From NCBI RefSeq assembly GCF_900087015.1, contig NZ_FLKP01000002.1, positions 496,001 through 560,000 of the forward strand: a DNA stretch of 64,000 nucleotides, in the 5' to 3' direction. A program made the position numbers and the translations under genes. Under the pieces are notes generated by a model. It ran no database searches. It saw nothing but the letters and a program-made list of their open reading frames with translations, and was not told where the DNA came from. This document shows, piece by piece, positions 1 through 64,000 of this stretch. Within the stretch, counting starts at the first letter, position 1. Every line of letters begins with the position of its first letter. The stretch is from Christensenella timonensis. GTDB taxonomy: Bacteria > Bacillota > Clostridia > Christensenellales > Christensenellaceae.

Positions 1-1157
1 ACGATGAATGGAGCAGCGTCACCAATCCCGCGCTTACGACGCTTACACAGGATGTACGCGAGATGGCGAGGTGCGCCGTAAAAACAATGATGGACAAAAT
101 TGACAAAAAACCGGTGGAAGAACCTGTGAAGCGCGTACATGTCGATATTACCGTGCGTAAATCAACGCGCGTGATCAACCGTGGCCCGTTCGGAGAGATC
201 GCGGTGCCGCCGGAAGATATCATGCTTAGCCGGTGGGAAGCGGAGCAGATCGAGGTGGGAAATTATAAAGTTGCGATTTCGTTTCACTATACCGGCACGG
301 AATGGACACGGCTGCATGAGCTTGCCATTCGCGATACGCTCGGCAAATACGGCGTACAGGTGATTTCCGTGATGGACGCAAACTTCGACCCGACGCTGCA
401 GGTCACGCAGTTAGAAGCGATCCGTATGCAAAGGCCGGACGCCATTATCGGCGTACCTGCGGATGAAAATATTACCGCTGGAAAATTTAAGGATCTTTCA
501 AAAACAACCAAGCTCGTACTGATCGGAAATGTGCCGCAGGGGCTCAACGCGGACGATTACTATAGCTGTGTTTCCGTAAACGAGCGCGAAAACGGACAAA
601 ACGCCGGAAAAATATTGGGCGAATACCTAAAGGGAAAAGGGAACGTTAAGGTGGGAATGCTCAATCACGGACTTCCCTTTCACATGACCAAGCAGCGCGA
701 CGCGGCGGCGGAGCAGGTACTGGTGGAAAACTATCCAGATATCGATATTGTCGATCAATTGAGCTTTTATAAGATCCCAAATGCGTATAGCGCATGCAGG
801 GAAATGATGGAGGCGCATCCTGAAATACGCGGACTTTACGTATCTTGGGAGCGTCCCGCTTTAGAAGCGATTCGCGCGCTCAAGGATATCGGCAGGACGG
901 ATGTTTCGGTTGTTACGGTTGACCTTGACCAGCAAATTGCCGAATATATGCAAAAGGGAGAGATTGTGCGCGGCGTTTCCGCGCAAAGGCCGTACGAACA
1001 GGGAGAGGCGGCGGCGCTGGCCGTTATTCACGCCCTGCTCGGAAAGAAACGGTACAAGTTTGTCGGCGTGCAGCCGGTGGTAGTACTTCCCAATGAACTG
1101 GCGCGCTCGTGGCATGATATTTTGCACATGCCCGCTCCGGATTTCCTAAAGCGGTAA
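1..1157 (+). CDS. LacI-family regulator, C-terminal part, with extra periplasmic-binding-protein domain (5' truncated)
   Basis: The frame is open from base 3, so the start lies outside the window. The first ~55 residues look like the end of a LacI/GalR effector domain: PALTTLTQDVREMARCAV, then a strand ending VRKSTR. Ordinary LacI proteins stop there. This one continues for ~310 residues with a second complete type-I periplasmic-binding fold. That second fold aligns along its length with the lipoprotein encoded at 2295-3473: shared GP-GE, GNYKVAISFHY, DANF, PDAI, TKQRD/TNQRD and QRPYEQG/QLPYDQG. It has no signal peptide, so it acts in the cytoplasm. It probably regulates the adjacent sugar operon, sensing the transported ligand through the copied domain. 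The HTH end is not visible; its presence is inferred from the LacI-type tail. Confidence 0.85.
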   Translation, partial: DEWSSVTNPALTTLTQDVREMARCAVKTMMDKIDKKPVEEPVKRVHVDITVRKSTRVINRGPFGEIAVPPEDIMLSRWEAEQIEVGNYKVAISFHYTGTEWTRLHELAIRDTLGKYGVQVISVMDANFDPTLQVTQLEAIRMQRPDAIIGVPADENITAGKFKDLSKTTKLVLIGNVPQGLNADDYYSCVSVNERENGQNAGKILGEYLKGKGNVKVGMLNHGLPFHMTKQRDAAAEQVLVENYPDIDIVDQLSFYKIPNAYSACREMMEAHPEIRGLYVSWERPALEAIRALKDIGRTDVSVVTVDLDQQIAEYMQKGEIVRGVSAQRPYEQGEAAALAVIHALLGKKRYKFVGVQPVVVLPNELARSWHDILHMPAPDFLKR

Positions 1158-1164
1158 GAGAAAA

Positions 1165-1174
1165 TTTACGTAAA
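1165..1174. promoter_or_regulatory. candidate LacI-type operator, upstream copy
   Basis: TTTACGTAAA is a perfect 10-bp palindrome with a central CG, typical of LacI/GalR operators. It lies just after the regulator stop codon. A near copy, TTTGCGTAAA, lies 91 bp downstream at 1256-1265. Assignment to the adjacent regulator is inference. Confidence 0.4.
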
Positions 1175-1227
1175 ATCATACGAAAAATTAGCAAAAAAAG
1201 AAAAAAAAATATTAAACTTCGTTTTGC

Positions 1228-1265
1228 TTGACCCTCTTTGGAATCGGTGTTAAGGTTTGCGTAAA
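1228..1265 (+). promoter_or_regulatory. candidate promoter and operator of sugar locus A
   Basis: TTGACC (1228-1233) is followed after 17 bp by TAAGGT, a weak -10. TTTGCGTAAA (1256-1265) overlaps the expected start region, where a repressor would block transcription. The rest of the 260-bp AT-rich gap holds another perfect palindrome, TGTGTACACA at 1376-1385, and no ORF. Confidence 0.4.
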
Positions 1266-1417
1266 TTAAGGGATTGCAGCGTGTTTTGTTTCAATTGCCC
1301 TGATAATCGATGAAGTAATATCCTGTATTTTGGTTTATCCACAAAAATTTACCTAACAACTTTTTATCAAGAATTTGTGTACACACATTTATCAAAAAAC
1401 ACTTAGGAGGGTCAAAA

Positions 1418-2230
1418 ATGAAGGTTACGTACTCGACAAACGCATGGTCGCCGGTCATGGCGCACTGCGCCGCGCCAAACAATGTGAACGGGGCATATTA
1501 TATGTGTCCGGGCAGCGATGAAGAAGCGATCGCAGGGATCGCGGCGGCGGGTTATGATTCCATCGAAATGTTTGACGGAAACCTGCTTGCTTACGAAGGC
1601 AGGGAAGAAGAATTAAGGGCGCTTCTCAAAAAGTACAATGTGGAGCTTCGTGCAATTTATTCCGCATGCTGCTTTATTTATGAGGAGATACTGCCCGAAG
1701 AGATGTACCGCCTCAGAAAAGCGGCGGAATTCGCAAGCCGGTTTGGCGCGACGCAAATTGCGCTGGGCGGCGGAGCGACAAGATATGACGGCATCAAAGA
1801 AAGCGATTACGCAAAGCTCGCGGCAGGGCTTGACACGGCATGTGAGGTCGCGGAAAGCTTGAAGATGACGGCAAGTTTTCATCCGCATATGGGGTCGTTG
1901 GTCGAATCGCCCGAGCAACTCGATAAGGTGATGGAAAAAACGCGCATTAAGTTGTGCCCGGATTGCGGACATGTGAAGCTGGGCGGCGGAGACCCACTGA
2001 CCGTAACCAAAAAATATGCGGACAGAATCCTTTATTTCCATTTAAAAGACGTAACAGAGGACGGTATGTTTTGTCCGCTCGGCGTAGGGACGATTGATTT
2101 TGCGCCTATCATCAAGACGCTGAAAGAACGCGGCGGAGAAATACTTTGGGTAGTGGAATGTGACGGGTGGAGCGGCGATGCGAACGAGGGCGCAAAGATC
2201 ACGGCAGAGTATTTGAAAAATCTTCTGTAG
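1418..2230 (+). CDS. sugar phosphate isomerase/epimerase-like TIM-barrel protein
   Basis: A 270-residue protein of the xylose-isomerase-like/AP endonuclease 2 superfamily (IolE, hydroxypyruvate isomerase and ketose epimerase relatives). Likely metal ligands are ordered as in the family: FHPH near 153, CPDCGHVKLGGGDP near 180, YFHLKD near 207 and VVECDGW near 250. It has no signal peptide, so it is cytoplasmic. AGGAGG lies just before the ATG. It is the first gene of the transporter operon and sits with a Gfo/Idh dehydrogenase. That pairing is common where a keto-sugar is epimerised or isomerised after oxidation. The exact reaction cannot be read from sequence. Confidence 0.85.
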   Translation: MKVTYSTNAWSPVMAHCAAPNNVNGAYYMCPGSDEEAIAGIAAAGYDSIEMFDGNLLAYEGREEELRALLKKYNVELRAIYSACCFIYEEILPEEMYRLRKAAEFASRFGATQIALGGGATRYDGIKESDYAKLAAGLDTACEVAESLKMTASFHPHMGSLVESPEQLDKVMEKTRIKLCPDCGHVKLGGGDPLTVTKKYADRILYFHLKDVTEDGMFCPLGVGTIDFAPIIKTLKERGGEILWVVECDGWSGDANEGAKITAEYLKNLL

Positions 2231-2294
2231 GGAAGAACGGTCTATTGGAAATGTTTTTGATAAAAAACAAGTATATACCCAGGAGGAAAAAGAA

Positions 2295-3473
2295 ATGAAA
2301 AAAGTAATGGCAATGGTTCTATGTCTGGTACTTTGTGTAGCAGCGTTTTCCGGCTGCGCACAGCAGGCGCCTGCAGCTTCACAGAGTGAAGCCCCCGCAG
2401 CACCTGAAAGTACAGCGCCTGCCGCATCCGAGAGTGCGGCGCCGTCGGAGAACGCCGCCTCGTCGGACGGCGAGGTTATGAGTAAAGGGCCGCATGGCGA
2501 GACGGCAGCTTCGGCAACCGATCTTAGTTTGACAGACGAAGAGCTTGCAAAAATCAAAGAAGGCAACTATAAAGTAGCGATTTCTTTCCATTATGCAGGC
2601 AACGACTGGTCTACAGCACAGCAGGCCGGGCTCCGTGATCAGTTTGAAAAAATGGGAATCGAGGTACTCTCCATAACAGACGCGAATTTCAAGCCGGAAC
2701 AGCAAATTTCCGACATTGAAAATGCGTTGTCCTTAAATCCGGATGCAATCGTAGCAATCCCGGTTGACGTCGTATCTTCTGCATCCGCCTTTAAAAAAGC
2801 CGCGGATGCAGGTGTGGAACTGGTATTCATGGATAACTGCCCGGACGGCCTTGAAGCGGGTGTGGATTACACTTCCGTTGTTTCGGCGGACAACTATGGA
2901 AACGGCGTAAAATCCGCGGAGATCATGGGGGAAGCGCTGGGCGGCAAAGGTAAGATCGCAATGGTTTACCATGACGCGAATTTCTTTGTGACAAACCAGA
3001 GAGACGAAGCGTTTGAAAAGACGATCAAAGAAAAATACCCGGATATTGAAATCGTGGAAAAAGCCGGATTTGACGACGAAAACAAGGGCGCGGAAATTGC
3101 GGACGCGCTGCTTACAAAGCATCCCGACTTAGACGGTATCTACGCATGCTGGGATATTCCGGCTGAGGGTGTTGTATCTGCGGCAAAAGCGGCAGGCAGA
3201 AACGATTTGGTGGTCACAACGATTGACCTTGGAAACAACATTGCGAAAATGATTGCGGCAAATGATGTTGTAGCCGGTTTGGGGGCACAGCTGCCTTATG
3301 ACCAGGGCGTTGCGGAAGCGATCCTGGTTGGGTATGCGCTTCTTGATAAAGAAGCTCCGCCATACATCGCGGTTCCGGCGCTGGGGGTTACGCATGACAA
3401 CGTGCTGGAAGCATATAAGACGGTATATCACACGGATGCGCCGCAAGAGATCCAGGACGCATATAAAAAATAA
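2295..3473 (+). CDS. sugar ABC transporter substrate-binding lipoprotein (locus A)
   Basis: A 392-residue RbsB-like protein. Residues 1-20 form a signal peptide ending in the lipobox FSGC, so the mature protein starts at a lipidated Cys near 20. An Ala/Ser/Pro/Glu-rich tether runs to about residue 58. The type-I binding fold begins at GNYKVAISFHY and contains FMDNCPDGL and a hinge/ligand strand at VVTTIDLGNNI. AGGAGGAAAAAGAA precedes the ATG. It captures the ligand outside the membrane for the ATPase/permease downstream. Its folded domain closely resembles the extra domain of the regulator at 1-1157. The ligand is unknown; the partners suggest a sugar or cyclitol. Confidence 0.93.
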   Translation: MKKVMAMVLCLVLCVAAFSGCAQQAPAASQSEAPAAPESTAPAASESAAPSENAASSDGEVMSKGPHGETAASATDLSLTDEELAKIKEGNYKVAISFHYAGNDWSTAQQAGLRDQFEKMGIEVLSITDANFKPEQQISDIENALSLNPDAIVAIPVDVVSSASAFKKAADAGVELVFMDNCPDGLEAGVDYTSVVSADNYGNGVKSAEIMGEALGGKGKIAMVYHDANFFVTNQRDEAFEKTIKEKYPDIEIVEKAGFDDENKGAEIADALLTKHPDLDGIYACWDIPAEGVVSAAKAAGRNDLVVTTIDLGNNIAKMIAANDVVAGLGAQLPYDQGVAEAILVGYALLDKEAPPYIAVPALGVTHDNVLEAYKTVYHTDAPQEIQDAYKK

Positions 3474-3488
3474 GGTAAACCATCTGAT

Positions 3489-3523
3489 CGGCGGGAAGGG
3501 GAGAAGCTCTCCTTTCCCCGCCG
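3489..3523 (+). other. intercistronic hairpin after binding-protein gene
   Basis: CGGCGGG near 3489 pairs with CCCGCCG near 3523 around an AGGGGAGA/TCTCCTTT inner stem with small bulges. No U-run follows, so it is more likely an mRNA-stabilising 3' end for the binding-protein message than a terminator. Confidence 0.55.
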
Positions 3524-3587
3524 AAAACAGGTTTCCGGCGATATTCCCATCCTCGGTTTTTAGTACACATAAAGGAGATACGATAAC

Positions 3588-4763
3588 ATGAAAACATACA
3601 AAGTTGGTTTGATCGGCGCAGGGTTTATGGCAAAGGCGCACTCCATCGCTTATGCGGGAATGCCTATGTTTTTCTGGCCCGCACCCGGCATGACGGAAAG
3701 AAAGACAATCGCAGACTTAACGCAGGAACGCGCGGACGCGGCGGCGGCATCGTTTGGATTTGAAAAAGGAACAGCAAACTGGCAAGACATTATTAACGAT
3801 CCACAAATCGATATCGTCGATATTTGTACGCCCAATGACGTACATGCTGAAATCGCGATCGCGGCGGCAGAAGCGGGTAAGCACATCCTGTGCGAAAAGC
3901 CTATTTCCAGAACGGTGGAAGAAGCAAAGGCAATGTACCACGCGGTAAAAAAAGCAGGCGTGATCAATATGCTTGCTTTCAACTACAGAAGGACGCCGGC
4001 GGTACAGCTTGCAAAAAAGTATATTGCGGAAGGCGCGTTGGGCGATATCCTCGATTTCCGCGCAACTTATTTGCAGGATTGGTCGGCAGACCCCAATTCG
4101 CCGCTTTCCTGGAGATTCCAGAAAAACATATGCGGCAGCGGCGCGCTGGGGGACATCGCAACGCATGTCGTAGACATGATGCGCTTTTTGGTGGGCGAAT
4201 TTGAAGAGGTCAACGCGCGCACGGCGACGTATATTGACGAGCGCCCCGTACAAACAGGATCTGTTGACAGCCTGGGCAATGTAAAGGGCGGCGATGATGT
4301 CCCGAAAGATAAGGTAGACGTGGATGATCAGTGCTTCTTTATGGTCAAAGCGGCAAAAGGCGTATTCGGAACGATTGAAGCAACGCGCAACGCATGGGGA
4401 CGGAACAATTTTATTACGTTTGAAATCCACGGTACAAAAGGTTCGGTAGCCTTTAATTATGAAAGAAGAGACGAACTGCAGGTTTGCTTCGCGAGCGACG
4501 AAGGCGACCGTCGCGGGTTCCGTACCGTATATACGGGGCCGGCGCACCCGTACGGGGAAGGCTTGTGGCCCATTCCCGCCCTGGGCATCGGCTATACGGA
4601 GACTAAGATCGTTGAGATGTATGATTTCATCAAGGCGATCGCGGAGAACAAGCAGGCAGACCCGAGTTTTCAGGATGGCTACAAGATTGAATTGATTTCC
4701 GACGCGGTACTTCGTTCCGCGCAATCTCAGCAATGGGAAAAGGTGGGCGCGATCGAAGAATAA
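3588..4763 (+). CDS. Gfo/Idh/MocA-family oxidoreductase (locus A)
   Basis: A 391-residue NAD(P)-dependent dehydrogenase. The N-terminal Rossmann motif is GLIGAGFMAKAH (residues 7-18). The family signature CEKPISRTVEEA near 103 contains the conserved Lys. The C-terminal alpha/beta domain includes GGSGALGDIATHVVD-like sequence near 185. Members oxidise or reduce sugars, inositols or aldoses and are cytosolic. AAAGGAG precedes the ATG. It lies between the binding-protein and ATPase genes of the same operon, so its substrate should derive from the imported compound. It may form a keto-sugar that the TIM-barrel enzyme processes. Confidence 0.9.
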   Translation: MKTYKVGLIGAGFMAKAHSIAYAGMPMFFWPAPGMTERKTIADLTQERADAAAASFGFEKGTANWQDIINDPQIDIVDICTPNDVHAEIAIAAAEAGKHILCEKPISRTVEEAKAMYHAVKKAGVINMLAFNYRRTPAVQLAKKYIAEGALGDILDFRATYLQDWSADPNSPLSWRFQKNICGSGALGDIATHVVDMMRFLVGEFEEVNARTATYIDERPVQTGSVDSLGNVKGGDDVPKDKVDVDDQCFFMVKAAKGVFGTIEATRNAWGRNNFITFEIHGTKGSVAFNYERRDELQVCFASDEGDRRGFRTVYTGPAHPYGEGLWPIPALGIGYTETKIVEMYDFIKAIAENKQADPSFQDGYKIELISDAVLRSAQSQQWEKVGAIEE

Positions 4764-4772
4764 TAAAAGCTA

Positions 4773-4812
4773 CCGTCCTTTCTGCCTTATGCGGAAAGGA
4801 CGGGTTTGCTTT
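4773..4812 (+). terminator. intra-operon attenuator hairpin before ABC ATPase gene
   Basis: CCGTCCTTTC (4773-4782) pairs perfectly with GAAAGGACGG (4794-4803), extended by TGC/GCG inside. A broken T-rich tail (GTTTGCTTT) follows. A partial terminator here would lower expression of the ATPase and permease relative to the binding protein. Confidence 0.5.
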
Positions 4813-4825
4813 GGCGGGGTGAAAA

Positions 4826-6319
4826 ATGAACGAATATATATTACAAATGAAACATGTGGATAAATCGTTCAATGGCGTAAAGGTTTTGGATGATGTGCAG
4901 TTTGACCTCAAAAGAGGGCATGTACACGCGCTGGTGGGCGGTAACGGAGCAGGGAAATCCACGCTGATGAAAATCCTGACCGGCATTTATACCAAGGACG
5001 CCGGAACGGTAACCGTGGACGAAAAAGACGTTCATTTTCTGAGTTATGCAGATGCGAACAAGGTTGGCATCCGCATGATTTTTCAGGAACTGAGCATTAT
5101 CCCCACGCTTACGGTCACGGAAAACATTTATCTGAACGAAGAAGAAAAGAAAGGCATGCTGCTGGACGACAAACGCATGCGAAAAGACGCAAAGGCACTC
5201 TTAGACCAGTTTGGCATCGATATTTCCCCAAGGGCAAAGGTAGCGGATTTGAGCGTGGGATTTTGCCAGTTGGTGGAGATCGCAAAGGCGCTTTCCAAGG
5301 AGGCAAAAATCCTGGTTATGGACGAGCCTACCGCCTCGCTTTCAGATAGCGAGGTAAAGCTACTCTTTAATATTGTACATATCTTAAAAGAAAGAGGCGT
5401 ATCCATTATCTATATCTCTCACAGAATGAACGAAATCTTAGAGATCGCGGACGAAGTGACGGTGCTGCGCGACGGGAAATATGTGACGACACAAGACGCC
5501 AAGGATTTGACGGTGGAGGCCATCATTGGATATATGCTGGGCGAAAAGCGCGGACGCGCATTTGAATACCATGAACGCGCGCTGACAGGCGAACAAAAAT
5601 GTATGCTCAAGGTGGAAGAACTGTGTGTAGACCATCTGGTCGATCATGTTTCTTTTGACGTAAAGGCGGGTGAAGTCATCGGGCTTGCGGGACTGATGGG
5701 GAGCGGGCGTACGGAAATCCTGGAAGCGCTCTTTGGAATTCGTAAAATACAAAACGGCAGCATTACGGTGGACGGAAAGAAAGCGAAAATCAAATGCGTG
5801 CAGGACGCGATCGATGCGGGATTTGCGCTTGTGCCCGAAGATCGTCGCAGGCAGGGATTGATTTTGGAACACAGCATTAAGGACAACATCCAGCTCCCCA
5901 TCTTTAAGCAAACCAAAAAGGGGCCGTTCATTGACAATTCCAAAATCAATGCTTATACGGAGCGAAACATTCAAGACTTAGATATCAAAACGGACGGTAT
6001 TAACAAGATTGCGAGCCTGTTATCGGGCGGCAATCAACAAAAGATCGTCATTGCGAAATGGCTCAATATAAACCCTAAGGTGTTGCTGCTGGACGAACCG
6101 ACGGCGGGCATCGATATCGGCGCAAAAGGGGAGATCATCAAGATTGTCGTCGATTATGCGGACAAAGGAAACAGCGTCATCGTGGTATCCTCCGAAATTG
6201 CCGAACTGATGGCGATGTGCGACAGGATCATCGTGCTGTTTGACGGCAAAGTCGTAGGCGAGCTGAACAGGGGAGATATAAAGGATGAGGAGGTAATCCA
6301 ACATGCAATCCAAGGATAA
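4826..6319 (+). CDS. sugar ABC transporter ATP-binding protein, two ATPase domains (locus A)
   Basis: A 497-residue RbsA/MglA-type protein. Domain 1 has Walker A GGNGAGKST (38-46), signature LSVGFCQ near 145 and Walker B ILVMDEPT near 163. Domain 2 starts near 255 and has the family-typical degenerate Walker A GLMGSGRTE, an intact signature LSGGNQQK near 398 and LLLDEPTAGIDIG. It energises import at the inner face of the membrane with the permease whose start overlaps its last codons. The full domain set supports a functional subunit. The substrate class is carbohydrate; exact specificity lies in the binding protein. Confidence 0.95.
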   Translation: MNEYILQMKHVDKSFNGVKVLDDVQFDLKRGHVHALVGGNGAGKSTLMKILTGIYTKDAGTVTVDEKDVHFLSYADANKVGIRMIFQELSIIPTLTVTENIYLNEEEKKGMLLDDKRMRKDAKALLDQFGIDISPRAKVADLSVGFCQLVEIAKALSKEAKILVMDEPTASLSDSEVKLLFNIVHILKERGVSIIYISHRMNEILEIADEVTVLRDGKYVTTQDAKDLTVEAIIGYMLGEKRGRAFEYHERALTGEQKCMLKVEELCVDHLVDHVSFDVKAGEVIGLAGLMGSGRTEILEALFGIRKIQNGSITVDGKKAKIKCVQDAIDAGFALVPEDRRRQGLILEHSIKDNIQLPIFKQTKKGPFIDNSKINAYTERNIQDLDIKTDGINKIASLLSGGNQQKIVIAKWLNINPKVLLLDEPTAGIDIGAKGEIIKIVVDYADKGNSVIVVSSEIAELMAMCDRIIVLFDGKVVGELNRGDIKDEEVIQHAIQG

Positions 6320-7271
6320 CACGCTGAGCAAGCATAAAATTGACTGGAGCAAATACATCGTATATTTTGCGTTTGCTGCCATGTTTATCTTTTTTTCGAT
6401 CTGGCTGAACGATAAGGGCTTTGTGTCCGTCAATAATATTTTAAACATCACACGCCAGACAGCAATGATTTCTATTATGGCGGTCGCAATGACGTTTGTC
6501 ATCGCGGCGGCGCAGATCGACCTTTCGGTAGGTGCGATCACGGCGATCTCGTCCCTAACATGCGCGCTGATGCTGCAAAACACAAACAACGTATTTTTGG
6601 CGCTCCTGGTACCGATCGCGCTGGGTATCGGGATTGGAGCGGCCAGCGGCTGGTTGGTGACCAAATTCAAAATTCCGGCGTTTTTGGTAACGCTGGGCAT
6701 GATGAATATTGTACGCGGCAGTGCGATGTGGCTGACAGATACGGCGGCTGTGCCGATTACAAACGAAGGATTCTGCTTTGCGTTTGGCATGGGCGACATC
6801 GGCGGATTCCCGGTGCTGCTTTTGTGGACGATCGTATTCGTTGTTTTTGGTGCATTGCTGCTCAATAAAACATCGTTTGGTAAGAGGGTGCTTGCTACAG
6901 GCGGCAATGAAGTGGCGGCGCGGTTTACGGGAATAAAGGTCAACCAGACAAAGCTGCTGACATTCGTGATGAGCGGGGCGTTTGCGGCCTTTGCGGGGAT
7001 CCTGTATTCCGGCAGGATGCAGGCGGGGCGTTATACGTTCGGCGACGGGGATGAAATGTCCGTTATCGCGGCGGTTATTTTGGGCGGTACGAGCATGGCA
7101 GGCGGAACAGGCTCCGTTATCGGCGCGTTCGTAGGCTCTATGCTGATGGGCATGATCAACAACGGATTGATTCTTGCAGGGCTGAGCGTTAGCCAGCAAA
7201 CGATCATCAGGGGTATCATCATCATTCTGGCGGTTGCGCTCTCGAACATCTCGAGAAAGAAAAAAGACTGA
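6303..7271 (+). CDS. sugar ABC transporter permease, RbsC-like (locus A)
   Basis: A 322-residue polytopic membrane protein of the branched-chain/ribose permease family. About eight to ten hydrophobic helices are visible, starting at residue 16. The cytoplasmic coupling loop reads GGNEVAARFTGIKVNQTK. AGGAGG at 6287-6292 fixes the ATG at 6303, giving a 17-bp overlap with the ATPase gene and suggesting translational coupling. Only one permease gene is present, so it presumably forms a homodimer. It is the last gene of the operon; a strong hairpin follows. Confidence 0.94.
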   Translation: MQSKDNTLSKHKIDWSKYIVYFAFAAMFIFFSIWLNDKGFVSVNNILNITRQTAMISIMAVAMTFVIAAAQIDLSVGAITAISSLTCALMLQNTNNVFLALLVPIALGIGIGAASGWLVTKFKIPAFLVTLGMMNIVRGSAMWLTDTAAVPITNEGFCFAFGMGDIGGFPVLLLWTIVFVVFGALLLNKTSFGKRVLATGGNEVAARFTGIKVNQTKLLTFVMSGAFAAFAGILYSGRMQAGRYTFGDGDEMSVIAAVILGGTSMAGGTGSVIGAFVGSMLMGMINNGLILAGLSVSQQTIIRGIIIILAVALSNISRKKKD

Positions 7272-7303
7272 CGATATATGTATTGCGTGCGGATAACCAT
7301 GTA

Positions 7304-7334
7304 ACAAAAAACGGCGGGATTTCCCGCCGTTTGT
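7304..7334. terminator. bidirectional terminator
   Basis: AACGGCGGGA pairs with TCCCGCCGTT (7310-7331). It has T-rich sequence on the right and an A-run on the left, so it can end both the sugar operon (+) and the nitroreductase-like gene (-). Confidence 0.85.
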
Positions 7335-7346
7335 ATTTGGGACAAG

Positions 7347-8069
7347 TCAGGCCACGTTTACATTGGCCATAAAAATATGTTTTCCGGGTACGGGGGATGG
7401 AGTGAAGTCAAATGCCGCTTCCTTGCCCTGGTGTTTTAAGGAAAGCCACAGGCAGCAAAGGGCGATCCCAATGTCGACCTGGTTCATCTTATCGATCAGC
7501 GGATGCTTTTTCCGGCTCACGACGATACGGTCGGCGCTGCCGCCAAAATACCATGGCTGCTTGTTGAGCGCAGACGGGGCAAGGCGTACCGGCTCCAATA
7601 TATGGTAGAGATCAGAAACGGGAGAAATATCATTCAAGGAATTCCGCTTGAACTCCGAAACATTTTTACGGTGCATTTCCTGCGCAGGCGTACCGAAGGA
7701 CAACGTGATGACGAATACCATGCCTGCGGGAGCTTCTACGCTGCCCTTGGATGGCCTGCTGCCGCCCCGCCAACAGGCGCCGATATTGTTGGCGGAAAGG
7801 TACAAGTCTACCTGCTCCATCAAAAACCCGGCATTCATACGGTAACCGTCCTTCTTTTCCGAATAGATGCACAGGCTTTGCGGCGCGTTTGTTTTGACGA
7901 TGCTTTGCGGCAGCAGCTTGATCTCGGTCCTGATATCCGGGATGAGCGGTTTTAATTCCGAGATAAACTTTTTCAGCGCATCGAGCGCATCTTGCGTGAG
8001 GGGCGTATCGTCGTATTTCCGTACGGATCTCCTGTGGGAAATAGCCTGGTATAAAGCTTCGTAATCCAT
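7347..8069 (-). CDS. nitroreductase-family protein
   Basis: About 240 residues. The N-terminus YQAISHRRSVRKYDDTPL matches the FMN-phosphate-binding start of nitroreductases (ISHRRSVR). A later LAPSALNKQPWYF corresponds to the family's (A)PSA-N-QPW segment. Two tandem half-domains seem present, as in the TM-nitroreductase group. I chose the ATG at 8069 (MDYEAL), which has GGAGG 8 bp upstream, over a TTG five codons earlier. The expected role is an FMN-dependent NAD(P)H oxidoreductase of unknown substrate. Its start is only 18 bp from the end of the upstream kinase gene, so the two are probably co-transcribed. Confidence 0.8.
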   Translation of the reverse strand: MDYEALYQAISHRRSVRKYDDTPLTQDALDALKKFISELKPLIPDIRTEIKLLPQSIVKTNAPQSLCIYSEKKDGYRMNAGFLMEQVDLYLSANNIGACWRGGSRPSKGSVEAPAGMVFVITLSFGTPAQEMHRKNVSEFKRNSLNDISPVSDLYHILEPVRLAPSALNKQPWYFGGSADRIVVSRKKHPLIDKMNQVDIGIALCCLWLSLKHQGKEAAFDFTPSPVPGKHIFMANVNVA

Positions 8070-8086
8070 CCTATGATCCTCCAAAA

Positions 8087-8980
8087 TTATTTTACGCTCA
8101 AGAGCGTCCGGCGGACGTTGCCCTTGATGATATCGGACAATTTATGCCGCGCGTGTGCGATGATAACGGTCGTACCGCGTTTTAATGGTTCCTTTGCATA
8201 TTGCAGCTTAGCTTTGGCGCCGTTTGCCCCCTGGCGGGAAGCGCCGTTGCAGTATTCCATCATTTCATTGATCTTGCTCTCTATTTCCTCATAGGTGGAA
8301 GCAGTCACCTCTTCGATCAGGGTGGACGGGTCGCCAGCATCTGCATAGATCCCGTCCACGCTCGTCAGTAAAATCAAAATTTTGGCATTGACGAGCTGGG
8401 CGATGACGGCTGCCGTCTCGTCGTTGTCGACACATTCCACCACATTTGCCGTTTTGCTTTTCAAGTCCAAAAGCTCCAAATGCATGTTTTCCGTATCCGA
8501 TACCGCATCGTTGTAGTTAACGATCGGGATCGCGTTCTGGTTGGCCGCCGAAAACAACAGGTTGCGGATGTGGTTCACCTTGCGTTCGTCGTTAAAGTGG
8601 CTATGCTCCACGAGCACCTGCCGCACGGAATATTTCGGATTGATAAACTGGCGGTACATTTCCATCAGGATCGGCTGTCCCTGTGCAGAATACGCTGTCT
8701 TGATCGCCGCGAGGTTGCCCTTTAGCTCGCGGCCGCCGTTGCGCTTCATATAGTCGATACGGCCGATCTCGGTCGCGCCCGAAGAAACAAGGATATACCC
8801 CGGCTTGAGGCCGGAAGCCAGCCGCGAGAAAATATTATAGTCGATGTCGTTGTCTTCCTTGCGGATGAGCGCCATCGAACCGATCTTTACCACTACGTCG
8901 AAATTGATGAGTTCCTCGTCGTCCGGGTTGACCGGAAAATTGGAGAAACTGCCATGCAATTTTACTTTTTCTTCTGCCAT
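8087..8980 (-). CDS. amino acid kinase family protein, glutamate 5-kinase-like
   Basis: A 297-residue AAK-fold protein. Motifs follow ProB order: VVVKIGSMALI near 30 (phosphate loop), LVSSGATEIGR near 64, IPIVNYNDAV near 150, then CVDNDETAAVIAQ and ILLTSVDGIYAD near 200. ProB is usually about 260-370 residues and often has a C-terminal PUA domain; none is present here. Activity on glutamate is likely but not certain, because no proA lies nearby. GAGGGT precedes the ATG. It is divergent from the MBL gene and upstream of the nitroreductase-like gene on the same strand. Confidence 0.75.
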   Translation of the reverse strand: MAEEKVKLHGSFSNFPVNPDDEELINFDVVVKIGSMALIRKEDNDIDYNIFSRLASGLKPGYILVSSGATEIGRIDYMKRNGGRELKGNLAAIKTAYSAQGQPILMEMYRQFINPKYSVRQVLVEHSHFNDERKVNHIRNLLFSAANQNAIPIVNYNDAVSDTENMHLELLDLKSKTANVVECVDNDETAAVIAQLVNAKILILLTSVDGIYADAGDPSTLIEEVTASTYEEIESKINEMMEYCNGASRQGANGAKAKLQYAKEPLKRGTTVIIAHARHKLSDIIKGNVRRTLLSVK

Positions 8981-9136
8981 ATTATTACCCTCTTTACAAG
9001 TTTTGAATCAATTATAAATATACAGCATTTTAGGGTAAAGCACAAGCGGGGAGGGCGGCCGGAAAGCATTTGTTTGCTGACAAAACGCATGAAAACGGTT
9101 AGAATAGAGGGAACGGCGAGGAAAGGACGGGAAGAT

Positions 9137-10012
9137 ATGTACCGGATTATGAATGTTGGCGCGCAGCCGGGCGGCGAAGCGTTTTTGTTGGTGACAGAGG
9201 AGAAGGCGGCGCTCATCGATACGGGCTTTGCACATAGTGCGGGCCGCATGATAGACAATATCAAAAAGGCATTGGGAAGAAGGAGCCTTGATTATGTGCT
9301 GCTCACCCATTCCCATTACGACCATGCTTCGGGGAGCGTTTATTGTAAGCGGGAGTGGCCGCAGGCGCAGGTTTTGGGGAGCGCATATGCCGCGGAGGTA
9401 TTCAAAAAAGACTCCGCACGCAGGCTGATTTTGGAGATGAACCAAAATGCGGCGAAGCTGGCAGGCGCGGCCGTATATGAAGACCTTACAGACGGGCTTG
9501 CTGTGGACAAAGTCGTCCGTGAAGGCGATAGGATCGACCTGGGGCCGCTTGCGCTGCGCGTGATTGATGCGCCGGGGCATACGCGCTGCTGTATCGCGTT
9601 TTTCAGTGAAAAGGAAAAGCTGCTCATCGCCTGCGAAACGCTGGGCGTGCCGGTGGGGGACGGCCTTGTGATGCCGTGTTATATGACGGATTACACGGTG
9701 GCGATGGCTTCTGTGATGAAAATGGCGGCCTGCGAGCCGGAGGCGATACTCGTTCCGCATTTTGGGGTATGGAAGGGGGAAAAATGCCGTGAATTTATCG
9801 GCAACGCGATTTTCTGGAACGCTGAAGCCATGCGCTGGATCTGGCGGGAATATGCAGCGGGGAAATCGGAGGAAGACTTGAAGAAGCTGTTCAGGGAACG
9901 TTTTTATACGAAAGAAATAGCGAAGTTCCAGCCGGAAAAGGCTTTCCTGCTGAACGCAAGCTATACGGTGCCCATGCTGGTACGCGAGATCAAAGCCAGG
10001 ATGGAGAAATGA
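9137..10012 (+). CDS. MBL-fold metallo-hydrolase
   Basis: About 291 residues. The zinc-binding motif THSHYDHASG (57-66) follows the beta-sheet VLLTHSH, and IDAPGHTRCC near 150 supplies the next His. A helical C-terminal domain follows. The frame stays open upstream, but the ATG at 9137 begins the MYRIMNVG strand expected of the fold. An earlier start would overlap the divergent kinase gene. Substrate is unknown; relatives include glyoxalase II-like and lactonase-like enzymes. It is a single gene ended by the terminator at 10026. Confidence 0.85.
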   Translation: MYRIMNVGAQPGGEAFLLVTEEKAALIDTGFAHSAGRMIDNIKKALGRRSLDYVLLTHSHYDHASGSVYCKREWPQAQVLGSAYAAEVFKKDSARRLILEMNQNAAKLAGAAVYEDLTDGLAVDKVVREGDRIDLGPLALRVIDAPGHTRCCIAFFSEKEKLLIACETLGVPVGDGLVMPCYMTDYTVAMASVMKMAACEPEAILVPHFGVWKGEKCREFIGNAIFWNAEAMRWIWREYAAGKSEEDLKKLFRERFYTKEIAKFQPEKAFLLNASYTVPMLVREIKARMEK

Positions 10013-10025
10013 GATTTGTGCAATC

Positions 10026-10062
10026 AAAAAAACCGCGGGTATCATTCCCCGCGGTTTTTTTT
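10026..10062. terminator. bidirectional terminator
   Basis: AAACCGCGGG and CCCGCGGTTT flank a short loop. There are A-runs on the left and T8 on the right. It separates the convergent MBL and transketolase genes. Confidence 0.9.
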
Positions 10063-10070
10063 GATTCGTT

Positions 10071-12050
10071 TTATTTGCCGAGCACTTCTTTTGCCTTTGC
10101 TACGACCGCTTCCTTGGTAAAGCCGAATTTTTCAAACAGTACCTTTGCAGGTGCGGATGCGCCGAAGTGGTCGATCGTCACATAGCCGCCGTCGAGGCCG
10201 ACATATTTTGCCCAGCCGTAGGAGGTGGCCGCTTCTACGGCGACCCTTGCGCGTACGCTGTTTGGCAGGACGCTTTCCTTATAAGCGGCATCCTGTTCCT
10301 CAAACAGTTCCATACACGGCATGGATACGACGCGCGCGGAGATGTTTTCCCGGAAGAGGTCTTCCGCCGCCGCCATGCACAGCTCAACTTCGCTGCCCGT
10401 GCCGATGAGGATCACGTCAGGCGAGCTGCCGCCGTCCTTTAAGACATAGCCGCCCTTGAGGGCATCCTTTCCTGTTTCCTTGAACTGGGGCAGGGGCTGG
10501 CGCGAAAGCGCGATCGCGCTCGGCGCCTTTGCCGTCAGGGCGGATTTGTATGCCGCAGCCGTTTCGTGGCCGTCCGCCGGACGCCACATGTGTACGCCGG
10601 GCGTTGCGCGCAGCGTAGCAAGCTGTTCGATCGGCTCGTGTGTCGCACCGTCTTCGCCTACGCCGATGGAATCGTGCGTCAGGACATAGGTGACGGGGAG
10701 CTCCATCAGGGCGGACATACGGATCGCGCCCTTCATATAATCGCTGAATACAAGGAAGGTAGCGCAGTAAGGCACGATACCGCCGTGCAGCGCCATACCG
10801 TTGCAAACAGCGGCCATAGCGAATTCGCGGATACCGAAGTGAATATTCGTGCCGAGACGGTCCTGCGCGGAGAAAAAGCTGCGTTCCTTCATCAGGGAGT
10901 TGTTCGCAGGCGCGAGGTCTGCGCTGCCGCCCATCAGGTTGGGGATGCGCTTTGCAAGCTTGTTTATGATATCCCCGGAGGACTGCCGTGTAGCAACTGC
11001 TTTATCTTCTACCGTCCAGTAATCCTCGTCAAAAACCGACTCGGAAACAGGGCTCATGTAAGCCTTGTATTTTTCCGCCAACTCCGGATAAGCCTTGCTG
11101 TATTTATCGAACAGCTCTTTCCACTGGTTTTCTTCTGCCTCGAATACTTCACAGAGCTCGTCGATATGCTTTTTCACTTCTTCCGGCACGAAGAACGGGT
11201 CTTTGTGCTCCCAGCCCAGGTTTTTCTTCATGGCATCGATGTTTTCCTGGCCGAGCGGGGAACCGTGGCTCGATTCGCTGCCCTGTTTGGGACTGCCGTA
11301 AGCGATCGCCGTTTTTACGATGATCAGCGACGGTTTTTCTTTTTCTGCTTTGGCTTCCTCGATAGCGGCGGAAATACCCTTCATGTCTTCGTTTCCGTCT
11401 TCCACCTCAAGAACCTGCCAGCCGTAGGCTTTGTAACGCTTTTTCACATCCTCGTCAAAGGCGGTGTCGATACTGCCTTCGATGGTGATGTCGTTTTTAT
11501 CGTAAAGAACGATCAGTTTACCGAGCTTGAGCGTTCCCGCAAGCGAGCTGGCTTCGCCGGATACGCCTTCCTGCAGGCAGCCGTCGCCTGAAAGCGCGTA
11601 GGTATAATGGTCTACCACATTGAAATCCGGTTTGTTGAATTCTGCGGCGAGGTGCGCTTCAGCCATTGCGAAACCGACAGCCATGGCGATGCCTTGGCCG
11701 AGCGGGCCGGATGTTGCCTCCACGCCGTCCGTTAAACCATGCTCCGGATGGCCGGGCGTGATCGAACCCCACTGGCGGAAGTTCCTGATATCCTCCATAC
11801 CGACTTTATAACCGAACATATGGAGCAGGGAATAAAGCAGCATGGAAGCATGGCCCGCGCTTAGGATGAAGCGGTCGCGGTTATCCCATTTGGAATCCCT
11901 GGGATTGTGCTTTAAGTGTTTGGCCCACAGTGTGTACGCAAGCGGCGCACTGCCGATCGGCAGGCCGGGATGGCCGCTGTTTGCTTTTTGAATCGCCTCC
12001 GCGGAAAGAACGCGGATCGTATTGACGGCGAGCTTATCAATTTTACTCAT
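10071..12050 (-). CDS. tkt: transketolase
   Basis: A 659-residue cytosolic thiamine-diphosphate enzyme of the non-oxidative pentose phosphate pathway that moves two-carbon ketol units between sugar phosphates. Visible motifs include [12 protein letters not shown] near 27, [10 protein letters not shown] near 150 (ThDP/Mg site), [10 protein letters not shown] near 380 and [17 protein letters not shown] near 465. The start [10 protein letters not shown] at 12050 has AGGAGG upstream; a longer frame exists but lacks a matching ribosome site. It is a single-gene unit with its own promoter. It may also handle pentose or tetrose phosphates from the sugar loci, but it is not linked to them. Confidence 0.97.
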
Positions 12051-12094
12051 AGAATCGTATCCTCCTGACATTTTTAAAAACCTGTACAATTTAC

Positions 12095-12123
12095 AGTATA
12101 GTACATTATTGATTTTCTTGCAA
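12095..12123 (-). promoter_or_regulatory. transketolase promoter
   Basis: On the minus strand TTGCAA (12118-12123), a 17-bp spacer and TATACT (12095-12100) lie 45 bp upstream of the start codon. Confidence 0.7.
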
Positions 12124-12124
12124 C

Positions 12125-12149
12125 GAAAAAGAGACGCCTGGGCGTCCCT
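12125..12149 (-). terminator. ileS terminator
   Basis: On the minus strand GGGACGCC and GGCGTCTC form an 8-bp stem with one G-U pair, followed by a U-run, 30 bp after the ileS stop. Confidence 0.75.
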
Positions 12150-12178
12150 TTAAAGGTTTTGTTTCCACCGGTTTGCCG

Positions 12179-15100
12179 TTACGCCTTTTTCACGCCCAAC
12201 GTCACTTTTTTCCCGTTGATGTTCCATTCCTTTTCATAGCCGTCGACCCTGCCATAGTGCACGCCCAGCGCCAGCACTTCCTTTAAGATCTGGTCTTCGT
12301 TGTCCTGCATAATATCCGTGATCGCGTCGTTATCCATCGCGTAAAGCTCGATCTTGTCCGTCACCTCGAAGCCGGCTTCCTTGCGCATGGTCTGGATTTT
12401 GGAGATGAGCTCGCGCACATTGCCTTCCTCGATGAGCTCGGGCGTCAGCGCCGTATCGATGATCACGGCAAAGTCCCCGCTCGTTTCGGCAACGAACCCT
12501 TCGCGTTGTGCAGGCTCGATGAGGATATCCTCCTCCATGAGGGCGACAGGCATACCGTCCACCTTGAATTCATATGCGGCCCCGCTCTTCACCGTGCTTA
12601 CCACAGCCGCGCCGTCCGCCTGCGCAAGATGGCTGCGGATCCCGCCGAGCAGCTTGCCGTATTTCGGCCCTAAGGTACGCATCTGCGGTTTTAGGTGATA
12701 GGTGATATATTCCGCCGCGGCCGCACCCAGTTCCACTTCCTTTACATTGAGCTCCCCGCGGATGACCTCCAAAAATGTTTCGTCCAGGTGGTCGATGCCG
12801 CTGACATAGATCTTGCCGATCGGCTGGCGGTTTTTGATGTTGGCCGTGTTGCGGCACGCTCGTCCCAGGTTGACGACGCTTTGAACGGCGTCCATATCGC
12901 GCTCAAGCTGCGCGTCCATAAGACCTGCATCAGCCTTCGGCCAGCTTGCCAGGTGCACGGAGAGGGGCGCGTTTTTATCGCTCGTGCGCACGAGGTTCTG
13001 GTAGATGCTCTCCGTCATGAACGGCGTGAACGGCGCTAAAAGCCTGGTGAGCGTCTCCAGCACTGTGTAAAGCGTCATGAAAGCGTCGATTTTGTCCTGC
13101 TCCATGCCGCTGCCCCAGAAACGGTCGCGGCAGCGTCGCACATACCAGTTGGAAAGCTCGTCCACGAATTTGCTTAAATCGCGCGACGGCTCCACGATGC
13201 GGTAATTGTCGAGGTCGTCCGTCACTGTCTGGACAAGCGAATTCAGGCGCGACAGCACCCACTGATCCATGATGTTTGTGGGCTTCAGTTCATATTTCGT
13301 CGGATCAAAGCTGTCGATATCCGCATACAAAATATAGAACGCATAGGTGTTCCACAGCGTACCCATGAATTTACGCTGCATCTCGCTCACGGCTTCGTCG
13401 TAAAAGCGCGAGGGCAGCCACGGCGCGCTCGCCGAATAGAAATACCACCGTACCGCGTCCGCGCCCTGCCTGTCCAGCACGCTCCACGGGTCGACGACAT
13501 TGCCTTTGTGTTTGCTCATCTTCTGCCCGTCCTTGTCCTGCACGTGTCCAAGCACAATACAGTTTTCAAACGGAGCCTTGTCGAAAATCAGCGTACCGAT
13601 CGCGAGCAGGGTATAAAACCACCCGCGCGTCTGGTCGACCGCTTCGCTGATGAAATTCGCCGGGAAATGGCTTTCAAATTCCGCTTTGTTCTCAAAGGGG
13701 TAATGCCACTGTGCAAAGGGCATGGAGCCGCTGTCGTACCAGCAGTCGATGACCTCGCTCACGCGGTGCATACTGCCGCCGCATACCGGGCACTTAAGCG
13801 TGATCGGGTCGAGGAACGGCTTGTGCAGCTCGATATCCTCAGATACTTCCTGCTCCGCCATGTCCCTAAGCTCCTGCCTCGAGCCGACCACATGGATTTC
13901 GCCACAGTCGCACACCCAGACAGGCAGCGGCGTTCCCCAATAACGCTCGCGGGAAATTCCCCAGTCGATGACGTTTTCAAGGAAATTGCCCATACGTCCG
14001 TCACGAATGTTTTCAGGCAGCCAGTTGACGCTGGCGTTGTTTTTCAACAGGCTGTCCCGCAGCTCGGTCATCTTGATAAACCATGTGCTGCGTGCGTAGT
14101 AGATCAGGGGCGTATCGCAGCGCCAGCAGAACGGATAGCTATGCTCGTACGGCATCTCCGCAAACAGCAGGCCCCTGTCCCGTAAATCCTCAATGATCAG
14201 CTTGTCCGCTTTTTTCACGAACACACCCGGCCATTTGGTTTCTTCGCTGAGCGTGCCGTCCGGCTTTACCAGCTGCACGAACGGAAGGTCGTATTTCCGG
14301 CCGACGTTTGCGTCGTCCTCACCGAACGCGGGCGCGATATGTACGATGCCGCTGCCGTCCGTTAAAGTAACGTATGTATCGCAGGCAATATACCACGCTT
14401 TTTTGTCTGTTTCCACAAAATCGAAAAGCGGCTCATATTCCTTGTACTCAAGCTCTTTGCCGGTAAACTTGCTGACGATATGCACGTCCTCGCCCAGAAT
14501 CTGCTCTGCGAGCGCCTTCGCGAGATAATATTGGTCGCCGTTTTTGTCCTGCGCGAGCACGTATTCCTCGTCCGGGTTCACGCACAGCGCCACGTTCGAG
14601 GGGAGCGTCCACGGGGTCGTCGTCCACGCGAGGAAGTAAGCATCCTCGCCCTTGACTTTAAAACGTACAAAGATGGACGTTTCCTTTACATCCTTATAGC
14701 CCTGCGCCACCTCGTGCGAGGACAGCGCCGTCCCGCAGCGCGGGCAATAGGGCACGATCTTGTGGCCTTTGTATAAAAGCCCCTTTTTATGGATCTCCTT
14801 GAGCGACCACCACACGGATTCGATATAATCATTATCATAGGTAATGTACGGATCTTCCATATCCGCCCAATATCCCACACGGTCGGACATTTTTTCCCAC
14901 TCGCCCTTGTATTTCCACACGGATTCCTTGCATTTCTGGATGAATGGCTCCACGCCGTATTCTTCAATCTGCTCTTTTCCATCGAGGCCGAGCATTTTCT
15001 CCACCTCAAGCTCCACCGGGAGCCCGTGCGTATCCCAGCCCGCCTTGCGCAGCACGTTGTAGCCCTGCATGGTCTTATAACGCGGGATCAGGTCTTTGAT

Positions 15101-15289
15101 GCAGCGCGTTAAGATATGGCCGATGTGCGGCTTGCCGTTCGCCGTCGGCGGGCCGTCATAGAAGGTGAATTCTGGATTGCCCTTGTTTTCTTCCATGCTC
15201 TTTTCAAAGATCTTGTTCTCGTGCCAGAAATCAAGAACCTCCAGCTCTCGCTCGTTGAACTTTAGATCGGTAGGAACTTTTTTATACAT
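12179..15289 (-). CDS. ileS: isoleucine-tRNA ligase, long (IleS2-like) form
   Basis: A 1036-residue class I synthetase that charges tRNA-Ile. HIGH occurs at 55-58 within TFYDGPPTANGKPHIGH, the KMSKHKGN loop near 590, and a zinc-type CPRCG near 186 in the editing/insert region. Length over 1000 and the N-terminal sequence fit the eukaryote-like IleS2 group rather than the ~930-residue IleS1 group. The C-terminal tRNA-binding region is complete. Expression should respond to uncharged tRNA-Ile through the T-box leader immediately upstream. Confidence 0.97.
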   Translation of the reverse strand: MYKKVPTDLKFNERELEVLDFWHENKIFEKSMEENKGNPEFTFYDGPPTANGKPHIGHILTRCIKDLIPRYKTMQGYNVLRKAGWDTHGLPVELEVEKMLGLDGKEQIEEYGVEPFIQKCKESVWKYKGEWEKMSDRVGYWADMEDPYITYDNDYIESVWWSLKEIHKKGLLYKGHKIVPYCPRCGTALSSHEVAQGYKDVKETSIFVRFKVKGEDAYFLAWTTTPWTLPSNVALCVNPDEEYVLAQDKNGDQYYLAKALAEQILGEDVHIVSKFTGKELEYKEYEPLFDFVETDKKAWYIACDTYVTLTDGSGIVHIAPAFGEDDANVGRKYDLPFVQLVKPDGTLSEETKWPGVFVKKADKLIIEDLRDRGLLFAEMPYEHSYPFCWRCDTPLIYYARSTWFIKMTELRDSLLKNNASVNWLPENIRDGRMGNFLENVIDWGISRERYWGTPLPVWVCDCGEIHVVGSRQELRDMAEQEVSEDIELHKPFLDPITLKCPVCGGSMHRVSEVIDCWYDSGSMPFAQWHYPFENKAEFESHFPANFISEAVDQTRGWFYTLLAIGTLIFDKAPFENCIVLGHVQDKDGQKMSKHKGNVVDPWSVLDRQGADAVRWYFYSASAPWLPSRFYDEAVSEMQRKFMGTLWNTYAFYILYADIDSFDPTKYELKPTNIMDQWVLSRLNSLVQTVTDDLDNYRIVEPSRDLSKFVDELSNWYVRRCRDRFWGSGMEQDKIDAFMTLYTVLETLTRLLAPFTPFMTESIYQNLVRTSDKNAPLSVHLASWPKADAGLMDAQLERDMDAVQSVVNLGRACRNTANIKNRQPIGKIYVSGIDHLDETFLEVIRGELNVKEVELGAAAAEYITYHLKPQMRTLGPKYGKLLGGIRSHLAQADGAAVVSTVKSGAAYEFKVDGMPVALMEEDILIEPAQREGFVAETSGDFAVIIDTALTPELIEEGNVRELISKIQTMRKEAGFEVTDKIELYAMDNDAITDIMQDNEDQILKEVLALGVHYGRVDGYEKEWNINGKKVTLGVKKA

Positions 15290-15317
15290 AATCTAACCTC
15301 ACAAATAATATTCAAAT

Positions 15318-15550
15318 AAAAAAGCTTCCGTCCTGCATCAGGACGAAAGCTCGCGGTACCACCTGAATTCCCCCCGCGCACAGCGCTTTGGGACACTCTT
15401 TTCCGCTGTAACGCGCGGAACGCGCGGGGCCTTTATGAACGCGTGATAATCAAAAAAAGCGTTGCCGCGGGTCTTCCACCATCCCCCGCTCGCTCAGTGG
15501 GCCACTTTTCAAGACGTTTGTCGGTTCGGCCTCGAAACGATATACTAAAG
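15318..15550 (-). promoter_or_regulatory. T-box leader (isoleucine) of ileS
   Basis: Read on the minus strand, AGGTGGTACCGCG (15352-15364) is the T-box that pairs with the tRNA acceptor end. It is followed by a terminator stem, CGTCCT with AGGACG, and U-rich tail near 15319-15345. Stem I includes GGGGATGGTGGAAGACC. The best candidate specifier codon is AUC (minus strand of 15445-15447), in GATTATCACG, matching Ile. Uncharged tRNA-Ile would stabilise the antiterminator and allow ileS transcription. Confidence 0.9.
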
Positions 15551-15558
15551 TCTTCCTT

Positions 15559-15587
15559 ATTATATGGCATTGGGCATACTTTGTAAA
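15559..15587 (-). promoter_or_regulatory. ileS promoter
   Basis: TTTACA (15582-15587 on the minus strand), a 17-bp spacer and a perfect TATAAT (15559-15564) start just before the T-box leader. Confidence 0.8.
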
Positions 15588-15620
15588 GGGGGAACCGCTG
15601 GAGAAAAAGCGCCCGGCAGC

Positions 15621-18600
15621 CTATTCTTCCAATTTGCGGGCAATTTCCAGCCGCAGCTCGTGGTCGCCCCAGGAAAGCAGCTTTTCCCTGATCTCGTAAG
15701 TAATGCCACGGATATCACAGCCATTGTGGATCACAAATTGGTCGTGGTTTAGCTTGCGCTCCGTGCATCCGGGGCATGGAGATTCCTGTCCGCGCAGTGC
15801 GCGATAGCATTTCTGGTTTTTATATTCATTTGCTTTCCAGCCATACTCTTCGCACAATGCCTGGTTACAGTAAAGCAGGCTGTAGTCCTTTTGGTTGATG
15901 ATATAGATCAGGCCTTCCAGTTCGTCGAGAATGGTCGGGTCGATATTAAAGTACAGGTGCTGATCCACCTTGTCGCTGCTGTAAACGGCATAGGTGTTTT
16001 TTCCGGCGCCTTTTGCCTGGTAAAGCGCCGTGTCGGCCATCTGGTAAAGCCGTACAAGGTCGCTCCCGTCGGTAAAAGCGATACCTATCGACGTGGTAAT
16101 GGGCATTTTTTCGTCCATATGCAGTTCATGCAGCCGTACCAAAAAACGCTCTACGCTGTTGCAGACATCGCTTTCGTACGCTGCATCCGTGACAATGAGG
16201 GCAAATTCATCCCCGCCGAAACGCCCCGCGACCGCATCGTCGCCAAATATTTCATATGTCACTTGTGCGATCTCCCGCAATATCTGGTCGCCGCGGATAT
16301 GCCCAAGCGTGTCGTTCACCTGTTTGAAATTGTCCACATCGAGCAGCAATAGGGCCGCGGCAGGGCTTTGAGGGTCGAGTCCGTCCAAAATATCCTGCAC
16401 TCTGGCCTCGAAAGCCTTCCGGGTATAAAGGCCGGTCAGGGAATCCCGTTGGGAATTTTTGAGCAACCGATCATACTGGAGCTCTTTTTCTTTTTCCTTG
16501 TCAATGTTCTCAGAAACGCCTAGCACGCGTACGGGTTTGCCGTCCTTTTGCTGGATCGTTTTACAGGTCAGGCGGAACCAGCGATACTGGCCGTCTTTAC
16601 ACAGGGATTGTATCTCGCATATACTTTGCCGGGCCCCTTCTTCGATTTTCCGAATGGCACGGAGGATGGCTTGTGCACTATCCGGATGGATCCAGCCGCA
16701 TGCGATCAAACATTCCGGAGCGCCCTGTATCTCTTCCGGCCCTTTGACCCATGTATCGTCAGGGTCAAAGCGGATAATGGTTTTGGAAGGGATATCGTAT
16801 TCCCAGATATCTGCCCGTGTAAGCCGCATGGCGATCCGGAAACGGCTGTCCGCTAGCCGCAGCATTTCCTCTGTTTGCTGCTGCGTGGAAAGGTCGATAC
16901 ATACACTGATGATAGCGAGGCGGCCGTCCTCGGCCTCTACCACACGCCCCTTATCAAGCGTCCAGAAGGAACTGCCGTCCTTTCTGAGCGTACGGTACTT
17001 TACCGTATATTCCTGCCCTGCATAGTAGTCGCCGCCCAGCTCCTGCGCTACGCGCGGCAAGTCGTCCGGGTGGATCGTATTGCCCACAAAACCGCCCGTA
17101 TGTTCAATAAAATCCTCGTGGGAGTCGTAACCCATAAGCCCAAGCATCTTTTCATTGATAAAATAAAGGGGAAAATTATCTTCGCAATACCCCCCGACCA
17201 ATCCACAGATCGCCATGTCGTTTAGAAGGGAGATCGCAGTCATCTGGTTTTCCGATTTCAGGTCTGAAAGCAATTTTTCCCCCTGGTGCAGCCGCTGTTC
17301 CAATTCGTGTTCGCGGGTGATATCTTCCAGCACCCCAAACGCTTTTACCGGATAGCCGAACTGGTCGAAGATCGTTGTCATGGAAGCGCGCTTCCAGCAG
17401 TAAGAGCCATCTTTCGTGCGCATGAGCGCTTCCTGCGTGGAGGAAGGTTTTCCTTCGATCACATCATAAAAGAAATCGTGCAGGCGCTGTTCGTGTTCCG
17501 GAAGGACGAGGCCGATCCCCACCATGCATTCCGGTACGCCGGACGCATATTTATCCGCGCTATAAAAGGTCTGGCCATTGTCGTCGAAGGTCACGCTTCG
17601 CTTTTCCACGTCAAACATAAAAGGAAAGCGGTTGGTCGAGAGCATGGCCGTACGGTAGAGCTCCTCCGATTGCCGGAGCTGGGCCTCGGCTTCCTTTTGT
17701 TGTGTGATATCGTTGATCGAGGCGTAATAAATCTCCCGGCCATTGCTCTCGGAAAGGAAAAACAGCCGCATATGCATCCACATCAGGGTGCCGCACAGCC
17801 TCAGGCGGCGGAATTGGATTTCCACGCCCTGCGAAGGATCCTCCTTTGCCCTTTTGAGGGCTGCTTTCACGATGGGCTTATCCTCTTCGGGCACACGGTC
17901 AAGGATATGCAATCCCCTGATGCGCAACGCGTCCGGATTACAGCCGGTGATCCGGTAGTATCCATCGTTCACACGGATGATGGACAGGTTGTCCTGGTAG
18001 TATTCATAGAGGGCCACGCCGCCGATAATATTGTTTAAAAGCTTTTTGGACATCATCCCGGACTGGAATAAGTCTTCAAAGGTGATCTCGCGCTGGTCAG
18101 GCGGTACCATTCCTCCAAAGTCTACATTGCTGTCGTTGAGAAGCAGTGTCTCAAAGTCGCCGCTGGGCATGGGCTTATAGAAATAAAAGCCTTGTGCGTA
18201 ACGGCAACCTGCGCGCATCAGGCAATCCATCTGTTCGCTTGTCTCAACGCCTTCGGCGATGACGGATATTTTGAGCCATTTTGCCATACGCACCACAGAC
18301 TCTATAATATTTTCGCTTCGCTGGTCGCCCTGGCTGTCCATTTTTTCCAAAAAACGCAGGTCTATTTTCAGGACGTCCACATTGATATCCTTGAGCATAT
18401 TAAGCGAAGAATAGCCGCTGCCGAAATCGTCCATCAGGATGGTGAAGCCGGCAGCGCGCAGCCTGCTTAACACATCAAGGATGCGTTCCATGCTCTCCGC
18501 ATATGCGCTTTCCGTGACCTCGAGCTCCAGGAAGTGCGGATCGATCTGGTATTTTTGGATCAATTCCATCAGGAAATCAAAAACATTGGAGTTGTAAAGG

Positions 18601-19463
18601 CTTTTTCTGGAAATATTAACGGAAATGGGGATAGGCGTATGTCCGCCGTCTATCCAATTCCGGAGCAGCCGGCAGACCTCTTCCCATACATAGGCATCCA
18701 GCTTGGCGATAAACCCGCTTTTTTCAAAGGCTGGGATAAATGCGCCCGGCGTCAGCAGCCCTTTTTCTGGATGGTTCCAGCGTACGAGCGCCTCTGCGCC
18801 TATGATTTTTCCATTATGGATCTCACATTTCGGCTGGATATAAATTTGAAATTCTTTATCTTTGAGCGCACGTTCGGCAGAATTGAAAATATCCTGCTCC
18901 TGCATGATCGAATCCATGAGGCCGGAATGGTACTCCGCCGTATGGTGCAGGTAATGCCCCTTGACCGACTGGGCGGCAAGCACCGCACGGTCACACATCA
19001 GGCTGACGGGCAGTGTTTTATCCCGAACATAGTAAATACCGATGGCAGGAATGATTTCCATGTTGAGCGGATACTGCTTCAGCCATTGCAACACGTTGTT
19101 TTCGATCATTTGCAGCAGTCCCTTTTCCATTTTGACACATGCGACGAATATATCTGCTGTCACGCGTGCGGCAATTCCCGCATGGGAAACAGCCTTGCTG
19201 CTGATCTTTTCTCCCAGGTAACGCAACAGGCCGTCGCCTTCGCTGGTACCGTACAGGTCGTTGACCAGCTTGAAACGTTCGATATCGAGGCATACAAGGG
19301 CATATTCCGTATCCTTGTTTTGTGCAAGGAGTCCTTCCACTTTCCCGTAAAAGGTTTCCTTGTTATACAGTCCGGTCAGCGGGTCAAATTCCCTGTATTC
19401 CTTTAATTCTTTTTGCAGCGATTCGATCCTTTTGAGCAGATCTTTTTCGGACATGCCTTCCAT
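15621..19463 (-). CDS. large cyclic-di-GMP signalling protein: GGDEF*-EAL-PAS repeats-GGDEF-PAS
   Basis: About 1280 residues with no clear transmembrane segment. A first GGDEF-like domain (25-185) has a ruined active site, RVTADIF near 100. An intact-looking EAL domain (195-440) follows with AEALVRW near 221, DDFGSGYSS near 345 and AEGVET near 404. Several PAS sensor modules fill 470-1000. A second diguanylate cyclase domain (1010-1160) is intact with RFGGDEFAL near 1083. A last PAS-like domain contains CPGC near 1240. It should both make and break c-di-GMP, switched by cytosolic signals. Starts at TTG 19472, ATG 19463 and ATG 19454 are all possible. Confidence 0.9.
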   Translation of the reverse strand: MEGMSEKDLLKRIESLQKELKEYREFDPLTGLYNKETFYGKVEGLLAQNKDTEYALVCLDIERFKLVNDLYGTSEGDGLLRYLGEKISSKAVSHAGIAARVTADIFVACVKMEKGLLQMIENNVLQWLKQYPLNMEIIPAIGIYYVRDKTLPVSLMCDRAVLAAQSVKGHYLHHTAEYHSGLMDSIMQEQDIFNSAERALKDKEFQIYIQPKCEIHNGKIIGAEALVRWNHPEKGLLTPGAFIPAFEKSGFIAKLDAYVWEEVCRLLRNWIDGGHTPIPISVNISRKSLYNSNVFDFLMELIQKYQIDPHFLELEVTESAYAESMERILDVLSRLRAAGFTILMDDFGSGYSSLNMLKDINVDVLKIDLRFLEKMDSQGDQRSENIIESVVRMAKWLKISVIAEGVETSEQMDCLMRAGCRYAQGFYFYKPMPSGDFETLLLNDSNVDFGGMVPPDQREITFEDLFQSGMMSKKLLNNIIGGVALYEYYQDNLSIIRVNDGYYRITGCNPDALRIRGLHILDRVPEEDKPIVKAALKRAKEDPSQGVEIQFRRLRLCGTLMWMHMRLFFLSESNGREIYYASINDITQQKEAEAQLRQSEELYRTAMLSTNRFPFMFDVEKRSVTFDDNGQTFYSADKYASGVPECMVGIGLVLPEHEQRLHDFFYDVIEGKPSSTQEALMRTKDGSYCWKRASMTTIFDQFGYPVKAFGVLEDITREHELEQRLHQGEKLLSDLKSENQMTAISLLNDMAICGLVGGYCEDNFPLYFINEKMLGLMGYDSHEDFIEHTGGFVGNTIHPDDLPRVAQELGGDYYAGQEYTVKYRTLRKDGSSFWTLDKGRVVEAEDGRLAIISVCIDLSTQQQTEEMLRLADSRFRIAMRLTRADIWEYDIPSKTIIRFDPDDTWVKGPEEIQGAPECLIACGWIHPDSAQAILRAIRKIEEGARQSICEIQSLCKDGQYRWFRLTCKTIQQKDGKPVRVLGVSENIDKEKEKELQYDRLLKNSQRDSLTGLYTRKAFEARVQDILDGLDPQSPAAALLLLDVDNFKQVNDTLGHIRGDQILREIAQVTYEIFGDDAVAGRFGGDEFALIVTDAAYESDVCNSVERFLVRLHELHMDEKMPITTSIGIAFTDGSDLVRLYQMADTALYQAKGAGKNTYAVYSSDKVDQHLYFNIDPTILDELEGLIYIINQKDYSLLYCNQALCEEYGWKANEYKNQKCYRALRGQESPCPGCTERKLNHDQFVIHNGCDIRGITYEIREKLLSWGDHELRLEIARKLEE

Positions 19464-19596
19464 GGATTCCAAAGCCAACCTCCAAACGTATGCATATATG
19501 CATAAGGCCAAGTGGATAAGACGTTACACAACGCATTGAAAATCAGAAATCATACCATGATAAAACGGTATATATTATCATCATAGGGGTTTTATA

Positions 19597-19627
19597 TAAA
19601 AAAAGCAACCGCCCCTCTAGTCGCTTT
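19597..19627 (-). terminator. candidate rarA terminator
   Basis: On the minus strand AGCGACT pairs with GGTTGCT (two wobble pairs), followed by a run of seven T. The stem begins inside the last codons of rarA. Confidence 0.5.
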
Positions 19628-20933
19628 TCTTTTCTTTCCCGGTAAACCTGCGGTATTCATGCACCTTTTTTTCGTACCCCTGCATGGATGGACGATAAAA
19701 TACCCTGCCCTTCAGTTCATCGGGAAGGTACTGCTGCTCCACGTAATGCCGCGGGTAGTCGTGTACATATTTGTAATCCTTGCCTTTTTTTTCGTGTTTG
19801 GCTTTTTCGAAATTGGTATCCTGCAGGTAGGCGGGCACATCCTGCCTCTTTACTTCGCGCGCGGCCCGGGCAGCCGCGTCCACGGCGAGGAGGACGCTGT
19901 TGCTTTTGGGGGATTCGCACAGGTAGATAATCGCCTGCGCGATGTTTAAACGCGCTTCGGGCATACCATTGAAATCAAGCGCCTGCATAGCCGCGACGCA
20001 TTGGTTCAATACACTGGGGTTTGCAAGGCCCACATCCTCTGAAGCATGCGCAATCATGCGGCGTACGGGTACGCGAGGGTCTACCCCGGCATAGATCATA
20101 CGCGCAAACCAGAAAAGCGCCGCGTCGCTGTCGCTGCCCCGCAGGGATTTGCAGAAAGCGGACAGCATATCGTAATATTCATTGTCGTCCATGCGGACGG
20201 CACGCTGTTGAATGGACTGTTCGGCAATCTCCAGTGTGATGTGTATCTTTCCTTTTCTATCCGGCTTTGTCGTGAGCACGGCGAGTTCCAATGCATTGAG
20301 CGCGGTGCGGATATCGCCGTTTGAAACGGACGCCCAATGGGAGACGGCGTCATCGTCGATGGTAAGCTCCATATGGCCGAAGCCGCGCTCCGTATCGCCC
20401 GCAGCCCGGCGGATCGCCCTTTCCACATCCGCTACGGTAAGCGCATAAAATTCAAACAGGCGGCAGCGCGAAACGATGGCGCTCGTCATGGCGGCCATCG
20501 GGTTTTCCGTCGTGGAACCGATCAGCTTGATGATGCCGCTTTCCATGGCGGGCAGTACGCTGTCCGACTGGGATTTTGACCAGCGGTGACACTCGTCCAA
20601 AAGCAAAAAGCTTTCCCGCCCGTACATTTTGAGATTGGCCTTTGCCTGGTCGATCACCTCGCGCACGTCCTTGACGCCGCTTGTAACGGCATTCAATTTA
20701 TAAAAATCGCTGCCCGTCGCCCCGGCGATGATAGCCGCCAGCGTGCTTTTGCCGCAGCCGGGCGGGCCCCAGAAAATACACGAGCCGAGCTTATCCGCCT
20801 CGATCGCGCGGCGCAGCAGCGTGTTTTTGCCCACGATATGTTCCTGCCCCAAAAACTCGTCCAGCGTCCGGGGACGCATACGGTCTGCAAGGGGGGCGCT
20901 TTTTTCTAAATTTCCGGAAAAGAGGTCTTGCAT
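19617..20933 (-). CDS. rarA: replication-associated recombination ATPase RarA (MgsA/WRNIP1 family)
   Basis: A 438-residue AAA+ protein of the clamp-loader group that acts at stalled replication forks. Walker A WGPPGCGKST is at 55-64, the Walker B region reads FLLLDECHRWSKSQ near 117, sensor 1 is GSTTENP and an Arg finger follows at SRCRLF. The C-terminal oligomerisation domain contains DPRVPVRRMIAHASEDVG. Two starts are possible, MKGKNM at 20948 and MQDLFS at 20933; both have GGA-type sites and I prefer the second, which has AAAGGA 6 bp away. It is a monocistronic gene divergent from serC. Confidence 0.95.
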   Translation of the reverse strand: MQDLFSGNLEKSAPLADRMRPRTLDEFLGQEHIVGKNTLLRRAIEADKLGSCIFWGPPGCGKSTLAAIIAGATGSDFYKLNAVTSGVKDVREVIDQAKANLKMYGRESFLLLDECHRWSKSQSDSVLPAMESGIIKLIGSTTENPMAAMTSAIVSRCRLFEFYALTVADVERAIRRAAGDTERGFGHMELTIDDDAVSHWASVSNGDIRTALNALELAVLTTKPDRKGKIHITLEIAEQSIQQRAVRMDDNEYYDMLSAFCKSLRGSDSDAALFWFARMIYAGVDPRVPVRRMIAHASEDVGLANPSVLNQCVAAMQALDFNGMPEARLNIAQAIIYLCESPKSNSVLLAVDAAARAAREVKRQDVPAYLQDTNFEKAKHEKKGKDYKYVHDYPRHYVEQQYLPDELKGRVFYRPSMQGYEKKVHEYRRFTGKEKKSD

Positions 20934-21043
20934 GTTTTTTCCTTTCATATGGTTGATTCCTTCTTATTATATACTATTTCATGTTTAAATTCAGTCGATT
21001 TCAACCAATTTTTAATATGAAAAGGCGGATGCAGGGAATATTA

Positions 21044-21072
21044 TTGAAAAACTGCGCCCCGCGTATTATAAT
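21044..21072 (+). promoter_or_regulatory. serC-serA promoter
   Basis: TTGAAA (21044-21049), an exact 17-bp spacer and TATAAT (21067-21072) lie 38 bp before the serC start. Confidence 0.8.
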
Positions 21073-21110
21073 GATACCTGTATTCTTATACGGTTTTAGG
21101 AGGATTCAAG

Positions 21111-22193
21111 ATGGAAAGAGTGTACAACTTCTCGGCCGGTCCTGCGTGCCTGCCATTGGAAGTGCTCGAAAAGGCGCAGAAGGAATTTATTTCCTATGAC
21201 GGGACGGGTATGAACGTCATGGAAATGAGCCACCGTTCCAAGGAATATCAGGATATCATCGATACGGCGGGCTCCGATCTTCGTGAGCTCCTGAATATTC
21301 CGGACAACTACGACGTGCTGTTTTTGCAGGGCGGCGCCTCCATGCAGTTTGCAATGGTGCCCTTGAACCTGATGACAAAGTACAAAAAAGTGCACGCGGT
21401 CAATACGGGAATGTGGTCGAAAAAAGCGATCGCAGAGGCGAAGAAATTCGGTGAAGTCAACATCGTTGCTTCGTCCGAGGATAAAACGTTTTCGTATATC
21501 CCGGAGCTGAAAGCCGAAATGTTTACGCCGGATGCGGATTATGTCCACATCACATCCAACAACACGATCTATGGGACGAAATATAACGCGATCCCGGATG
21601 TGGGAAGTCTGCCGCTGGTTTCCGACATGTCCTCCTGTATTCTTTCCGAGGAAATCAACGTTGCGGATTACGGCCTCATTTATGCGGGCGCGCAGAAAAA
21701 CATCGGCCCCGCGGGCGTGACGCTGGTGATCGTGCGCAAGGACTTGGTGGAAGCGGCCCCGGAGGATATCCCGACGATGCTGCGTTACAAGACGCATGCG
21801 GAAAGCGGCTCCATGTTCAACACACCGCCGACATACGCGATTTATATGGCAGGGCTGGTATTCAAGCATTTGAAAAAGCTGGGCGGCGTACAGCAGATGG
21901 AAAAGATCAACAGGGAAAAAGCGGCGATGCTTTATGAATTCCTCGACAATTCGGCAATGTTCAAGGCCACGGTAGAGCCTAAGTACCGTTCTTTGATGAA
22001 CGTACCGTTCGTGACGGGCGACGAAGAGCTGGATAAAAAGTTTGTGGCGGAAGCGAAAAAGGCGGGGCTGGTCAACTTAAAGGGCCACCGCAGCGTGGGC
22101 GGCATGCGCGCGAGCATCTATAACGCGATGCCTGAAGAAGGCGTACGCAGCCTGGTCGCGTTCATGGCAGAGTTTGAGGCGCACAACAGTTAA
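21111..22193 (+). CDS. serC: phosphoserine aminotransferase
   Basis: A 360-residue PLP-dependent class V aminotransferase that converts 3-phosphohydroxypyruvate and glutamate to phosphoserine. It starts VYNFSAGPACLP, the standard SerC N-terminus. LFLQGGASMQFAMVP near 66 is the cofactor-phosphate region. YAGAQKNIGPAGVTLVIV near 190-207 carries the PLP-binding Lys. It ends with the family's GHRSVGGMRASIYNAMPEEGV. AGGAGG precedes the ATG, and the serA gene follows after 10 bp. No serB phosphatase is in the window. Confidence 0.98.
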   Translation: MERVYNFSAGPACLPLEVLEKAQKEFISYDGTGMNVMEMSHRSKEYQDIIDTAGSDLRELLNIPDNYDVLFLQGGASMQFAMVPLNLMTKYKKVHAVNTGMWSKKAIAEAKKFGEVNIVASSEDKTFSYIPELKAEMFTPDADYVHITSNNTIYGTKYNAIPDVGSLPLVSDMSSCILSEEINVADYGLIYAGAQKNIGPAGVTLVIVRKDLVEAAPEDIPTMLRYKTHAESGSMFNTPPTYAIYMAGLVFKHLKKLGGVQQMEKINREKAAMLYEFLDNSAMFKATVEPKYRSLMNVPFVTGDEELDKKFVAEAKKAGLVNLKGHRSVGGMRASIYNAMPEEGVRSLVAFMAEFEAHNS

Positions 22194-22203
22194 GGAGAAA
22201 ACG

Positions 22204-23373
22204 ATGTATAATATCAAAAAGCTGAATAAAATATCTCCCGTGATCTATGACTATCTCCCGAAGGAACAGTATAACGTGACGTCCCATCTGGAGGACAGTG
22301 AAAGCGATGCGTTTTTGGTGCGCAGCGCGGATTGCCATGGGATGGAATTTGCGGAAAATACGCTGGCGATCGCACGGGCGGGCGCAGGTACGAACAATAT
22401 CCCCATCGACCGCTGCACGCAGCAGGGGATCGTGGTATTCAATACGCCGGGGGCAAACGCCAACGGGGTAAAGGAACTGGTGCTCGGGGCGATGATTTCG
22501 GCTTCGCGCAACCTTCCGGAGGCATACGACTGGGCAAAAACCTTAAAGGGCCAGGGCGAGGAAGTGCCGGAACTGGTCGAGAAGGGCAAAGGCCAGTTTG
22601 TCGGCGGCGAATTAAAGGGCAAGACGCTGGGCGTCATCGGCCTGGGCGCCATCGGCATCATGGTAGCGAACGCTGCTTCGGCGATCGGTATGAACGTAAT
22701 CGGCTACGACCCGTTCTTGTCGGTAGACAAAGCGTGGACGATCTCCATGTATACGCACAAAGCGGAAAAGCTGGACGAGCTGCTGGAAAAAGCGGACTTT
22801 ATTACGATCCATATCCCGCAGACGGACAAGACAAAAGGATTTTTGAGCACGCCTGAATTTTCAAAGATGAAGGATGGCGTGATCGTGCTCAACTTTGCGC
22901 GCGGCGGGCTTGTGAAATCGACCTCGCTGTTCGACGCCATGGAAAGCGGCAAGGTCAAAAAGTATGTGACGGATTTCCCGGACGAAGAGATGATCGGGCA
23001 TCCGGGCGTTCTGGCGATCCCGCACCTCGGGGCTTCCACACCGGAAAGCGAAGAAAATTGTGCGGTCATGGCGGCGCAGCAGCTGAAGGATTTCTTTGAA
23101 ACAGGCTCCATCCATAATTCGGTCAACATGCCGGAATGTATCGTTCCACCGTCGGATACGGTACGGATCACAATCCTTCACAAGAACACGCCCAACATGG
23201 TGGGGCAGATTACAAACAAGATCGCGAATTACAATTTGAACATCGCGGATATGGCGAATAAATCCCGTGGGGAGATCGCGTATACCGTGCTGAACCTGGA
23301 TCATGACGTTACGCCGGAGGTGCAGGCGGAGCTCGGCAATATCGAGGGCGTGATCAAGATCCGCGTGATCTGA
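22204..23373 (+). CDS. serA: D-3-phosphoglycerate dehydrogenase
   Basis: A 389-residue NAD-dependent dehydrogenase catalysing the first step of serine synthesis. The Rossmann motif LGVIGLGAIGIMVANAA lies near 144. Catalytic-type residues sit in NFARGGLVKS near 235 and AIPHLGASTPESEENCA near 275. A C-terminal ACT domain, roughly 315-389, begins ITILHKNTPNMVGQI and may give serine feedback control. The ATG at 22204 has AAGGAG 6 bp upstream, so I reject a longer frame overlapping serC. It forms an operon with serC and the small gene that follows. Confidence 0.97.
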   Translation: MYNIKKLNKISPVIYDYLPKEQYNVTSHLEDSESDAFLVRSADCHGMEFAENTLAIARAGAGTNNIPIDRCTQQGIVVFNTPGANANGVKELVLGAMISASRNLPEAYDWAKTLKGQGEEVPELVEKGKGQFVGGELKGKTLGVIGLGAIGIMVANAASAIGMNVIGYDPFLSVDKAWTISMYTHKAEKLDELLEKADFITIHIPQTDKTKGFLSTPEFSKMKDGVIVLNFARGGLVKSTSLFDAMESGKVKKYVTDFPDEEMIGHPGVLAIPHLGASTPESEENCAVMAAQQLKDFFETGSIHNSVNMPECIVPPSDTVRITILHKNTPNMVGQITNKIANYNLNIADMANKSRGEIAYTVLNLDHDVTPEVQAELGNIEGVIKIRVI

Positions 23374-23386
23374 CGGAGAGCAGGGC

Positions 23387-23596
23387 ATGAGTGAAAAAAA
23401 GTGGGGTATCGTGCTTATCATTACGAGCGCGGTACTCATCACGGCGATCTCGCTGTTGTTCTTTACGCTGAAGTCGCCGGATATAGGCGAGGGAGCCAAG
23501 TGGGCGGTACGGATTTTTGCGATCGCGGCCTGCGCGGCGCAGTTCCTCGTCTTCGTGATGTTCGCGAAGGCATATAAGAAGAACAAAAAGTGGTAA
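23387..23596 (+). CDS. small two-helix membrane protein
   Basis: A 69-residue protein with two hydrophobic segments (about 7-27 and 39-62), a charged loop SPDIGEGAKW and a Lys-rich tail KAYKKNKKW. GGAGAG stands before the ATG. It begins 13 bp after serA and ends at the shared terminator, so it is translated from the serine operon. I do not recognise the family. Confidence 0.65.
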   Translation: MSEKKWGIVLIITSAVLITAISLLFFTLKSPDIGEGAKWAVRIFAIAACAAQFLVFVMFAKAYKKNKKW

Positions 23597-23627
23597 AAAA
23601 GAGCCGCATCTTGCGGCTCTTTTATTT
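23597..23627. terminator. bidirectional terminator
   Basis: AAAGAGCCGCA and TGCGGCTCTTT form an 11-bp stem with a short loop, A-rich before and T-rich after. It serves the serine operon and the convergent ybaK-like gene. Confidence 0.9.
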
Positions 23628-24098
23628 TGCAATACTTGTTACCTGCGCGCCAATCAGGGAAATGAGGGCTTGCGGCGCCAGTTCGACCTGCTGCCCGATC
23701 TTCCCGGCGCTCACCAGTATGGCGGCAAGAGGCTCGCAGGCGCTGTCTACCACCGTTGTAAATTGTTTTTTCATGCCAATGGGGGAACAGCCGCCGCGGA
23801 TATAGCCGGTCACACGGTTCAAATCCTTTACATGGATCATTTCAACATTTTTTTCGCCCACGGCCCGTGCGGCTTTTTTAAGTTCTAGCTCCCTATTCGC
23901 CGGCAAAACAAACACAAAATATTCACGGCTTGCGCCCTGCGTTACCAGCGTTTTAAAAATTTGCCCTGCCGGGAGGCCGAGCTTTTGAGCGACGCAAACA
24001 CCGTCGAGCACCTGTCCGCTGCTTTCGTAGGAATACATCTTATAAGGGACGCCTGCGCGCTCCAGTATGCGCATGGCGTTTGTTTTGGATTGCGCCAT
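23622..24098 (-). CDS. ybaK: YbaK/EbsC-type aminoacyl-tRNA deacylase
   Basis: A 158-residue cytosolic protein of the YbaK/ProX editing family. YbaK removes Cys mischarged onto tRNA-Pro. Typical elements are the N-terminal TNAMRILERAGVPY, an IFKTLV strand with the conserved Lys, GYIRGGCSPIGMKK near 98 and a C-terminal SAGKIGQQVELAPQ. GGGAGG is 5 bp before the ATG. It is monocistronic. Confidence 0.93.
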   Translation of the reverse strand: MAQSKTNAMRILERAGVPYKMYSYESSGQVLDGVCVAQKLGLPAGQIFKTLVTQGASREYFVFVLPANRELELKKAARAVGEKNVEMIHVKDLNRVTGYIRGGCSPIGMKKQFTTVVDSACEPLAAILVSAGKIGQQVELAPQALISLIGAQVTSIAK

Positions 24099-24164
24099 TG
24101 TTTCCTCCCGGATGTTTTTTTCTCATTATATGAAATTATAAGGCAAAACACAATGGAATGAAAA

Positions 24165-24199
24165 GCAAAAACCGCGCATTTTATATGCGCGGTTTTTGC
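24165..24199. repeat. perfect inverted repeat in a divergent intergenic region
   Basis: GCAAAAACCGCGCAT (24165-24179) and its exact complement ATGCGCGGTTTTTGC (24185-24199) flank a 5-nt loop. It looks like a bidirectional terminator but lies between two gene starts, where none is needed. Confidence 0.75.
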
Positions 24200-24218
24200 A
24201 GGGGAGTTTTATGTTTAG

Positions 24219-24254
24219 ATGAAGAAGATTGCTGTTTTGCTGCCGTGCTATTAA
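24219..24254 (+). pseudogene. possible remnant of a family 2 glycosyltransferase start
   Basis: An 11-codon frame reads MKKIAVLLPCY then stop. This is the usual first strand of GT2 glycosyltransferases (normally followed by NEE). Nothing GT-like follows. It could be a deletion scar or a short leader; the short length makes chance possible. Confidence 0.3.
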
Positions 24255-24359
24255 GATACACCCCTCAAAAGAATCCAAACATTAAAATTAAAGATGAACT
24301 TTCGATTGTTTTTCGCTATAATGGATTGTGGGAAGGGAATATGACGTCGGAGGAAAACG

Positions 24360-25577
24360 ATGGAAAAATTACCGCAGGAAAAAACGAAACAAAATATTCT
24401 CTTGTTCTGGCTGATGGGCGCGTTCGTCGTCTATGCGATCTATGTCGTACTGTTTGGTACGCTGTCCACGACGATGATGGATTTTTACGTCATCAATACG
24501 GGTGCGCAGGGTGTTTTTACCATGGTAGGCAGCATTGGAGGCATCGCGGCGGCGCTTTTCTGCGCCCTGTTCGGCGAACGGTTCTCGAAGCTGTGGGCGA
24601 TCATGGTGGGGGCGCTCCTGCTGGGCGTGGCTACGCTCTGCATTGGCCTTGCGCCGCCCTATTTGCTGGTCTGCCTGTGCGCCCTGTTGTGCGGCGTAGG
24701 GTATACGGTGATCGATGTAATGGGAAACGCGTCGGTCACGGAGCATTTCCCGGACAGGAAAAAGACGCTCCTGCCCATGATACAAATTATTTTTGGCATA
24801 GGAACGATGGTCGGCCCGTTTTTGGCGACTTCGCTGCTGACGCCGGGAATTTCGCGTTCATTCGTATATCCGTTTCTGCTGGTGGGAACTTTGAGCGTGA
24901 TCGTAGTGGTGTTTTATTCGATTTCGCTGAAAAAGGCAAAGCCGTTTTTACAGGGCGGCGATTTGAAGGGCATGGCCGCATCGGCAAAACAAAACCCCGG
25001 GGAGATATTCCGTTCCTGGAAATCGTGGGCCATCCTTCTTGCCTGCAGCCTGTTCTGCGCGTTCAATACGACGATCGTTGCCTGGTATCCGGCGTTTTTC
25101 AGCCTGGAACGGGGAATGAACGCAGAAGATGCGGCGATGGTGCTTACCCTGTTTTATGTGGGGATCCTCGTGATGCGCATCATAAGTCCGTTGATCTTCA
25201 AAAAGATACAGCCGCAGAAGGTGTTCGTATATTTCAGCATGGTCAGCATCGTATTGATGCTTGCCGCCATCAACACGCAGTCCATTCCCCTGGCGATGGT
25301 GTTCACGACTGTAGGGGGCGCTTTCCAGTCCTTAAATATCGTATGTGTCATCATGATCGCGACGGAACTCTTTCCGATGCGCAAGGCTTCGGCAAGTTCG
25401 CTTGCCGTATTTTCTTATAATATCGGCGGCATGATCGGCCCGCCGCTGGTGGGCGTGGCGGCAGAGGCTATGGGGCTGCAGTTGCCTCTCAGTATTTTGT
25501 GCGGCGTATTCGCATGCGGCGTTGCAGTGATGGCGGTGCTGAGCAGGAAATGTAAAACGGAATTGCAGAACATCTGA
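24360..25577 (+). CDS. MFS transporter
   Basis: A 405-residue major facilitator with about twelve hydrophobic helices in two halves. The halves are separated by a cytosolic loop near 195-225 (KKAKPFLQGGDLKGMAASAKQN). The MFS loop 2-3 signature is weak (GERFSKLW). The second half has FKKIQPQKV at the equivalent position. GGAGG lies 6 bp before the ATG, and a TATAAT occurs ~40 bp upstream. The substrate cannot be told; no metabolic partner is adjacent. Confidence 0.92.
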   Translation: MEKLPQEKTKQNILLFWLMGAFVVYAIYVVLFGTLSTTMMDFYVINTGAQGVFTMVGSIGGIAAALFCALFGERFSKLWAIMVGALLLGVATLCIGLAPPYLLVCLCALLCGVGYTVIDVMGNASVTEHFPDRKKTLLPMIQIIFGIGTMVGPFLATSLLTPGISRSFVYPFLLVGTLSVIVVVFYSISLKKAKPFLQGGDLKGMAASAKQNPGEIFRSWKSWAILLACSLFCAFNTTIVAWYPAFFSLERGMNAEDAAMVLTLFYVGILVMRIISPLIFKKIQPQKVFVYFSMVSIVLMLAAINTQSIPLAMVFTTVGGAFQSLNIVCVIMIATELFPMRKASASSLAVFSYNIGGMIGPPLVGVAAEAMGLQLPLSILCGVFACGVAVMAVLSRKCKTELQNI

Positions 25578-25591
25578 TTTTTCTGGTAAAT

Positions 25592-25627
25592 AAAAAGCGC
25601 GGAGGATTATTGTCCCTCGCGCTTTAT
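25592..25627. terminator. bidirectional terminator
   Basis: AAAGCGCGGAGG and CCCTCGCGCTTT form a long stem with one bulge, placed between the convergent MFS and encapsulin genes. Confidence 0.8.
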
Positions 25628-25638
25628 TCATATTGATA

Positions 25639-26451
25639 TCAGCCGAATACGACGATCGCATCCTGGCGCTTAATGCGCGGGAGAACGGTCTCCAAAACAC
25701 GCATATGATGGTTGAGGTCAACGAGCTCGAGGTAGGCAGTCGTCATATCGATGCCCACCACAAGATCCATATACTGCGGCTCACAGCAGACAAGCACCGC
25801 TCTTCTGCTGCCCAGTACGGGAGCGCGGAACACGCGGCCGTCTACCATACGGCAGATGCGGTCGATCTCCATCAGGCCCGTGCCCGGCTGGATCCGCTGC
25901 AGGTCGAGATACAGGTCAGGACTCAAGATGAGCGCATAACGCCCCAAATAACCCTTTTCATCGAGGATGGATATCCCTTTGGCGACGTCGGAAAAGGCGT
26001 TTTCGCCCGTAGACCAATCGCCGCGCTTTACTTTGTTTGCGCCCGGCGCATTCAGGATACCGTTCACCCCCAGAGCCGAGTTTCCAAAGAAGATCAGCTT
26101 GTCTTCCCGGCGGGAAAGGGATTCCGCTGCCGCCATGGCGGAGGCGATATCTACCGGATAGCCGGTCTTGTCGCTTGCTTCGATGTCACGCCACAGCAGG
26201 AAGAAGTCATCGTAGACTTGCGGGATCTCGGCATATTGCCGCCCGGTCGTCTGTACGAAACCATCATTGAATTCTTCCGTTTTCTTTTCACTATCGATGT
26301 TGATGCTCTGCGCCCCCGCGCCAAGCGGCCCGAAGATCGTTAAAAACCGGCGCCCAACAAGGATCCTGCGCGCAGAATCCACCACAGCTTCATCGATTTG
26401 GTTCCACAATTCTCCGGAAAACGGCGCACTTTCTCTTGACAGATAATCCAT
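25639..26451 (-). CDS. family 1 encapsulin shell protein (HK97 fold)
   Basis: A 270-residue capsid-like protein that self-assembles into a hollow nanocompartment. The N-terminal arm YLSRESAPFSGELWNQIDEAVVDSARRILVGRRFL is the cargo-docking helix region of Linocin-M18-type encapsulins. GPLGAGAQS, WRDIEA, a middle DIASAMAAAESLSRREDKLIFFGN and a final FRAPVLGSRRAVLV follow the family. The start at 26451 has AGGAGG 6 bp away. It lies 13 bp after the ferritin-like cargo gene on the same strand, the classic cargo-then-shell order, and is ended by the hairpin at 25592. Confidence 0.95.
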   Translation of the reverse strand: MDYLSRESAPFSGELWNQIDEAVVDSARRILVGRRFLTIFGPLGAGAQSINIDSEKKTEEFNDGFVQTTGRQYAEIPQVYDDFFLLWRDIEASDKTGYPVDIASAMAAAESLSRREDKLIFFGNSALGVNGILNAPGANKVKRGDWSTGENAFSDVAKGISILDEKGYLGRYALILSPDLYLDLQRIQPGTGLMEIDRICRMVDGRVFRAPVLGSRRAVLVCCEPQYMDLVVGIDMTTAYLELVDLNHHMRVLETVLPRIKRQDAIVVFG

Positions 26452-26464
26452 AACGTTTTCCTCC

Positions 26465-26824
26465 TTATTTCCATAGGCTGCCGACAGTCGAGCCGGGTGC
26501 AGCATCTTTGTCGGAATCCGGGTTCAATCCCAGTTCTTCCATCATCTCGTGTACTTCGCCTTCCCCGGAAGCGAAATGTTCCGCTTCCTCCGGGTCGAGG
26601 TGGCGCAAAAGCGTCATCAGCTCCCCGATGTGCGCTTTTTCTTCATCGCGGATATCGGCAAGTACGGTTTTTGCAACCTCGTCGTCCGTTGCGTGGACGT
26701 GCGCATCGTAAAGATAGATCGCTTCCAGCTCTCCTGCAATATCAAGACGTACCGCCTGTATAAGTTCATCTTTTGTCAATTTTCTTTCTACATTCCCTGC
26801 AAATGGATCTCCAAAACTTGGCAT
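26465..26824 (-). CDS. encapsulated ferritin-like protein (EncFtn) with encapsulin targeting tail
   Basis: A 119-residue iron-oxidising cargo. The short two-helix ferritin-like domain has Glu32, Glu62 and His65, the positions known as ferroxidase ligands in Rhodospirillum rubrum EncFtn, within GELEAIYLYD and EEKAHIGEL. An acidic linker (about 78-111) leads to the C-terminal STVGSLWK, a cargo-loading peptide of the TVGSL type that docks inside the shell. GGAG precedes the ATG at 26824. It is the first gene of the encapsulin operon. The likely role is iron mineralisation and protection from oxidants. Confidence 0.95.
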   Translation of the reverse strand: MPSFGDPFAGNVERKLTKDELIQAVRLDIAGELEAIYLYDAHVHATDDEVAKTVLADIRDEEKAHIGELMTLLRHLDPEEAEHFASGEGEVHEMMEELGLNPDSDKDAAPGSTVGSLWK

Positions 26825-26918
26825 GACTATCAACTCCTTTTTGTTGTTCTTGAACGTTTTAATAAACACAAGTTTTTGGAGGCAAACAGGTTAGGGAGGA
26901 AATTTACCCATAAAAAAC

Positions 26919-27461
26919 TTATTTCACCAGCTTGGAAATCGTCTTGAAGGTGTCGCTGCCCGCCCGCTGTGTCATTTCAAACAGGATGGCTTCCGCAGTC
27001 GTCAGCAGGGCGCCTTCCTGCTGTGCGCGCAAAAGCGCGATTTCTTTATCGTACGGAAAACGCGAACCGATACAGTCGCATACCAGAACGGGGGTGAACC
27101 CTGCCGCAGCAAGGTCGATCACGCTTTGCAGCACGCATACGTGCGCTTCTACGCCGCACACAATGACAGTCTTTTTGTTCAGGGAACGCAGGTGCTCCAT
27201 GATTTCCGTTTCCCCGCAGGCGGAAAAACTCAATTTATCAAAAGGCGTATAGTTGCCCACGGCTTCCTTTACCCCGTCCACGATATCGCCGAGGCCCTTT
27301 GGGTATTGGCGGGGCAGGATAAAGGGCAGGCCCAAGGCTCGCGCCCCCTTTAAGAGCGTTACGGTTTTTTCCACAATGGAGACGTTATCGTGGATAACGG
27401 GCACGAGGCGTTCCTGATAATCGATCACAAGAACAGCCGAATTTTCTGCTTTGATACGCAT
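26919..27461 (-). CDS. isochorismatase-family cysteine hydrolase
   Basis: A 180-residue cytosolic hydrolase. The probable triad is Asp14 (VLVIDYQE), Lys76 (FDKLSFS) and Cys109 (VEAHVCVLQS), preceded by the family's cis-peptide region VCGVEAH. GGAGG lies upstream of the ATG at 27461. The encapsulin operon begins about 95 bp downstream on the same strand with no clear terminator between, so read-through is possible. Substrate (nicotinamide, ureido acid or other) is not decidable. Confidence 0.9.
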   Translation of the reverse strand: MRIKAENSAVLVIDYQERLVPVIHDNVSIVEKTVTLLKGARALGLPFILPRQYPKGLGDIVDGVKEAVGNYTPFDKLSFSACGETEIMEHLRSLNKKTVIVCGVEAHVCVLQSVIDLAAAGFTPVLVCDCIGSRFPYDKEIALLRAQQEGALLTTAEAILFEMTQRAGSDTFKTISKLVK

Positions 27462-27816
27462 AGCTGGAAACCTCCGTTTTGTTTTCTTCATTATAACATA
27501 GAATGAGAAGGGAAAAACGATAAAACAAAATCCATTGGCAATTCTGGTACGAACATTTAAACAATATTGGAAAATGCTGTAAAAAAACTTGCAAAAAAAT
27601 GTTGTTTTGTAAAAAGTATGAGCGAATAAGCTAACAAAAAGGCTTTTGCACATGTTGTGGAAATGATCGTTTGCGGCTAGAATTAGATTAATGAAAATGA
27701 TCTAAGCATCTACGTTAATCTTTCATGATCAATATTATCCATCGTACGATTTTTATATGAAATAAGTTCTTCTTTGTTGGAAGGGCCGGGTTCGTTATTA
27801 CCTAAGGCGGTGTTTC
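27462..27816. other. 355-bp divergent intergenic region with promoters
   Basis: An AT-rich gap between divergent genes. On the minus strand a TATAAT (27490-27495) serves the hydrolase gene. On the plus strand TTGTGG (27655-27660), 17 bp and TAGAAT (27678-27683) probably drive sugar locus B. I find no ORF, RNA or clear operator in the rest. Confidence 0.6.
27655..27683 (+). promoter_or_regulatory. promoter of sugar locus B
   Basis: TTGTGG, a 17-bp spacer and TAGAAT lie 134 bp upstream of the HTH gene. Confidence 0.55.
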
Positions 27817-28320
27817 ATGACTGAGTTTGAAGAAATTGCGCTGAAAAAGATAGTCAAGGATTCCCTGATTGAGAATATCTATTACAGGATTAATTTGTTG
27901 ATCGGAAAATACGGGATCAGCAATGCCGAGATCAGCAAACGGATCGGGTGGGATCCGGCGGGATACAACCAGAAATACAACCGGAGCAACGATCTTCGTA
28001 TGACGACATTCATCAAGATTTATGTTGCCATCCAGGAGATTATTGCCGAGAAAGAAGAAGAGTATGGTTACGAGGATCTGCAGCTTAGTAAGATCGACCT
28101 GAATGATTTGATCACGCAGGACGAATTTGACCTTGGCCGCCTGTTCAACCATATCAGTGCGGCGGCGGAAGGGAAGACGGAATTTTTGAGCAGCAATTCG
28201 TTGACACATACTTATTTATCGCTGAAATCCTTCGTGCTGCTGGGCCGTAAAAACAAAAAGTTCAGCGAACGGGAAATCGACGTATATATTTCGTTTTACA
28301 AAGCGATAGCGGAATCATAA
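27817..28320 (+). CDS. HTH (Cro/CI-like) DNA-binding protein, probable locus B regulator
   Basis: A 167-residue protein. Residues ~20-75 (IYYRINLLIGKYGISNAEISKRIGW and a following helix with MTTFIKIYVAIQEII) look like a divergent XRE-type helix-turn-helix. The C-terminal 80 residues are helical and unfamiliar. AAGGCGGTG precedes the ATG. It is the first gene of the locus, 33 bp before the divergent dhaK, so it is likely co-transcribed and autoregulating. The target is inferred only from position. Confidence 0.65.
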   Translation: MTEFEEIALKKIVKDSLIENIYYRINLLIGKYGISNAEISKRIGWDPAGYNQKYNRSNDLRMTTFIKIYVAIQEIIAEKEEEYGYEDLQLSKIDLNDLITQDEFDLGRLFNHISAAAEGKTEFLSSNSLTHTYLSLKSFVLLGRKNKKFSEREIDVYISFYKAIAES

Positions 28321-28353
28321 AACGGTGGGCAGAAAAGCATAGCGGAGGTGGAC

Positions 28354-29355
28354 ATGCAAAAATTTGCAAATGATCCAAGCAACATGGTAAACGAATCGAT
28401 TCGGGGGTTTGTAAAGTGCTACCCTGACATCGTGAAATATACGGAGAGTAAGCGGGTCTTAAAAAGCGCGTCTGCACCGGTAAAAGGAAGGGTAGGGATA
28501 GCTACCGGCGGCGGTTATGGACACGATCCGGCCTTTATCGGCTACATCGGCCAGAACATGCTGGATACAGTAGCGGCAGGAGATATTTTTTTTACGCCGA
28601 CAGTGGAGGACTATTACCTGGCATTCAAACATGCGGACGCGGGACAGGGAGTTGCCTGCCTGTATGGGAATTATCCGCGGGATACAGTCAATGTGGAGCA
28701 GGCGATCGAGCTTGCGGCGCAGGATGGTATCACGGTGAAAACGGTTATCGCAAACGATGACATCGCTACCGCGGATATTGAAAAAAGACGGGGCAGCGCC
28801 GGGGAAATCCTGATGTGGAAGGTCGGCGGCGCCGCAGCTTCACTCGGGTACGACCTTGACGCGGTGATCCGCGCGGCACAAAAGGCCGTCGACAGCACCA
28901 GGAGCATCAGCGTAGGCCTCGCGTCGTGCATCATCCCTATGGTCGGACGGCCGAACTACCTGATCGAGGTCGGTACGATGGAGATCGGTGTGGGGCATCA
29001 CGGTACGTCCAGCCGCGACACCTGTAAGCTGCGCACGGCGGACGAAACGGTGGATATCATGATGGATTCCATCCTGAACGATATGCCCTTAAGCGAAGGC
29101 GAAGAAGTGGCCGTGCTCGTTTCCGGCCTTGGTAATACCATGCTGATGGAGCTGCACATCCTGTTCAGCCGCATCTACGATGTACTGGAGGAAAAAAATA
29201 TCAAAATCCACCGTTCTTATGTCGGGAATTACTTTACTGCGCTGGATATGATGGGAGCTTCCATTTCTGTGATGAAGCTGGACGATGAACTCAAGAAAAT
29301 GATGGATGTGCCAGTCTATACTGCGGCGTTCAATCATTTCCACATCAAAAAATAA
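28354..29355 (+). CDS. divergent DhaK-family (dihydroxyacetone kinase) subunit
   Basis: A 333-residue DhaK-fold protein. DhaK binds the ketose covalently through a His. The substrate loop reads GGGYGHDPA (canonical GGGSGHEPA); the Asp of GNYPRDTVN (Asp110) is kept. The active His is kept in GVGHHG (His216), but the next residues are TSS instead of EPG. It may therefore use another ketose or act with the second DhaK at 36888. GTG at 28348 is possible; ATG at 28354 has GGAGG 5 bp away. It opens the catabolic part of locus B. Confidence 0.85.
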   Translation: MQKFANDPSNMVNESIRGFVKCYPDIVKYTESKRVLKSASAPVKGRVGIATGGGYGHDPAFIGYIGQNMLDTVAAGDIFFTPTVEDYYLAFKHADAGQGVACLYGNYPRDTVNVEQAIELAAQDGITVKTVIANDDIATADIEKRRGSAGEILMWKVGGAAASLGYDLDAVIRAAQKAVDSTRSISVGLASCIIPMVGRPNYLIEVGTMEIGVGHHGTSSRDTCKLRTADETVDIMMDSILNDMPLSEGEEVAVLVSGLGNTMLMELHILFSRIYDVLEEKNIKIHRSYVGNYFTALDMMGASISVMKLDDELKKMMDVPVYTAAFNHFHIKK

Positions 29356-29369
29356 ACGAGGTAGAAACA

Positions 29370-29816
29370 ATGAAACTGGCAATCGGCTGTGACGAAGCGG
29401 GCTTTTATTTAAAGGAAGAAGTCAAGAAACACCTGCAGGGACAGGGACATGAGATCGAGGACGTAGGCGTGTATAATACTGACCCGGCCATGTATCCCGA
29501 TGTTGCCGCTGCGGTAGCGGGTAAAGTCCTTGACGGACAGGCAGAGCGAGGGATCCTCATCTGCGGGACGGGGATCGGCATGGCGATGACGGCGAATAAA
29601 TTCCATGGTATCCGCGCTGCGGTGTGCCACGACAGCTTTTCCACGGAGCGCTCCGTCAAGAGCAACAATGCGCAGATCATGTGCATGGGTGCGCGGGTCA
29701 TTGGAAACGAACTGGCTAAACAGCTTGCAAGTATGTGGATCAGCTACGAATACCAGGACGGTCCGTCCACGCCAAAAATCGACAGGATGATGTATTACGA
29801 CGCAAAACGCGATTAA
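29370..29816 (+). CDS. RpiB/LacAB-family sugar-phosphate isomerase
   Basis: A 148-residue protein of the ribose-5-phosphate isomerase B family. It has the N-terminal IGCDEAGFYLKEEV, the active Cys in GILICGTGIGMAMTANKF near 65-80 and GIRAAVCHD. Where RpiB normally has HND-N after the helix (the His assists ring opening), this protein has KSNNAQIM, so that His is Ser. This hints at a substrate that need not be ring-opened, such as a tetrose 4-phosphate. Function as an aldose/ketose-phosphate isomerase is likely. Confidence 0.88.
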   Translation: MKLAIGCDEAGFYLKEEVKKHLQGQGHEIEDVGVYNTDPAMYPDVAAAVAGKVLDGQAERGILICGTGIGMAMTANKFHGIRAAVCHDSFSTERSVKSNNAQIMCMGARVIGNELAKQLASMWISYEYQDGPSTPKIDRMMYYDAKRD

Positions 29817-29857
29817 GAAGAACGGATAGAAACGAAGCGCTGGAGGAATGAAGCAAA

Positions 29858-31429
29858 ATGGGCAATTATTTGGTAGGATGCGATATTGGGTCGAGCCAGA
29901 CCAAAGCAGTGGTGATCGACGAGGAAGGCAACGTACTCGGTAAAAAATATATCGGCTACCCGACCCTTACAAACAGCAAGGGCTGGGCAGAGCATGACCC
30001 GGAGCAATATTGGAGCACAACGGCGGATTGTATCGCCGAATCGATCAAGGAAGCACGGATCGACCCCAAGGATATCCGGGGCGTAGCGATCAGCGCACAT
30101 TCCCCCGCCTCTATTTTGGTCGACGAAAACTTCAATGCGCTCAATTTAAGCCATTTCTGGATGGATCGCCGCGGAACGGCGGAAGCGGAATATATCAATG
30201 AAAAAATCGGCGCGGATCGTGTCTTTGAGGTAAGCGGAAACGTATCCGACCCGTATTATGCAACGGTCAAGCTTTTGTGGGAAAAAAATAACCGACCGGA
30301 ACTTTATAACAGGGCAAAAAAATTCCAGACGGCGGCAGATTATCCGCGCATGAAGCTGACGGGCAAGATGGTAACGGATTATTCCAACGCCAGCCTGATC
30401 GGCGTGGGCTTTGATATCGTAGGCCGCAAATGGAACACGGATATCTTGGAAACGATCGGGCTTGACCCGGACAAATTTCCGGATCTCGTTCCCTGCGAGC
30501 AGGTCGTGGGTGAAGTAACGGCAGAGGCAGCGGAGCGTACCGGACTGAAAAAAGGCACTCCCGTGATCGCCGGTACGGTGGATTGCAACGCGGCATGGGT
30601 CGCGGGCGGCGTCCTTGACGACGGCGATATGTCGCTTGTCATGGGCAGCGCGGGCGTCATGGGCGTAGTGCATGAAGAACCCACGTTTACGAGGAACCTC
30701 GTAACGATCATCCACGCGGCAAATTCCGAAAAAATGTATACCACGGTGGTGGCTACATGCGGCTGCGGGTCTTCCCTGCAGTATTTCAAAGAAAAATTCG
30801 GCGATCTGGACGGCATCGTTGCAGACCAGGTCGGGATGAACAAATACACATATCTTTGCGACAAGGCAGGCGAGGTTCCCGTGGGCAGCGACGGCCTTAT
30901 CACGCTTCCGTATTATATGGGCGAGCGTACGCCGATCTGGAACCCGATCTCGCGGGGCGTGGTGTTCGGCCTTGGGTATTCGCACACGAAATACCACATG
31001 CTCCGCTCCTTTATGGAAGGTTCAGCGCTGGCAATCAAGCATAATTTCGAGCTGATGCGTGAAACGGGCGTCAAGATGAACATGCCCCTTATCATGGGCG
31101 AGGGCGGTGCGCAGAGCAGGATATGGCGGCAGATCATTTCCGATTGCCTCGGCATCCCGGGCATCTATATGAGCAATTCGATGGGCGCGCCGGTGGGCGA
31201 CGCGATCTTGGCGGGCGTAGGCGCAGGCGTATTCCGTGATTGCAACGTAGTGAAGGATTGGGTCAAGCTTTCGGACAAAACGGAGCCGGACGCAAAGAAC
31301 CATGAGATATACAACGACATCTACAAGATCTACCGCGAGCTGTACGAAGAGGTGAAGGATACTTATAAAGAATTGGTGCCGCTTGTGAAAAAGATCGACG
31401 CCGTAAAGGCATCCAAAGAAAACAATTAA
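29858..31429 (+). CDS. FGGY-family carbohydrate kinase
   Basis: A 523-residue ATP-dependent sugar kinase with the actin-like fold. Phosphate motif VGCDIGSSQTKAVVID lies at 5-20, a substrate segment SHFWMDRRGTAEAE near 93, and the C-terminal ATP region MGEGGAQSRIWRQIISDCLG near 408 with MGAPVGDAILAGVGAG near 435. Relatives phosphorylate xylulose, glycerol, erythritol or AI-2. GGAGG precedes the ATG. It probably phosphorylates the sugar or polyol imported by the transporter encoded directly downstream. Confidence 0.92.
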   Translation: MGNYLVGCDIGSSQTKAVVIDEEGNVLGKKYIGYPTLTNSKGWAEHDPEQYWSTTADCIAESIKEARIDPKDIRGVAISAHSPASILVDENFNALNLSHFWMDRRGTAEAEYINEKIGADRVFEVSGNVSDPYYATVKLLWEKNNRPELYNRAKKFQTAADYPRMKLTGKMVTDYSNASLIGVGFDIVGRKWNTDILETIGLDPDKFPDLVPCEQVVGEVTAEAAERTGLKKGTPVIAGTVDCNAAWVAGGVLDDGDMSLVMGSAGVMGVVHEEPTFTRNLVTIIHAANSEKMYTTVVATCGCGSSLQYFKEKFGDLDGIVADQVGMNKYTYLCDKAGEVPVGSDGLITLPYYMGERTPIWNPISRGVVFGLGYSHTKYHMLRSFMEGSALAIKHNFELMRETGVKMNMPLIMGEGGAQSRIWRQIISDCLGIPGIYMSNSMGAPVGDAILAGVGAGVFRDCNVVKDWVKLSDKTEPDAKNHEIYNDIYKIYRELYEEVKDTYKELVPLVKKIDAVKASKENN

Positions 31430-31479
31430 AATTTTCAATATTTACTGTAAGGTAAAAAAAAGAAAATGGAGGAAAAGAA

Positions 31480-32592
31480 ATGAAAAAAGTAGTTAGTCTT
31501 ATCGTAGTAGTATTGATGGCAGTTGCGATCTTTGCAGGCTGCTCGCAGGCTCCTGCGGCATCCGAATCCGCGGCTCCGGCTGCTTCGGAATCTGCGGCGG
31601 CATCCGAATCCGCGGCTCCGGCTGCTTCGGACGATGCTGGTGCAAGTGCTGCCGGCGCTGCAACAGACAAAGAGAACAAGGACATCACGATCGTTATGGT
31701 GGCAAAGCATGAAGGTATTACATGGTTTGACGACATGAGAATCGGCGTTGACCAGTTCGCTGAGGACACAGGCGTAAACTGCTACCAGATCGCTCCTGAA
31801 GGCGGCGATCCGGCAAAACAGTCGCAGATGGTCGAAGACCTGATCGCACAAGGCGTTGACGCGATCTGTGTGGTTCCCAACGATGCGCAGTCCATGATCC
31901 CGGTTCTTGACAAAGCAAGGGAAGCCGGCATCGTCGTTGTTTCCCACGAAGGCCCGGACATCTTAGATCACGTTGACTATGACTTGGAAGCGATCGACAA
32001 TGCAGAGCACGGTAAGATTTTTGGTGAGAGACTGGCAGAGCAGATGGGCGGAGAAGGCAAATTCGCTTCCTTCGTAGGCATGCTGACAATGGTTCCGCAC
32101 ATGGAATGGTGGCAGGGCGCAGTTGATTATCTGGCAGAAAACTATCCGGACATCGAATGTATCACACCCGAACCGTATGAAGACAAGAACGACAACCAGG
32201 TCGCTTATGACAAGGCTCTTGAAGTTTTGAAAGCAACACCGGACATCAAAGGCTTCACAGACAGCGCGGCTTCCGGCGCTGGTATCGCACAGGCCCTGCA
32301 GGAAAGAGGCAGGCAGGATATCGCACTCGTCAGCACGGCGGTTCCGTCGCAGGCAGGCGCTTACATTGAAGACGGTTCCATGGACGTAGGTATGGCATGG
32401 AGACCGGCGGACGCTGGCTATGTTACCTGCGAGATCGCGCTTAAGATTTTGAAGGGCGAAGAGATCAAAGACGGTATGGCTTTTGACAAGCCGGGCTATG
32501 AAAAGGTTGCGCTTACAGGAAACGCTATGGTTGCAAATGCTCCTATCGTATTCACGAAAGACAATCTTCATGACGAGGCAGTTTATTTCTAA
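31480..32592 (+). CDS. sugar ABC transporter substrate-binding lipoprotein (locus B)
   Basis: A 370-residue periplasmic-type binding protein. The signal peptide ends in the lipobox FAGC, with Cys near 21. A low-complexity tether of repeated AASESAAP units spans 24-58. The type-I binding fold starts at DITIVMVAKHEG. It resembles LsrB/RhaS-group proteins more than RbsB (for example IAPEGGDPAKQSQMVEDLIAQ). AGGAGG-like sequence is upstream. It delivers the ligand to the two-permease importer encoded next; the ligand could be a pentose, deoxysugar or short-chain sugar. Confidence 0.93.
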   Translation: MKKVVSLIVVVLMAVAIFAGCSQAPAASESAAPAASESAAASESAAPAASDDAGASAAGAATDKENKDITIVMVAKHEGITWFDDMRIGVDQFAEDTGVNCYQIAPEGGDPAKQSQMVEDLIAQGVDAICVVPNDAQSMIPVLDKAREAGIVVVSHEGPDILDHVDYDLEAIDNAEHGKIFGERLAEQMGGEGKFASFVGMLTMVPHMEWWQGAVDYLAENYPDIECITPEPYEDKNDNQVAYDKALEVLKATPDIKGFTDSAASGAGIAQALQERGRQDIALVSTAVPSQAGAYIEDGSMDVGMAWRPADAGYVTCEIALKILKGEEIKDGMAFDKPGYEKVALTGNAMVANAPIVFTKDNLHDEAVYF

Positions 32593-32627
32593 GCCGAAAG
32601 CAAAATTGGCGTAAGGCCAATGAACGG

Positions 32628-32670
32628 TTGTTCTGCTGCCTTCTTATGGAGGCAGCAGAACAATTTTGTT
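32628..32670 (+). terminator. attenuating terminator between binding protein and ATPase genes
   Basis: TTGTTCTGCTGCC (32628-32640) pairs perfectly with GGCAGCAGAACAA (32651-32663), then TTTTGTT. It is strong enough to stop part of transcription after the binding-protein gene while the ATPase start lies 18 bp on. Confidence 0.75.
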
Positions 32671-32687
32671 AAGGAGGAGGGCTTAAA

Positions 32688-34226
32688 GTGGATAATAAAG
32701 TTTTGGTGGCGGAGCACATCAGTAAAAGCTATGTCGGCGTACAGGCGCTCGACGATGTCAGCGTTACCATAAAACAGGGTGAAGTGAAATGTTTGGCCGG
32801 AGAAAACGGAAGCGGGAAATCGACTTTCGTTAAGATCATTGCAGGGATCGAACCGGCAGATAGTGGAGATATTTATATCAACGGCGAAAAACAGGTGAAG
32901 CCGAATGCCATCAGCGCGATCAATGCCGGCGTACAAGTCATTTATCAGGATTTATCGCTGTTTTCCAATATGACAGTGGCGGAGAATATCGCGCTCAATA
33001 AAATGATCAAGGAAAAAAAGAGCCTGATCGATAAGAACGAGATCAGGAGAATCGCCAAAGAGTCGCTGAAAAAGATCGGCGTTACGATGGATCTTGACGC
33101 AAAAGTGCAGACGGTTTCCATTGCAAGCAGGCAGATCATCGCGATTTGCCGCGCGCTTGCCCTTGACGCTAAGATCCTTTTTATGGACGAGCCGACAACG
33201 GCGCTTACGAAATCTGAAATTGAAAAATTACTTGAAATTGTAAATACACTCCGGGAAAAAGGGCTGGCGATCGTATTCATCAGCCATAAACTCGACGAAG
33301 TGATGTCGGTCGCGGATTCCATCACCGTTTTCCGAGACGGGAAACAGGTCGCGGATATTGAAAAGAACGACATCGACCGCATGAAGCTCATCTATTATAT
33401 GACCGGGCGCGAGATCGAATATTCGCGCTATTCGCGCAGCAACACGGAAACGGATAACCTGCTTGAACTCAGGGATCTCTCCAAATCCAAGCAATATGCG
33501 GATATCAACCTTTCCGTACGTCCGGGCGATATCATGGGGCTCACCGGCCTTCTCGGTTCGGGCAGGACAGAGCTTGCACTCTCCATCTTCGGGCTCAATC
33601 CGTGCGACGCGGGGAAGATTTATTTCAATGGAAAAGAAGTGAAGATCAAAAGCCCGGTGGACGCAGTCAAAATGGGCATCGCGTTATTGCCGGAAGACCG
33701 GAGCACGCAAGGATTGCTGCTCGACAAGGACCTGACGGACAATGTATCCTCCGCGGTATTCGGCAAAGTTACCAACAAGCTGGGGATATTGCACGAAGGA
33801 CGCAGGCTGGAGCTCGCGGACAAATCCATCAAGCGCTTCAAGGTCAAAATACCCAACGCGCAGACCAAGATCAAAACGTTGTCCGGCGGGAACCAACAGA
33901 AGGTCGTACTTGGAAAATGGGTGGCGACGGAACCGAAGCTGTTTATTCTGGACAGCCCGACGGTAGGCGTGGATATCGGTTCCAAGTCGGAGATTTACGA
34001 ACAGATCCAGCAGCTGGCGCACGAAGGACTTGCAATTATCCTGATTTCCGACGAGATCGAGGAGATCGTGGCGAACTGCAACCGCGTGTCGGTGATGTTT
34101 GAAGGATCGATCGTCAAGGAATTCGACGATGAGGAAATGAAGGACGACCAGATCGAGACAAAGATCATGGACGTTATCAACAGTCTTCATCTGCAAAACA
34201 AGAGTGGGGAGAGTGAAGCGGTATGA
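32688..34226 (+). CDS. sugar ABC transporter ATP-binding protein, two ATPase domains (locus B)
   Basis: A 512-residue RbsA/LsrA-type protein starting at GTG, with GGAGGAGGG 6 bp upstream. Domain 1 has Walker A GENGSGKST (38-46) and LFMDEPTTAL near 165. Domain 2 has the degenerate Walker A GLLGSGRTE near 288, signature LSGGNQQK near 400 and LFILDSPTVGVDIG, where the usual Asp-Glu-Pro of the second Walker B is Asp-Ser-Pro. Loss of that Glu leaves domain 1 as the main hydrolytic site. It overlaps the permease start by 4 bp (ATGA). Confidence 0.94.
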   Translation: MDNKVLVAEHISKSYVGVQALDDVSVTIKQGEVKCLAGENGSGKSTFVKIIAGIEPADSGDIYINGEKQVKPNAISAINAGVQVIYQDLSLFSNMTVAENIALNKMIKEKKSLIDKNEIRRIAKESLKKIGVTMDLDAKVQTVSIASRQIIAICRALALDAKILFMDEPTTALTKSEIEKLLEIVNTLREKGLAIVFISHKLDEVMSVADSITVFRDGKQVADIEKNDIDRMKLIYYMTGREIEYSRYSRSNTETDNLLELRDLSKSKQYADINLSVRPGDIMGLTGLLGSGRTELALSIFGLNPCDAGKIYFNGKEVKIKSPVDAVKMGIALLPEDRSTQGLLLDKDLTDNVSSAVFGKVTNKLGILHEGRRLELADKSIKRFKVKIPNAQTKIKTLSGGNQQKVVLGKWVATEPKLFILDSPTVGVDIGSKSEIYEQIQQLAHEGLAIILISDEIEEIVANCNRVSVMFEGSIVKEFDDEEMKDDQIETKIMDVINSLHLQNKSGESEAV

Positions 34227-35248
34227 TGGCGAAAGCAAAAGCAGTCAAAGAGAAAAAAGGACTATCGACCGAATTGTTCCTGGTCATGATCATTGTAGTA
34301 TATTGTATCATCGTTTCTATCGTGAACCCCGAGTTTTTGAACGCGGCAACGCTGTTTGATATGGTAAAATCGGCAGCGCCGACGATGGTCGTCGCGATGG
34401 GCCTGCTGCTCGTCGTGATATCCGGCGGTATCGACGTATCGTTTACGGCGATCGCGATTTTCGGCGGCTATGTGGCGACGACGACGCTGATGTCGACAGG
34501 GGTCAACAACATTTTGGTGGCATTCCTGATCGCCTGTGCCATCGGCCTTGGGCTGGGGCTTCTCAATGCCGTGCTCATCCATGTGACAAGGATGGAGCCT
34601 TTTATCATTACGCTGGCAACGTCGGGGCTTTACCAGGGGTTTTTGCTCACGTTTATCGGCACAAAGAACATTGGTTCTGTCGATATCCCCAAAGCGATTA
34701 CCGAATTCGGCAACGCGAAGCTGTTCGCGTTCAAGGATGATTTCGGCAGCGAGGTCGGGCTTTCCGTCTTTATCGTCATTATTGTGGCAGTCATTGTCCT
34801 GACATGGTTCATCCTGCATAAGACGATGCTGGGCAAAAGCATCTTTGCACTGGGGTGCTCGCAGGAGGCAGCGCGCAGGGCGGGCTTCAATATCTGGAAG
34901 ACTCACCTTTTCGTATATGGCTACATGGGCATCTTGAGCGGCATCATGGGCATGCTCTACATCGCGGGCATCAATGCATGCAACCCGGTCACGCTCGTCG
35001 GGACGGAGCTTACCATCGTCGCGGCGGTCATCATCGGCGGGGCAAAAGTTTCCGGCGGACAGGGCACCATACTGGGTACGATCCTGGGTGTAGTCATCAT
35101 GTATCTTTTGAATACGACTCTTATCTTCTTAGGCCTTTCTTCCTCGTGGAACGACCTGTTCTTAGGGTTGATCCTGATTTTCAGCATCGTCATGACGTCC
35201 TGGCAGGAAAGAAAGAAAAACCGGAAGATGTTCATCTTCACAGAATAA
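34223..35248 (+). CDS. sugar ABC transporter permease 1 (locus B)
   Basis: A 341-residue polytopic membrane protein of the RbsC/LsrC family, with about nine hydrophobic helices from residue 18. The coupling loop is CSQEAARRAGFNIWKTH near 212, and a glycine-rich GGAKVSGGQGTILG segment lies near 272. Its start overlaps the ATPase stop. With the second permease it forms a heterodimeric channel, as in Lsr and rhamnose importers. Confidence 0.93.
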   Translation: MMAKAKAVKEKKGLSTELFLVMIIVVYCIIVSIVNPEFLNAATLFDMVKSAAPTMVVAMGLLLVVISGGIDVSFTAIAIFGGYVATTTLMSTGVNNILVAFLIACAIGLGLGLLNAVLIHVTRMEPFIITLATSGLYQGFLLTFIGTKNIGSVDIPKAITEFGNAKLFAFKDDFGSEVGLSVFIVIIVAVIVLTWFILHKTMLGKSIFALGCSQEAARRAGFNIWKTHLFVYGYMGILSGIMGMLYIAGINACNPVTLVGTELTIVAAVIIGGAKVSGGQGTILGTILGVVIMYLLNTTLIFLGLSSSWNDLFLGLILIFSIVMTSWQERKKNRKMFIFTE

Positions 35249-35266
35249 GGAGAGGGAGGAAAGATT

Positions 35267-36304
35267 ATGCAGAAATTAAAGGCCTTACTACGAAAAGATT
35301 TGAATTTCAGCATCTTGATTTTTGTTACGATAGGGATTCTTATCGCAATGGCTGTGGTGCTGGGAGACAAAATGTATAATGAGAGGAACCTCTCGAGCAT
35401 GGCGTTCCAGGTTTCGGAATTCGCGGTACTCTCGCTCGGTATGGGACTGGCGATGCTCCTGGGAGGGATCGACCTTTCTATCGTTGCGAATGCCAACCTC
35501 GCAGGTATTTGTGCGGCGTTCGTGATGACGAACGAGGGAATCGCTTCCTCTATGGGCGCGGGCGGCTCCATCGTCCTGGCGGTCATCGTGGCGCTCGTCG
35601 TGGCAACGGCGTGCGGCACATTAAACGGTACGCTGATCGCGAAGTTTTCGGTCAACCCGATCGTCGCCACATTGGGAACAATGATCCTCTACAACGGGAT
35701 CAGCATGGCGTCTACGGGCGGCAAGGGCGTTACCGGGTTCCCGACGGAATTCACAGCCTTTGGCACGGCGGAGCTGGGCGCGGTTCCGTGGGTATTTATC
35801 CTTTTCCTGTTGACGGCGATCGTCCTGATGTTTGTTATGGGACGCACGGGTTTTGGTAAAAAAGTGTATATGATCGGTGAGAACCACACGGCTGCACGCT
35901 TTTCCGCCATCAACAACGAAAAAGACGTGATCATCATTTACGCGATGGCAGGCCTGATGGCAGGTATCGCCGGCCTGATGATCATTGCCCGCGTCAATTC
36001 GGCAAAGGTCGGCTATGGCGACACATATCTTTTGCAGGCGATCCTCGTTTGCGTACTCGGCGGCATCAGCCCGTCCGGCGGTAAAGGCAAAATATTGGGG
36101 ATCATTCTCGCGCTGATCGCGGTACAGGTACTGCAAAGCGCCTTCACGCTGTGGCAGTTCACGCCGTACGCAAAGAAGATGATCTGGGGTCTCATGCTGA
36201 TCGGTATCCTGTTCCTCAACAAGCTGGTCGACTCTATGGATGTCAAACGGCAGAAAAAGCTGTTGCACCAGCAGCTTCAAAAACAGGCTACGGCAAACGA
36301 GTGA
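35267..36304 (+). CDS. sugar ABC transporter permease 2 (locus B)
   Basis: A 345-residue paralogue of permease 1 with about nine helices. The coupling loop is GENHTAARFSAINNEKDV near 205, then GGISPSGGKGKILG near 265. A cytosolic Lys/Gln-rich tail runs from residue 325. GGAGGAAAG precedes the ATG. Spacing of 18 bp to permease 1 supports joint translation. Confidence 0.93.
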   Translation: MQKLKALLRKDLNFSILIFVTIGILIAMAVVLGDKMYNERNLSSMAFQVSEFAVLSLGMGLAMLLGGIDLSIVANANLAGICAAFVMTNEGIASSMGAGGSIVLAVIVALVVATACGTLNGTLIAKFSVNPIVATLGTMILYNGISMASTGGKGVTGFPTEFTAFGTAELGAVPWVFILFLLTAIVLMFVMGRTGFGKKVYMIGENHTAARFSAINNEKDVIIIYAMAGLMAGIAGLMIIARVNSAKVGYGDTYLLQAILVCVLGGISPSGGKGKILGIILALIAVQVLQSAFTLWQFTPYAKKMIWGLMLIGILFLNKLVDSMDVKRQKKLLHQQLQKQATANE

Positions 36305-36314
36305 GGAAAAAACC

Positions 36315-36875
36315 ATGGATTTTCATGAATTGGGCTCAAAGATAATCGAAGAATACAAGGACGTTTTTTCAAGGATCGACGACCGGATGATCGATGCGTT
36401 CATCCATGAGATCACGACGCATGAGCGCTTGTTCTTTATCGGCGTAGGGCGCGAAGGCATGATGACGCGCGCCTTTGCCATGCGTATGACGCACATGGGC
36501 AAGGAGGTCCACTGGATCTGGGACGATACGACGCCGGGGATCGGCGAGGGCGACCTGCTGGTCGCGACGATCGGAAGCGGTGAGATCGGGCATATCCGCT
36601 ATGTATGCGAGCGTGCCAAAGAGCACGGCGCAAGGATCGTGATCATTACGGGCTCGCCCAGCGGCAACGCTGTGAAGCTTGCGGATTTTGTACTCTTTAT
36701 ACCGGGACAGGTATATGGTGGGACGGACGACGTGGCGCCGTCCGTCCAGCCAATGGGGAATCTGTTTGAACAGAGCCTGCTCATCGTCCTGGATATGATC
36801 TGCATCAAAATGGTGGACGAAAATCCGGATATCACCTATGAGAAAATGGAAAAACGGCACAGAAACGTAGAATGA
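36315..36875 (+). CDS. SIS-domain sugar isomerase, 6-phospho-3-hexuloisomerase-like
   Basis: A 186-residue single-SIS protein. FIGVGREGMMTRAFAMRMTHMG (41-62) and DDTTPGIGEGDLLVATIGSGE parallel the hexuloisomerase (PHI) pattern GAGRSG...TTPAI...GSGET. The usual Ser of GRSG is Glu, and the final GSGET reads GSGEI. There is no hexulose-phosphate synthase partner nearby, so it probably isomerises another ketose or aldose phosphate. The start MDFHEL has GAGGAAA upstream, 10 bp after permease 2. Confidence 0.82.
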   Translation: MDFHELGSKIIEEYKDVFSRIDDRMIDAFIHEITTHERLFFIGVGREGMMTRAFAMRMTHMGKEVHWIWDDTTPGIGEGDLLVATIGSGEIGHIRYVCERAKEHGARIVIITGSPSGNAVKLADFVLFIPGQVYGGTDDVAPSVQPMGNLFEQSLLIVLDMICIKMVDENPDITYEKMEKRHRNVE

Positions 36876-36887
36876 GGTAGGATAGAT

Positions 36888-37886
36888 ATGCAAAGAATTG
36901 TGAAAGATGCGGACAGAATGGTCGAGGATATGCTGGAAGGCTATCTCAAAGCGAACGCTTCCGCGGTAGAAGCGACGGACGACCCCCGCGTGATTAAATC
37001 CACCTGCCAGTATAAAAGCGGCAAGGTCGGCGTGGTAACGGGCGGCGGCAGCGGCCACGAGCCTGCGTTCCTCGGATATGTAGGAAAAAATATGCTGGAT
37101 GCGGTCGCGGTAGGGGAAATTTTTTCTTCCCCCACGGCTAAGGCGTTCTTAAACGCGATCAAGGCGGCGGATCAGGGTAACGGCGTTGCCTGCCTGTATG
37201 GGAACTATGCCGGCGACAATATGAACGTGAAGATGGCTGTCAGGATGGCGCAAAAAGAAGGCATCACAGTAAAAACAGTGGTGGCGAACGACGATGTGGC
37301 ATCCGCACCCAAGGACGAACAGCAAAAAAGAAGGGGAGTCGCGGGCGAGATCCTGATGTGGAAATGCGGCGGCGCGATGGCGGCGAAAGGCGGGGATCTT
37401 GACGAAGTCATCCGCGCGGCGCAAAAAGCGATCGATAACACCAAAAGTATTGGCATCGGCCTTACATCCTGCACGATTCCCGCGGTCGGACATCCGAATT
37501 TTACGATCGAGGATGGTATGATGGAGCTGGGTATCGGGCATCACGGGGAAGCAGGCGTGGACGTAGCGCCTGTGGAAACCGCGGATAAGATCGCGCAACG
37601 CATGTGGGGAACCATCTCCAAGGAAGAATTCTTCCAGGCGGGCGACGAAGCCGTCGTATTGGTATCGGGACTGGGCGCAACGCCTGTTATGGAGCAGTAT
37701 ATCCTCTTTAACGAAGTCGCGGGACTGATCGAAAAAGACGGGATCAGGATCCATCACAGTTATGTGGGAAACCTATTCACTTCGCTTGAAATGATGGGAG
37801 CCACGCTTACGGTGATGAAGCTTGACGACGAGCTTCGGGAACTGATGGATATGGAAGCTTCGTGCAGCGGACTTGTGCGTTTGTAA
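36888..37886 (+). CDS. dhaK: dihydroxyacetone kinase-like subunit DhaK, canonical site
   Basis: A 332-residue DhaK. It keeps the substrate loop GGGSGHEPA (52-60, His57), Asp110 in GNYAGDNMN and the covalent His219 in GIGHHGEAG. It forms the ketose-binding half of a kinase whose ATP-binding half is DhaL, encoded 60 bp downstream. No PTS-type DhaM is present, so ATP rather than phospho-HPr is the likely donor. Its substrate could be dihydroxyacetone, a tetrulose or apulose. It is 12 bp after the SIS gene. Confidence 0.9.
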   Translation: MQRIVKDADRMVEDMLEGYLKANASAVEATDDPRVIKSTCQYKSGKVGVVTGGGSGHEPAFLGYVGKNMLDAVAVGEIFSSPTAKAFLNAIKAADQGNGVACLYGNYAGDNMNVKMAVRMAQKEGITVKTVVANDDVASAPKDEQQKRRGVAGEILMWKCGGAMAAKGGDLDEVIRAAQKAIDNTKSIGIGLTSCTIPAVGHPNFTIEDGMMELGIGHHGEAGVDVAPVETADKIAQRMWGTISKEEFFQAGDEAVVLVSGLGATPVMEQYILFNEVAGLIEKDGIRIHHSYVGNLFTSLEMMGATLTVMKLDDELRELMDMEASCSGLVRL

Positions 37887-37945
37887 GACGGCCGTAAGAA
37901 CGATATTTCCTTCCTTTGGAAGTTGCTGAAAGGAGCACCCTGAAT

Positions 37946-38581
37946 ATGGAACAATTTAAAAACAGCGACGGCAAAGTGATCGTCGAAAAGATGATAAAGG
38001 TCATCCAGGAGAATAAGGATTACCTGGGAACTGTGGACGGCGCCATCGGCGACGGGGATCACGGGATTAACATGAACAAAGGTTTTACGATCTGTGCAGA
38101 AAGGATCGCAGGCCAGGACTGCACCTTCTCCGAGGCGCTGGTCACGCTGGGCGACGTGCTGCTTTCGGAGATCGGCGGTTCGATGGGCCCGATTTATGGT
38201 ACCCTGTTCATTGAAATGGGCGAGACATCGCAGGACAAAGAAGAAATCGACAGCGCACTGTTCCTGGAAATGGTGAAAAACGCGGTGGAGGGCTTAAGCG
38301 CGCTGGTTGACGCACGCATTGGCGACAAAACGCTGATGGATGTCATGCTGCCGGCGGAAGCTGCGCTTGAAAAGGCAGTGGCCGAAGGCAAGCCCTTTGA
38401 CGCTGCGCTTGACGATTTTGCCGCCGCGGCAGAAAGCGGACGCGACAGTACCAAGGATATGGTCGCAAAATTCGGCCGCGCAAGCCGTTTAGGGGAGCGC
38501 TCGCGCGGCGTGCTGGACGCTGGCTCGGTATCGTGCGCACTGCTCTTAAGGAGCATGAGCGACGCCATCCAGGCGATGTAG
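37946..38581 (+). CDS. dhaL: dihydroxyacetone kinase-like subunit DhaL (nucleotide-binding)
   Basis: A 211-residue all-helical protein. VDGAIGDGDHGINMNKGF (30-47) supplies the Asp residues that hold the two Mg ions and the nucleotide (Asp31, Asp36, Asp38). IGGSMGPIYGTLF near 85 and DARIGDKTLMDVMLPA are family-typical, as is the final RASRLGERSRGVLDAGS. AAGGAG stands before the ATG at 37946. It is the last gene of locus B and must serve both DhaK paralogues if both are kinases. Confidence 0.93.
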   Translation: MEQFKNSDGKVIVEKMIKVIQENKDYLGTVDGAIGDGDHGINMNKGFTICAERIAGQDCTFSEALVTLGDVLLSEIGGSMGPIYGTLFIEMGETSQDKEEIDSALFLEMVKNAVEGLSALVDARIGDKTLMDVMLPAEAALEKAVAEGKPFDAALDDFAAAAESGRDSTKDMVAKFGRASRLGERSRGVLDAGSVSCALLLRSMSDAIQAM

Positions 38582-38640
38582 ACGGCATCAAATACTTTCC
38601 TTCTAAGTTATACATAGATCACTCCATCTAATCCACTGAC

Positions 38641-38697
38641 AGGAGAGAAATAGCCGGACGGTATATTGATAATAGCACAATATACCGTCCCTCTCCT
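38641..38697. repeat. large intergenic inverted repeat
   Basis: GGACGGTATATT (38656-38667) and AATATACCGTCC (38679-38690) form a perfect 12-bp stem. AGGAGAG (38641-38647) and CTCTCCT (38691-38697) extend it after an 8-nt one-sided bulge. It lacks a U-run. Confidence 0.7.
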
Positions 38698-38711
38698 CCT
38701 TGGAACAGACG

Positions 38712-38748
38712 AAAGCCGCTGGCCAAAAGGTTAGGGCTTTTTGTTTTC
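38712..38748 (+). terminator. terminator of sugar locus B
   Basis: AAAGCC-G-CTGGCC pairs with GGTTAGGGCTTT across an AAAA loop (12 pairs, one bulge), followed by T-rich sequence. It overlaps the end of the convergent patatin gene and can fold on both strands. Confidence 0.75.
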
Positions 38749-39582
38749 CTGTAAAAAGGCCGCGACCCGCCCGCCGTCGCCATATCCTTTTTGGTACAGC
38801 TTCAAAAATGCGTCCCGATCCTTTGTCAGTGTGTTTACGCCACATTCGTCGCAGGGGGCGACCAACAGGATTTTTCCCTGTGCCGCCAGTTCCTTAACCC
38901 CGGCGATCGCCTGGTTATAGGCCTCGTGGCGGTGCCTGAGCAGGCGCACGACCTGAGGATATTTACGCAATGCCCATGCAAGGAGGCGCATATTCTTTTG
39001 TTTTTCCTTGACATAGCTTTCCTGCCGCGTGATCAATACGACAACCTTGTCGCATCCGTCCGCAAACGCCTTCCGATAGGGGATAGGATCCGAGACGCCG
39101 CCGTCGAAATACAGCTTGCCCTGCACGGGATATGGCCGGCAGGCAAGCGGGATGGCACAGGAGGCTTTCAGGACATCGTAGCTGTCCTGTGAGAGGTCTT
39201 TGCGCGTAAAGTAATGCGGTTTTCCCGTTGCGGCCTCTGTAGCGACGACATGGTATGCGCAGGTACTCCTTAAGAAGGAATCGTAGTCGAGCGGGTATTC
39301 TCCGCCGCGGTTTGTCAGGGTCGAGTAAATATATTCAAGATTGAGGTAATTTCCGCTTTTGAACCAGTTGCCCAGCCCCATATATTCCCTGCGGAACGTA
39401 TAGTCCGCAAAAAAGGTAAGCGTACGGCCGCGTTGCCCGGCGAGATAGGAGATCATATTTGCCGCGCCCGCGGATACGCCGATCCCGTATTCTATTGTGA
39501 TATCGTGATCCAATAAGTAATCATAGATGCCGGAGGTATAGATGCCCCGCATCCCCCCGCCACAGTCAACAAGTCCCGTCAT
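38731..39582 (-). CDS. patatin-like phospholipase family protein
   Basis: A 283-residue putative lipid acyl hydrolase. The oxyanion loop GGGMRG is at 8-13. The nucleophile elbow GVSAG is at 35-39 (Ser37), and the catalytic Asp is in YFDGGVSDPIP near 160. It has no signal peptide; it is probably cytosolic and membrane-associated, as in the YjjU/RssA group. I start at ATG 39582, which directly precedes the family's TGLVDCGGG strand. Longer frames run backwards through the tRNA gene and are not real. Confidence 0.88.
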   Translation of the reverse strand: MTGLVDCGGGMRGIYTSGIYDYLLDHDITIEYGIGVSAGAANMISYLAGQRGRTLTFFADYTFRREYMGLGNWFKSGNYLNLEYIYSTLTNRGGEYPLDYDSFLRSTCAYHVVATEAATGKPHYFTRKDLSQDSYDVLKASCAIPLACRPYPVQGKLYFDGGVSDPIPYRKAFADGCDKVVVLITRQESYVKEKQKNMRLLAWALRKYPQVVRLLRHRHEAYNQAIAGVKELAAQGKILLVAPCDECGVNTLTKDRDAFLKLYQKGYGDGGRVAAFLQENKKP

Positions 39583-39654
39583 CGTGCCGCTTTGGTGCTC
39601 CTCTCCTTGTACTGGAAATATTATAGCAAAAATAAACCCGCATGTCGTGCGCGA

Positions 39655-39682
39655 AACAAAAAGCCCCGCCAAAGGCAGGGCC
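39655..39682 (-). terminator. tRNA-Thr transcript terminator
   Basis: On the minus strand GCCCTGCC and GGCGGGGC pair with one G-U, followed by a run of five T, 30 bp after the tRNA 3' end. Confidence 0.75.
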
Positions 39683-39710
39683 CTATCATGCAGCGCAGCT
39701 TGCTGCGATC

Positions 39711-39786
39711 TGGAGCTGATGACGGGACTCGAACCCGTGACCTCGTCCTTACCAAGGACGTGCGCTACCTCCTGTGCCACATCAGC
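39711..39786 (-). tRNA. tRNA-Thr (anticodon GGT)
   Basis: A complete cloverleaf on the minus strand. Acceptor arms GCTGATG and CATCAGC pair fully. The anticodon arm CGTCC/GGACG holds loop TTGGTAA, so the anticodon is GGT (Thr, reads ACC/ACT). The T arm is ACGGG-TTCGAGT-CCCGT. The discriminator T and CCA are encoded. Confidence 0.96.
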
Positions 39787-39800
39787 ATAACACCTCTCAT

Positions 39801-39829
39801 ATTATATGCGATAGAAGGCAGAATTTCAA
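39801..39829 (-). promoter_or_regulatory. tRNA-Thr promoter
   Basis: TTGAAA (39824-39829, minus strand), 17 bp, then a perfect TATAAT (39801-39806), 15 bp before the tRNA. Confidence 0.8.
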
Positions 39830-39887
39830 TATCAAAGAAGAAGGAATGGAGCAGAATATTAAAAAATAAATTTTTTTAAAAATCCCC

Positions 39888-40002
39888 TTGCATATGTATA
39901 AGTTTTGATGTAGAATACATATAACAAGATCAATAAAAAGTAAAAAATGATCACTGAAACGATCAAATAAGCTGTTTATCATCCAAAGAAACAGTTTATA
40001 AT
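39888..40002 (+). promoter_or_regulatory. two candidate promoters of the large non-coding transcript
   Basis: P1 is TTGCAT (39888-39893), 17 bp, TAGAAT (39911-39916). P2 has TATAAT (39997-40002) with a weak TTTATC at 39975-39980, 16 bp upstream. P2 would start transcription near 40008. Confidence 0.6.
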
Positions 40003-40007
40003 AAAAG

Positions 40008-40588
40008 CAAGAAGGAGGACAGAATCGGCGGATGGATGATCCGGAGGAGGTCCTCAATCAAAATGGAAAGGGTGTGATACCGATGTACAGTGAAGAACCT
40101 GTAATGTTGGGCACACGTACACAGACCCGGAAATAAGAGGCTTTGAGGTTTCTTAAGGGGATCGCAGAAGAGTATTTTTGAAAAGTCTATGACGGTTTGG
40201 AAATATCTGCGGCGGCAGCCGTAAAGAAGGCTGTGGCAGGGCATAGGCCCGGTGAGGATGCCAACACAAGTAAGCGAGGAGCAACCGCTAATGTTGCGTG
40301 GGAAAGTTTATGAGTGTACGGTGCCGAAAATGAAAGTTACATACGTTGTGGAAAAGCCCGCGACGAACCATACCGGAAAAGTCCGCTTGTGTGCTAATAA
40401 AGAATTTCGAGGAAACGAAAGCGGTGCACGAATGGATGGGCGGCGAGAACCGACCGGGGGACGCATGACCGAAGGTATTAAAAGAGCGGGGGCTTAAGAA
40501 AAACAGGGTATGTTTCCAAGAGGAATGAATCGATAAAAATAAGAATAAAGTATATTGTAAAGGAGCCTTGTAAACAGGCTCCTTTTTT
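40008..40588 (+). ncRNA. large structured non-coding RNA, class not recognised
   Basis: A promoter-to-terminator unit of about 580 nt with no credible gene. Many local helices fold in order: GAGGAC/GTCCTC (40015, 40050) enclosing CGGAT/ATCCG (40029, 40039); GGGT/ACCC and TGTAC/GTACA (40070-40128); CGCAGA/TCTGCG (40163, 40206); GCAGCC/GGCTGT (40215, 40229); CGTTGTGG/CCGCGACG (40344, 40358); TTTCG/CGAAA (40405, 40416). Loops and joints are rich in GAAA and GGAAA, as in large folded RNAs. Size and the neighbouring tRNA resemble ROOL, GOLLD or OLE RNAs, but I cannot match conserved sequence from memory. RNase P, tmRNA and SRP signatures are absent. Confidence 0.6.
40560..40588 (+). terminator. 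terminator of the large non-coding transcript
   Basis: AAGGAGCCT and AGGCTCCTT form a 9-bp stem with a 7-nt loop and six T. The convergent DUF2142 gene ends 9 bp later. Confidence 0.9.
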
Positions 40589-40596
40589 GCGGTCAA

Positions 40597-42759
40597 TTAA
40601 CTATTATGGAGCCAGTATCTGCCAAACACCATATATGCAATATTGAAAAACAATATAAGGCCGCTTATGGTAAAGACCGCAGTATTATAAACATTGCGAT
40701 TAATATTATTGACAATACGATGGGAACCAATTACATAAAGCACGGGAAAGATGACCGGCATCAAATAGCGGGCCTGACATCCGTTAACCGTATCAAAACC
40801 AACCGGCGTAAAAGCGATATACAGGGCGGAAGCCACACATACAACCGTAATCAAAGCTATCAGCAATGTACGGATTTTATGGGAAACGGTCGTTGTAAAA
40901 CGATCATATTCATTACGATCCGTGAACGAAACAAGCCACAAGAGTACAATCAGAATTCCGTAAAAATAACCACCCCCCAGATAAGCAAAAGATGTCACAT
41001 AGTTCTGTGCATTGCCCATAGATAAATAGGTAGGAATATATTTTATCATCATTTTGCCAAATTCAAACGGATTGTTGAGGATGTATGCGATCTGCCCGGA
41101 TGAATTGACATCGCTGCCGCCGCGCGTATCGCCAACGCCTGCACCGTTGATAAGCATCGGCATGAGGAAAGTAGCCAATACAAAAAGGGTAGTCGCTATG
41201 ACGCTAAGACGGTAGATTAAAAGCGTTCGCCTGGAAGTAAATTTTGATTTTGGCATAAAGAACAGCAGTAAAATAAGAGGGAAGTAAATGGCCTTTGGAG
41301 CCATGCCGACGGCCATTGCTGCAAGCATAATAATCCAGTCGCGAATAGAAAGGATTTTATTTGGTTGCTGTACTTCGCTGAAAAACCATGCAAGGCCAAG
41401 AATCGTAAACCCGGTAACCCACGTATCATAACTAAAGTTAGAAGCAAGAAAAACATTCGTGGGCAGTAATGCCAATACGATTAGAATCATTTTACCTGTT
41501 TTGAGTTTTCGTATTCCAAGGAAGCAAAGCAACGCGAATAAAACAAGACTGGCAATGCGGCCGAGTACTAAAATGTTATGGAATGAAAAATTGAACATCC
41601 GTCCCAAAAACAAGCCGATTGCTCCGGGCAAGTAAGCAAGCTTTTCAAAGGAAAGCTTGGGGGTGGAATCTGTATAAGAAGCCCCTTTGTGGAACATATC
41701 GTCTAACGCCTGATCGACAACCGCTTGATTATCAAGATTAAATTCGGACGAATAGACCCGTGTGATAAACGCCGAATCGGCGGCAGTCATACGGGTATCC
41801 TCACCAAAATAGGAGAGATTCAGGATTTTGGCATAATGCGTTTCATCATCCCATACGACAAGGGCCTGGGAGGTAGGAACAAAGACGGCAATTAAGAATG
41901 CCGCCGCAAGAAATACCGCAAGAAAAAAGAATTCCGGTTTTTTGCCGGAGTGACGGAAAAATATGACAAATATTGATATTACAAAACCAAAAACAGCTAC
42001 TGCTGCAAAATAAACAGGATGCGGCGTCTTATGGGTTGCGCATAACAGAGCGTACAAAATGAAACATAAAATAATAATGATCGCTGCAGCAATCCCCAAA
42101 AGTTTGCAAGAACGTTTCGGATCTTTGGCAATGGCCCTGCCAATGCTGCAAAAGAAATTTTTCATTTTAATGAATACGTTAAAATACAGCAGCAAGAAAA
42201 TAATGATAGCAAGAACAGCAAATATACCAAACATACGTGCAAAATTCCACACTTCAGGCTGGATGAGACGCGTAGCGGGGCTGTCTGAAAACTGGATGCT
42301 GTTTAAAGCAACGGACTGATTGATATCAATACGAAGTTCGGGATATTGCAGATGGGGGATATCCGCAATCAGTTCGGTAGCACCCTGTTGTACATATTCC
42401 GTTTTGGAACCACTCTGGCTGTAAAGGCCGTCTTTATCAGGAAAATAGAATTGTATGTAACCCCAATCGTTCAGAGGAACGTCGAACCGAAGACGGACAG
42501 AAGCGACGCCGGACGCCTGGGTTTGGTCGGCAAAACGCACCAGTATTTGCGGGTCGCCGCTGGTGGGAGTAATCAAATTGCCCTCAACCGTGTAATCCCT
42601 TAATTCAGTATCACCCAAGGAAAATTCATTTTGGACCTGCCCGTCAAATTGATATTGAAACAAGGGCGGATTGGTGTGCTGTATTGCCACCTCCATGAGC
42701 AAAGCGAGAATAAATGCGGCAACGACCGCAGCAATACATTTTTTCACCGTATTTTTCAT
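40597..42759 (-). CDS. DUF2142 family polytopic membrane protein
   Basis: A 720-residue membrane protein. An N-terminal helix (8-27) is followed by an extracytoplasmic beta-rich domain (30-200) and then about twelve hydrophobic helices. A conserved-looking loop WDDETHYAKILNL near 335 recalls the acidic first loop of GT-C glycosyltransferases. DUF2142 proteins are found in surface polysaccharide and teichoic-acid-type clusters; the reaction is unknown. The start MKNTVKK has GGGAG 9 bp away. It is divergent from the glycosyltransferase cassette, with which it probably works. Confidence 0.85.
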   Translation of the reverse strand: MKNTVKKCIAAVVAAFILALLMEVAIQHTNPPLFQYQFDGQVQNEFSLGDTELRDYTVEGNLITPTSGDPQILVRFADQTQASGVASVRLRFDVPLNDWGYIQFYFPDKDGLYSQSGSKTEYVQQGATELIADIPHLQYPELRIDINQSVALNSIQFSDSPATRLIQPEVWNFARMFGIFAVLAIIIFLLLYFNVFIKMKNFFCSIGRAIAKDPKRSCKLLGIAAAIIIILCFILYALLCATHKTPHPVYFAAVAVFGFVISIFVIFFRHSGKKPEFFFLAVFLAAAFLIAVFVPTSQALVVWDDETHYAKILNLSYFGEDTRMTAADSAFITRVYSSEFNLDNQAVVDQALDDMFHKGASYTDSTPKLSFEKLAYLPGAIGLFLGRMFNFSFHNILVLGRIASLVLFALLCFLGIRKLKTGKMILIVLALLPTNVFLASNFSYDTWVTGFTILGLAWFFSEVQQPNKILSIRDWIIMLAAMAVGMAPKAIYFPLILLLFFMPKSKFTSRRTLLIYRLSVIATTLFVLATFLMPMLINGAGVGDTRGGSDVNSSGQIAYILNNPFEFGKMMIKYIPTYLSMGNAQNYVTSFAYLGGGYFYGILIVLLWLVSFTDRNEYDRFTTTVSHKIRTLLIALITVVCVASALYIAFTPVGFDTVNGCQARYLMPVIFPVLYVIGSHRIVNNINRNVYNTAVFTISGLILFFNIAYMVFGRYWLHNS

Positions 42760-42939
42760 AAACGGAAACTCCCTGTTTTTATGGTTATATAATCCCATCA
42801 CATTGTAATATAGCGGCGGCTTTATTGTCAAATAAACAAAGTGCAGAGGAACCTTGAAAAACATAGCAAAGTTACTGAATATGTGTTAAAATAACGAAAG
42901 AATAAGCGGAACTGAGCGACAGACAGGACGGGAGACACC

Positions 42940-43632
42940 ATGAAAGAGCTGTTGGTATTTGTGCCGGCCTATAATGAGCAGGATAATATCGAAAAAGTGG
43001 CGCGCGATCTTGAAAAGAACTGCCCCGGCGTTGATTATATTGTAATCGACGATGGGTCGACGGACGATACGGCGCGTATTTGTCGCGAAAAAAACATCCC
43101 ATGTATGTCGCTGCCTGTCAATTTAGGACTCGACGGGGTATTCCAGACGGGGAACAAATACGCTTATTTAAGCGGATACCAGATGTCCATTCCTTTTGAC
43201 GGGGACGGACAGCACAATGCAGAATATATCATGCCCCTGGTCGATAAGATGAAAGAGGGCTATGATATTGTCGTAGGCTCGCGTTTTTTGGAAAAGAAAA
43301 AGAATAGTAGCCTGCGGATGCTCGGCTCGCGACTTTTGAGCGGCGCTTTTCGCCTGACGACCGGACAAAAATTTACGGATCCGACTTCGGGAATGCGGCT
43401 TGTAGACCGTAAGATCATGCGGCAGATCGCCTTTGACCCCAACTGTGGGGCAGAGCCGGATACGTGGGCATATTTTGTCCGCAAGGGCGCGAAGCTTGCA
43501 GAAGTCCAGGTGGAAATGAATGAGCGGAAGGCAGGAACCAGTTACTTTACACTGGCGAAATCCATCGCTTATATGTTCCGTATACTGATTTCAATGATAT
43601 TTATCAATTTATTCCGCGGAAAGGAAAGATGA
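42940..43632 (+). CDS. family 2 glycosyltransferase (dolichyl-phosphate mannose synthase-like)
   Basis: A 230-residue cytosolic-face enzyme. It starts LLVFVPAYNEQDNIEKV. It has VIDDGSTDDT near 35, the metal-binding FDGDGQHN near 86, and VVGSRFLEKK and DPTSGMRLVDR near 145, the polyprenyl-phosphate sugar synthase pattern. There is no C-terminal membrane anchor, but an amphipathic hydrophobic end (YMFRILISMIFINLF) may dock to the membrane or to the DUF2304 protein. It likely makes a lipid-linked sugar donor. Confidence 0.92.
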   Translation: MKELLVFVPAYNEQDNIEKVARDLEKNCPGVDYIVIDDGSTDDTARICREKNIPCMSLPVNLGLDGVFQTGNKYAYLSGYQMSIPFDGDGQHNAEYIMPLVDKMKEGYDIVVGSRFLEKKKNSSLRMLGSRLLSGAFRLTTGQKFTDPTSGMRLVDRKIMRQIAFDPNCGAEPDTWAYFVRKGAKLAEVQVEMNERKAGTSYFTLAKSIAYMFRILISMIFINLFRGKER

Positions 43633-43985
43633 CAATGGGGTTGGAACTTAGGATTGTGCTGATCGTAATCTCGGTTCTGGTATTGATTTATGTATTGCGC
43701 AAAATCAGCAAATCGAAATTGAGTATTTCCGATTCCATTTTTTGGATCGTATTCGCGATACTATTGCTTTTGCTGAGCGTCTTTCCGCAGATCGCGTTTT
43801 TCTTTTCCGGGCTTTTGGGTATCGAAACGCCGCTCAACTTTGTTTTGCTGTTCTTTATCGCTCTTATGATCTTGAAGTTGTTTTTGATGTCCATCAAAAT
43901 TTCGCAACTGGAAGAAAAGAACAAGCAGATGGCACAGAAGATCGCTATGGATCAAATGGAGCAAAGGGGAAAAAAGGATGAATAA
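43629..43985 (+). CDS. DUF2304 membrane protein
   Basis: A 118-residue protein with three hydrophobic helices (8-24, 37-55, 65-85) and a charged coiled-coil-like tail (KISQLEEKNKQMAQKIAMDQ). It overlaps the preceding glycosyltransferase by 4 bp (ATGA) and the next gene by 8 bp. DUF2304 genes regularly follow such transferases, so it is probably a membrane partner or anchor. Confidence 0.88.
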   Translation: MTMGLELRIVLIVISVLVLIYVLRKISKSKLSISDSIFWIVFAILLLLLSVFPQIAFFFSGLLGIETPLNFVLLFFIALMILKLFLMSIKISQLEEKNKQMAQKIAMDQMEQRGKKDE

Positions 43986-44775
43986 ATTTTCCCATGTTTT
44001 TGCGGTATGTGCTTATAAGGAAAGCCCGTATCTGGCGGATTGCCTGCAGGCGCTCAAAGACCAAAGCGCTCCGGCACAGATACTGATCGCAACCTCCACG
44101 CCGAATGCGTATATCAATAAAATGGCGGAAAAGTTTGAGGTGCCCGTTTTTGTAAGCGGCAGGGAAAGCGGGATCGGCCGTGACTGGAATTTTGCCCTCT
44201 CCTGTGCGGAGGCGGATTTTGTGACGATCGCGCACCAGGATGATATTTATTTGCGGGATTACCTGCAAAGCATAGAAGAATACAATCGGCTGGCAAAAGA
44301 CCCGATATTGTTTTTTACAGATTATGGGGAGCTGCGCAATCAGAAAGAGGTATATGACAACCGGCTGCTTCAGGTGAAGCGGAAGATCAATGCTTTTTTG
44401 AAGCCGCGTATATTCTGGCATAGCAGGTTTATGCGTAACCGTACGCTATCCGTGGGCAATGCCATTTGCTGCCCGTCCGTGTGTATCCACAAATCAAAGT
44501 TCCCGGATTTTCGTTTTGATGAAACGATGACCTGCGACCTCGATTGGGACGCATGGAGCAGGCTTGCCAAGGAAAAAGGATCGTTCGTATATATCCCCAG
44601 GCCGCTGATGCTGCACCGCATCCATGAGGGATCGGAAACGACAAACCAGTTAGAGGAAGGGAAGCGCTTTGCAGAGGATCTTGAAATGTTCCGGCGTTAC
44701 TGGCCAAGGCCGCTTGCCAAGATGATCATGAAAAAATATGCAACCAGCACGGACAGCAACAAAATAAGCGGATAA
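43978..44775 (+). CDS. family 2 glycosyltransferase
   Basis: A 265-residue GT-A protein. The N-terminal strand FAVCAYKESPYLADCLQAL and ATSTPN are followed by GRDWNFALSCAEADFVTIAHQDDIY near 63-87, whose DD is the likely metal site. MTCDLDWDAWSRL near 183 and the later LMLHRIHEGSET contain probable acceptor-site residues. No membrane helices. It is translationally coupled to the DUF2304 gene and ends the cassette. The likely product is a cell-surface glycan or glycolipid. Confidence 0.88.
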   Translation: MNKFSHVFAVCAYKESPYLADCLQALKDQSAPAQILIATSTPNAYINKMAEKFEVPVFVSGRESGIGRDWNFALSCAEADFVTIAHQDDIYLRDYLQSIEEYNRLAKDPILFFTDYGELRNQKEVYDNRLLQVKRKINAFLKPRIFWHSRFMRNRTLSVGNAICCPSVCIHKSKFPDFRFDETMTCDLDWDAWSRLAKEKGSFVYIPRPLMLHRIHEGSETTNQLEEGKRFAEDLEMFRRYWPRPLAKMIMKKYATSTDSNKISG

Positions 44776-44808
44776 AAAAGAAGCGCCCACGTGAGCGCTT
44801 CTTTTTAT
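44774..44808. terminator. bidirectional terminator
   Basis: AAGAAGCGC and GCGCTTCTT flank an 8-nt loop, with an A-run before and five T after, between the convergent GT and DUF308 genes. Confidence 0.9.
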
Positions 44809-44818
44809 ATACCTCAAA

Positions 44819-45454
44819 TTATTGTTTGCGGGCCAGCTTGCCGGAGCACGCTTCTGCAAACAGTGCGATACCGCCGAGGATCAGGTAGAAGCTGAAGATC
44901 CATTCGAGAACCGCAAAGCCTGCGAACGGCGCCGCGATGATCATGATGCCAAGGACAAGGTTGATGATGCCGCTGGCAAGGATCCAACCGGAACCCGGTT
45001 CGCCGGATTTTTTGAATGCACCGTAGGAAGCGATTTGCGTGATGCCGCCAAACAGTGCAAAAAAGCCGATGAGGAACGAGAACAGGCTGAGCATGTCGAG
45101 CGCGCCTGCAAGGCTTCCAAGCGCCTGCAGCAAGACCAGTACGCCCAAGAGTGTAAAGATAATACCGTTGGCAAGCGTCCAGCCGTTCCGCAGCTCGGAA
45201 GGCGTCTTGAAATACATGACGACCTCAAAAACACCGTAGATAATGAAACCGACTGTCACGATATAACCCAGCGTAAATGCCGAAGCAACTGGTTTTACCC
45301 AGATCAGGATACCGAGTACGACCATGCAGATCGCAATGATGATACCGGCCGTTTTGTTTCCGCCGCTCATTTTTTTAGCCATGTTGTTGAGGTTCATTCT
45401 GGTTTTGGGCTGTTTGTCCTGCCCGTTTGGAGCATTCGTGTTTTCTTCGTTCAT
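44819..45454 (-). CDS. HdeD/DUF308 family membrane protein
   Basis: A 211-residue protein. A hydrophilic N-terminus (1-33, Asn/Gln/Lys-rich) is followed by six hydrophobic helices arranged as three similar pairs, each with a Gly-rich LGI or FGG turn. That is the HdeD repeat pattern. E. coli HdeD is linked to acid resistance at high density; the role here is unknown. It is a single gene. Confidence 0.85.
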   Translation of the reverse strand: MNEENTNAPNGQDKQPKTRMNLNNMAKKMSGGNKTAGIIIAICMVVLGILIWVKPVASAFTLGYIVTVGFIIYGVFEVVMYFKTPSELRNGWTLANGIIFTLLGVLVLLQALGSLAGALDMLSLFSFLIGFFALFGGITQIASYGAFKKSGEPGSGWILASGIINLVLGIMIIAAPFAGFAVLEWIFSFYLILGGIALFAEACSGKLARKQ

Positions 45455-45584
45455 AAGATGATTCCTCCTATAAAAAGTTGAATATTCATAACCATATGAA
45501 ACAATCCATTAACATATTATATAATACTTACCAAGGATTGTCTACGTGGCAAGTCATAAAATCAACCTGTTTTCTTGCCTAAAC

Positions 45585-45622
45585 AAAAAAAGAGAGACCG
45601 CCATATCGCATGGCGGTCTTTT
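45585..45622 (-). terminator. terminator of the ferredoxin-like gene
   Basis: AGACCGCCAT and ATGGCGGTCT form a 10-bp stem with a U-run on the minus strand, immediately after the stop at 45625. Confidence 0.9.
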
Positions 45623-45624
45623 GG

Positions 45625-46329
45625 TCATTCCAGTATCGTTCCGTCCGTATCCACGGTGACGATGCTCCAGGGGATCATTTTGCCGGAGCGGTGCAGCGCG
45701 TCCGTCACGGCCTTGACGATACCGCCGCAGCAAGGTACGGACATGCGCGCGACGGTAATGCTTTTGATGTCGTTGTGCTGCAGGATATCCGTCAGCTTAT
45801 CCGCATAGTCCACCTCGTCAAGCTTCGGACAGCCGATGAGCGTGATCTTGCCCCTGATGAAATCCTTATGGAAATTACCATAGGCAAAGGCCGTACAGTC
45901 TGCGGCCACGAGCAGGTTCGCGTTTTCAAAATAGGGCGCGTTGGGCGGAACCAGCTTGATCTGTACCGGCCACTGGGAGAGCTGGGAGGGCGCGGTGCCG
46001 GGGGCTTCTGGCTCCGGTGCTGCGGCACGGTGCTCGATCCGCTTTGACTGCATGCCGGGGCAGCCACCCTGCGGCGGCGTTTTCTTGCCTTGCAGCTGCA
46101 TATTGCGTTTTACCGCAGCCTCGTCATAGGGCGCGGCTTCGCGTTCCTCAAAAGAGATCGCGTCCGTGGGACAGGCGGGCAGGCAATTTCCAAGTCCGTC
46201 GCAATAATCATCGCGCAGCAATCTGGCTTTACCGTTTACAAGGCCGATCGCACCTTCCTCGCAGGCGGATACGCACAGCCCGCAGCCGTTGCACTTTTCT
46301 TCATCTATGGTAATGATTTTACGTTTCAT
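45625..46329 (-). CDS. 2[4Fe-4S] ferredoxin-domain protein with C-terminal Cys-containing domain
   Basis: A 234-residue cytosolic iron-sulphur protein. Residues 1-65 carry two CxxCxxCxxxCP-type clusters: CNGCGLCVSACEEGA, and a second variant with CDGLGNCLPACP. A Pro/Ala linker (100-117) leads to a ~115-residue domain with LVAADCTAFAYGNFH, LIGCPKLDEVDYADKL and SVPCCGGIV. This type is often annotated as a 4Fe-4S binding protein near hybrid-cluster or redox-stress genes. The gene is monocistronic behind a CRP/FNR-like site. Confidence 0.88.
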   Translation of the reverse strand: MKRKIITIDEEKCNGCGLCVSACEEGAIGLVNGKARLLRDDYCDGLGNCLPACPTDAISFEEREAAPYDEAAVKRNMQLQGKKTPPQGGCPGMQSKRIEHRAAAPEPEAPGTAPSQLSQWPVQIKLVPPNAPYFENANLLVAADCTAFAYGNFHKDFIRGKITLIGCPKLDEVDYADKLTDILQHNDIKSITVARMSVPCCGGIVKAVTDALHRSGKMIPWSIVTVDTDGTILE

Positions 46330-46367
46330 ATTTATTTTTCCCTCATTCCCTTACTATTGATACTCTT

Positions 46368-46410
46368 ATTATAAACAGATATGCGTAAAAATAATGTTGC
46401 AATTGCAACA
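46368..46410 (-). promoter_or_regulatory. class II CRP/FNR-like promoter of the ferredoxin-like gene
   Basis: On the minus strand TATAAT occupies 46368-46373 with no good -35 box. The perfect 16-bp palindrome TGTTGCAATTGCAACA (46395-46410) is centred about 41 bp upstream of the predicted start, the geometry of CRP/FNR-activated promoters. Confidence 0.55.
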
Positions 46411-46440
46411 AAAAAGGCGGAAGCATTTTTCCGCCTTTTC
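46410..46440 (-). terminator. terminator of the small gene at 46456
   Basis: AAAAGGCGGAA and TTCCGCCTTTT form an 11-bp stem with a U-run on the minus strand. Confidence 0.85.
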
Positions 46441-46455
46441 TATGCTGGAAATTGA

Positions 46456-46665
46456 TTACCAGGGTTCACCCGGGCATTTGTCCGTCGGGCCCTCGCGGTT
46501 TAGGTATCCGGTCGTTCCGTCTGCCTTTGCAAAGCTGACATAAACCTGCTTGGATTTATCGTCCGCCTGTTTTGATGCTTCCGCGATCGCCTTGTTTTTA
46601 TCAAGTCCGTCGATATATTCCTCTGTCCCAAATTTTGGGTCCCTTACAATAACCTTATACGTCAT
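46456..46665 (-). CDS. small hypothetical protein (69 aa)
   Basis: A 69-residue soluble protein with a predicted beta-alpha-beta pattern: MTYKVIVRDPKFGTEEYIDG, a Lys/Ala helix, then QVYVSFAKADGTTGYLNREG. There is a single Cys near the end (DKCPGEPW). GGGAGG lies 8 bp before the ATG and a terminator follows, so it is a real gene. Longer frames upstream have no ribosome site. I do not recognise the family. Confidence 0.7.
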   Translation of the reverse strand: MTYKVIVRDPKFGTEEYIDGLDKNKAIAEASKQADDKSKQVYVSFAKADGTTGYLNREGPTDKCPGEPW

Positions 46666-46789
46666 GATCGATTCCTCCCTTTTTTGAATTATTCCTTCTG
46701 CTGTATATATATCCACGCAGGGGGCGGCTAAAACCAAATTTTCATGAAAACTCAAAATAATTTTAATGAAAATCCAGTCTCTGTCTTTA

Positions 46790-46850
46790 TACAATCTTAA
46801 TACCGGAGATAAGAACCCTAACACCGTCTTAATTTGCTTACGCATATAAT
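46790..46850 (+). promoter_or_regulatory. kdp promoter with candidate KdpE sites
   Basis: TATAAT (46845-46850) has no -35 box, as expected for an activated promoter. TTTATAC followed by TCTTAAT and ACC near 46786-46804 resembles the E. coli KdpE site as I recall it. TCTTAAT is repeated at 46795-46801 and 46827-46833, 32 bp (three turns) apart. Confidence 0.45.
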
Positions 46851-46900
46851 CAGAACGTACAAGAAAATTCAGTTTAATGGAAAGAGAAAGGGGAATCATC

Positions 46901-46990
46901 ATGGGTGTGATCATCACAGTGATCGGTATCGCGGCAGCGGCGCTGTTTGTGTACCTATTTGTTGTCCTTGTGCGGGGGGATAAACAATGA
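46901..46990 (+). CDS. kdpF: KdpF, small subunit of the potassium-transporting ATPase
   Basis: A 29-residue single-helix peptide beginning [19 protein letters not shown] and ending VRGDKQ, typical of KdpF. KdpF stabilises the KdpABC complex in the membrane. AAAGGGG is upstream. The ATGA at 46987-46990 joins its stop to the kdpA start. It is easily missed because of its length. Confidence 0.85.
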
Positions 46991-48729
46991 GCAATCAGAT
47001 CTTGCAGTATGTGCTATACGTCGCTATCCTTGTTGCACTGGCAATCCCGCTTGGCAAGTATATTGGCAAGGTCATGAACGGGGAAAAGACATTCCTTTCA
47101 AAGGTACTGGTCCCGGTGGAAAACTTCGCATACAAGATATTGCATGTGAATAAAAACGAGGACATGGGCTGGAAAAAATACGCGGTATGCTGCGTACTGT
47201 TCAGTGCGTTTGGCTTTGCGATCCTGTTCTTTTTGAATATGGCGCAGGGCTTTTTGCCGCTGAATCCCGAGGGGCTTGACGGAACGTCGTGGCACCTGGC
47301 GTACAATACGACGTCAAGCTTCGTAAGCAATACGAACTGGCAGTCGTATTCGGGGGAAAGCACGCTTTCTTATTTGACGCAAATGCTGGGGCTTACGGTA
47401 CAGAACTTTGTTTCCGCAGCAACGGGTATTGTGGTGCTGTTTGCGCTTATCCGTGGGTTTACGCGTGAAAAGGGGACGGGCATCGGGAACTTCTGGGTGG
47501 ATATGACGCGGGTGGTATGGTATGTCCTCATTCCGCTTTCGCTGGTCGTGGCGATCCTGCTCGTTTCACAGGGCGTGGTACAAAATTTGTCGGCGTATAC
47601 GGAAACGAGCCTCTTGCAGCCGACGACGCTGGCGGACGGCACGGTGATCACAGGGCAGGTGATCCCGCAGGGACCCGCAGCCAGCCAGATCGCCATCAAG
47701 CAGCTGGGAACGAACGGCGGCGGCTTTTTCGGCGTAAACTCGGCGTTCCCGCTGGAAAACCCAACGGTCTTTTCCAATATGATCGAGATGATCTCGCTCC
47801 TGCTGATCCCGGTGGCGCTGTGCTTTACCTTTGGCAGGAACGTAAAAGATAAACGGCAGGGCATCGCGCTCTTTCTTGTGATGATTATTATGCTGGTCGC
47901 TTTTCTGGCGGTCATCGGCGTAAATGAAGCAAATGGCACGCCGCAGCTAAGCCAGGACGGCGCAGTCAGTATGGCCGCGACGGATGACCAGGCAGGCGGC
48001 AATATGGAAGGCAAGGAAAGCAGGTTCGGCATCGCGACATCGAGCACATGGGCGTCGTTTACGACCGCCGCGTCAAACGGCTCGGTCAACTCCATGCACG
48101 ACAGTTACACGCCTTTAGGAGGGCTTGTGACCATGCTGCAAATGCAGCTTGGGGAGGTTATCTTCGGCGGCGTTGGCTGTGGGCTTTACGGTATGCTGGC
48201 TTTCGCGATCATCGCGGTGTTCCTGTCCGGGCTCATGGTGGGCAGGACGCCTGAATACCTGGGTAAGAAGATCGAGCCGTTCGAGATGAAAATGGCAACG
48301 CTTGTATGCCTGGCGACACCGCTGGCGGCGCTTGTCGGTACGGCGGTCGCCTGCTATGTGCCGTCGGTGATGGACAGCCTGACAAACAGCGGCCCGCATG
48401 GTTTTTCGGAAGTGCTGTACGCTTTCTCGTCCGGCGCGGGCAACAACGGATCGGCCTTTGCGGGGCTGAACGCCAACACGCCGTTCCTGAATGTCGCGAT
48501 CGGGACAGTCATGCTGTTCGTGCGCTTTATGCCCATGCTTGCGACCCTTGCGATCGCAGGGTCTATGGTGCGTAAACAAAAGGTAGCGGTCTCTGCGGGG
48601 ACGCTGCCTACGCACAATGCATTGTTCATCGTCATACTGATTATTGTGGTACTGCTTGTAGGAGCGCTTTCGTTCCTTCCGGCGCTGGCGGTAGGCCCGA
48701 TTGCGGAATACTTCCAGATGATTGGTTAA
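46987..48729 (+). CDS. kdpA: potassium-transporting ATPase, K+ channel-like subunit KdpA
   Basis: A 580-residue membrane subunit with about ten helices that selects and conducts K+. The four degenerate selectivity loops are visible: [19 protein letters not shown] near 103, [19 protein letters not shown] near 238, [16 protein letters not shown] near 355 and [12 protein letters not shown] near 485. Length is normal. It works with KdpB and KdpC for high-affinity uptake at low external K+. Confidence 0.98.
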
Positions 48730-48744
48730 GGGGAGGAGAAGGTC

Positions 48745-50814
48745 ATGGATACGAAAAAACAAAAATTTGTCAACAAACAGATGATCGGGCGCGCCTTAAA
48801 AGATTCGTTTTTAAAGCTGAACCCTAAAATACAAATACAAAACCCTGTCATGTTCGTCGTATATATTGCGTCGATATTGACGACACTCCTTTATGTATGC
48901 GCCCTTGTGGGGATAAGGGACAACACGCCCGGTTTCATACTGGGGATCGCAGTCCTTTTGTGGCTGACTGTCTTGTTTGCCAACTTTGCCGAGGCCATCG
49001 CCGAAGGCCGCGGCAAAGCACAGGCAGACGCGCTGCGGGCGGCCAAACGAGATATCGTGGCCAAGAAGATACCATCCCTTACGGAGCGGGACAATGTAAC
49101 GGAAGTACCGTCGGCTTCGCTGCGCAAAGGCGATCTCGTCGTGGTACACGCAGGGGAACAGATTCCCGCGGACGGCGATGTGGTCGATGGCGCGGCTTCT
49201 GTTGACGAAAGTGCGATCACAGGCGAATCCGCCCCGGTGATCCGTGAGAGCGGCGGCGACCGCTGCGCAGTCACGGGCGGTACGACGGTCATTTCCGACT
49301 GGCTGGTCGTACTTGTGACGAACAACCCCGGCGAGAGCTTCCTCGACAAGATGATCGCCATGGTGGAAGGCGCTGCGCGCAAAAAGACGCCCAATGAGAT
49401 CGCGCTGCAGATATTGCTGGTGACGCTGACCATCATATTTTTGGTCGTGACCGTATCGCTTTACGCATTCGCGCATTTCTCGGCGCAGATGCAGGGAATG
49501 GATACCAACCCGACCTCTGTTACCTCGCTGATGGCGCTGCTGGTATGTTTGGCGCCTACGACCATCGGCGCGCTGCTGTCGGCGATCGGCATTGCGGGTA
49601 TGAGCCGCCTCAACCAGGCGAACGTGCTCGCCATGAGCGGGCGCGCGATCGAGGCGGCGGGCGATGTAGACGTGCTGCTGCTGGATAAAACGGGTACGAT
49701 CACTTTGGGGAACCGCCAGGCAAGCGAATTTATTCCGGTGGATGGGACGGATATCCATGAGCTTGCCGACGCGGCGCAGCTTTCCTCGCTTTCGGACGAA
49801 ACGCCGGAGGGCCGGAGCGTGGTCGTACTGGCAAAGGAGAAATTCAATATACGCGGCCGCAATTTAAGCGAGCTGCAGGCAACGTTTATTCCCTTTTCGG
49901 CCAAGACGCGTATGAGCGGGGTAGATTACGAAGGGAACGAAGTGCGCAAGGGCGCTGTCGACGCGATCTGCGCTTATGCGCAGGCGCACGGCCGGCAATA
50001 TTCGGCTGAATGCCGCGGTATCGTGGAACGCGTTTCAAACAGCGGCGGTACGCCGCTCGTCGTTGCCAAAAACGGAAAGATACTGGGTGTGATCCATTTG
50101 AAGGATATCATCAAGCAGGGGGTCAGGGAAAAGTTTGCCGACCTTAGGAAGATGGGCATCAAAACGATCATGATCACGGGCGACAATCCCCTCACAGCGG
50201 CGGCGATCGCTGCGGAAGCGGGCGTGGACGATTTCCTGGCGGAAGCGACGCCTGAAGCAAAGCTGGAGCTGATCCGCGAATACCAGAAGAGCGGACACAT
50301 GGTCGCCATGACGGGCGACGGCACGAATGACGCGCCCGCACTCGCGCAGGCGGACGTTGCCGTGGCGATGAACACGGGTACGCAGGCGGCGAAGGAAGCG
50401 GGCAATATGGTCGACCTCGATTCGTCGCCCACCAAGCTGATCGACATCGTACGCATCGGCAAGCAGCTGCTGATGACACGCGGTGCGCTGACGACGTTTT
50501 CCATTGCCAACGATATCGCAAAATACTTTGCGATCATCCCGCCGCTGTTCTTTTTGCTGTTCCCGCAGCTGCAGGCCTTAAACATCATGGGCCTGCACAG
50601 CCCGGAAAGCGCGATCTTCTCGGCGGTCATCTACAATGCGCTTATCATTGTGGCACTGATCCCGCTGGCCCTAAAGGGCGTGAAGTACCGGGAAGTCCCG
50701 GCAAGCAAGCTGTTGTCGAGGAATATACTGGTCTATGGCGTGGGCGGCGTGATCCTGCCGTTTATCGCGATCAAGCTGATCGACATGCTGCTCGTGGCAG
50801 TGGGGATGTTTTAG
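48745..50814 (+). CDS. kdpB: potassium-transporting P-type ATPase, catalytic subunit KdpB
   Basis: A 689-residue P-type ATPase. Phosphorylated Asp314 lies in [11 protein letters not shown]. The actuator-domain motif is [11 protein letters not shown] near 158 and the hinge [20 protein letters not shown] near 525. Seven or so helices surround these domains. It couples ATP hydrolysis to K+ passage through KdpA. GGGGAGGAG precedes the ATG, 15 bp after kdpA. Confidence 0.98.
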
Positions 50815-50826
50815 GAGGGAAATACT

Positions 50827-51435
50827 ATGTGGAAAACGATAAAGGCTGTTGCGCCCAAGGCGCTGGTGTTTATACTGGTACTGACGCTCGTATGCGGACT
50901 GGTTTACCCGCTGGTAGTGACGGGAATTTCGCAAATCGCGTTCCCAAAACAGGCGAATGGCAGTATCATAGAGGTGGACGGTACGGCATACGGAAGCGAG
51001 CTGTTGGCGCAGGATTTTACAGGGGCGGAATACCTGCACGGACGCGTGATGAATGTGAACGCAGAGACATTTGTTGATGAGGAAGGAAACCCGCTGTTGT
51101 TCGCGGGGCCGACAAACTTATCCCCGGCGACTGAGGAATTTGACGCGTTGATGGCGGAGCGGGTCAACAAGATCCGCGAGGAAAACCCGCAAATGGGCGA
51201 TACCCCTATCCCGGTCGACCTGGTCACGAGCTCGGGCAGCGGACTTGATCCGGATATTTCACCCGCAGGGGCGGAGTACCAGGTGAAGCGCATCGCACAG
51301 GCGCGCGGCTTGAGCGAACAACAGGTTCGCGAAGTGATCGCCCACCATACGCAGGGACGGTTCCTGGGAATATTCGGGGAACCGACTGTAAATGTGTTAA
51401 AAGTGAATCTGGAACTTGATGGGATATGGCAGTAA
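50827..51435 (+). CDS. kdpC: potassium-transporting ATPase, subunit KdpC
   Basis: A 202-residue protein with one N-terminal helix (12-34) and an extracytoplasmic domain. Conserved pieces are ALVFILVLTLVCGLVYPL, AQDFTGAEYLHGR, TSSGSGLDPDISPAGAEYQ and the end FLGIFGEPTVNVLKVN. It assists KdpB/KdpA assembly and ATP use. AGGAGG precedes the ATG. It ends 12 bp before kdpD. Confidence 0.97.
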   Translation: MWKTIKAVAPKALVFILVLTLVCGLVYPLVVTGISQIAFPKQANGSIIEVDGTAYGSELLAQDFTGAEYLHGRVMNVNAETFVDEEGNPLLFAGPTNLSPATEEFDALMAERVNKIREENPQMGDTPIPVDLVTSSGSGLDPDISPAGAEYQVKRIAQARGLSEQQVREVIAHHTQGRFLGIFGEPTVNVLKVNLELDGIWQ

Positions 51436-51447
51436 CGGGAGAACCAT

Positions 51448-54138
51448 ATGGAAGAAAAACGCCCGGATCCGGGAGAGCTGCTTCGGCAGATCAGGCAGGA
51501 AGAACCGGGGCATAAGGGAAAACTGAAGATATTTTTTGGCTATGCGGCTGGCGTGGGTAAAACCTACGCCATGCTGGAAGCCGCACACGATGCAAAGAAG
51601 CGCGGTGTTGACGTTGTCGTGGGCTATGTGGAGCCGCATACCCGACCGGAAACGCTTGCGCTTTTGGACGGCCTGGAGGTGCTGCCGCCGCTTGAGGCGC
51701 CGTATAAGGGGATCACCTTGAAGGAATTTGACCTTGACGCAGCCCTAGCGCGCCGCCCGCAGCTTATATTGGTCGATGAGCTGGCGCATACAAATGCGCA
51801 TGGCCTGCGGCATACCAAGCGCTGGGGGGATGTCGAAGAGCTTTTAAATGCGGGCATTGACGTTTATACGACGGTTAACGTGCAGCACATCGAGAGCTTG
51901 AACGACATCGTCGCTTCCATTACGCACGTCGTGGTGCGCGAGCGGATCCCCGACAAGGTGTTCGAGATGGCGGACGAGGTCGAGATTATCGACGTCGAAC
52001 CATCCGTTCTGTTAGAGCGCCTGCACGAAGGCAAGATATACAGGCAAAAACAGGCGCATGAGGCGCTGGAACATTTTTTTGTGCGTGAAAACCTGATGGC
52101 GCTGCGTGAAATCGCGCTGAGGCGGGTGGCTGACCGCGTCAATCAAAAAAATGAAAGTATTCCCGCGCGCGAGCATATCCTGGTGTGCCTGAGCACGTCG
52201 CCTTCCAACGCTAAGGTAATCCGGACGGCGGCGCGTATGGCGGAGGCATTCCATGCTTCGTTTACTGCCTTGTTCGTAGACACGCCGGAAAGCCCGGCGC
52301 TGGACGCAGAGGGAGCAAAAAACCTGCGGGACAACATCCGCCTTGCAAAGGAGCTGGGCGCTAAGATTGCGACGATCTATGGGGAGAACGTATCGCTGCA
52401 GATTTCCGCTTTTGCGCGGATAAGCGGCATTACTAAAATTGTAATCGGCAGGACAGGGCAAAAAACGCCGTTTGTCGGCCGGCGGAAAAGCTTTGTGGAC
52501 CAGCTGATCGAGCATACAACCGAACTGGAAATCTTTGTGATAGCGGACAACGGCAGCAGGGAGTATAAGCCGCGCCGCAGGCGGATCTGGGGAAAATTTC
52601 AATTTTCCGGGAAAGACTTCGCCAAAATGCTGCTCATTATGGCGTTGTCGGCGCTGGTCGGTATTTTGTTCGACCAGATCGGCTTTAGCCAGACCAATGT
52701 GATCGTGGTACTGATCCTGGGCGTGCTGATCACGGCAAACCAGACGCGCGGCAGGTTTTACGGCGTGGCCGCCTCGGTGATCGGCGTACTGCTGTATAAT
52801 TTCTTTTTTACAGATCCACGGTTTACTTTCAACGCATATGGCGCGGAATATCCGGTCACGTTTGCGATCATGCTGGCCGCGGCCCTCGTTACGAGCGCGC
52901 TCACCAGCAAAGTGAAACGGCAGGCAGCCGCCGCGACGTTAAGTGCATTTCGCACGACGATCCTGCTGGAGGCCAACCGCAGCCTGCAGGACGCGCGGAC
53001 AAAGGAGGAAATCATGCGGCGTGCGCTTTACGAGATCGCGCGCTTTGCGAGAAGGCCGGCTGTCCTGTATCTGGCGGAGCGGGGAGAAATAGGACGTATC
53101 CTTGCCGTCGACGAAAACGGCGCGGAACAAAAACAGGCGGATTTTTTAAACGAGGATGAGCGCGCTGTGGCGGCATGGTGCATCCGCAACCGCCATTCCG
53201 CAGGAAAGGGAACCAATACCCTGCCCGGCGCGGCGGCGCGTTATACGCCGCTGACGACAAAGGAAGGCGTGCTCGCGGTAGTGGGTATCGTGGCGGACGG
53301 GGAAGAGCAGCTGGACAGTATGCAGGATTCCCTCGTGTATGCGCTGTATGCGCAGATCACGTCTGCGTTGGAGCGGTATGTTCTCAATGAGGCACAGCGT
53401 AAGGCGGAGATGCAGGCGGAGAGCGAACGATTCCGTTCCAACCTGCTGCGTGCAGTCTCGCATGACCTGCGTACACCGCTGACAAGCATTTCGGGCAGTG
53501 CAAATTCGCTCCTCCAAAACAAATTTGACGAGGAGACCAAAAGGCGGCTGGTAACCGGTATCTACGACGATTCGGTGTGGCTCATTAACCTGGTGGAAAA
53601 CCTGCTTTTTGTTTCGCGCATTGACAACGACAATGTGAAGCTGCGCAAAGAGCCGCAGCTGGTATCCGAGATCATCGAAGAAGCGCTGCGCCATGTGAGC
53701 CGCAAGATTTCGGAGCACCATCTGCTCACGCATGTGCAGGATGATATGATGATGGTAAATGTGGATGTGCAGCTGGTCGTACAGGTGTTTATTAATATCA
53801 TAGACAATGCGGTCAAATATACGGACGCCGGCTCGACAATCGAAATCCTGGTGACGCGCAAGGGAAACGAGGCGGTTGTGCGTATCGGCGACGACGGCAA
53901 GGGGATCAGCGACCGCGACAAGAAAAATATTTTCGATATGTTTTATACCGTGAACGGGAACAAGGGAGACAGCCGCAGGGGACTGGGCCTCGGGCTGGCG
54001 CTTTGCAAAATCATTGTGGAAGCGCACGGCGGAAAGATCGCCGTCATGGACAACAGCCCGGTGCATGGGACGGTATTTGAATTTACACTACCCATAGCGG
54101 AGGTGAAAAGCAGTGAAAACTTCAATCATGATCGTTGA
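51448..54138 (+). CDS. kdpD: osmosensitive K+ channel histidine kinase KdpD
   Basis: An 896-residue sensor kinase. The N-terminal KdpD domain has the Walker A GYAAGVGKT (31-39). A universal-stress-protein-like domain spans about 250-370. Four membrane helices follow near 400-500, then a GAF-like region (about 520-640). The HisKA segment SHDLRTPLTS carries phospho-acceptor His672, and the HATPase follows with NIIDNAVKYT and GDDGKGISD. It senses K+ limitation or ionic stress and phosphorylates KdpE. Co-transcription with kdpFABC is implied by the 12-bp gap. Confidence 0.97.
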   Translation: MEEKRPDPGELLRQIRQEEPGHKGKLKIFFGYAAGVGKTYAMLEAAHDAKKRGVDVVVGYVEPHTRPETLALLDGLEVLPPLEAPYKGITLKEFDLDAALARRPQLILVDELAHTNAHGLRHTKRWGDVEELLNAGIDVYTTVNVQHIESLNDIVASITHVVVRERIPDKVFEMADEVEIIDVEPSVLLERLHEGKIYRQKQAHEALEHFFVRENLMALREIALRRVADRVNQKNESIPAREHILVCLSTSPSNAKVIRTAARMAEAFHASFTALFVDTPESPALDAEGAKNLRDNIRLAKELGAKIATIYGENVSLQISAFARISGITKIVIGRTGQKTPFVGRRKSFVDQLIEHTTELEIFVIADNGSREYKPRRRRIWGKFQFSGKDFAKMLLIMALSALVGILFDQIGFSQTNVIVVLILGVLITANQTRGRFYGVAASVIGVLLYNFFFTDPRFTFNAYGAEYPVTFAIMLAAALVTSALTSKVKRQAAAATLSAFRTTILLEANRSLQDARTKEEIMRRALYEIARFARRPAVLYLAERGEIGRILAVDENGAEQKQADFLNEDERAVAAWCIRNRHSAGKGTNTLPGAAARYTPLTTKEGVLAVVGIVADGEEQLDSMQDSLVYALYAQITSALERYVLNEAQRKAEMQAESERFRSNLLRAVSHDLRTPLTSISGSANSLLQNKFDEETKRRLVTGIYDDSVWLINLVENLLFVSRIDNDNVKLRKEPQLVSEIIEEALRHVSRKISEHHLLTHVQDDMMMVNVDVQLVVQVFINIIDNAVKYTDAGSTIEILVTRKGNEAVVRIGDDGKGISDRDKKNIFDMFYTVNGNKGDSRRGLGLGLALCKIIVEAHGGKIAVMDNSPVHGTVFEFTLPIAEVKSSENFNHDR

Positions 54139-54802
54139 GGACGACCAGGCGATCCGGAATTTTATGACAGCTACGCTCGACCTCAATGCATACCAGTGTA
54201 TCGCAGCGGAAAGCGGGGAACAGGCGCTGATGTATGCGGTCACAAACCGGCCGGACATCATCATCCTGGATTTGGGCCTGCCGGATATGGATGGAGTGGA
54301 TATTATAAGAAAGCTGCGTACATGGTCGCAGTGCCCGATCATTGTCGTGAGTGCGCGCAGCGAAGATAAGGATAAGATCAGCGCGCTTGACGCGGGCGCA
54401 GACGATTACCTGACAAAACCGTTTTCCATGGACGAGCTTTTGGCGCGCCTGCGTGTTGCCGTACGCAAATTAAGTCCCGCACAGGCGGGGGAGGAAGCGG
54501 TTTTCGTCAACGGCGGCCTGAAAATCGACTATACGGCGGGCTGTGTGTATGTGGAAGGGCAGGAATGTCACCTGACGCCTATGGAATACAAGCTTGTCTG
54601 CCTGCTTGCCAAAAACGCAGGCAGGGTACTTACGCATAAATATATTTTAAAAGAGGTTTGGAACAGTACCCTTGAAAGCGATATCCCCTCGCTGCGGGTC
54701 TTTATGGCGACGCTGCGCAAGAAGATCGACCGCGAAGGGAAGTATATCCAGACGCACATTGGCGTTGGATACCGCATGCTGCGGATCACGGAAGGTGAAT
54801 AA
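54113..54802 (+). CDS. kdpE: KDP operon response regulator KdpE
   Basis: A 229-residue OmpR/PhoB-type regulator. The receiver domain has acidic pocket VEDDQ, phospho-acceptor Asp53 in ILDLGLPDMDG and Lys in YLTKPFS near 103. The winged-helix domain (about 130-226) contains LTPMEYKLVCLLAKNAGRVLT. It starts at GTG, 9 bp after GGAGG, and overlaps kdpD by 26 bp, so translation is coupled. It should activate the kdp promoter. Confidence 0.96.
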   Translation: MKTSIMIVEDDQAIRNFMTATLDLNAYQCIAAESGEQALMYAVTNRPDIIILDLGLPDMDGVDIIRKLRTWSQCPIIVVSARSEDKDKISALDAGADDYLTKPFSMDELLARLRVAVRKLSPAQAGEEAVFVNGGLKIDYTAGCVYVEGQECHLTPMEYKLVCLLAKNAGRVLTHKYILKEVWNSTLESDIPSLRVFMATLRKKIDREGKYIQTHIGVGYRMLRITEGE

Positions 54803-54836
54803 AAAACTCCCACCCATTATGGATGGGAGTTTTTAT
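54801..54836. terminator. terminator of the kdp operon
   Basis: ACTCCCA-CC and GG-TGGGAGT pair around a short loop, followed by TTTTT, overlapping the kdpE stop. The A-run on the left also suits the convergent SPFH gene. Confidence 0.8.
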
Positions 54837-56320
54837 GTCGCCTTACTGCGCTGCGGAGCCCGGATTGTCCACCTGCTCCGGCATCTTTTCGGTCGGGGTT
54901 TCGGCAACCGCTGCAGGTTTCTTGCCCGAAACATCCACAGTCTCTGCGGGCGGCGTATCGCTGATTTTTTGCCCAGGAATTCAGGCAGCTCCATGCCCGC
55001 CATCTCGAATATCTCGTTCATGGGCGGGATGCTCTTCATCAGCCCGGACAGGAAGTTTGCCGTGCTGGATTTGCCGTCCTTGCCCGCCTGCCCGCCGTCC
55101 CAGACGGTCACTTTGTCGATCTTCAAATCGCGGATCGCTTCGACCTGTACCTTCATCAGGTCTTCCATCTTGTCGGCCAGCATCAGCATGAGGGCATTCT
55201 TGGCGTTGCCGCCCGCTGCATCCACGATGTCTGCAAAACCGGAGGCTTGTTTTTTCAGGATTTCCTGCATACCGCGCGCTTCCGCTTCCATCTTGGCATA
55301 AATCGCGTCCGCTTCACCGGCTGCCTGCCTGCGCAGGCGCTCCGCTTCTGCTTCGGCCTCCAGCTCGATCTGGCGTTTCCTGATCTCCGCCTTTACGATG
55401 ACGTCCGCTTCCAGTGTGGCTTTTTCACGCGACGAACGCGCAAGCTCTGCCAGTTTTTCTGCGGCGTACGCTTCTTCCAAAGCCTTTGCCGCCTGTACCT
55501 TCTCTGCCGCGGTCGCGATCCTTGTGGCTTCCGCTTCCTTTTCGCGGCGGGCGGCGTCGGATTGGGCGATCTCGATCTTGGCCGTGTTTTCGCCGGTGAT
55601 CGCCTTGGAGTTCGCGGTCGCGACCTCTACACGTTGGTCGCGCTGTGCGTTCGCTTCGCCGATGGAACCGTCGCGTACTTTTTCCGCAACAGATTTTTTT
55701 GCATCGTTGATGGCCTTGGCAGCGGCTTCCTTACCGAGCGCCGTGATGTAGCCCGATTCGTCGCTGATATCCGTTACGTTGACGTTGATCAGCCGCAGGC
55801 CGATTTTTTTGAGTTCGGATTCCACGTTGCGCGAGACCGCTTCTAAGAACTTATCGCGGTCGGTGTTGATCTCTTCGATGTCCATCGTGGCGATCACAAG
55901 ACGCAGTTGGCCGAAGATGATGTCCTTCGCAAGCTCCTGTATCTCGGTCATTTGCAGGCCGAGCAGGCGTTCCGCCGCATTCTGCATGATGCCCTGCTCC
56001 GTCGAGATACCGACTGTGAATATGGACGGTACGTCGATACGGATGTTCTGGCGGGAAAGCGCGCTCTTTAAGTCAACCTGTATGGAAAGCGGCGTCAGGT
56101 CAAGGTATTGGTATGCTTGGATGACAGGCCAGATGAATGCCGCGCCGCCGTGGATACACCGTGACGTGCGGTTTGTGCCGTCGCTGTTCTGGCCGACCTT
56201 ACCATAGATGACCATGATTTTGTCGGACGGGCATTTTTTGTACCGCGTCAAAAAGATCAGCAGGCACATGAACACCAGTACGACGATGACTACGATCAGA
56301 ATCAAACTTTCAATACTCAT
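54833..56320 (-). CDS. flotillin-like SPFH/band 7 membrane protein with apparent 3' frameshift
   Basis: Up to 495 residues. A membrane helix lies at 5-27, the SPFH domain near 30-200 (YGKVGQNSDG, LTPLSIQVDLKSALS), and a long Ala/Glu-rich coiled coil (215-375) with EAEAEAERLRRQAAGEADAIYAKMEAEA. A C-terminal region ends LPEFLGKK near 452. After GGC AAA AAA the zero frame turns into Arg/Pro-rich, non-protein-like sequence, while the -1 frame gives ISDTPPAETVDVSGKK and an acidic tail ending at 54843. Either one A has been lost or ribosomes slip. It forms membrane scaffolds with the upstream NfeD protein. Confidence 0.88.
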   Translation of the reverse strand: MSIESLILIVVIVVLVFMCLLIFLTRYKKCPSDKIMVIYGKVGQNSDGTNRTSRCIHGGAAFIWPVIQAYQYLDLTPLSIQVDLKSALSRQNIRIDVPSIFTVGISTEQGIMQNAAERLLGLQMTEIQELAKDIIFGQLRLVIATMDIEEINTDRDKFLEAVSRNVESELKKIGLRLINVNVTDISDESGYITALGKEAAAKAINDAKKSVAEKVRDGSIGEANAQRDQRVEVATANSKAITGENTAKIEIAQSDAARREKEAEATRIATAAEKVQAAKALEEAYAAEKLAELARSSREKATLEADVIVKAEIRKRQIELEAEAEAERLRRQAAGEADAIYAKMEAEARGMQEILKKQASGFADIVDAAGGNAKNALMLMLADKMEDLMKVQVEAIRDLKIDKVTVWDGGQAGKDGKSSTANFLSGLMKSIPPMNEIFEMAGMELPEFLGKKSAIRRPQRLWMFRARNLQRLPKPRPKRCRSRWTIRAPQRSKAT

Positions 56321-56353
56321 TTTTCTCCCCCTTGGCCGGATGGAAAGCGGCCA

Positions 56354-57070
56354 TTATATTCTTTTCACGACAAGCGTATTACCGCTTGTGATCCCCGTTA
56401 CGACGACCTGCGTGCCCGTCGGGATGGTGGCGTCTTCATCTGTGACCGCATCCATTTCTGTGAGCGTTCCCTGTACCATGACCGTGACCTTTCCAACAGA
56501 GCTCCGCTTTTCGTGGATAGGCAGGTATACGGTACCGGATTTGCCGAGGGCGTTGCGGATATCCATACTGCCGTCGGATTGGAGCCTTAGCATACCGCGC
56601 ATGGCGACCGCCATCAGCACCATCGCCACAAACCCGAACACGATGGCAAGGATCACGCTGGCAACGGGCAGTACGTCTGATTTAAGTAGCAGAAGGCCAG
56701 ACCAGCCGAATACCGCAAAGAATGCGACCAGGCCCTGCAGCGTGAAGAGGTGCAGGCCGCTGCCTTCAAAGTGGGGATGTCCGCTGTCCGGGTGGTCGCC
56801 CGGGGGAGCGTCCGTATCCATCGAAACGTCGATGTCTGCCGCGCCGTCCGCGGTGATTTCGCCGATGTGTACATCTGTATGCGGGATACCGTCGTGCATG
56901 CCGCCCATATCCGCATGCGCATCGCCCGGCGCATCCATGTTTGCATCCGCGTCATGGCCGACGCCGACAAGCAGCAGGATGACCTCGATCACCAATAAAA
57001 CGGTAGAGGCAATCCCGACCACGGCAAAGATTTGTTCAACCAATGTCATGGCTTCCCACCAAGCAATCAT
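56354..57070 (-). CDS. NfeD-like membrane protein with His/Asp-rich loop
   Basis: A 238-residue protein. Helix 1 (about 12-36) is followed by a 65-residue loop dense in His and Asp (GHDADANMDAPGDAHADM and on to HPDSGHPHFEG), two more helices (110-160) and a C-terminal OB-fold domain with SGTVYLPIHEKRS and TGTQVVVTGITSGNTLVVKR. NfeD proteins partner with SPFH proteins, and the SPFH gene is directly downstream. AGGAGG lies 8 bp before the ATG. The loop may bind metal. Confidence 0.85.
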   Translation of the reverse strand: MIAWWEAMTLVEQIFAVVGIASTVLLVIEVILLLVGVGHDADANMDAPGDAHADMGGMHDGIPHTDVHIGEITADGAADIDVSMDTDAPPGDHPDSGHPHFEGSGLHLFTLQGLVAFFAVFGWSGLLLLKSDVLPVASVILAIVFGFVAMVLMAVAMRGMLRLQSDGSMDIRNALGKSGTVYLPIHEKRSSVGKVTVMVQGTLTEMDAVTDEDATIPTGTQVVVTGITSGNTLVVKRI

Positions 57071-57087
57071 TTCTTTGTCCTCCTGTA

Positions 57088-57621
57088 TCAGATATCGAGT
57101 GTATTAAGCTCCAAAAGAGCCTCCGAGCGCACCTGTACGGAAATGTGCGAAAGGAGCATGATGCGCAGCACCTTTTGCATCCGCTTGAGGGTCTCGCCGG
57201 AAATGCAACGTTTAGCCAGTACCTTATCGATGATGGCGTCGAGCTTGGTTGCCGTACGCACGGCGTCGCCCGGAGCGAGCGTCAGGACATCGACAAAGCA
57301 TGTATAGACAAGGGTAGGCGCGCCGGAGGCAGAGGCCGCGATATAATCGATCATGCGGGTGATCTGGTCAATCTGGAAAATATCGTTGAGCATGTTGATG
57401 ATCACGATCGTGCAGAACTGGTCACAGTCGTACTTTTTACCGATCGGCGGCCTTAAGAATTTACGCTTGACCCAATTCTGCACCGTATGTGCGGAGAGGC
57501 CGGTAAGCTGCAATACCTGTGAGAGGACAAGGCCGTTTGCAGCGAACAGCGAATTCAAAAAATCCTGCACGCCGTTTTCCATATTCATTTCGACCGTGGT
57601 ACCCGGCAAATAACCAATCAT
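57088..57621 (-). CDS. DUF1836 domain protein (MerR-like HTH)
   Basis: About 177 residues. VLSQVLQLTGLSAHTVQNWVKRKFLRPP near 33-60 is a MerR-like helix-turn-helix, as in DUF1836 proteins of Firmicutes. IIINMLNDIFQIDQITRMIDYI and a helical C-terminus follow. I start at ATG 57621 (MIGYLPG); MNMENG, 11 codons later, is also possible. It is 17 bp upstream of the NfeD gene on the same strand and may regulate that operon. Confidence 0.8.
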   Translation of the reverse strand: MIGYLPGTTVEMNMENGVQDFLNSLFAANGLVLSQVLQLTGLSAHTVQNWVKRKFLRPPIGKKYDCDQFCTIVIINMLNDIFQIDQITRMIDYIAASASGAPTLVYTCFVDVLTLAPGDAVRTATKLDAIIDKVLAKRCISGETLKRMQKVLRIMLLSHISVQVRSEALLELNTLDI

Positions 57622-57754
57622 CACTGCTGTACCTTTCCTGCATACAAAAAACGAATCACATTCCCGTTCCTTTCTGGGCAATTACCTTTGTTGCTGCCTC
57701 CATTATATAACGCGGTCATATGACTGTCAAATAAAATCTAGTGAACATTATAGG

Positions 57755-58729
57755 CTAAAAGGAAAGACCTGCCTGCCTGCGCATTTGCTGCAGGGTCTCG
57801 GAGACGGAAATGCTAAGTTCCTGCGCATATTCGTACTCGCCGCGCGTGCCCTGCGGATCGGTGATGTAGTGGTGGAAATCCTTCATTTCATTCGCCATCA
57901 GAAAAATCTTGTCGACGTCGCCGCAGATTTGTTCACTCGCACCCTCTGAAGGGAACCAGGTGATGTCTGTGAAATGGTGCAGAAGGCGAATGGCAACGGT
58001 GCCGCGGTCGCCGATGATTTCTGAACCTGCGCGGCCCTGGCCGATTTTGGAGGCCGTGATCACGACCTGTTTATCCGGGTAAAAAAACGTGCTGCTGAAG
58101 TAGCCGTCTGCGCCTGAGCTTAGGAGGTGTGCGTTCGTTTCGATGCGCTGCGGGCGGCCAAACAGGTCGAGCGCGGGATAGACGCAGTAAACGCCGAGAT
58201 CCATGATGCACCCGGCGGCCAGCGCGGGATTGAAGATATTGGGAAGCTCGCCGTCCAAGAAGGCCCCGTAACGGGAAGAAAGCTGTGAGAAATCGAAATG
58301 CACGGTGGTGATGTTCCCCAGCTTTGGCAGCAGCTCCTTAAGCGCAAACCTCTGCGGCTGGTGCATCATCATGATCGCTTCCATGAATATAACGTTTTTG
58401 CTGCGCGCCAGTGAAATAAGCGTACGCGTTTCATCCGGTAGTACGGTCAGCGGTTTTTCGCAGATGACGTGTTTGCCGTTTTCCAGCAGGAATTTACACT
58501 GCTCGTAATGCAAGAGGTTGGGGCTTGCGACATACACCGCGCCGATATCGCTTGCAGCGAGCGCTGCAAGGTCGTCAAAGGCTTGCGCAGCGCCATACTG
58601 CGCCCCGAAATCCTTAGCCTTTTCAAGACTGCGGGAATATACGCCGGCCAGCTCAAAAAGCCCGGTCGTCTGTGTGCCCTCGATCATTTGCTGTGTGATT
58701 TTGGATGTGCCGATGGTTGCGTATTTCAT
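57755..58729 (-). CDS. Gfo/Idh/MocA-family oxidoreductase
   Basis: A 324-residue NAD(P)-dependent dehydrogenase. The N-terminal ATIGTSKITQQMIEG replaces the common GxGxxA with GTSKI. The catalytic Lys is in VICEKPLTV near 94. EAIMMMHQP and GCIMDLGVYCVYPALDLFG near 195 match the YdgJ/dimeric dihydrodiol dehydrogenase group. GAGGTGATC is upstream of the ATG. It is a single gene, unrelated in position to the sugar loci; substrate unknown. Confidence 0.9.
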   Translation of the reverse strand: MKYATIGTSKITQQMIEGTQTTGLFELAGVYSRSLEKAKDFGAQYGAAQAFDDLAALAASDIGAVYVASPNLLHYEQCKFLLENGKHVICEKPLTVLPDETRTLISLARSKNVIFMEAIMMMHQPQRFALKELLPKLGNITTVHFDFSQLSSRYGAFLDGELPNIFNPALAAGCIMDLGVYCVYPALDLFGRPQRIETNAHLLSSGADGYFSSTFFYPDKQVVITASKIGQGRAGSEIIGDRGTVAIRLLHHFTDITWFPSEGASEQICGDVDKIFLMANEMKDFHHYITDPQGTRGEYEYAQELSISVSETLQQMRRQAGLSF

Positions 58730-58873
58730 AGGATCACCTCACGGTATATTTTGATTTTGTAACCAGTATAACATATTTCATCAGTTCGTAAGGAAATATT
58801 AAGAATAATCCTTTGATAAAGCGGAAAAAATATGGTATAAATAACATGTAGCAAGCGAAAGGAGCTTCGATTG

Positions 58874-59536
58874 ATGAATTGTAAAAACTGTCATCAGGAT
58901 TATGATGAAAATTTGAATGCATGTCCTTACTGCGGCGCACCAAAAGAGCAGCCGGCAGAAGGATATCAGCCGCCGGTGCAGCAGCAGAATGTACAGCAGC
59001 AACCCGTACAGCCCCAGCCGGCAGAACAGCCGCCGGTGCAGCAAGCGCAATACCAGCAGGTGCCGCAGCAGGGCCAGCCACAGCCGGGACCGGGCCCTCA
59101 ACCTGGCCAGCAGCCGCCGGTACCTCCGCAGGGCCAGCCACAATATCAACAGGCGCCCCCACAGTACCAGGCGCCGGTGCCTCCGCAGGGCCAGCCGCAA
59201 TACCAGCAGCAGCCGATGGGCCAACCGCAGACCGTTGAGATGCAGACAAAGGCGAAAAACATGGCGACCGCTTCCATGGTATGCGGTATCCTGGGCCTGA
59301 TCCTTTGCTGGACGCCGTATGCAGGGTTGGTGCTCAACATTTTAGGCATCATCTTCTATACGCTGTATAAGAAAAACGAACCGGTTGGGCAGAACGGTAT
59401 GGCAACGGCAGGGCTTGTGTGTAGCATCATCGGCCTTATTGTATCCATCATCTTCACGATCGTTTGGACGACGATGTTTGCGGCACTATCGTACTATGCG
59501 TACAGTCCGTGGATGTGGAACGATTTCTTGTATTGA
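58874..59536 (+). CDS. zinc-ribbon/DUF4190 membrane protein 1
   Basis: A 220-residue protein. A zinc ribbon CKNCHQDYDENLNACPYCG (3-21) is followed by a ~100-residue linker made almost only of Pro and Gln with repeats such as PPQGQPQYQQ. Two hydrophobic helices of the DUF4190 type come next (ATASMVCGILGLILCW and ATAGLVCSIIGLIVS). The ATG has AAAGGAG 9 bp upstream. The ribbon and linker are predicted cytosolic. Function is unknown. A paralogue follows. Confidence 0.82.
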   Translation: MNCKNCHQDYDENLNACPYCGAPKEQPAEGYQPPVQQQNVQQQPVQPQPAEQPPVQQAQYQQVPQQGQPQPGPGPQPGQQPPVPPQGQPQYQQAPPQYQAPVPPQGQPQYQQQPMGQPQTVEMQTKAKNMATASMVCGILGLILCWTPYAGLVLNILGIIFYTLYKKNEPVGQNGMATAGLVCSIIGLIVSIIFTIVWTTMFAALSYYAYSPWMWNDFLY

Positions 59537-59557
59537 TACTCGTAGGAAAGACAGAAT

Positions 59558-59589
59558 TACGCAGCTGCAGTGCAGCTGCGTAGTTTTTT
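59558..59589 (+). terminator. terminator between the paralogues
   Basis: TACGCAGCTGC and GCAGCTGCGTA form a perfect 11-bp stem with a 3-nt loop, followed by G and six T. Confidence 0.85.
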
Positions 59590-59609
59590 GAGATGGAGAG
59601 GAAAAGAAT

Positions 59610-60149
59610 ATGATCTGCAAAAAATGCGAACAAAGCTACAGTGATGCGCTGGCGGCATGCCCCTATTGCGGTGCGCCCAAAGAGCCGGCAGAAGAACGGC
59701 AGGCGGCGCCTGAGGCGGGCCAGCCGATGCCGGGACAGCAGCCACAGCCGCAAAGCCAACCACAGTATCAGGCGCCTGCGCCGGTACAGCAACAGTATGG
59801 GCAGCAGCCCTATGGCGGCGGCCCGCAATATCAGCAGTACCAGCAGGCAGCCCCGCAATATGCGGGCGTGCCGCAGGAGAAAGGGAAAGGCACAGGATCT
59901 ATGGTATGCGGCATCCTGGGACTGATTTTTTGCTGGATCCCGTTTGTGGGGCTGATCCTGACGATCGTTGCGGTAGCGCTGTATGCGTCCTCCCGGAAAT
60001 ACGGGCCAAGCGGTATGGCGACGGCAGGGCTTGTATGCGGGATCATCGGTATGATCGTAGCGATCATTGTCACCATCGTTTCAATCGTTGCCCTGGCGTT
60101 TGTCGGGGCAGTGGGCGCGACAGCGATGTCCGCACTGCCGTATTTGTAA
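59610..60149 (+). CDS. zinc-ribbon/DUF4190 membrane protein 2
   Basis: A 179-residue paralogue of the preceding protein: zinc ribbon CKKCEQSYSDALAACPYCG, a shorter Pro/Gln/Tyr linker (about 28-90), then two helices GSMVCGILGLIFCWIPFVGL and GMATAGLVCGIIGMIVAI. Although a terminator separates the two genes, no strong promoter is visible in between, so it may depend on read-through. Probably a tandem duplication. Confidence 0.82.
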   Translation: MICKKCEQSYSDALAACPYCGAPKEPAEERQAAPEAGQPMPGQQPQPQSQPQYQAPAPVQQQYGQQPYGGGPQYQQYQQAAPQYAGVPQEKGKGTGSMVCGILGLIFCWIPFVGLILTIVAVALYASSRKYGPSGMATAGLVCGIIGMIVAIIVTIVSIVALAFVGAVGATAMSALPYL

Positions 60150-60172
60150 AAAGGCAACGGGAATGTTCATGG

Positions 60173-60209
60173 AAAAAGGGACGGGAGGGGAACCTTTTCC
60201 GTCCTTTTT
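60173..60209 (+). terminator. terminator after zinc-ribbon protein 2
   Basis: AAAAAGGGACGG pairs with CCGTCCTTTTT around a 14-nt loop, with U-run. Confidence 0.8.
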
Positions 60210-60256
60210 ACGTCTTACGGTTGGAAGCGGGATGAAGGATGGATACCCTCGCGGTA

Positions 60257-60310
60257 TTGTGAAAAAAATGTAAAATAATTTCACACAATGCCATGCAACT
60301 ATAGTATAAT
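60257..60310 (+). promoter_or_regulatory. rex promoter with candidate Rex operator
   Basis: TGTAAAATAATTTCACA (60269-60285) is a near-perfect palindrome of Rex type, with an outlying half-site TTGTGAAA at 60257-60264. TTCACA (60280) and TATAAT (60305-60310) form a promoter with a long 19-bp spacer. Rex would repress itself when NADH is low. Confidence 0.5.
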
Positions 60311-60346
60311 AAAATATTATAGGAAAAAACATGGAGGGAACATGGC

Positions 60347-60973
60347 ATGAGCGAAAAGATATCTCCCGCGGTCATCCGGAGGCTTCCGCGTTATTACAGG
60401 TATCTGGAAGAGCTGGAGGGCAAAGGGATCGACAAGATTTCTTCTTCCCAGATGAGCATAGAAATGAGCCTCAATGCGTCGCAGATCAGGCGCGACCTCA
60501 ATTGCTTTGGCGGCTTTGGGCAGCAGGGTTATGGATATAGCGTGGGCAAGCTGAAAAAGGAGATCGCGCGTATCTTAGGGCTCGATAAGCGCTACAACGT
60601 GATCATCGTCGGCGCAGGGCGTATCGGGCAGGCGCTGCTCGGCTATAAAAACTTCATGCTGGAGGGCTTCAATATCGTTGATATTTTTGACAGCGATCCC
60701 TCGAAGGTCGGTGCGTTCATCGAAGGTCGGATCGTACAGAACGTGGCCAATATGGAAACGTACCTGAAGGACAAGACGATCGATATTGCGATTATTTGTA
60801 CGCCCAAGGAATATGCGCAGCAATCCGCAGACCTGCTCGTGAGCTTCGGCATCAAGGCGATCTGGAATTTTGCGCCTACGGATGTGGCGGTCAGGAGGGG
60901 CGTGGCAGTGGAAAACGTGCATCTTTCCGACAGCCTGTATGTCCTTTCCTATAAATTGAAGGAAAGTATCTGA
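60347..60973 (+). CDS. rex: redox-sensing transcriptional repressor Rex
   Basis: A 208-residue repressor that senses the NADH/NAD+ ratio. The N-terminal winged helix includes ISSSQMSIEMSLNASQIRRDLNCFGGFGQQGYGYSV (36-71). The Rossmann domain has VIIVGAGRIGQALLGY near 85 and a late segment FAPTDVAVRRGVAVENVHLSD. GGAGGG lies 8 bp before the ATG. In Clostridia Rex controls fermentation genes. It is probably co-transcribed with the next gene, 20 bp downstream. Confidence 0.97.
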   Translation: MSEKISPAVIRRLPRYYRYLEELEGKGIDKISSSQMSIEMSLNASQIRRDLNCFGGFGQQGYGYSVGKLKKEIARILGLDKRYNVIIVGAGRIGQALLGYKNFMLEGFNIVDIFDSDPSKVGAFIEGRIVQNVANMETYLKDKTIDIAIICTPKEYAQQSADLLVSFGIKAIWNFAPTDVAVRRGVAVENVHLSDSLYVLSYKLKESI

Positions 60974-60993
60974 AATAAAAGGAAGTAAGGCAT

Positions 60994-61386
60994 ATGAAAT
61001 CATATGAGCTGCAGACCTACCAAAAAGAAGTTTTCATCGATATCACGCGCAGCGTGCGTGAAGCGGTCGCGCGCAGCGGCGTGAACGAGGGCATCGCCGT
61101 GGTGCACTGCCCCCACACGACGGCAGGGATCCTGATCATGGAAAACTCCGACCCGACGGTGCGTGAGGATACGATCAAGGCATTTAACCAGATGATACCG
61201 GCAGAAGAGTTTAAGCACGACAACTTCATCGCGCATTTCAAAGCGGCGATGGCGGGAAACAGCGTGAGCCTGCCCGTTTTCAACGGGCAGTTGAAGCTGG
61301 GGACGTGGCAGGCCGTCTATTTTTGTGAATTTGACGGGCCGCGGCCGCGCAGGAATTATTATGTGACGATCGGGAAATGCGAATAA
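60994..61386 (+). CDS. YjbQ/UPF0047 family protein
   Basis: A 130-residue protein of the YjbQ family; some members show secondary thiamine-phosphate synthase activity. Conserved parts are GIAVVHCPHTTAGILIMENSDPTVREDT near 33-60, the HDNFIAHFKAAMAGNSVSLPV segment with family His residues, and the end LGTWQAVYFCEFDGPRPR. It is cytosolic, trimeric in known structures. Its true cellular role is unsettled. Confidence 0.93.
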   Translation: MKSYELQTYQKEVFIDITRSVREAVARSGVNEGIAVVHCPHTTAGILIMENSDPTVREDTIKAFNQMIPAEEFKHDNFIAHFKAAMAGNSVSLPVFNGQLKLGTWQAVYFCEFDGPRPRRNYYVTIGKCE

Positions 61387-61505
61387 TTTACAACTTGTTC
61401 GCTTTTTCGTGATATTTTAATATTTACATGGCTGGCAGGCATATATTATGATAGATGTAAAATGATCGATGAACAATGGAAAATAAATCGTAAAGAGGTA
61501 AAATA

Positions 61506-63371
61506 ATGTCCGGATTTGAGAACGGTAAAAACGAAGAACGCAAGTTTGGCGAAACTGCGCGGAAAATAGGGGAGACGCCTACGGAAGGACAGCAGGATGC
61601 GCCGCCTGCCGAAGCGGAAAGCAGGCAAGATGCAGCGGCGGCAGGCCAGGCTCCGGTACAGCCGGAAATGAACGAAGACGAAACGACGGTATATGAACCG
61701 CTTAAAGATGCGCCGAAAGAAGCGGCGCAGGCAGAGGCTCCGGCCGCCGCTGCCGGGATCACGGCGGAAAAGGGTTCGGAATCGGGCGGCAGAAACAAAC
61801 TGCACGGCGAAGCGCCCGGCAAGAAAAAATGGGGCGCGAAAAAAATCGTCGTGATAGCGGTGATCATCGTTGCGATCGTTGCGGTCGGCATTACAGGATA
61901 TGCGATGCTGGGCAGCAATAAGGCGCTTACCGGTGAAAACCTGCAGCAGATCATCGACAACGGGACGTTTTACGACGGCGTGAGCATGGCGGGCGTCGAT
62001 CTTTCCGGCAAGACGATAGACGAGGCGAAGCCTGAGGTACAGCAAAAAGAGGATGAATATTTAGCGGGGCTCGCTCTCGATTATTCCGTTGACGGCGATA
62101 CTTATACGCTCAAAGGCGAGCAGTTGGGAGCGAGCGTAGATATCGACGCAGCGCTCAAGAAAGCGATGCTTTACGGCCGGGAGGGGACGTTTGCACAGCG
62201 CAATGCCGCGATCATGGAGGCCAAGGAAAAGGGTGTGGAGATCGAAATGCCTGTTGCATATGACAAGGCGACGATCCTGGCTTCCCTACAGGCCAACGAC
62301 GAAAAAATCAACGTGCCCGCGCAGGATGCGACAGTCGAAGTGACGACGACGAGGGACGAGGATACCCTGATGACGGGTTCCACGATCACCTTAAAAGAGG
62401 AGGTCGTAGGAAAGGAAGTAGACGACAGCGCACTGGCGGAAACGATTTATGCGCAGCTGAGCCAGAACGACTTTACGCCTGTGGCGGCAGAGACCAAGGT
62501 CACGCAGCCTAAATTCACCAAGGCTGACCTTGAGGATCAATATGCGTTGCTGGGAACATACAGTACGGAATATGTGAAATCCGACTTCAACAGGCGGTAT
62601 AATATCTGGAAGATGGCGGATGTGATCAATGGGGTCAAGATCGAGCCGGGCGAGACCTGGTCGATCAATGAAGAAGCCGGCCCGCGTTCGTACGATCGCG
62701 GATGGAAGGCCGCGCCGGGCATCGCGGACGGGAAATACCAGGATGAACCGGGCGGCGGTATCTGCCAGACATCCTCTACGCTGTACAACGCGGTATTGCG
62801 TGCAGAGGTGGAGATCGTGGACCGTTCGCACCATTCCTGGCCGCTTACTTATGTGCCGGGTGGGTTGGACGCGACGATCTCCACGGGTGCGCCGGATTTT
62901 AAAATCAAAAATAATTACGATATCCCGATTTACATCATCGCGAATTGCGACGGACAGAACAGGAACATCGAGATCTCGATCTACGGACCGAAGTTTGAAG
63001 ACGGGCTGACGCGCGATTTTACGTCCAAGGAAGTCGGTTACAGCGATGCAGGGGAACAGATCATCCAGGATCCGACGCTTCCGGAAGGAACGCGCATTGT
63101 GGAACGCGGCTCTCATCCGCGCAGGGTTTTCGACGTGTACAAGCATTGGTATGATGAAAACGGCAAGGAAGTAAAGGTCGAGAAATATTCCACGGAAACG
63201 TACCAGGCGTTCAATTCCATCGTACGCGTGGGGACGGCGCCTGCATCAACGCCGGAGCCGGTTCCGGAGACAACGCCGACGCCGGAAACGACGCCGGCGC
63301 CAGCGCCGGAAACGACACCAACGCCGGAAACGACGCCGGCGCCGGGAACACCGGTCGAGCCTGCTGCCTAA
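61506..63371 (+). CDS. VanW-family membrane-anchored protein 1
   Basis: A 621-residue protein. A disordered cytosolic N-terminus rich in Glu/Ala/Pro (1-110) precedes one membrane helix (about 117-137) and an extracellular part. That part has peptidoglycan-binding-like repeats (140-340; GVDLSGKTIDEAK, MLYGREGTF) and the VanW domain (about 345-510; KMADVINGVKIEPGETWSIN, GGGICQTSSTLYNAVLRAEV). A G5-like region and a Pro/Thr/Glu repeat tail (PETTPTPETTPAPAPETTPT) end the chain. It is likely cell-wall associated; the catalytic role of VanW is unknown. GAGGTAAAATA precedes the ATG. Confidence 0.92.
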   Translation: MSGFENGKNEERKFGETARKIGETPTEGQQDAPPAEAESRQDAAAAGQAPVQPEMNEDETTVYEPLKDAPKEAAQAEAPAAAAGITAEKGSESGGRNKLHGEAPGKKKWGAKKIVVIAVIIVAIVAVGITGYAMLGSNKALTGENLQQIIDNGTFYDGVSMAGVDLSGKTIDEAKPEVQQKEDEYLAGLALDYSVDGDTYTLKGEQLGASVDIDAALKKAMLYGREGTFAQRNAAIMEAKEKGVEIEMPVAYDKATILASLQANDEKINVPAQDATVEVTTTRDEDTLMTGSTITLKEEVVGKEVDDSALAETIYAQLSQNDFTPVAAETKVTQPKFTKADLEDQYALLGTYSTEYVKSDFNRRYNIWKMADVINGVKIEPGETWSINEEAGPRSYDRGWKAAPGIADGKYQDEPGGGICQTSSTLYNAVLRAEVEIVDRSHHSWPLTYVPGGLDATISTGAPDFKIKNNYDIPIYIIANCDGQNRNIEISIYGPKFEDGLTRDFTSKEVGYSDAGEQIIQDPTLPEGTRIVERGSHPRRVFDVYKHWYDENGKEVKVEKYSTETYQAFNSIVRVGTAPASTPEPVPETTPTPETTPAPAPETTPTPETTPAPGTPVEPAA

Positions 63372-63387
63372 GGCCAACAGGAAATCA

Positions 63388-63417
63388 AAGGGCTTGTTTT
63401 ACAACAAGCCTTTTTTC
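63388..63417 (+). terminator. terminator after VanW protein 1
   Basis: GGCTTGTT and AACAAGCC with a TTAC loop, followed by six T. Confidence 0.9.
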
Positions 63418-63464
63418 TTTTCGCAGCCGATTTATGAAAATTTTCTGAATACCCGGAAGAATTG

Positions 63465-63493
63465 TTTACAACCCCGGGTGCATACGTTATATT
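63465..63493 (+). promoter_or_regulatory. promoter of VanW protein 2
   Basis: TTTACA (63465-63470), an exact 17-bp spacer and TATATT (63488-63493), 46 bp before the ATG. Confidence 0.7.
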
Positions 63494-63539
63494 TATAAGG
63501 TATACTTGAAATACTTAGCTTTTTTGGGAGAAAGACACT

Positions 63540-64000
63540 ATGAAATATTACAGGCCCGTCAGGGGACATAGGGTAGTGAACAAGAAAAGGATTGCAATAT
63601 TTGGGGTGGCGGTGGCTGTCGCGGTTGTTGCAATCATTTTTTGTGTGTACATGTTTTCAGAGGTCAAGCTGACGGACGAAAAAGAGCAGGAACTGTTTAC
63701 GACAGGGACGTTTTTGGAAGGCGTTTCGGTCGACGGGATAGACCTGGGAGGCCTTACCTACGCGCAGGGCGAGGAGAAGGTCAAAGCATCGGTAGACAGT
63801 ATGCTCAGTGATAATAAAATAGAGTACACCGTACAGGAAACCGCGTATTCCTACAGCCTGCCGGATGCGGGCTTGTCGGTGGATTATGAAACGCCCCTAA
63901 GGGAAGCCATGCTCTACGGCAGGGAAGGAACGCGCTGGGACTTGCAGTTCAAAAAAACGGAACCGAAGGACTGGCCGCTTGATTACGTGTTCGACGAAAC
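63540..64000 (+). CDS. VanW-family protein 2, N-terminal part (cut by window end)
   Basis: At least 153 residues; the frame is open at the window edge. A short basic N-terminus is followed by a membrane helix (about 18-41) and the same peptidoglycan-binding-like repeat as the upstream protein: FLEGVSVDGIDLGGLTYAQGEEKV and AMLYGREGTRWD. It lacks the long disordered N-terminus of its neighbour. The VanW domain itself would lie beyond the window, so this assignment rests on similarity to the paralogue. GGGAG lies 9 bp before the ATG. Confidence 0.8.
   Translation, partial: MKYYRPVRGHRVVNKKRIAIFGVAVAVAVVAIIFCVYMFSEVKLTDEKEQELFTTGTFLEGVSVDGIDLGGLTYAQGEEKVKASVDSMLSDNKIEYTVQETAYSYSLPDAGLSVDYETPLREAMLYGREGTRWDLQFKKTEPKDWPLDYVFDE

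Follow-up and report, generated by a model that had tools for sequence, protein, structure and literature searches.

Bacteria contain large RNAs whose functions have long been puzzling. OLE RNA (RF01071) is an ornate RNA associated with OapA and other OLE proteins. ROOL and GOLLD are described, in the part of PMC12286853 drawn on here, as phage and prophage RNAs that often lie near tRNA islands. RNAIII of Staphylococcus aureus, according to excerpts of PMC8383071, is a 514-nt dual-function RNA that encodes the 26-aa Hld, and the smtA motif or Soda Lake RNA, according to excerpts of PMC11109978, exceeds 350 nt, occurs in Thioalkalivibrio only, and is of unknown function.

We analyzed a 64,000-nt window (C2:496001-560000) of the 2.65-Mb genome of Christensenella timonensis (G000); positions without a prefix are those of the window. 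Positions 39888 to 40588 on the plus strand are an autonomous RNA gene of about 570 to 660 nt with two folded domains. The RNA shares with RNAIII its size, many stem-loops, a terminator hairpin, and a short ORF within stem-loops, as far as the excerpted text of PMC8383071 describes them. It differs in having no Rfam match, in having 17 codons versus the 26 aa of Hld, and in that no agr-like neighbor was seen; the same excerpts define RNAIII targeting by three C-rich hairpins, and none was noticed by eye in the Christensenella RNA. The resemblance to RNAIII is one of logic only, not of sequence. By sequence, a conserved short ORF and a ribosome-binding site lie within a structured RNA, as expected of a dual-function RNA. 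Like the Soda Lake RNA, as excerpted, the Christensenella RNA is large, covarying, and restricted to one genus, while genus and locus differ and the excerpts mention no embedded start.

The first-pass annotation had suggested an orphan large structured RNA, possibly of a new class, and this stands on the covariation described below and on the Rfam comparison: cmscan of the window and seven homologous loci found no family that came close to its gathering threshold anywhere along the RNA (best weak match, E = 0.49) and no significant match to OLE, ROOL, GOLLD, or intron models. Its suggestion of a diverged OLE failed. Although OLE is likewise ornate (616 model positions) and present in the same genome, its only match there (C2:1684876-1685487, L085; 437 bits) is a genuine copy at its own locus outside the window, and the OLE model does not match the RNA described here; OLE identity was thus ruled out. 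Our literature search found no paper on Christensenella with OLE RNA. Kinship with ROOL or GOLLD, also suggested for size class and the nearby tRNA, was not borne out. A genome search with RF03087 (ROOL) gave no match at E ≤ 10, and it gave none in control genomes either; GOLLD was covered by cmscan of the library only. In contrast to ROOL and GOLLD, the RNA is chromosomal in position and single-copy, and the phage or prophage tRNA-island setting was not found: the whole 64-kb window holds one tRNA, there is no phage match, and the distribution is vertical. The tRNA neighbor is a chromosomal landmark, not a tRNA island. RNase P and tmRNA were ruled out, since rnpB (RF00010) and ssrA (RF00023) lie at C2:1576609 and C2:1147183 and neither model matches at the RNA locus.

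Transcription unit and fold

The features of the locus are as follows.

39711-39786, minus strand: tRNA-Thr(GGT), divergent upstream neighbor; a landmark outside the RNA
39888-39916, plus strand: promoter-like element; -35 TTGCAT at 39888-39893, 17-nt spacer, -10 TAGAAT at 39911-39916
39923-40588, plus strand: predicted transcript; 5' end placed according to the promoter-like element, conserved fold starting at about 40012
40012-40217, plus strand: 5' conserved domain; R2 covariance model, 198 bits
40026-40029 (CGGC) with 40323-40326 (GCCG), plus strand: long-range helix H1, closing the 5' domain
40030-40042, plus strand: hairpin H2; double changes in 2 of 4 pairs
40066-40081, plus strand: extended Shine-Dalgarno (SD) element GAAAGGGTGTGATACC, complementary to the 16S rRNA 3' tail
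40072-40116, plus strand: hairpin H4/H5 (H4, 40072-40076/40112-40116; H5, 40080-40089/40100-40110), enclosing the start codon together with half of the SD
40083-40136, plus strand: 17-codon ORF, ATG at 40083, stop TAA at 40134-40136; MYSEEPVMLGTRTQTRK
40117-40123 (within the ORF) with 40313-40319, plus strand: long-range helix H6, closing the 5' domain together with H1
40162-40212, plus strand: hairpin H7-H9 (H7, 40162-40168/40206-40212; inner stem, 40175-40185/40193-40203)
40367-40481, plus strand: 3' domain; R1 covariance model, 105 bits; closed multihelix unit, H15 to H19
40559-40588, plus strand: intrinsic terminator; hairpin 40559-40585, then a U-run
40597-42864, minus strand: DUF2142 gene, convergent downstream of the RNA; Pfam, 137 bits

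The RNA runs divergently from tRNA-Thr and convergently with DUF2142, and it has a promoter-like element of its own and a strong terminator, all as previously annotated from the letters. The promoter-like element, TTGCAT-17-TAGAAT, is conserved (TTGCA in six of seven homologues and AGAAT in all seven, read from the alignment), although an automatic consensus scan listed neither it nor the terminator. The terminator hairpin (-14.6 kcal/mol; z = -3.65) was equaled by 1 of 200 shuffles. At the two loci annotated, the terminator is followed by a convergent gene (here) or a convergent ORF (L097, 8947-10101, minus strand); neither thus fits a leader-peptide attenuator, whose ORF would precede a cotranscribed gene. 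The genes flanking the RNA locus encode DUF2142 and patatin. The divergent tRNA-Thr(GGT) lies within 0.6 kb of the RNA in four of seven genomes and about 1.8 kb away in G002 and G004, and it is missing from the 18 kb fetched around the RNA in G003. An integrase-like gene, recognized by eye, adjoins tRNA-Thr in G004 (L097, 4928-6613), as if an element had inserted there.

The statement that the region contains no credible protein holds for long ORFs but not for the conserved 17-codon ORF, which was overlooked together with its ribosome-binding site. ORFs in the region reach 102 aa on the minus strand and 81 aa on the plus strand; a Pfam search of the 81-aa ORF gave no match.

That the locus encodes a structured RNA, as had been proposed, is nearly certain. 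The minimum free energy of the RNA (-186.8; z = -4.1) was not reached by any of 20 shuffles, and above all the seven homologues covary. RNAalifold predicted 96 pairs, 38 of which (65 cells) have changed on both sides and still pair, compared to 18.6 in shuffled and 3 to 10 in slid alignments; 94.6% of cells are paired, compared to 87.3% and 30.5 to 45.1%, respectively. On these measures, none of 500 shuffles scored as high. These counting controls were applied to the RNAalifold structure, and since that structure was drawn from the same alignment, the comparison with slid versions favors it; moreover, the set comprises seven sequences only, two of which (G000 and G005) are 83% identical. Another measure, further pair types, was not raised (72 versus 73.1 in shuffles, with 355 of 500 as high).

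H6 has double changes in five of seven pairs with 87.8% of cells paired, although its 3' strand has alternative possible partners, and H7 is paired in all cells with double changes in three of seven pairs, compared to none in its inner stem, H8/H9. H1 lacks covariation support because it is nearly invariant. In the 3' domain, double changes occur in four of five pairs of H15, two of four of H16, five of nine of H17, three of eight of H18, and neither pair of H19. The H4/H5 hairpin with the ribosome-binding site is predicted in all seven homologues (-12.2 to -18.1 kcal/mol). Taken alone, local folds do not stand out (z = -1.34 for the ORF hairpin and -0.15 for the 3' domain), and a scan for additional helices returned only alternative pairings and short chance stacks.

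Extended Shine-Dalgarno element and 17-codon ORF

The most conserved part of the RNA is GAAAGG--GTGATACC, 14 positions of which are invariant in all seven homologues and which precedes the ATG of the ORF. In the window's genome, 16S rRNA ends in GGCTGGATCACCTCCTTTCT (three stretches read, L108 to L110). Two of these contigs, L108 and L109, begin with the same 5.2 kb, which includes the 16S rRNA gene end; rRNA operons are therefore the probable break points of the assembly. Against its own 16S tail, the SD block forms 15 to 16 pairs, interrupted by a single mismatch and a bulged A; in our reading of the structures, the mismatch falls on the variable pyrimidine column, and the variable purine column can form A-U or G-U pairs. 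The predicted duplex with this tail measures -18.4 to -19.3 kcal/mol across the seven homologues (-18.8 for the window's RNA), and the SD site or a shift of it is the best 16S-pairing window of the RNA core in six of them, while a different 21-nt window gives the stronger duplex in G004 (-22.1). As a yardstick, we scored the 43 window ORFs of at least 200 aa, each at the best start in its first quarter: two have stronger SDs (-21.2 and -19.3) and 41 have weaker ones, mostly -9 to -15. An initial reading of the SD as exceptional was dropped for this reason; since ordinary genes reach such strengths, it argues for a start and for nothing special. As a start signal the SD is strong without exceeding what ordinary genes show, and ribosome binding at the site is likely. 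In the fold model, GAAAGG is unpaired and the 3' half of the SD supplies the 5' strand of H4; the start codon lies inside H5, and the 5' strand of H6 consists of codons 12 to 14 of the ORF.

All seven homologues carry an ORF that is exactly 17 codons long and begins and ends in the same alignment columns. Among frames 6 or more codons long, on either strand, no other stop is shared by column in five or more of the seven homologues (with nested starts); an in-frame GTG three codons upstream of the ATG is likewise conserved. The alignment contains four conserved start triplets on the plus strand and two on the minus strand, and a shared first stop 10 to 40 codons after a conserved start arose in 0.44% of column resamplings. 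pN/pS was 0.60 in sense versus 0.89 in antisense, and third positions vary most, with a marginal excess (P = 0.038). Amino acid similarity (2.146) was matched by an antisense frame (2.137), and a first coding test (0 of 2,000 column shuffles) was set aside as overstated because that frame is equally similar. Altogether, these comparisons lend moderate support to coding by the ORF itself.

The same element was found in viral contigs, where 86 stretches match AAAGGNNGTGATACCNATG; 80 loci with 81 occurrences were read. Frames of at least 50 aa, or running off the end, open at 48 of the 81, compared to 24% of 2,660 random ATGs, and shorter ones open at the other 33. With AT or AC at NN, all 15 occurrences open at least 94 aa, many of them being duplicates. 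GC or GT at NN, seen in six of the seven RNAs, did not occur among the viral occurrences read. The exact 20-mer GAAAGGATGTGATACCGATG is present in L105 (6717-6736), L106 (12055-12074), and L107 (1988-2007), apparently one phage, where by eye it heads a gene for a short membrane-like protein. In viral contigs, the element serves as the start of real genes.

Homologues and distribution

Using blastn against whole genomes, we found the RNA in five of six genomes of the genus and in six of the 18 family genomes. Two covariance models, R1 for the 3' domain and R2 for the 5' domain, placed it in all six Christensenella genomes and, among the 12 remaining genomes of the family, in G017 alone, whose genus is represented by two genomes. 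R2 matched 7 of 18 family, 7 of 396 order, and 3 of 391 class genomes (all three Christensenella), with E ≤ 2.5e-32; R1 matched 8 of 396 order and 2 of 398 phylum genomes. The large order, class, and phylum samples passed stricter filters and overlap in genomes. Two R1 matches, one in G189 that by eye falls within an ABC-F-like frame and one in G1124 (L104), were rejected as homologues because R2 finds nothing at either locus, and weak R2 matches in the family (E = 0.026 to 4.2; three loci read) were taken as chance. Each positive genome has one strong copy by R1 and one by R2. Across the genomes sampled, the RNA is single-copy, vertically inherited, and genus-specific, and we read its locus as an old chromosomal one.

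A pattern scan of genome contigs, a collection that may omit records near the window's genome, returned 57 loci; the two models agree on 4 of them, which all belong to Christensenellaceae, and leave 53 unsupported. Pattern scans of phage, plasmid, and viral-contig collections gave 4, 0, 0, and 3 loci, none of which R1 or R2 supports. A blastn comparison with phage and plasmid sequences found no match to the RNA, and 77 further loci searched with the covariance models contained nothing above 15.4 bits. Our search of the literature on Christensenella noncoding or structured RNA and on the C. minuta transcriptome recognized nothing on this RNA.

Several weak R2 matches are recorded here as side observations. 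Christensenella sp. Marseille-P2438 has a second, unexplained match at L035 5784-5900 (22.8 bits; E = 0.0027), L060 has a further one, and those in L129 and L163 (15.4 bits) lie around the SD-like element.

Possible roles of the RNA

In our best reading, to which we give roughly even chances, the RNA would represent a new class of large dual-function RNA with RNAIII-like logic, its folded body acting in trans. Because the ORF and half of the SD lie inside helices, one of them long-range, a loaded ribosome should be incompatible with the closed fold. 30S subunits would dock on the extended SD, and docking and translation of the 17 codons would unwind H4 and H5 and free the strand of H6 that lies in the ORF; since these must open, the RNA should have two forms, a closed one with the SD half-masked and the domain assembled, and a ribosome-occupied one. 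We infer a trans role for the folded body, which may serve as a scaffold or regulator gated by ribosome engagement, and the 17-aa peptide would be a second, or merely mechanical, output.

Possible, though in our judgment doubtful, is a purely structural ornate RNA, an OLE-like scaffold whose SD-like block is kept for folding or protein binding and whose ORF is incidental. Covariation far beyond the ORF, including the 115-nt 3' domain, would fit such a scaffold, as would the use of half of the SD block as an H4 strand, and ornate RNAs of such size exist, according to the part of PMC12286853 drawn on. However, the invariant block fits the 16S complement outside helices too, in the unpaired GAAAGG, and ORF length and stop are kept in all seven homologues. 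That same conservation, with the strong start, would suit a messenger for the 17-aa peptide with a structured 3' untranslated region, the peptide being the function; yet the peptide constraint is modest (pN/pS of 0.60), and the RNA would have no need of the roughly 450 nt that follow, with their covarying helices, so we regard this as quite improbable. We hold equally little expectation for a ribosome-docking decoy, in which the long SD would hold 30S subunits and the short ORF would merely release or park them. The SD is strong, and in the excerpted text of PMC12286853, GOLLD is said to bind ribosomes in pull-downs and the OLE pocket to resemble the RpsU site. Nevertheless, with stronger SDs in 2 of 43 window ORFs and the element starting ordinary phage genes, the SD need not be a trap. 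It is very improbable that the RNA is a diverged ROOL or GOLLD or the relic of an intron or mobile element: size, the tRNA neighbor, and the integrase-like gene (by eye) beside tRNA-Thr in G004 would speak for it, whereas the absence of an Rfam match or of a confirmed viral or plasmid match, the single copy, and the vertical distribution speak against it.

Alongside the dual-function reading, we considered a translation-gated ornate RNA, in which a ribosome, captured by the nearly complete complement to the 16S tail, would run over the 17-codon ORF strand and so switch the fold, and we hold this unlikely. The RNA, found in a small genus and in a genome that also carries OLE, offers a handle on large RNAs in the form of an invariant, precisely placed ribosome-binding element that overlaps covarying helices, and ribosome switching of a large RNA's fold becomes a directly testable question.
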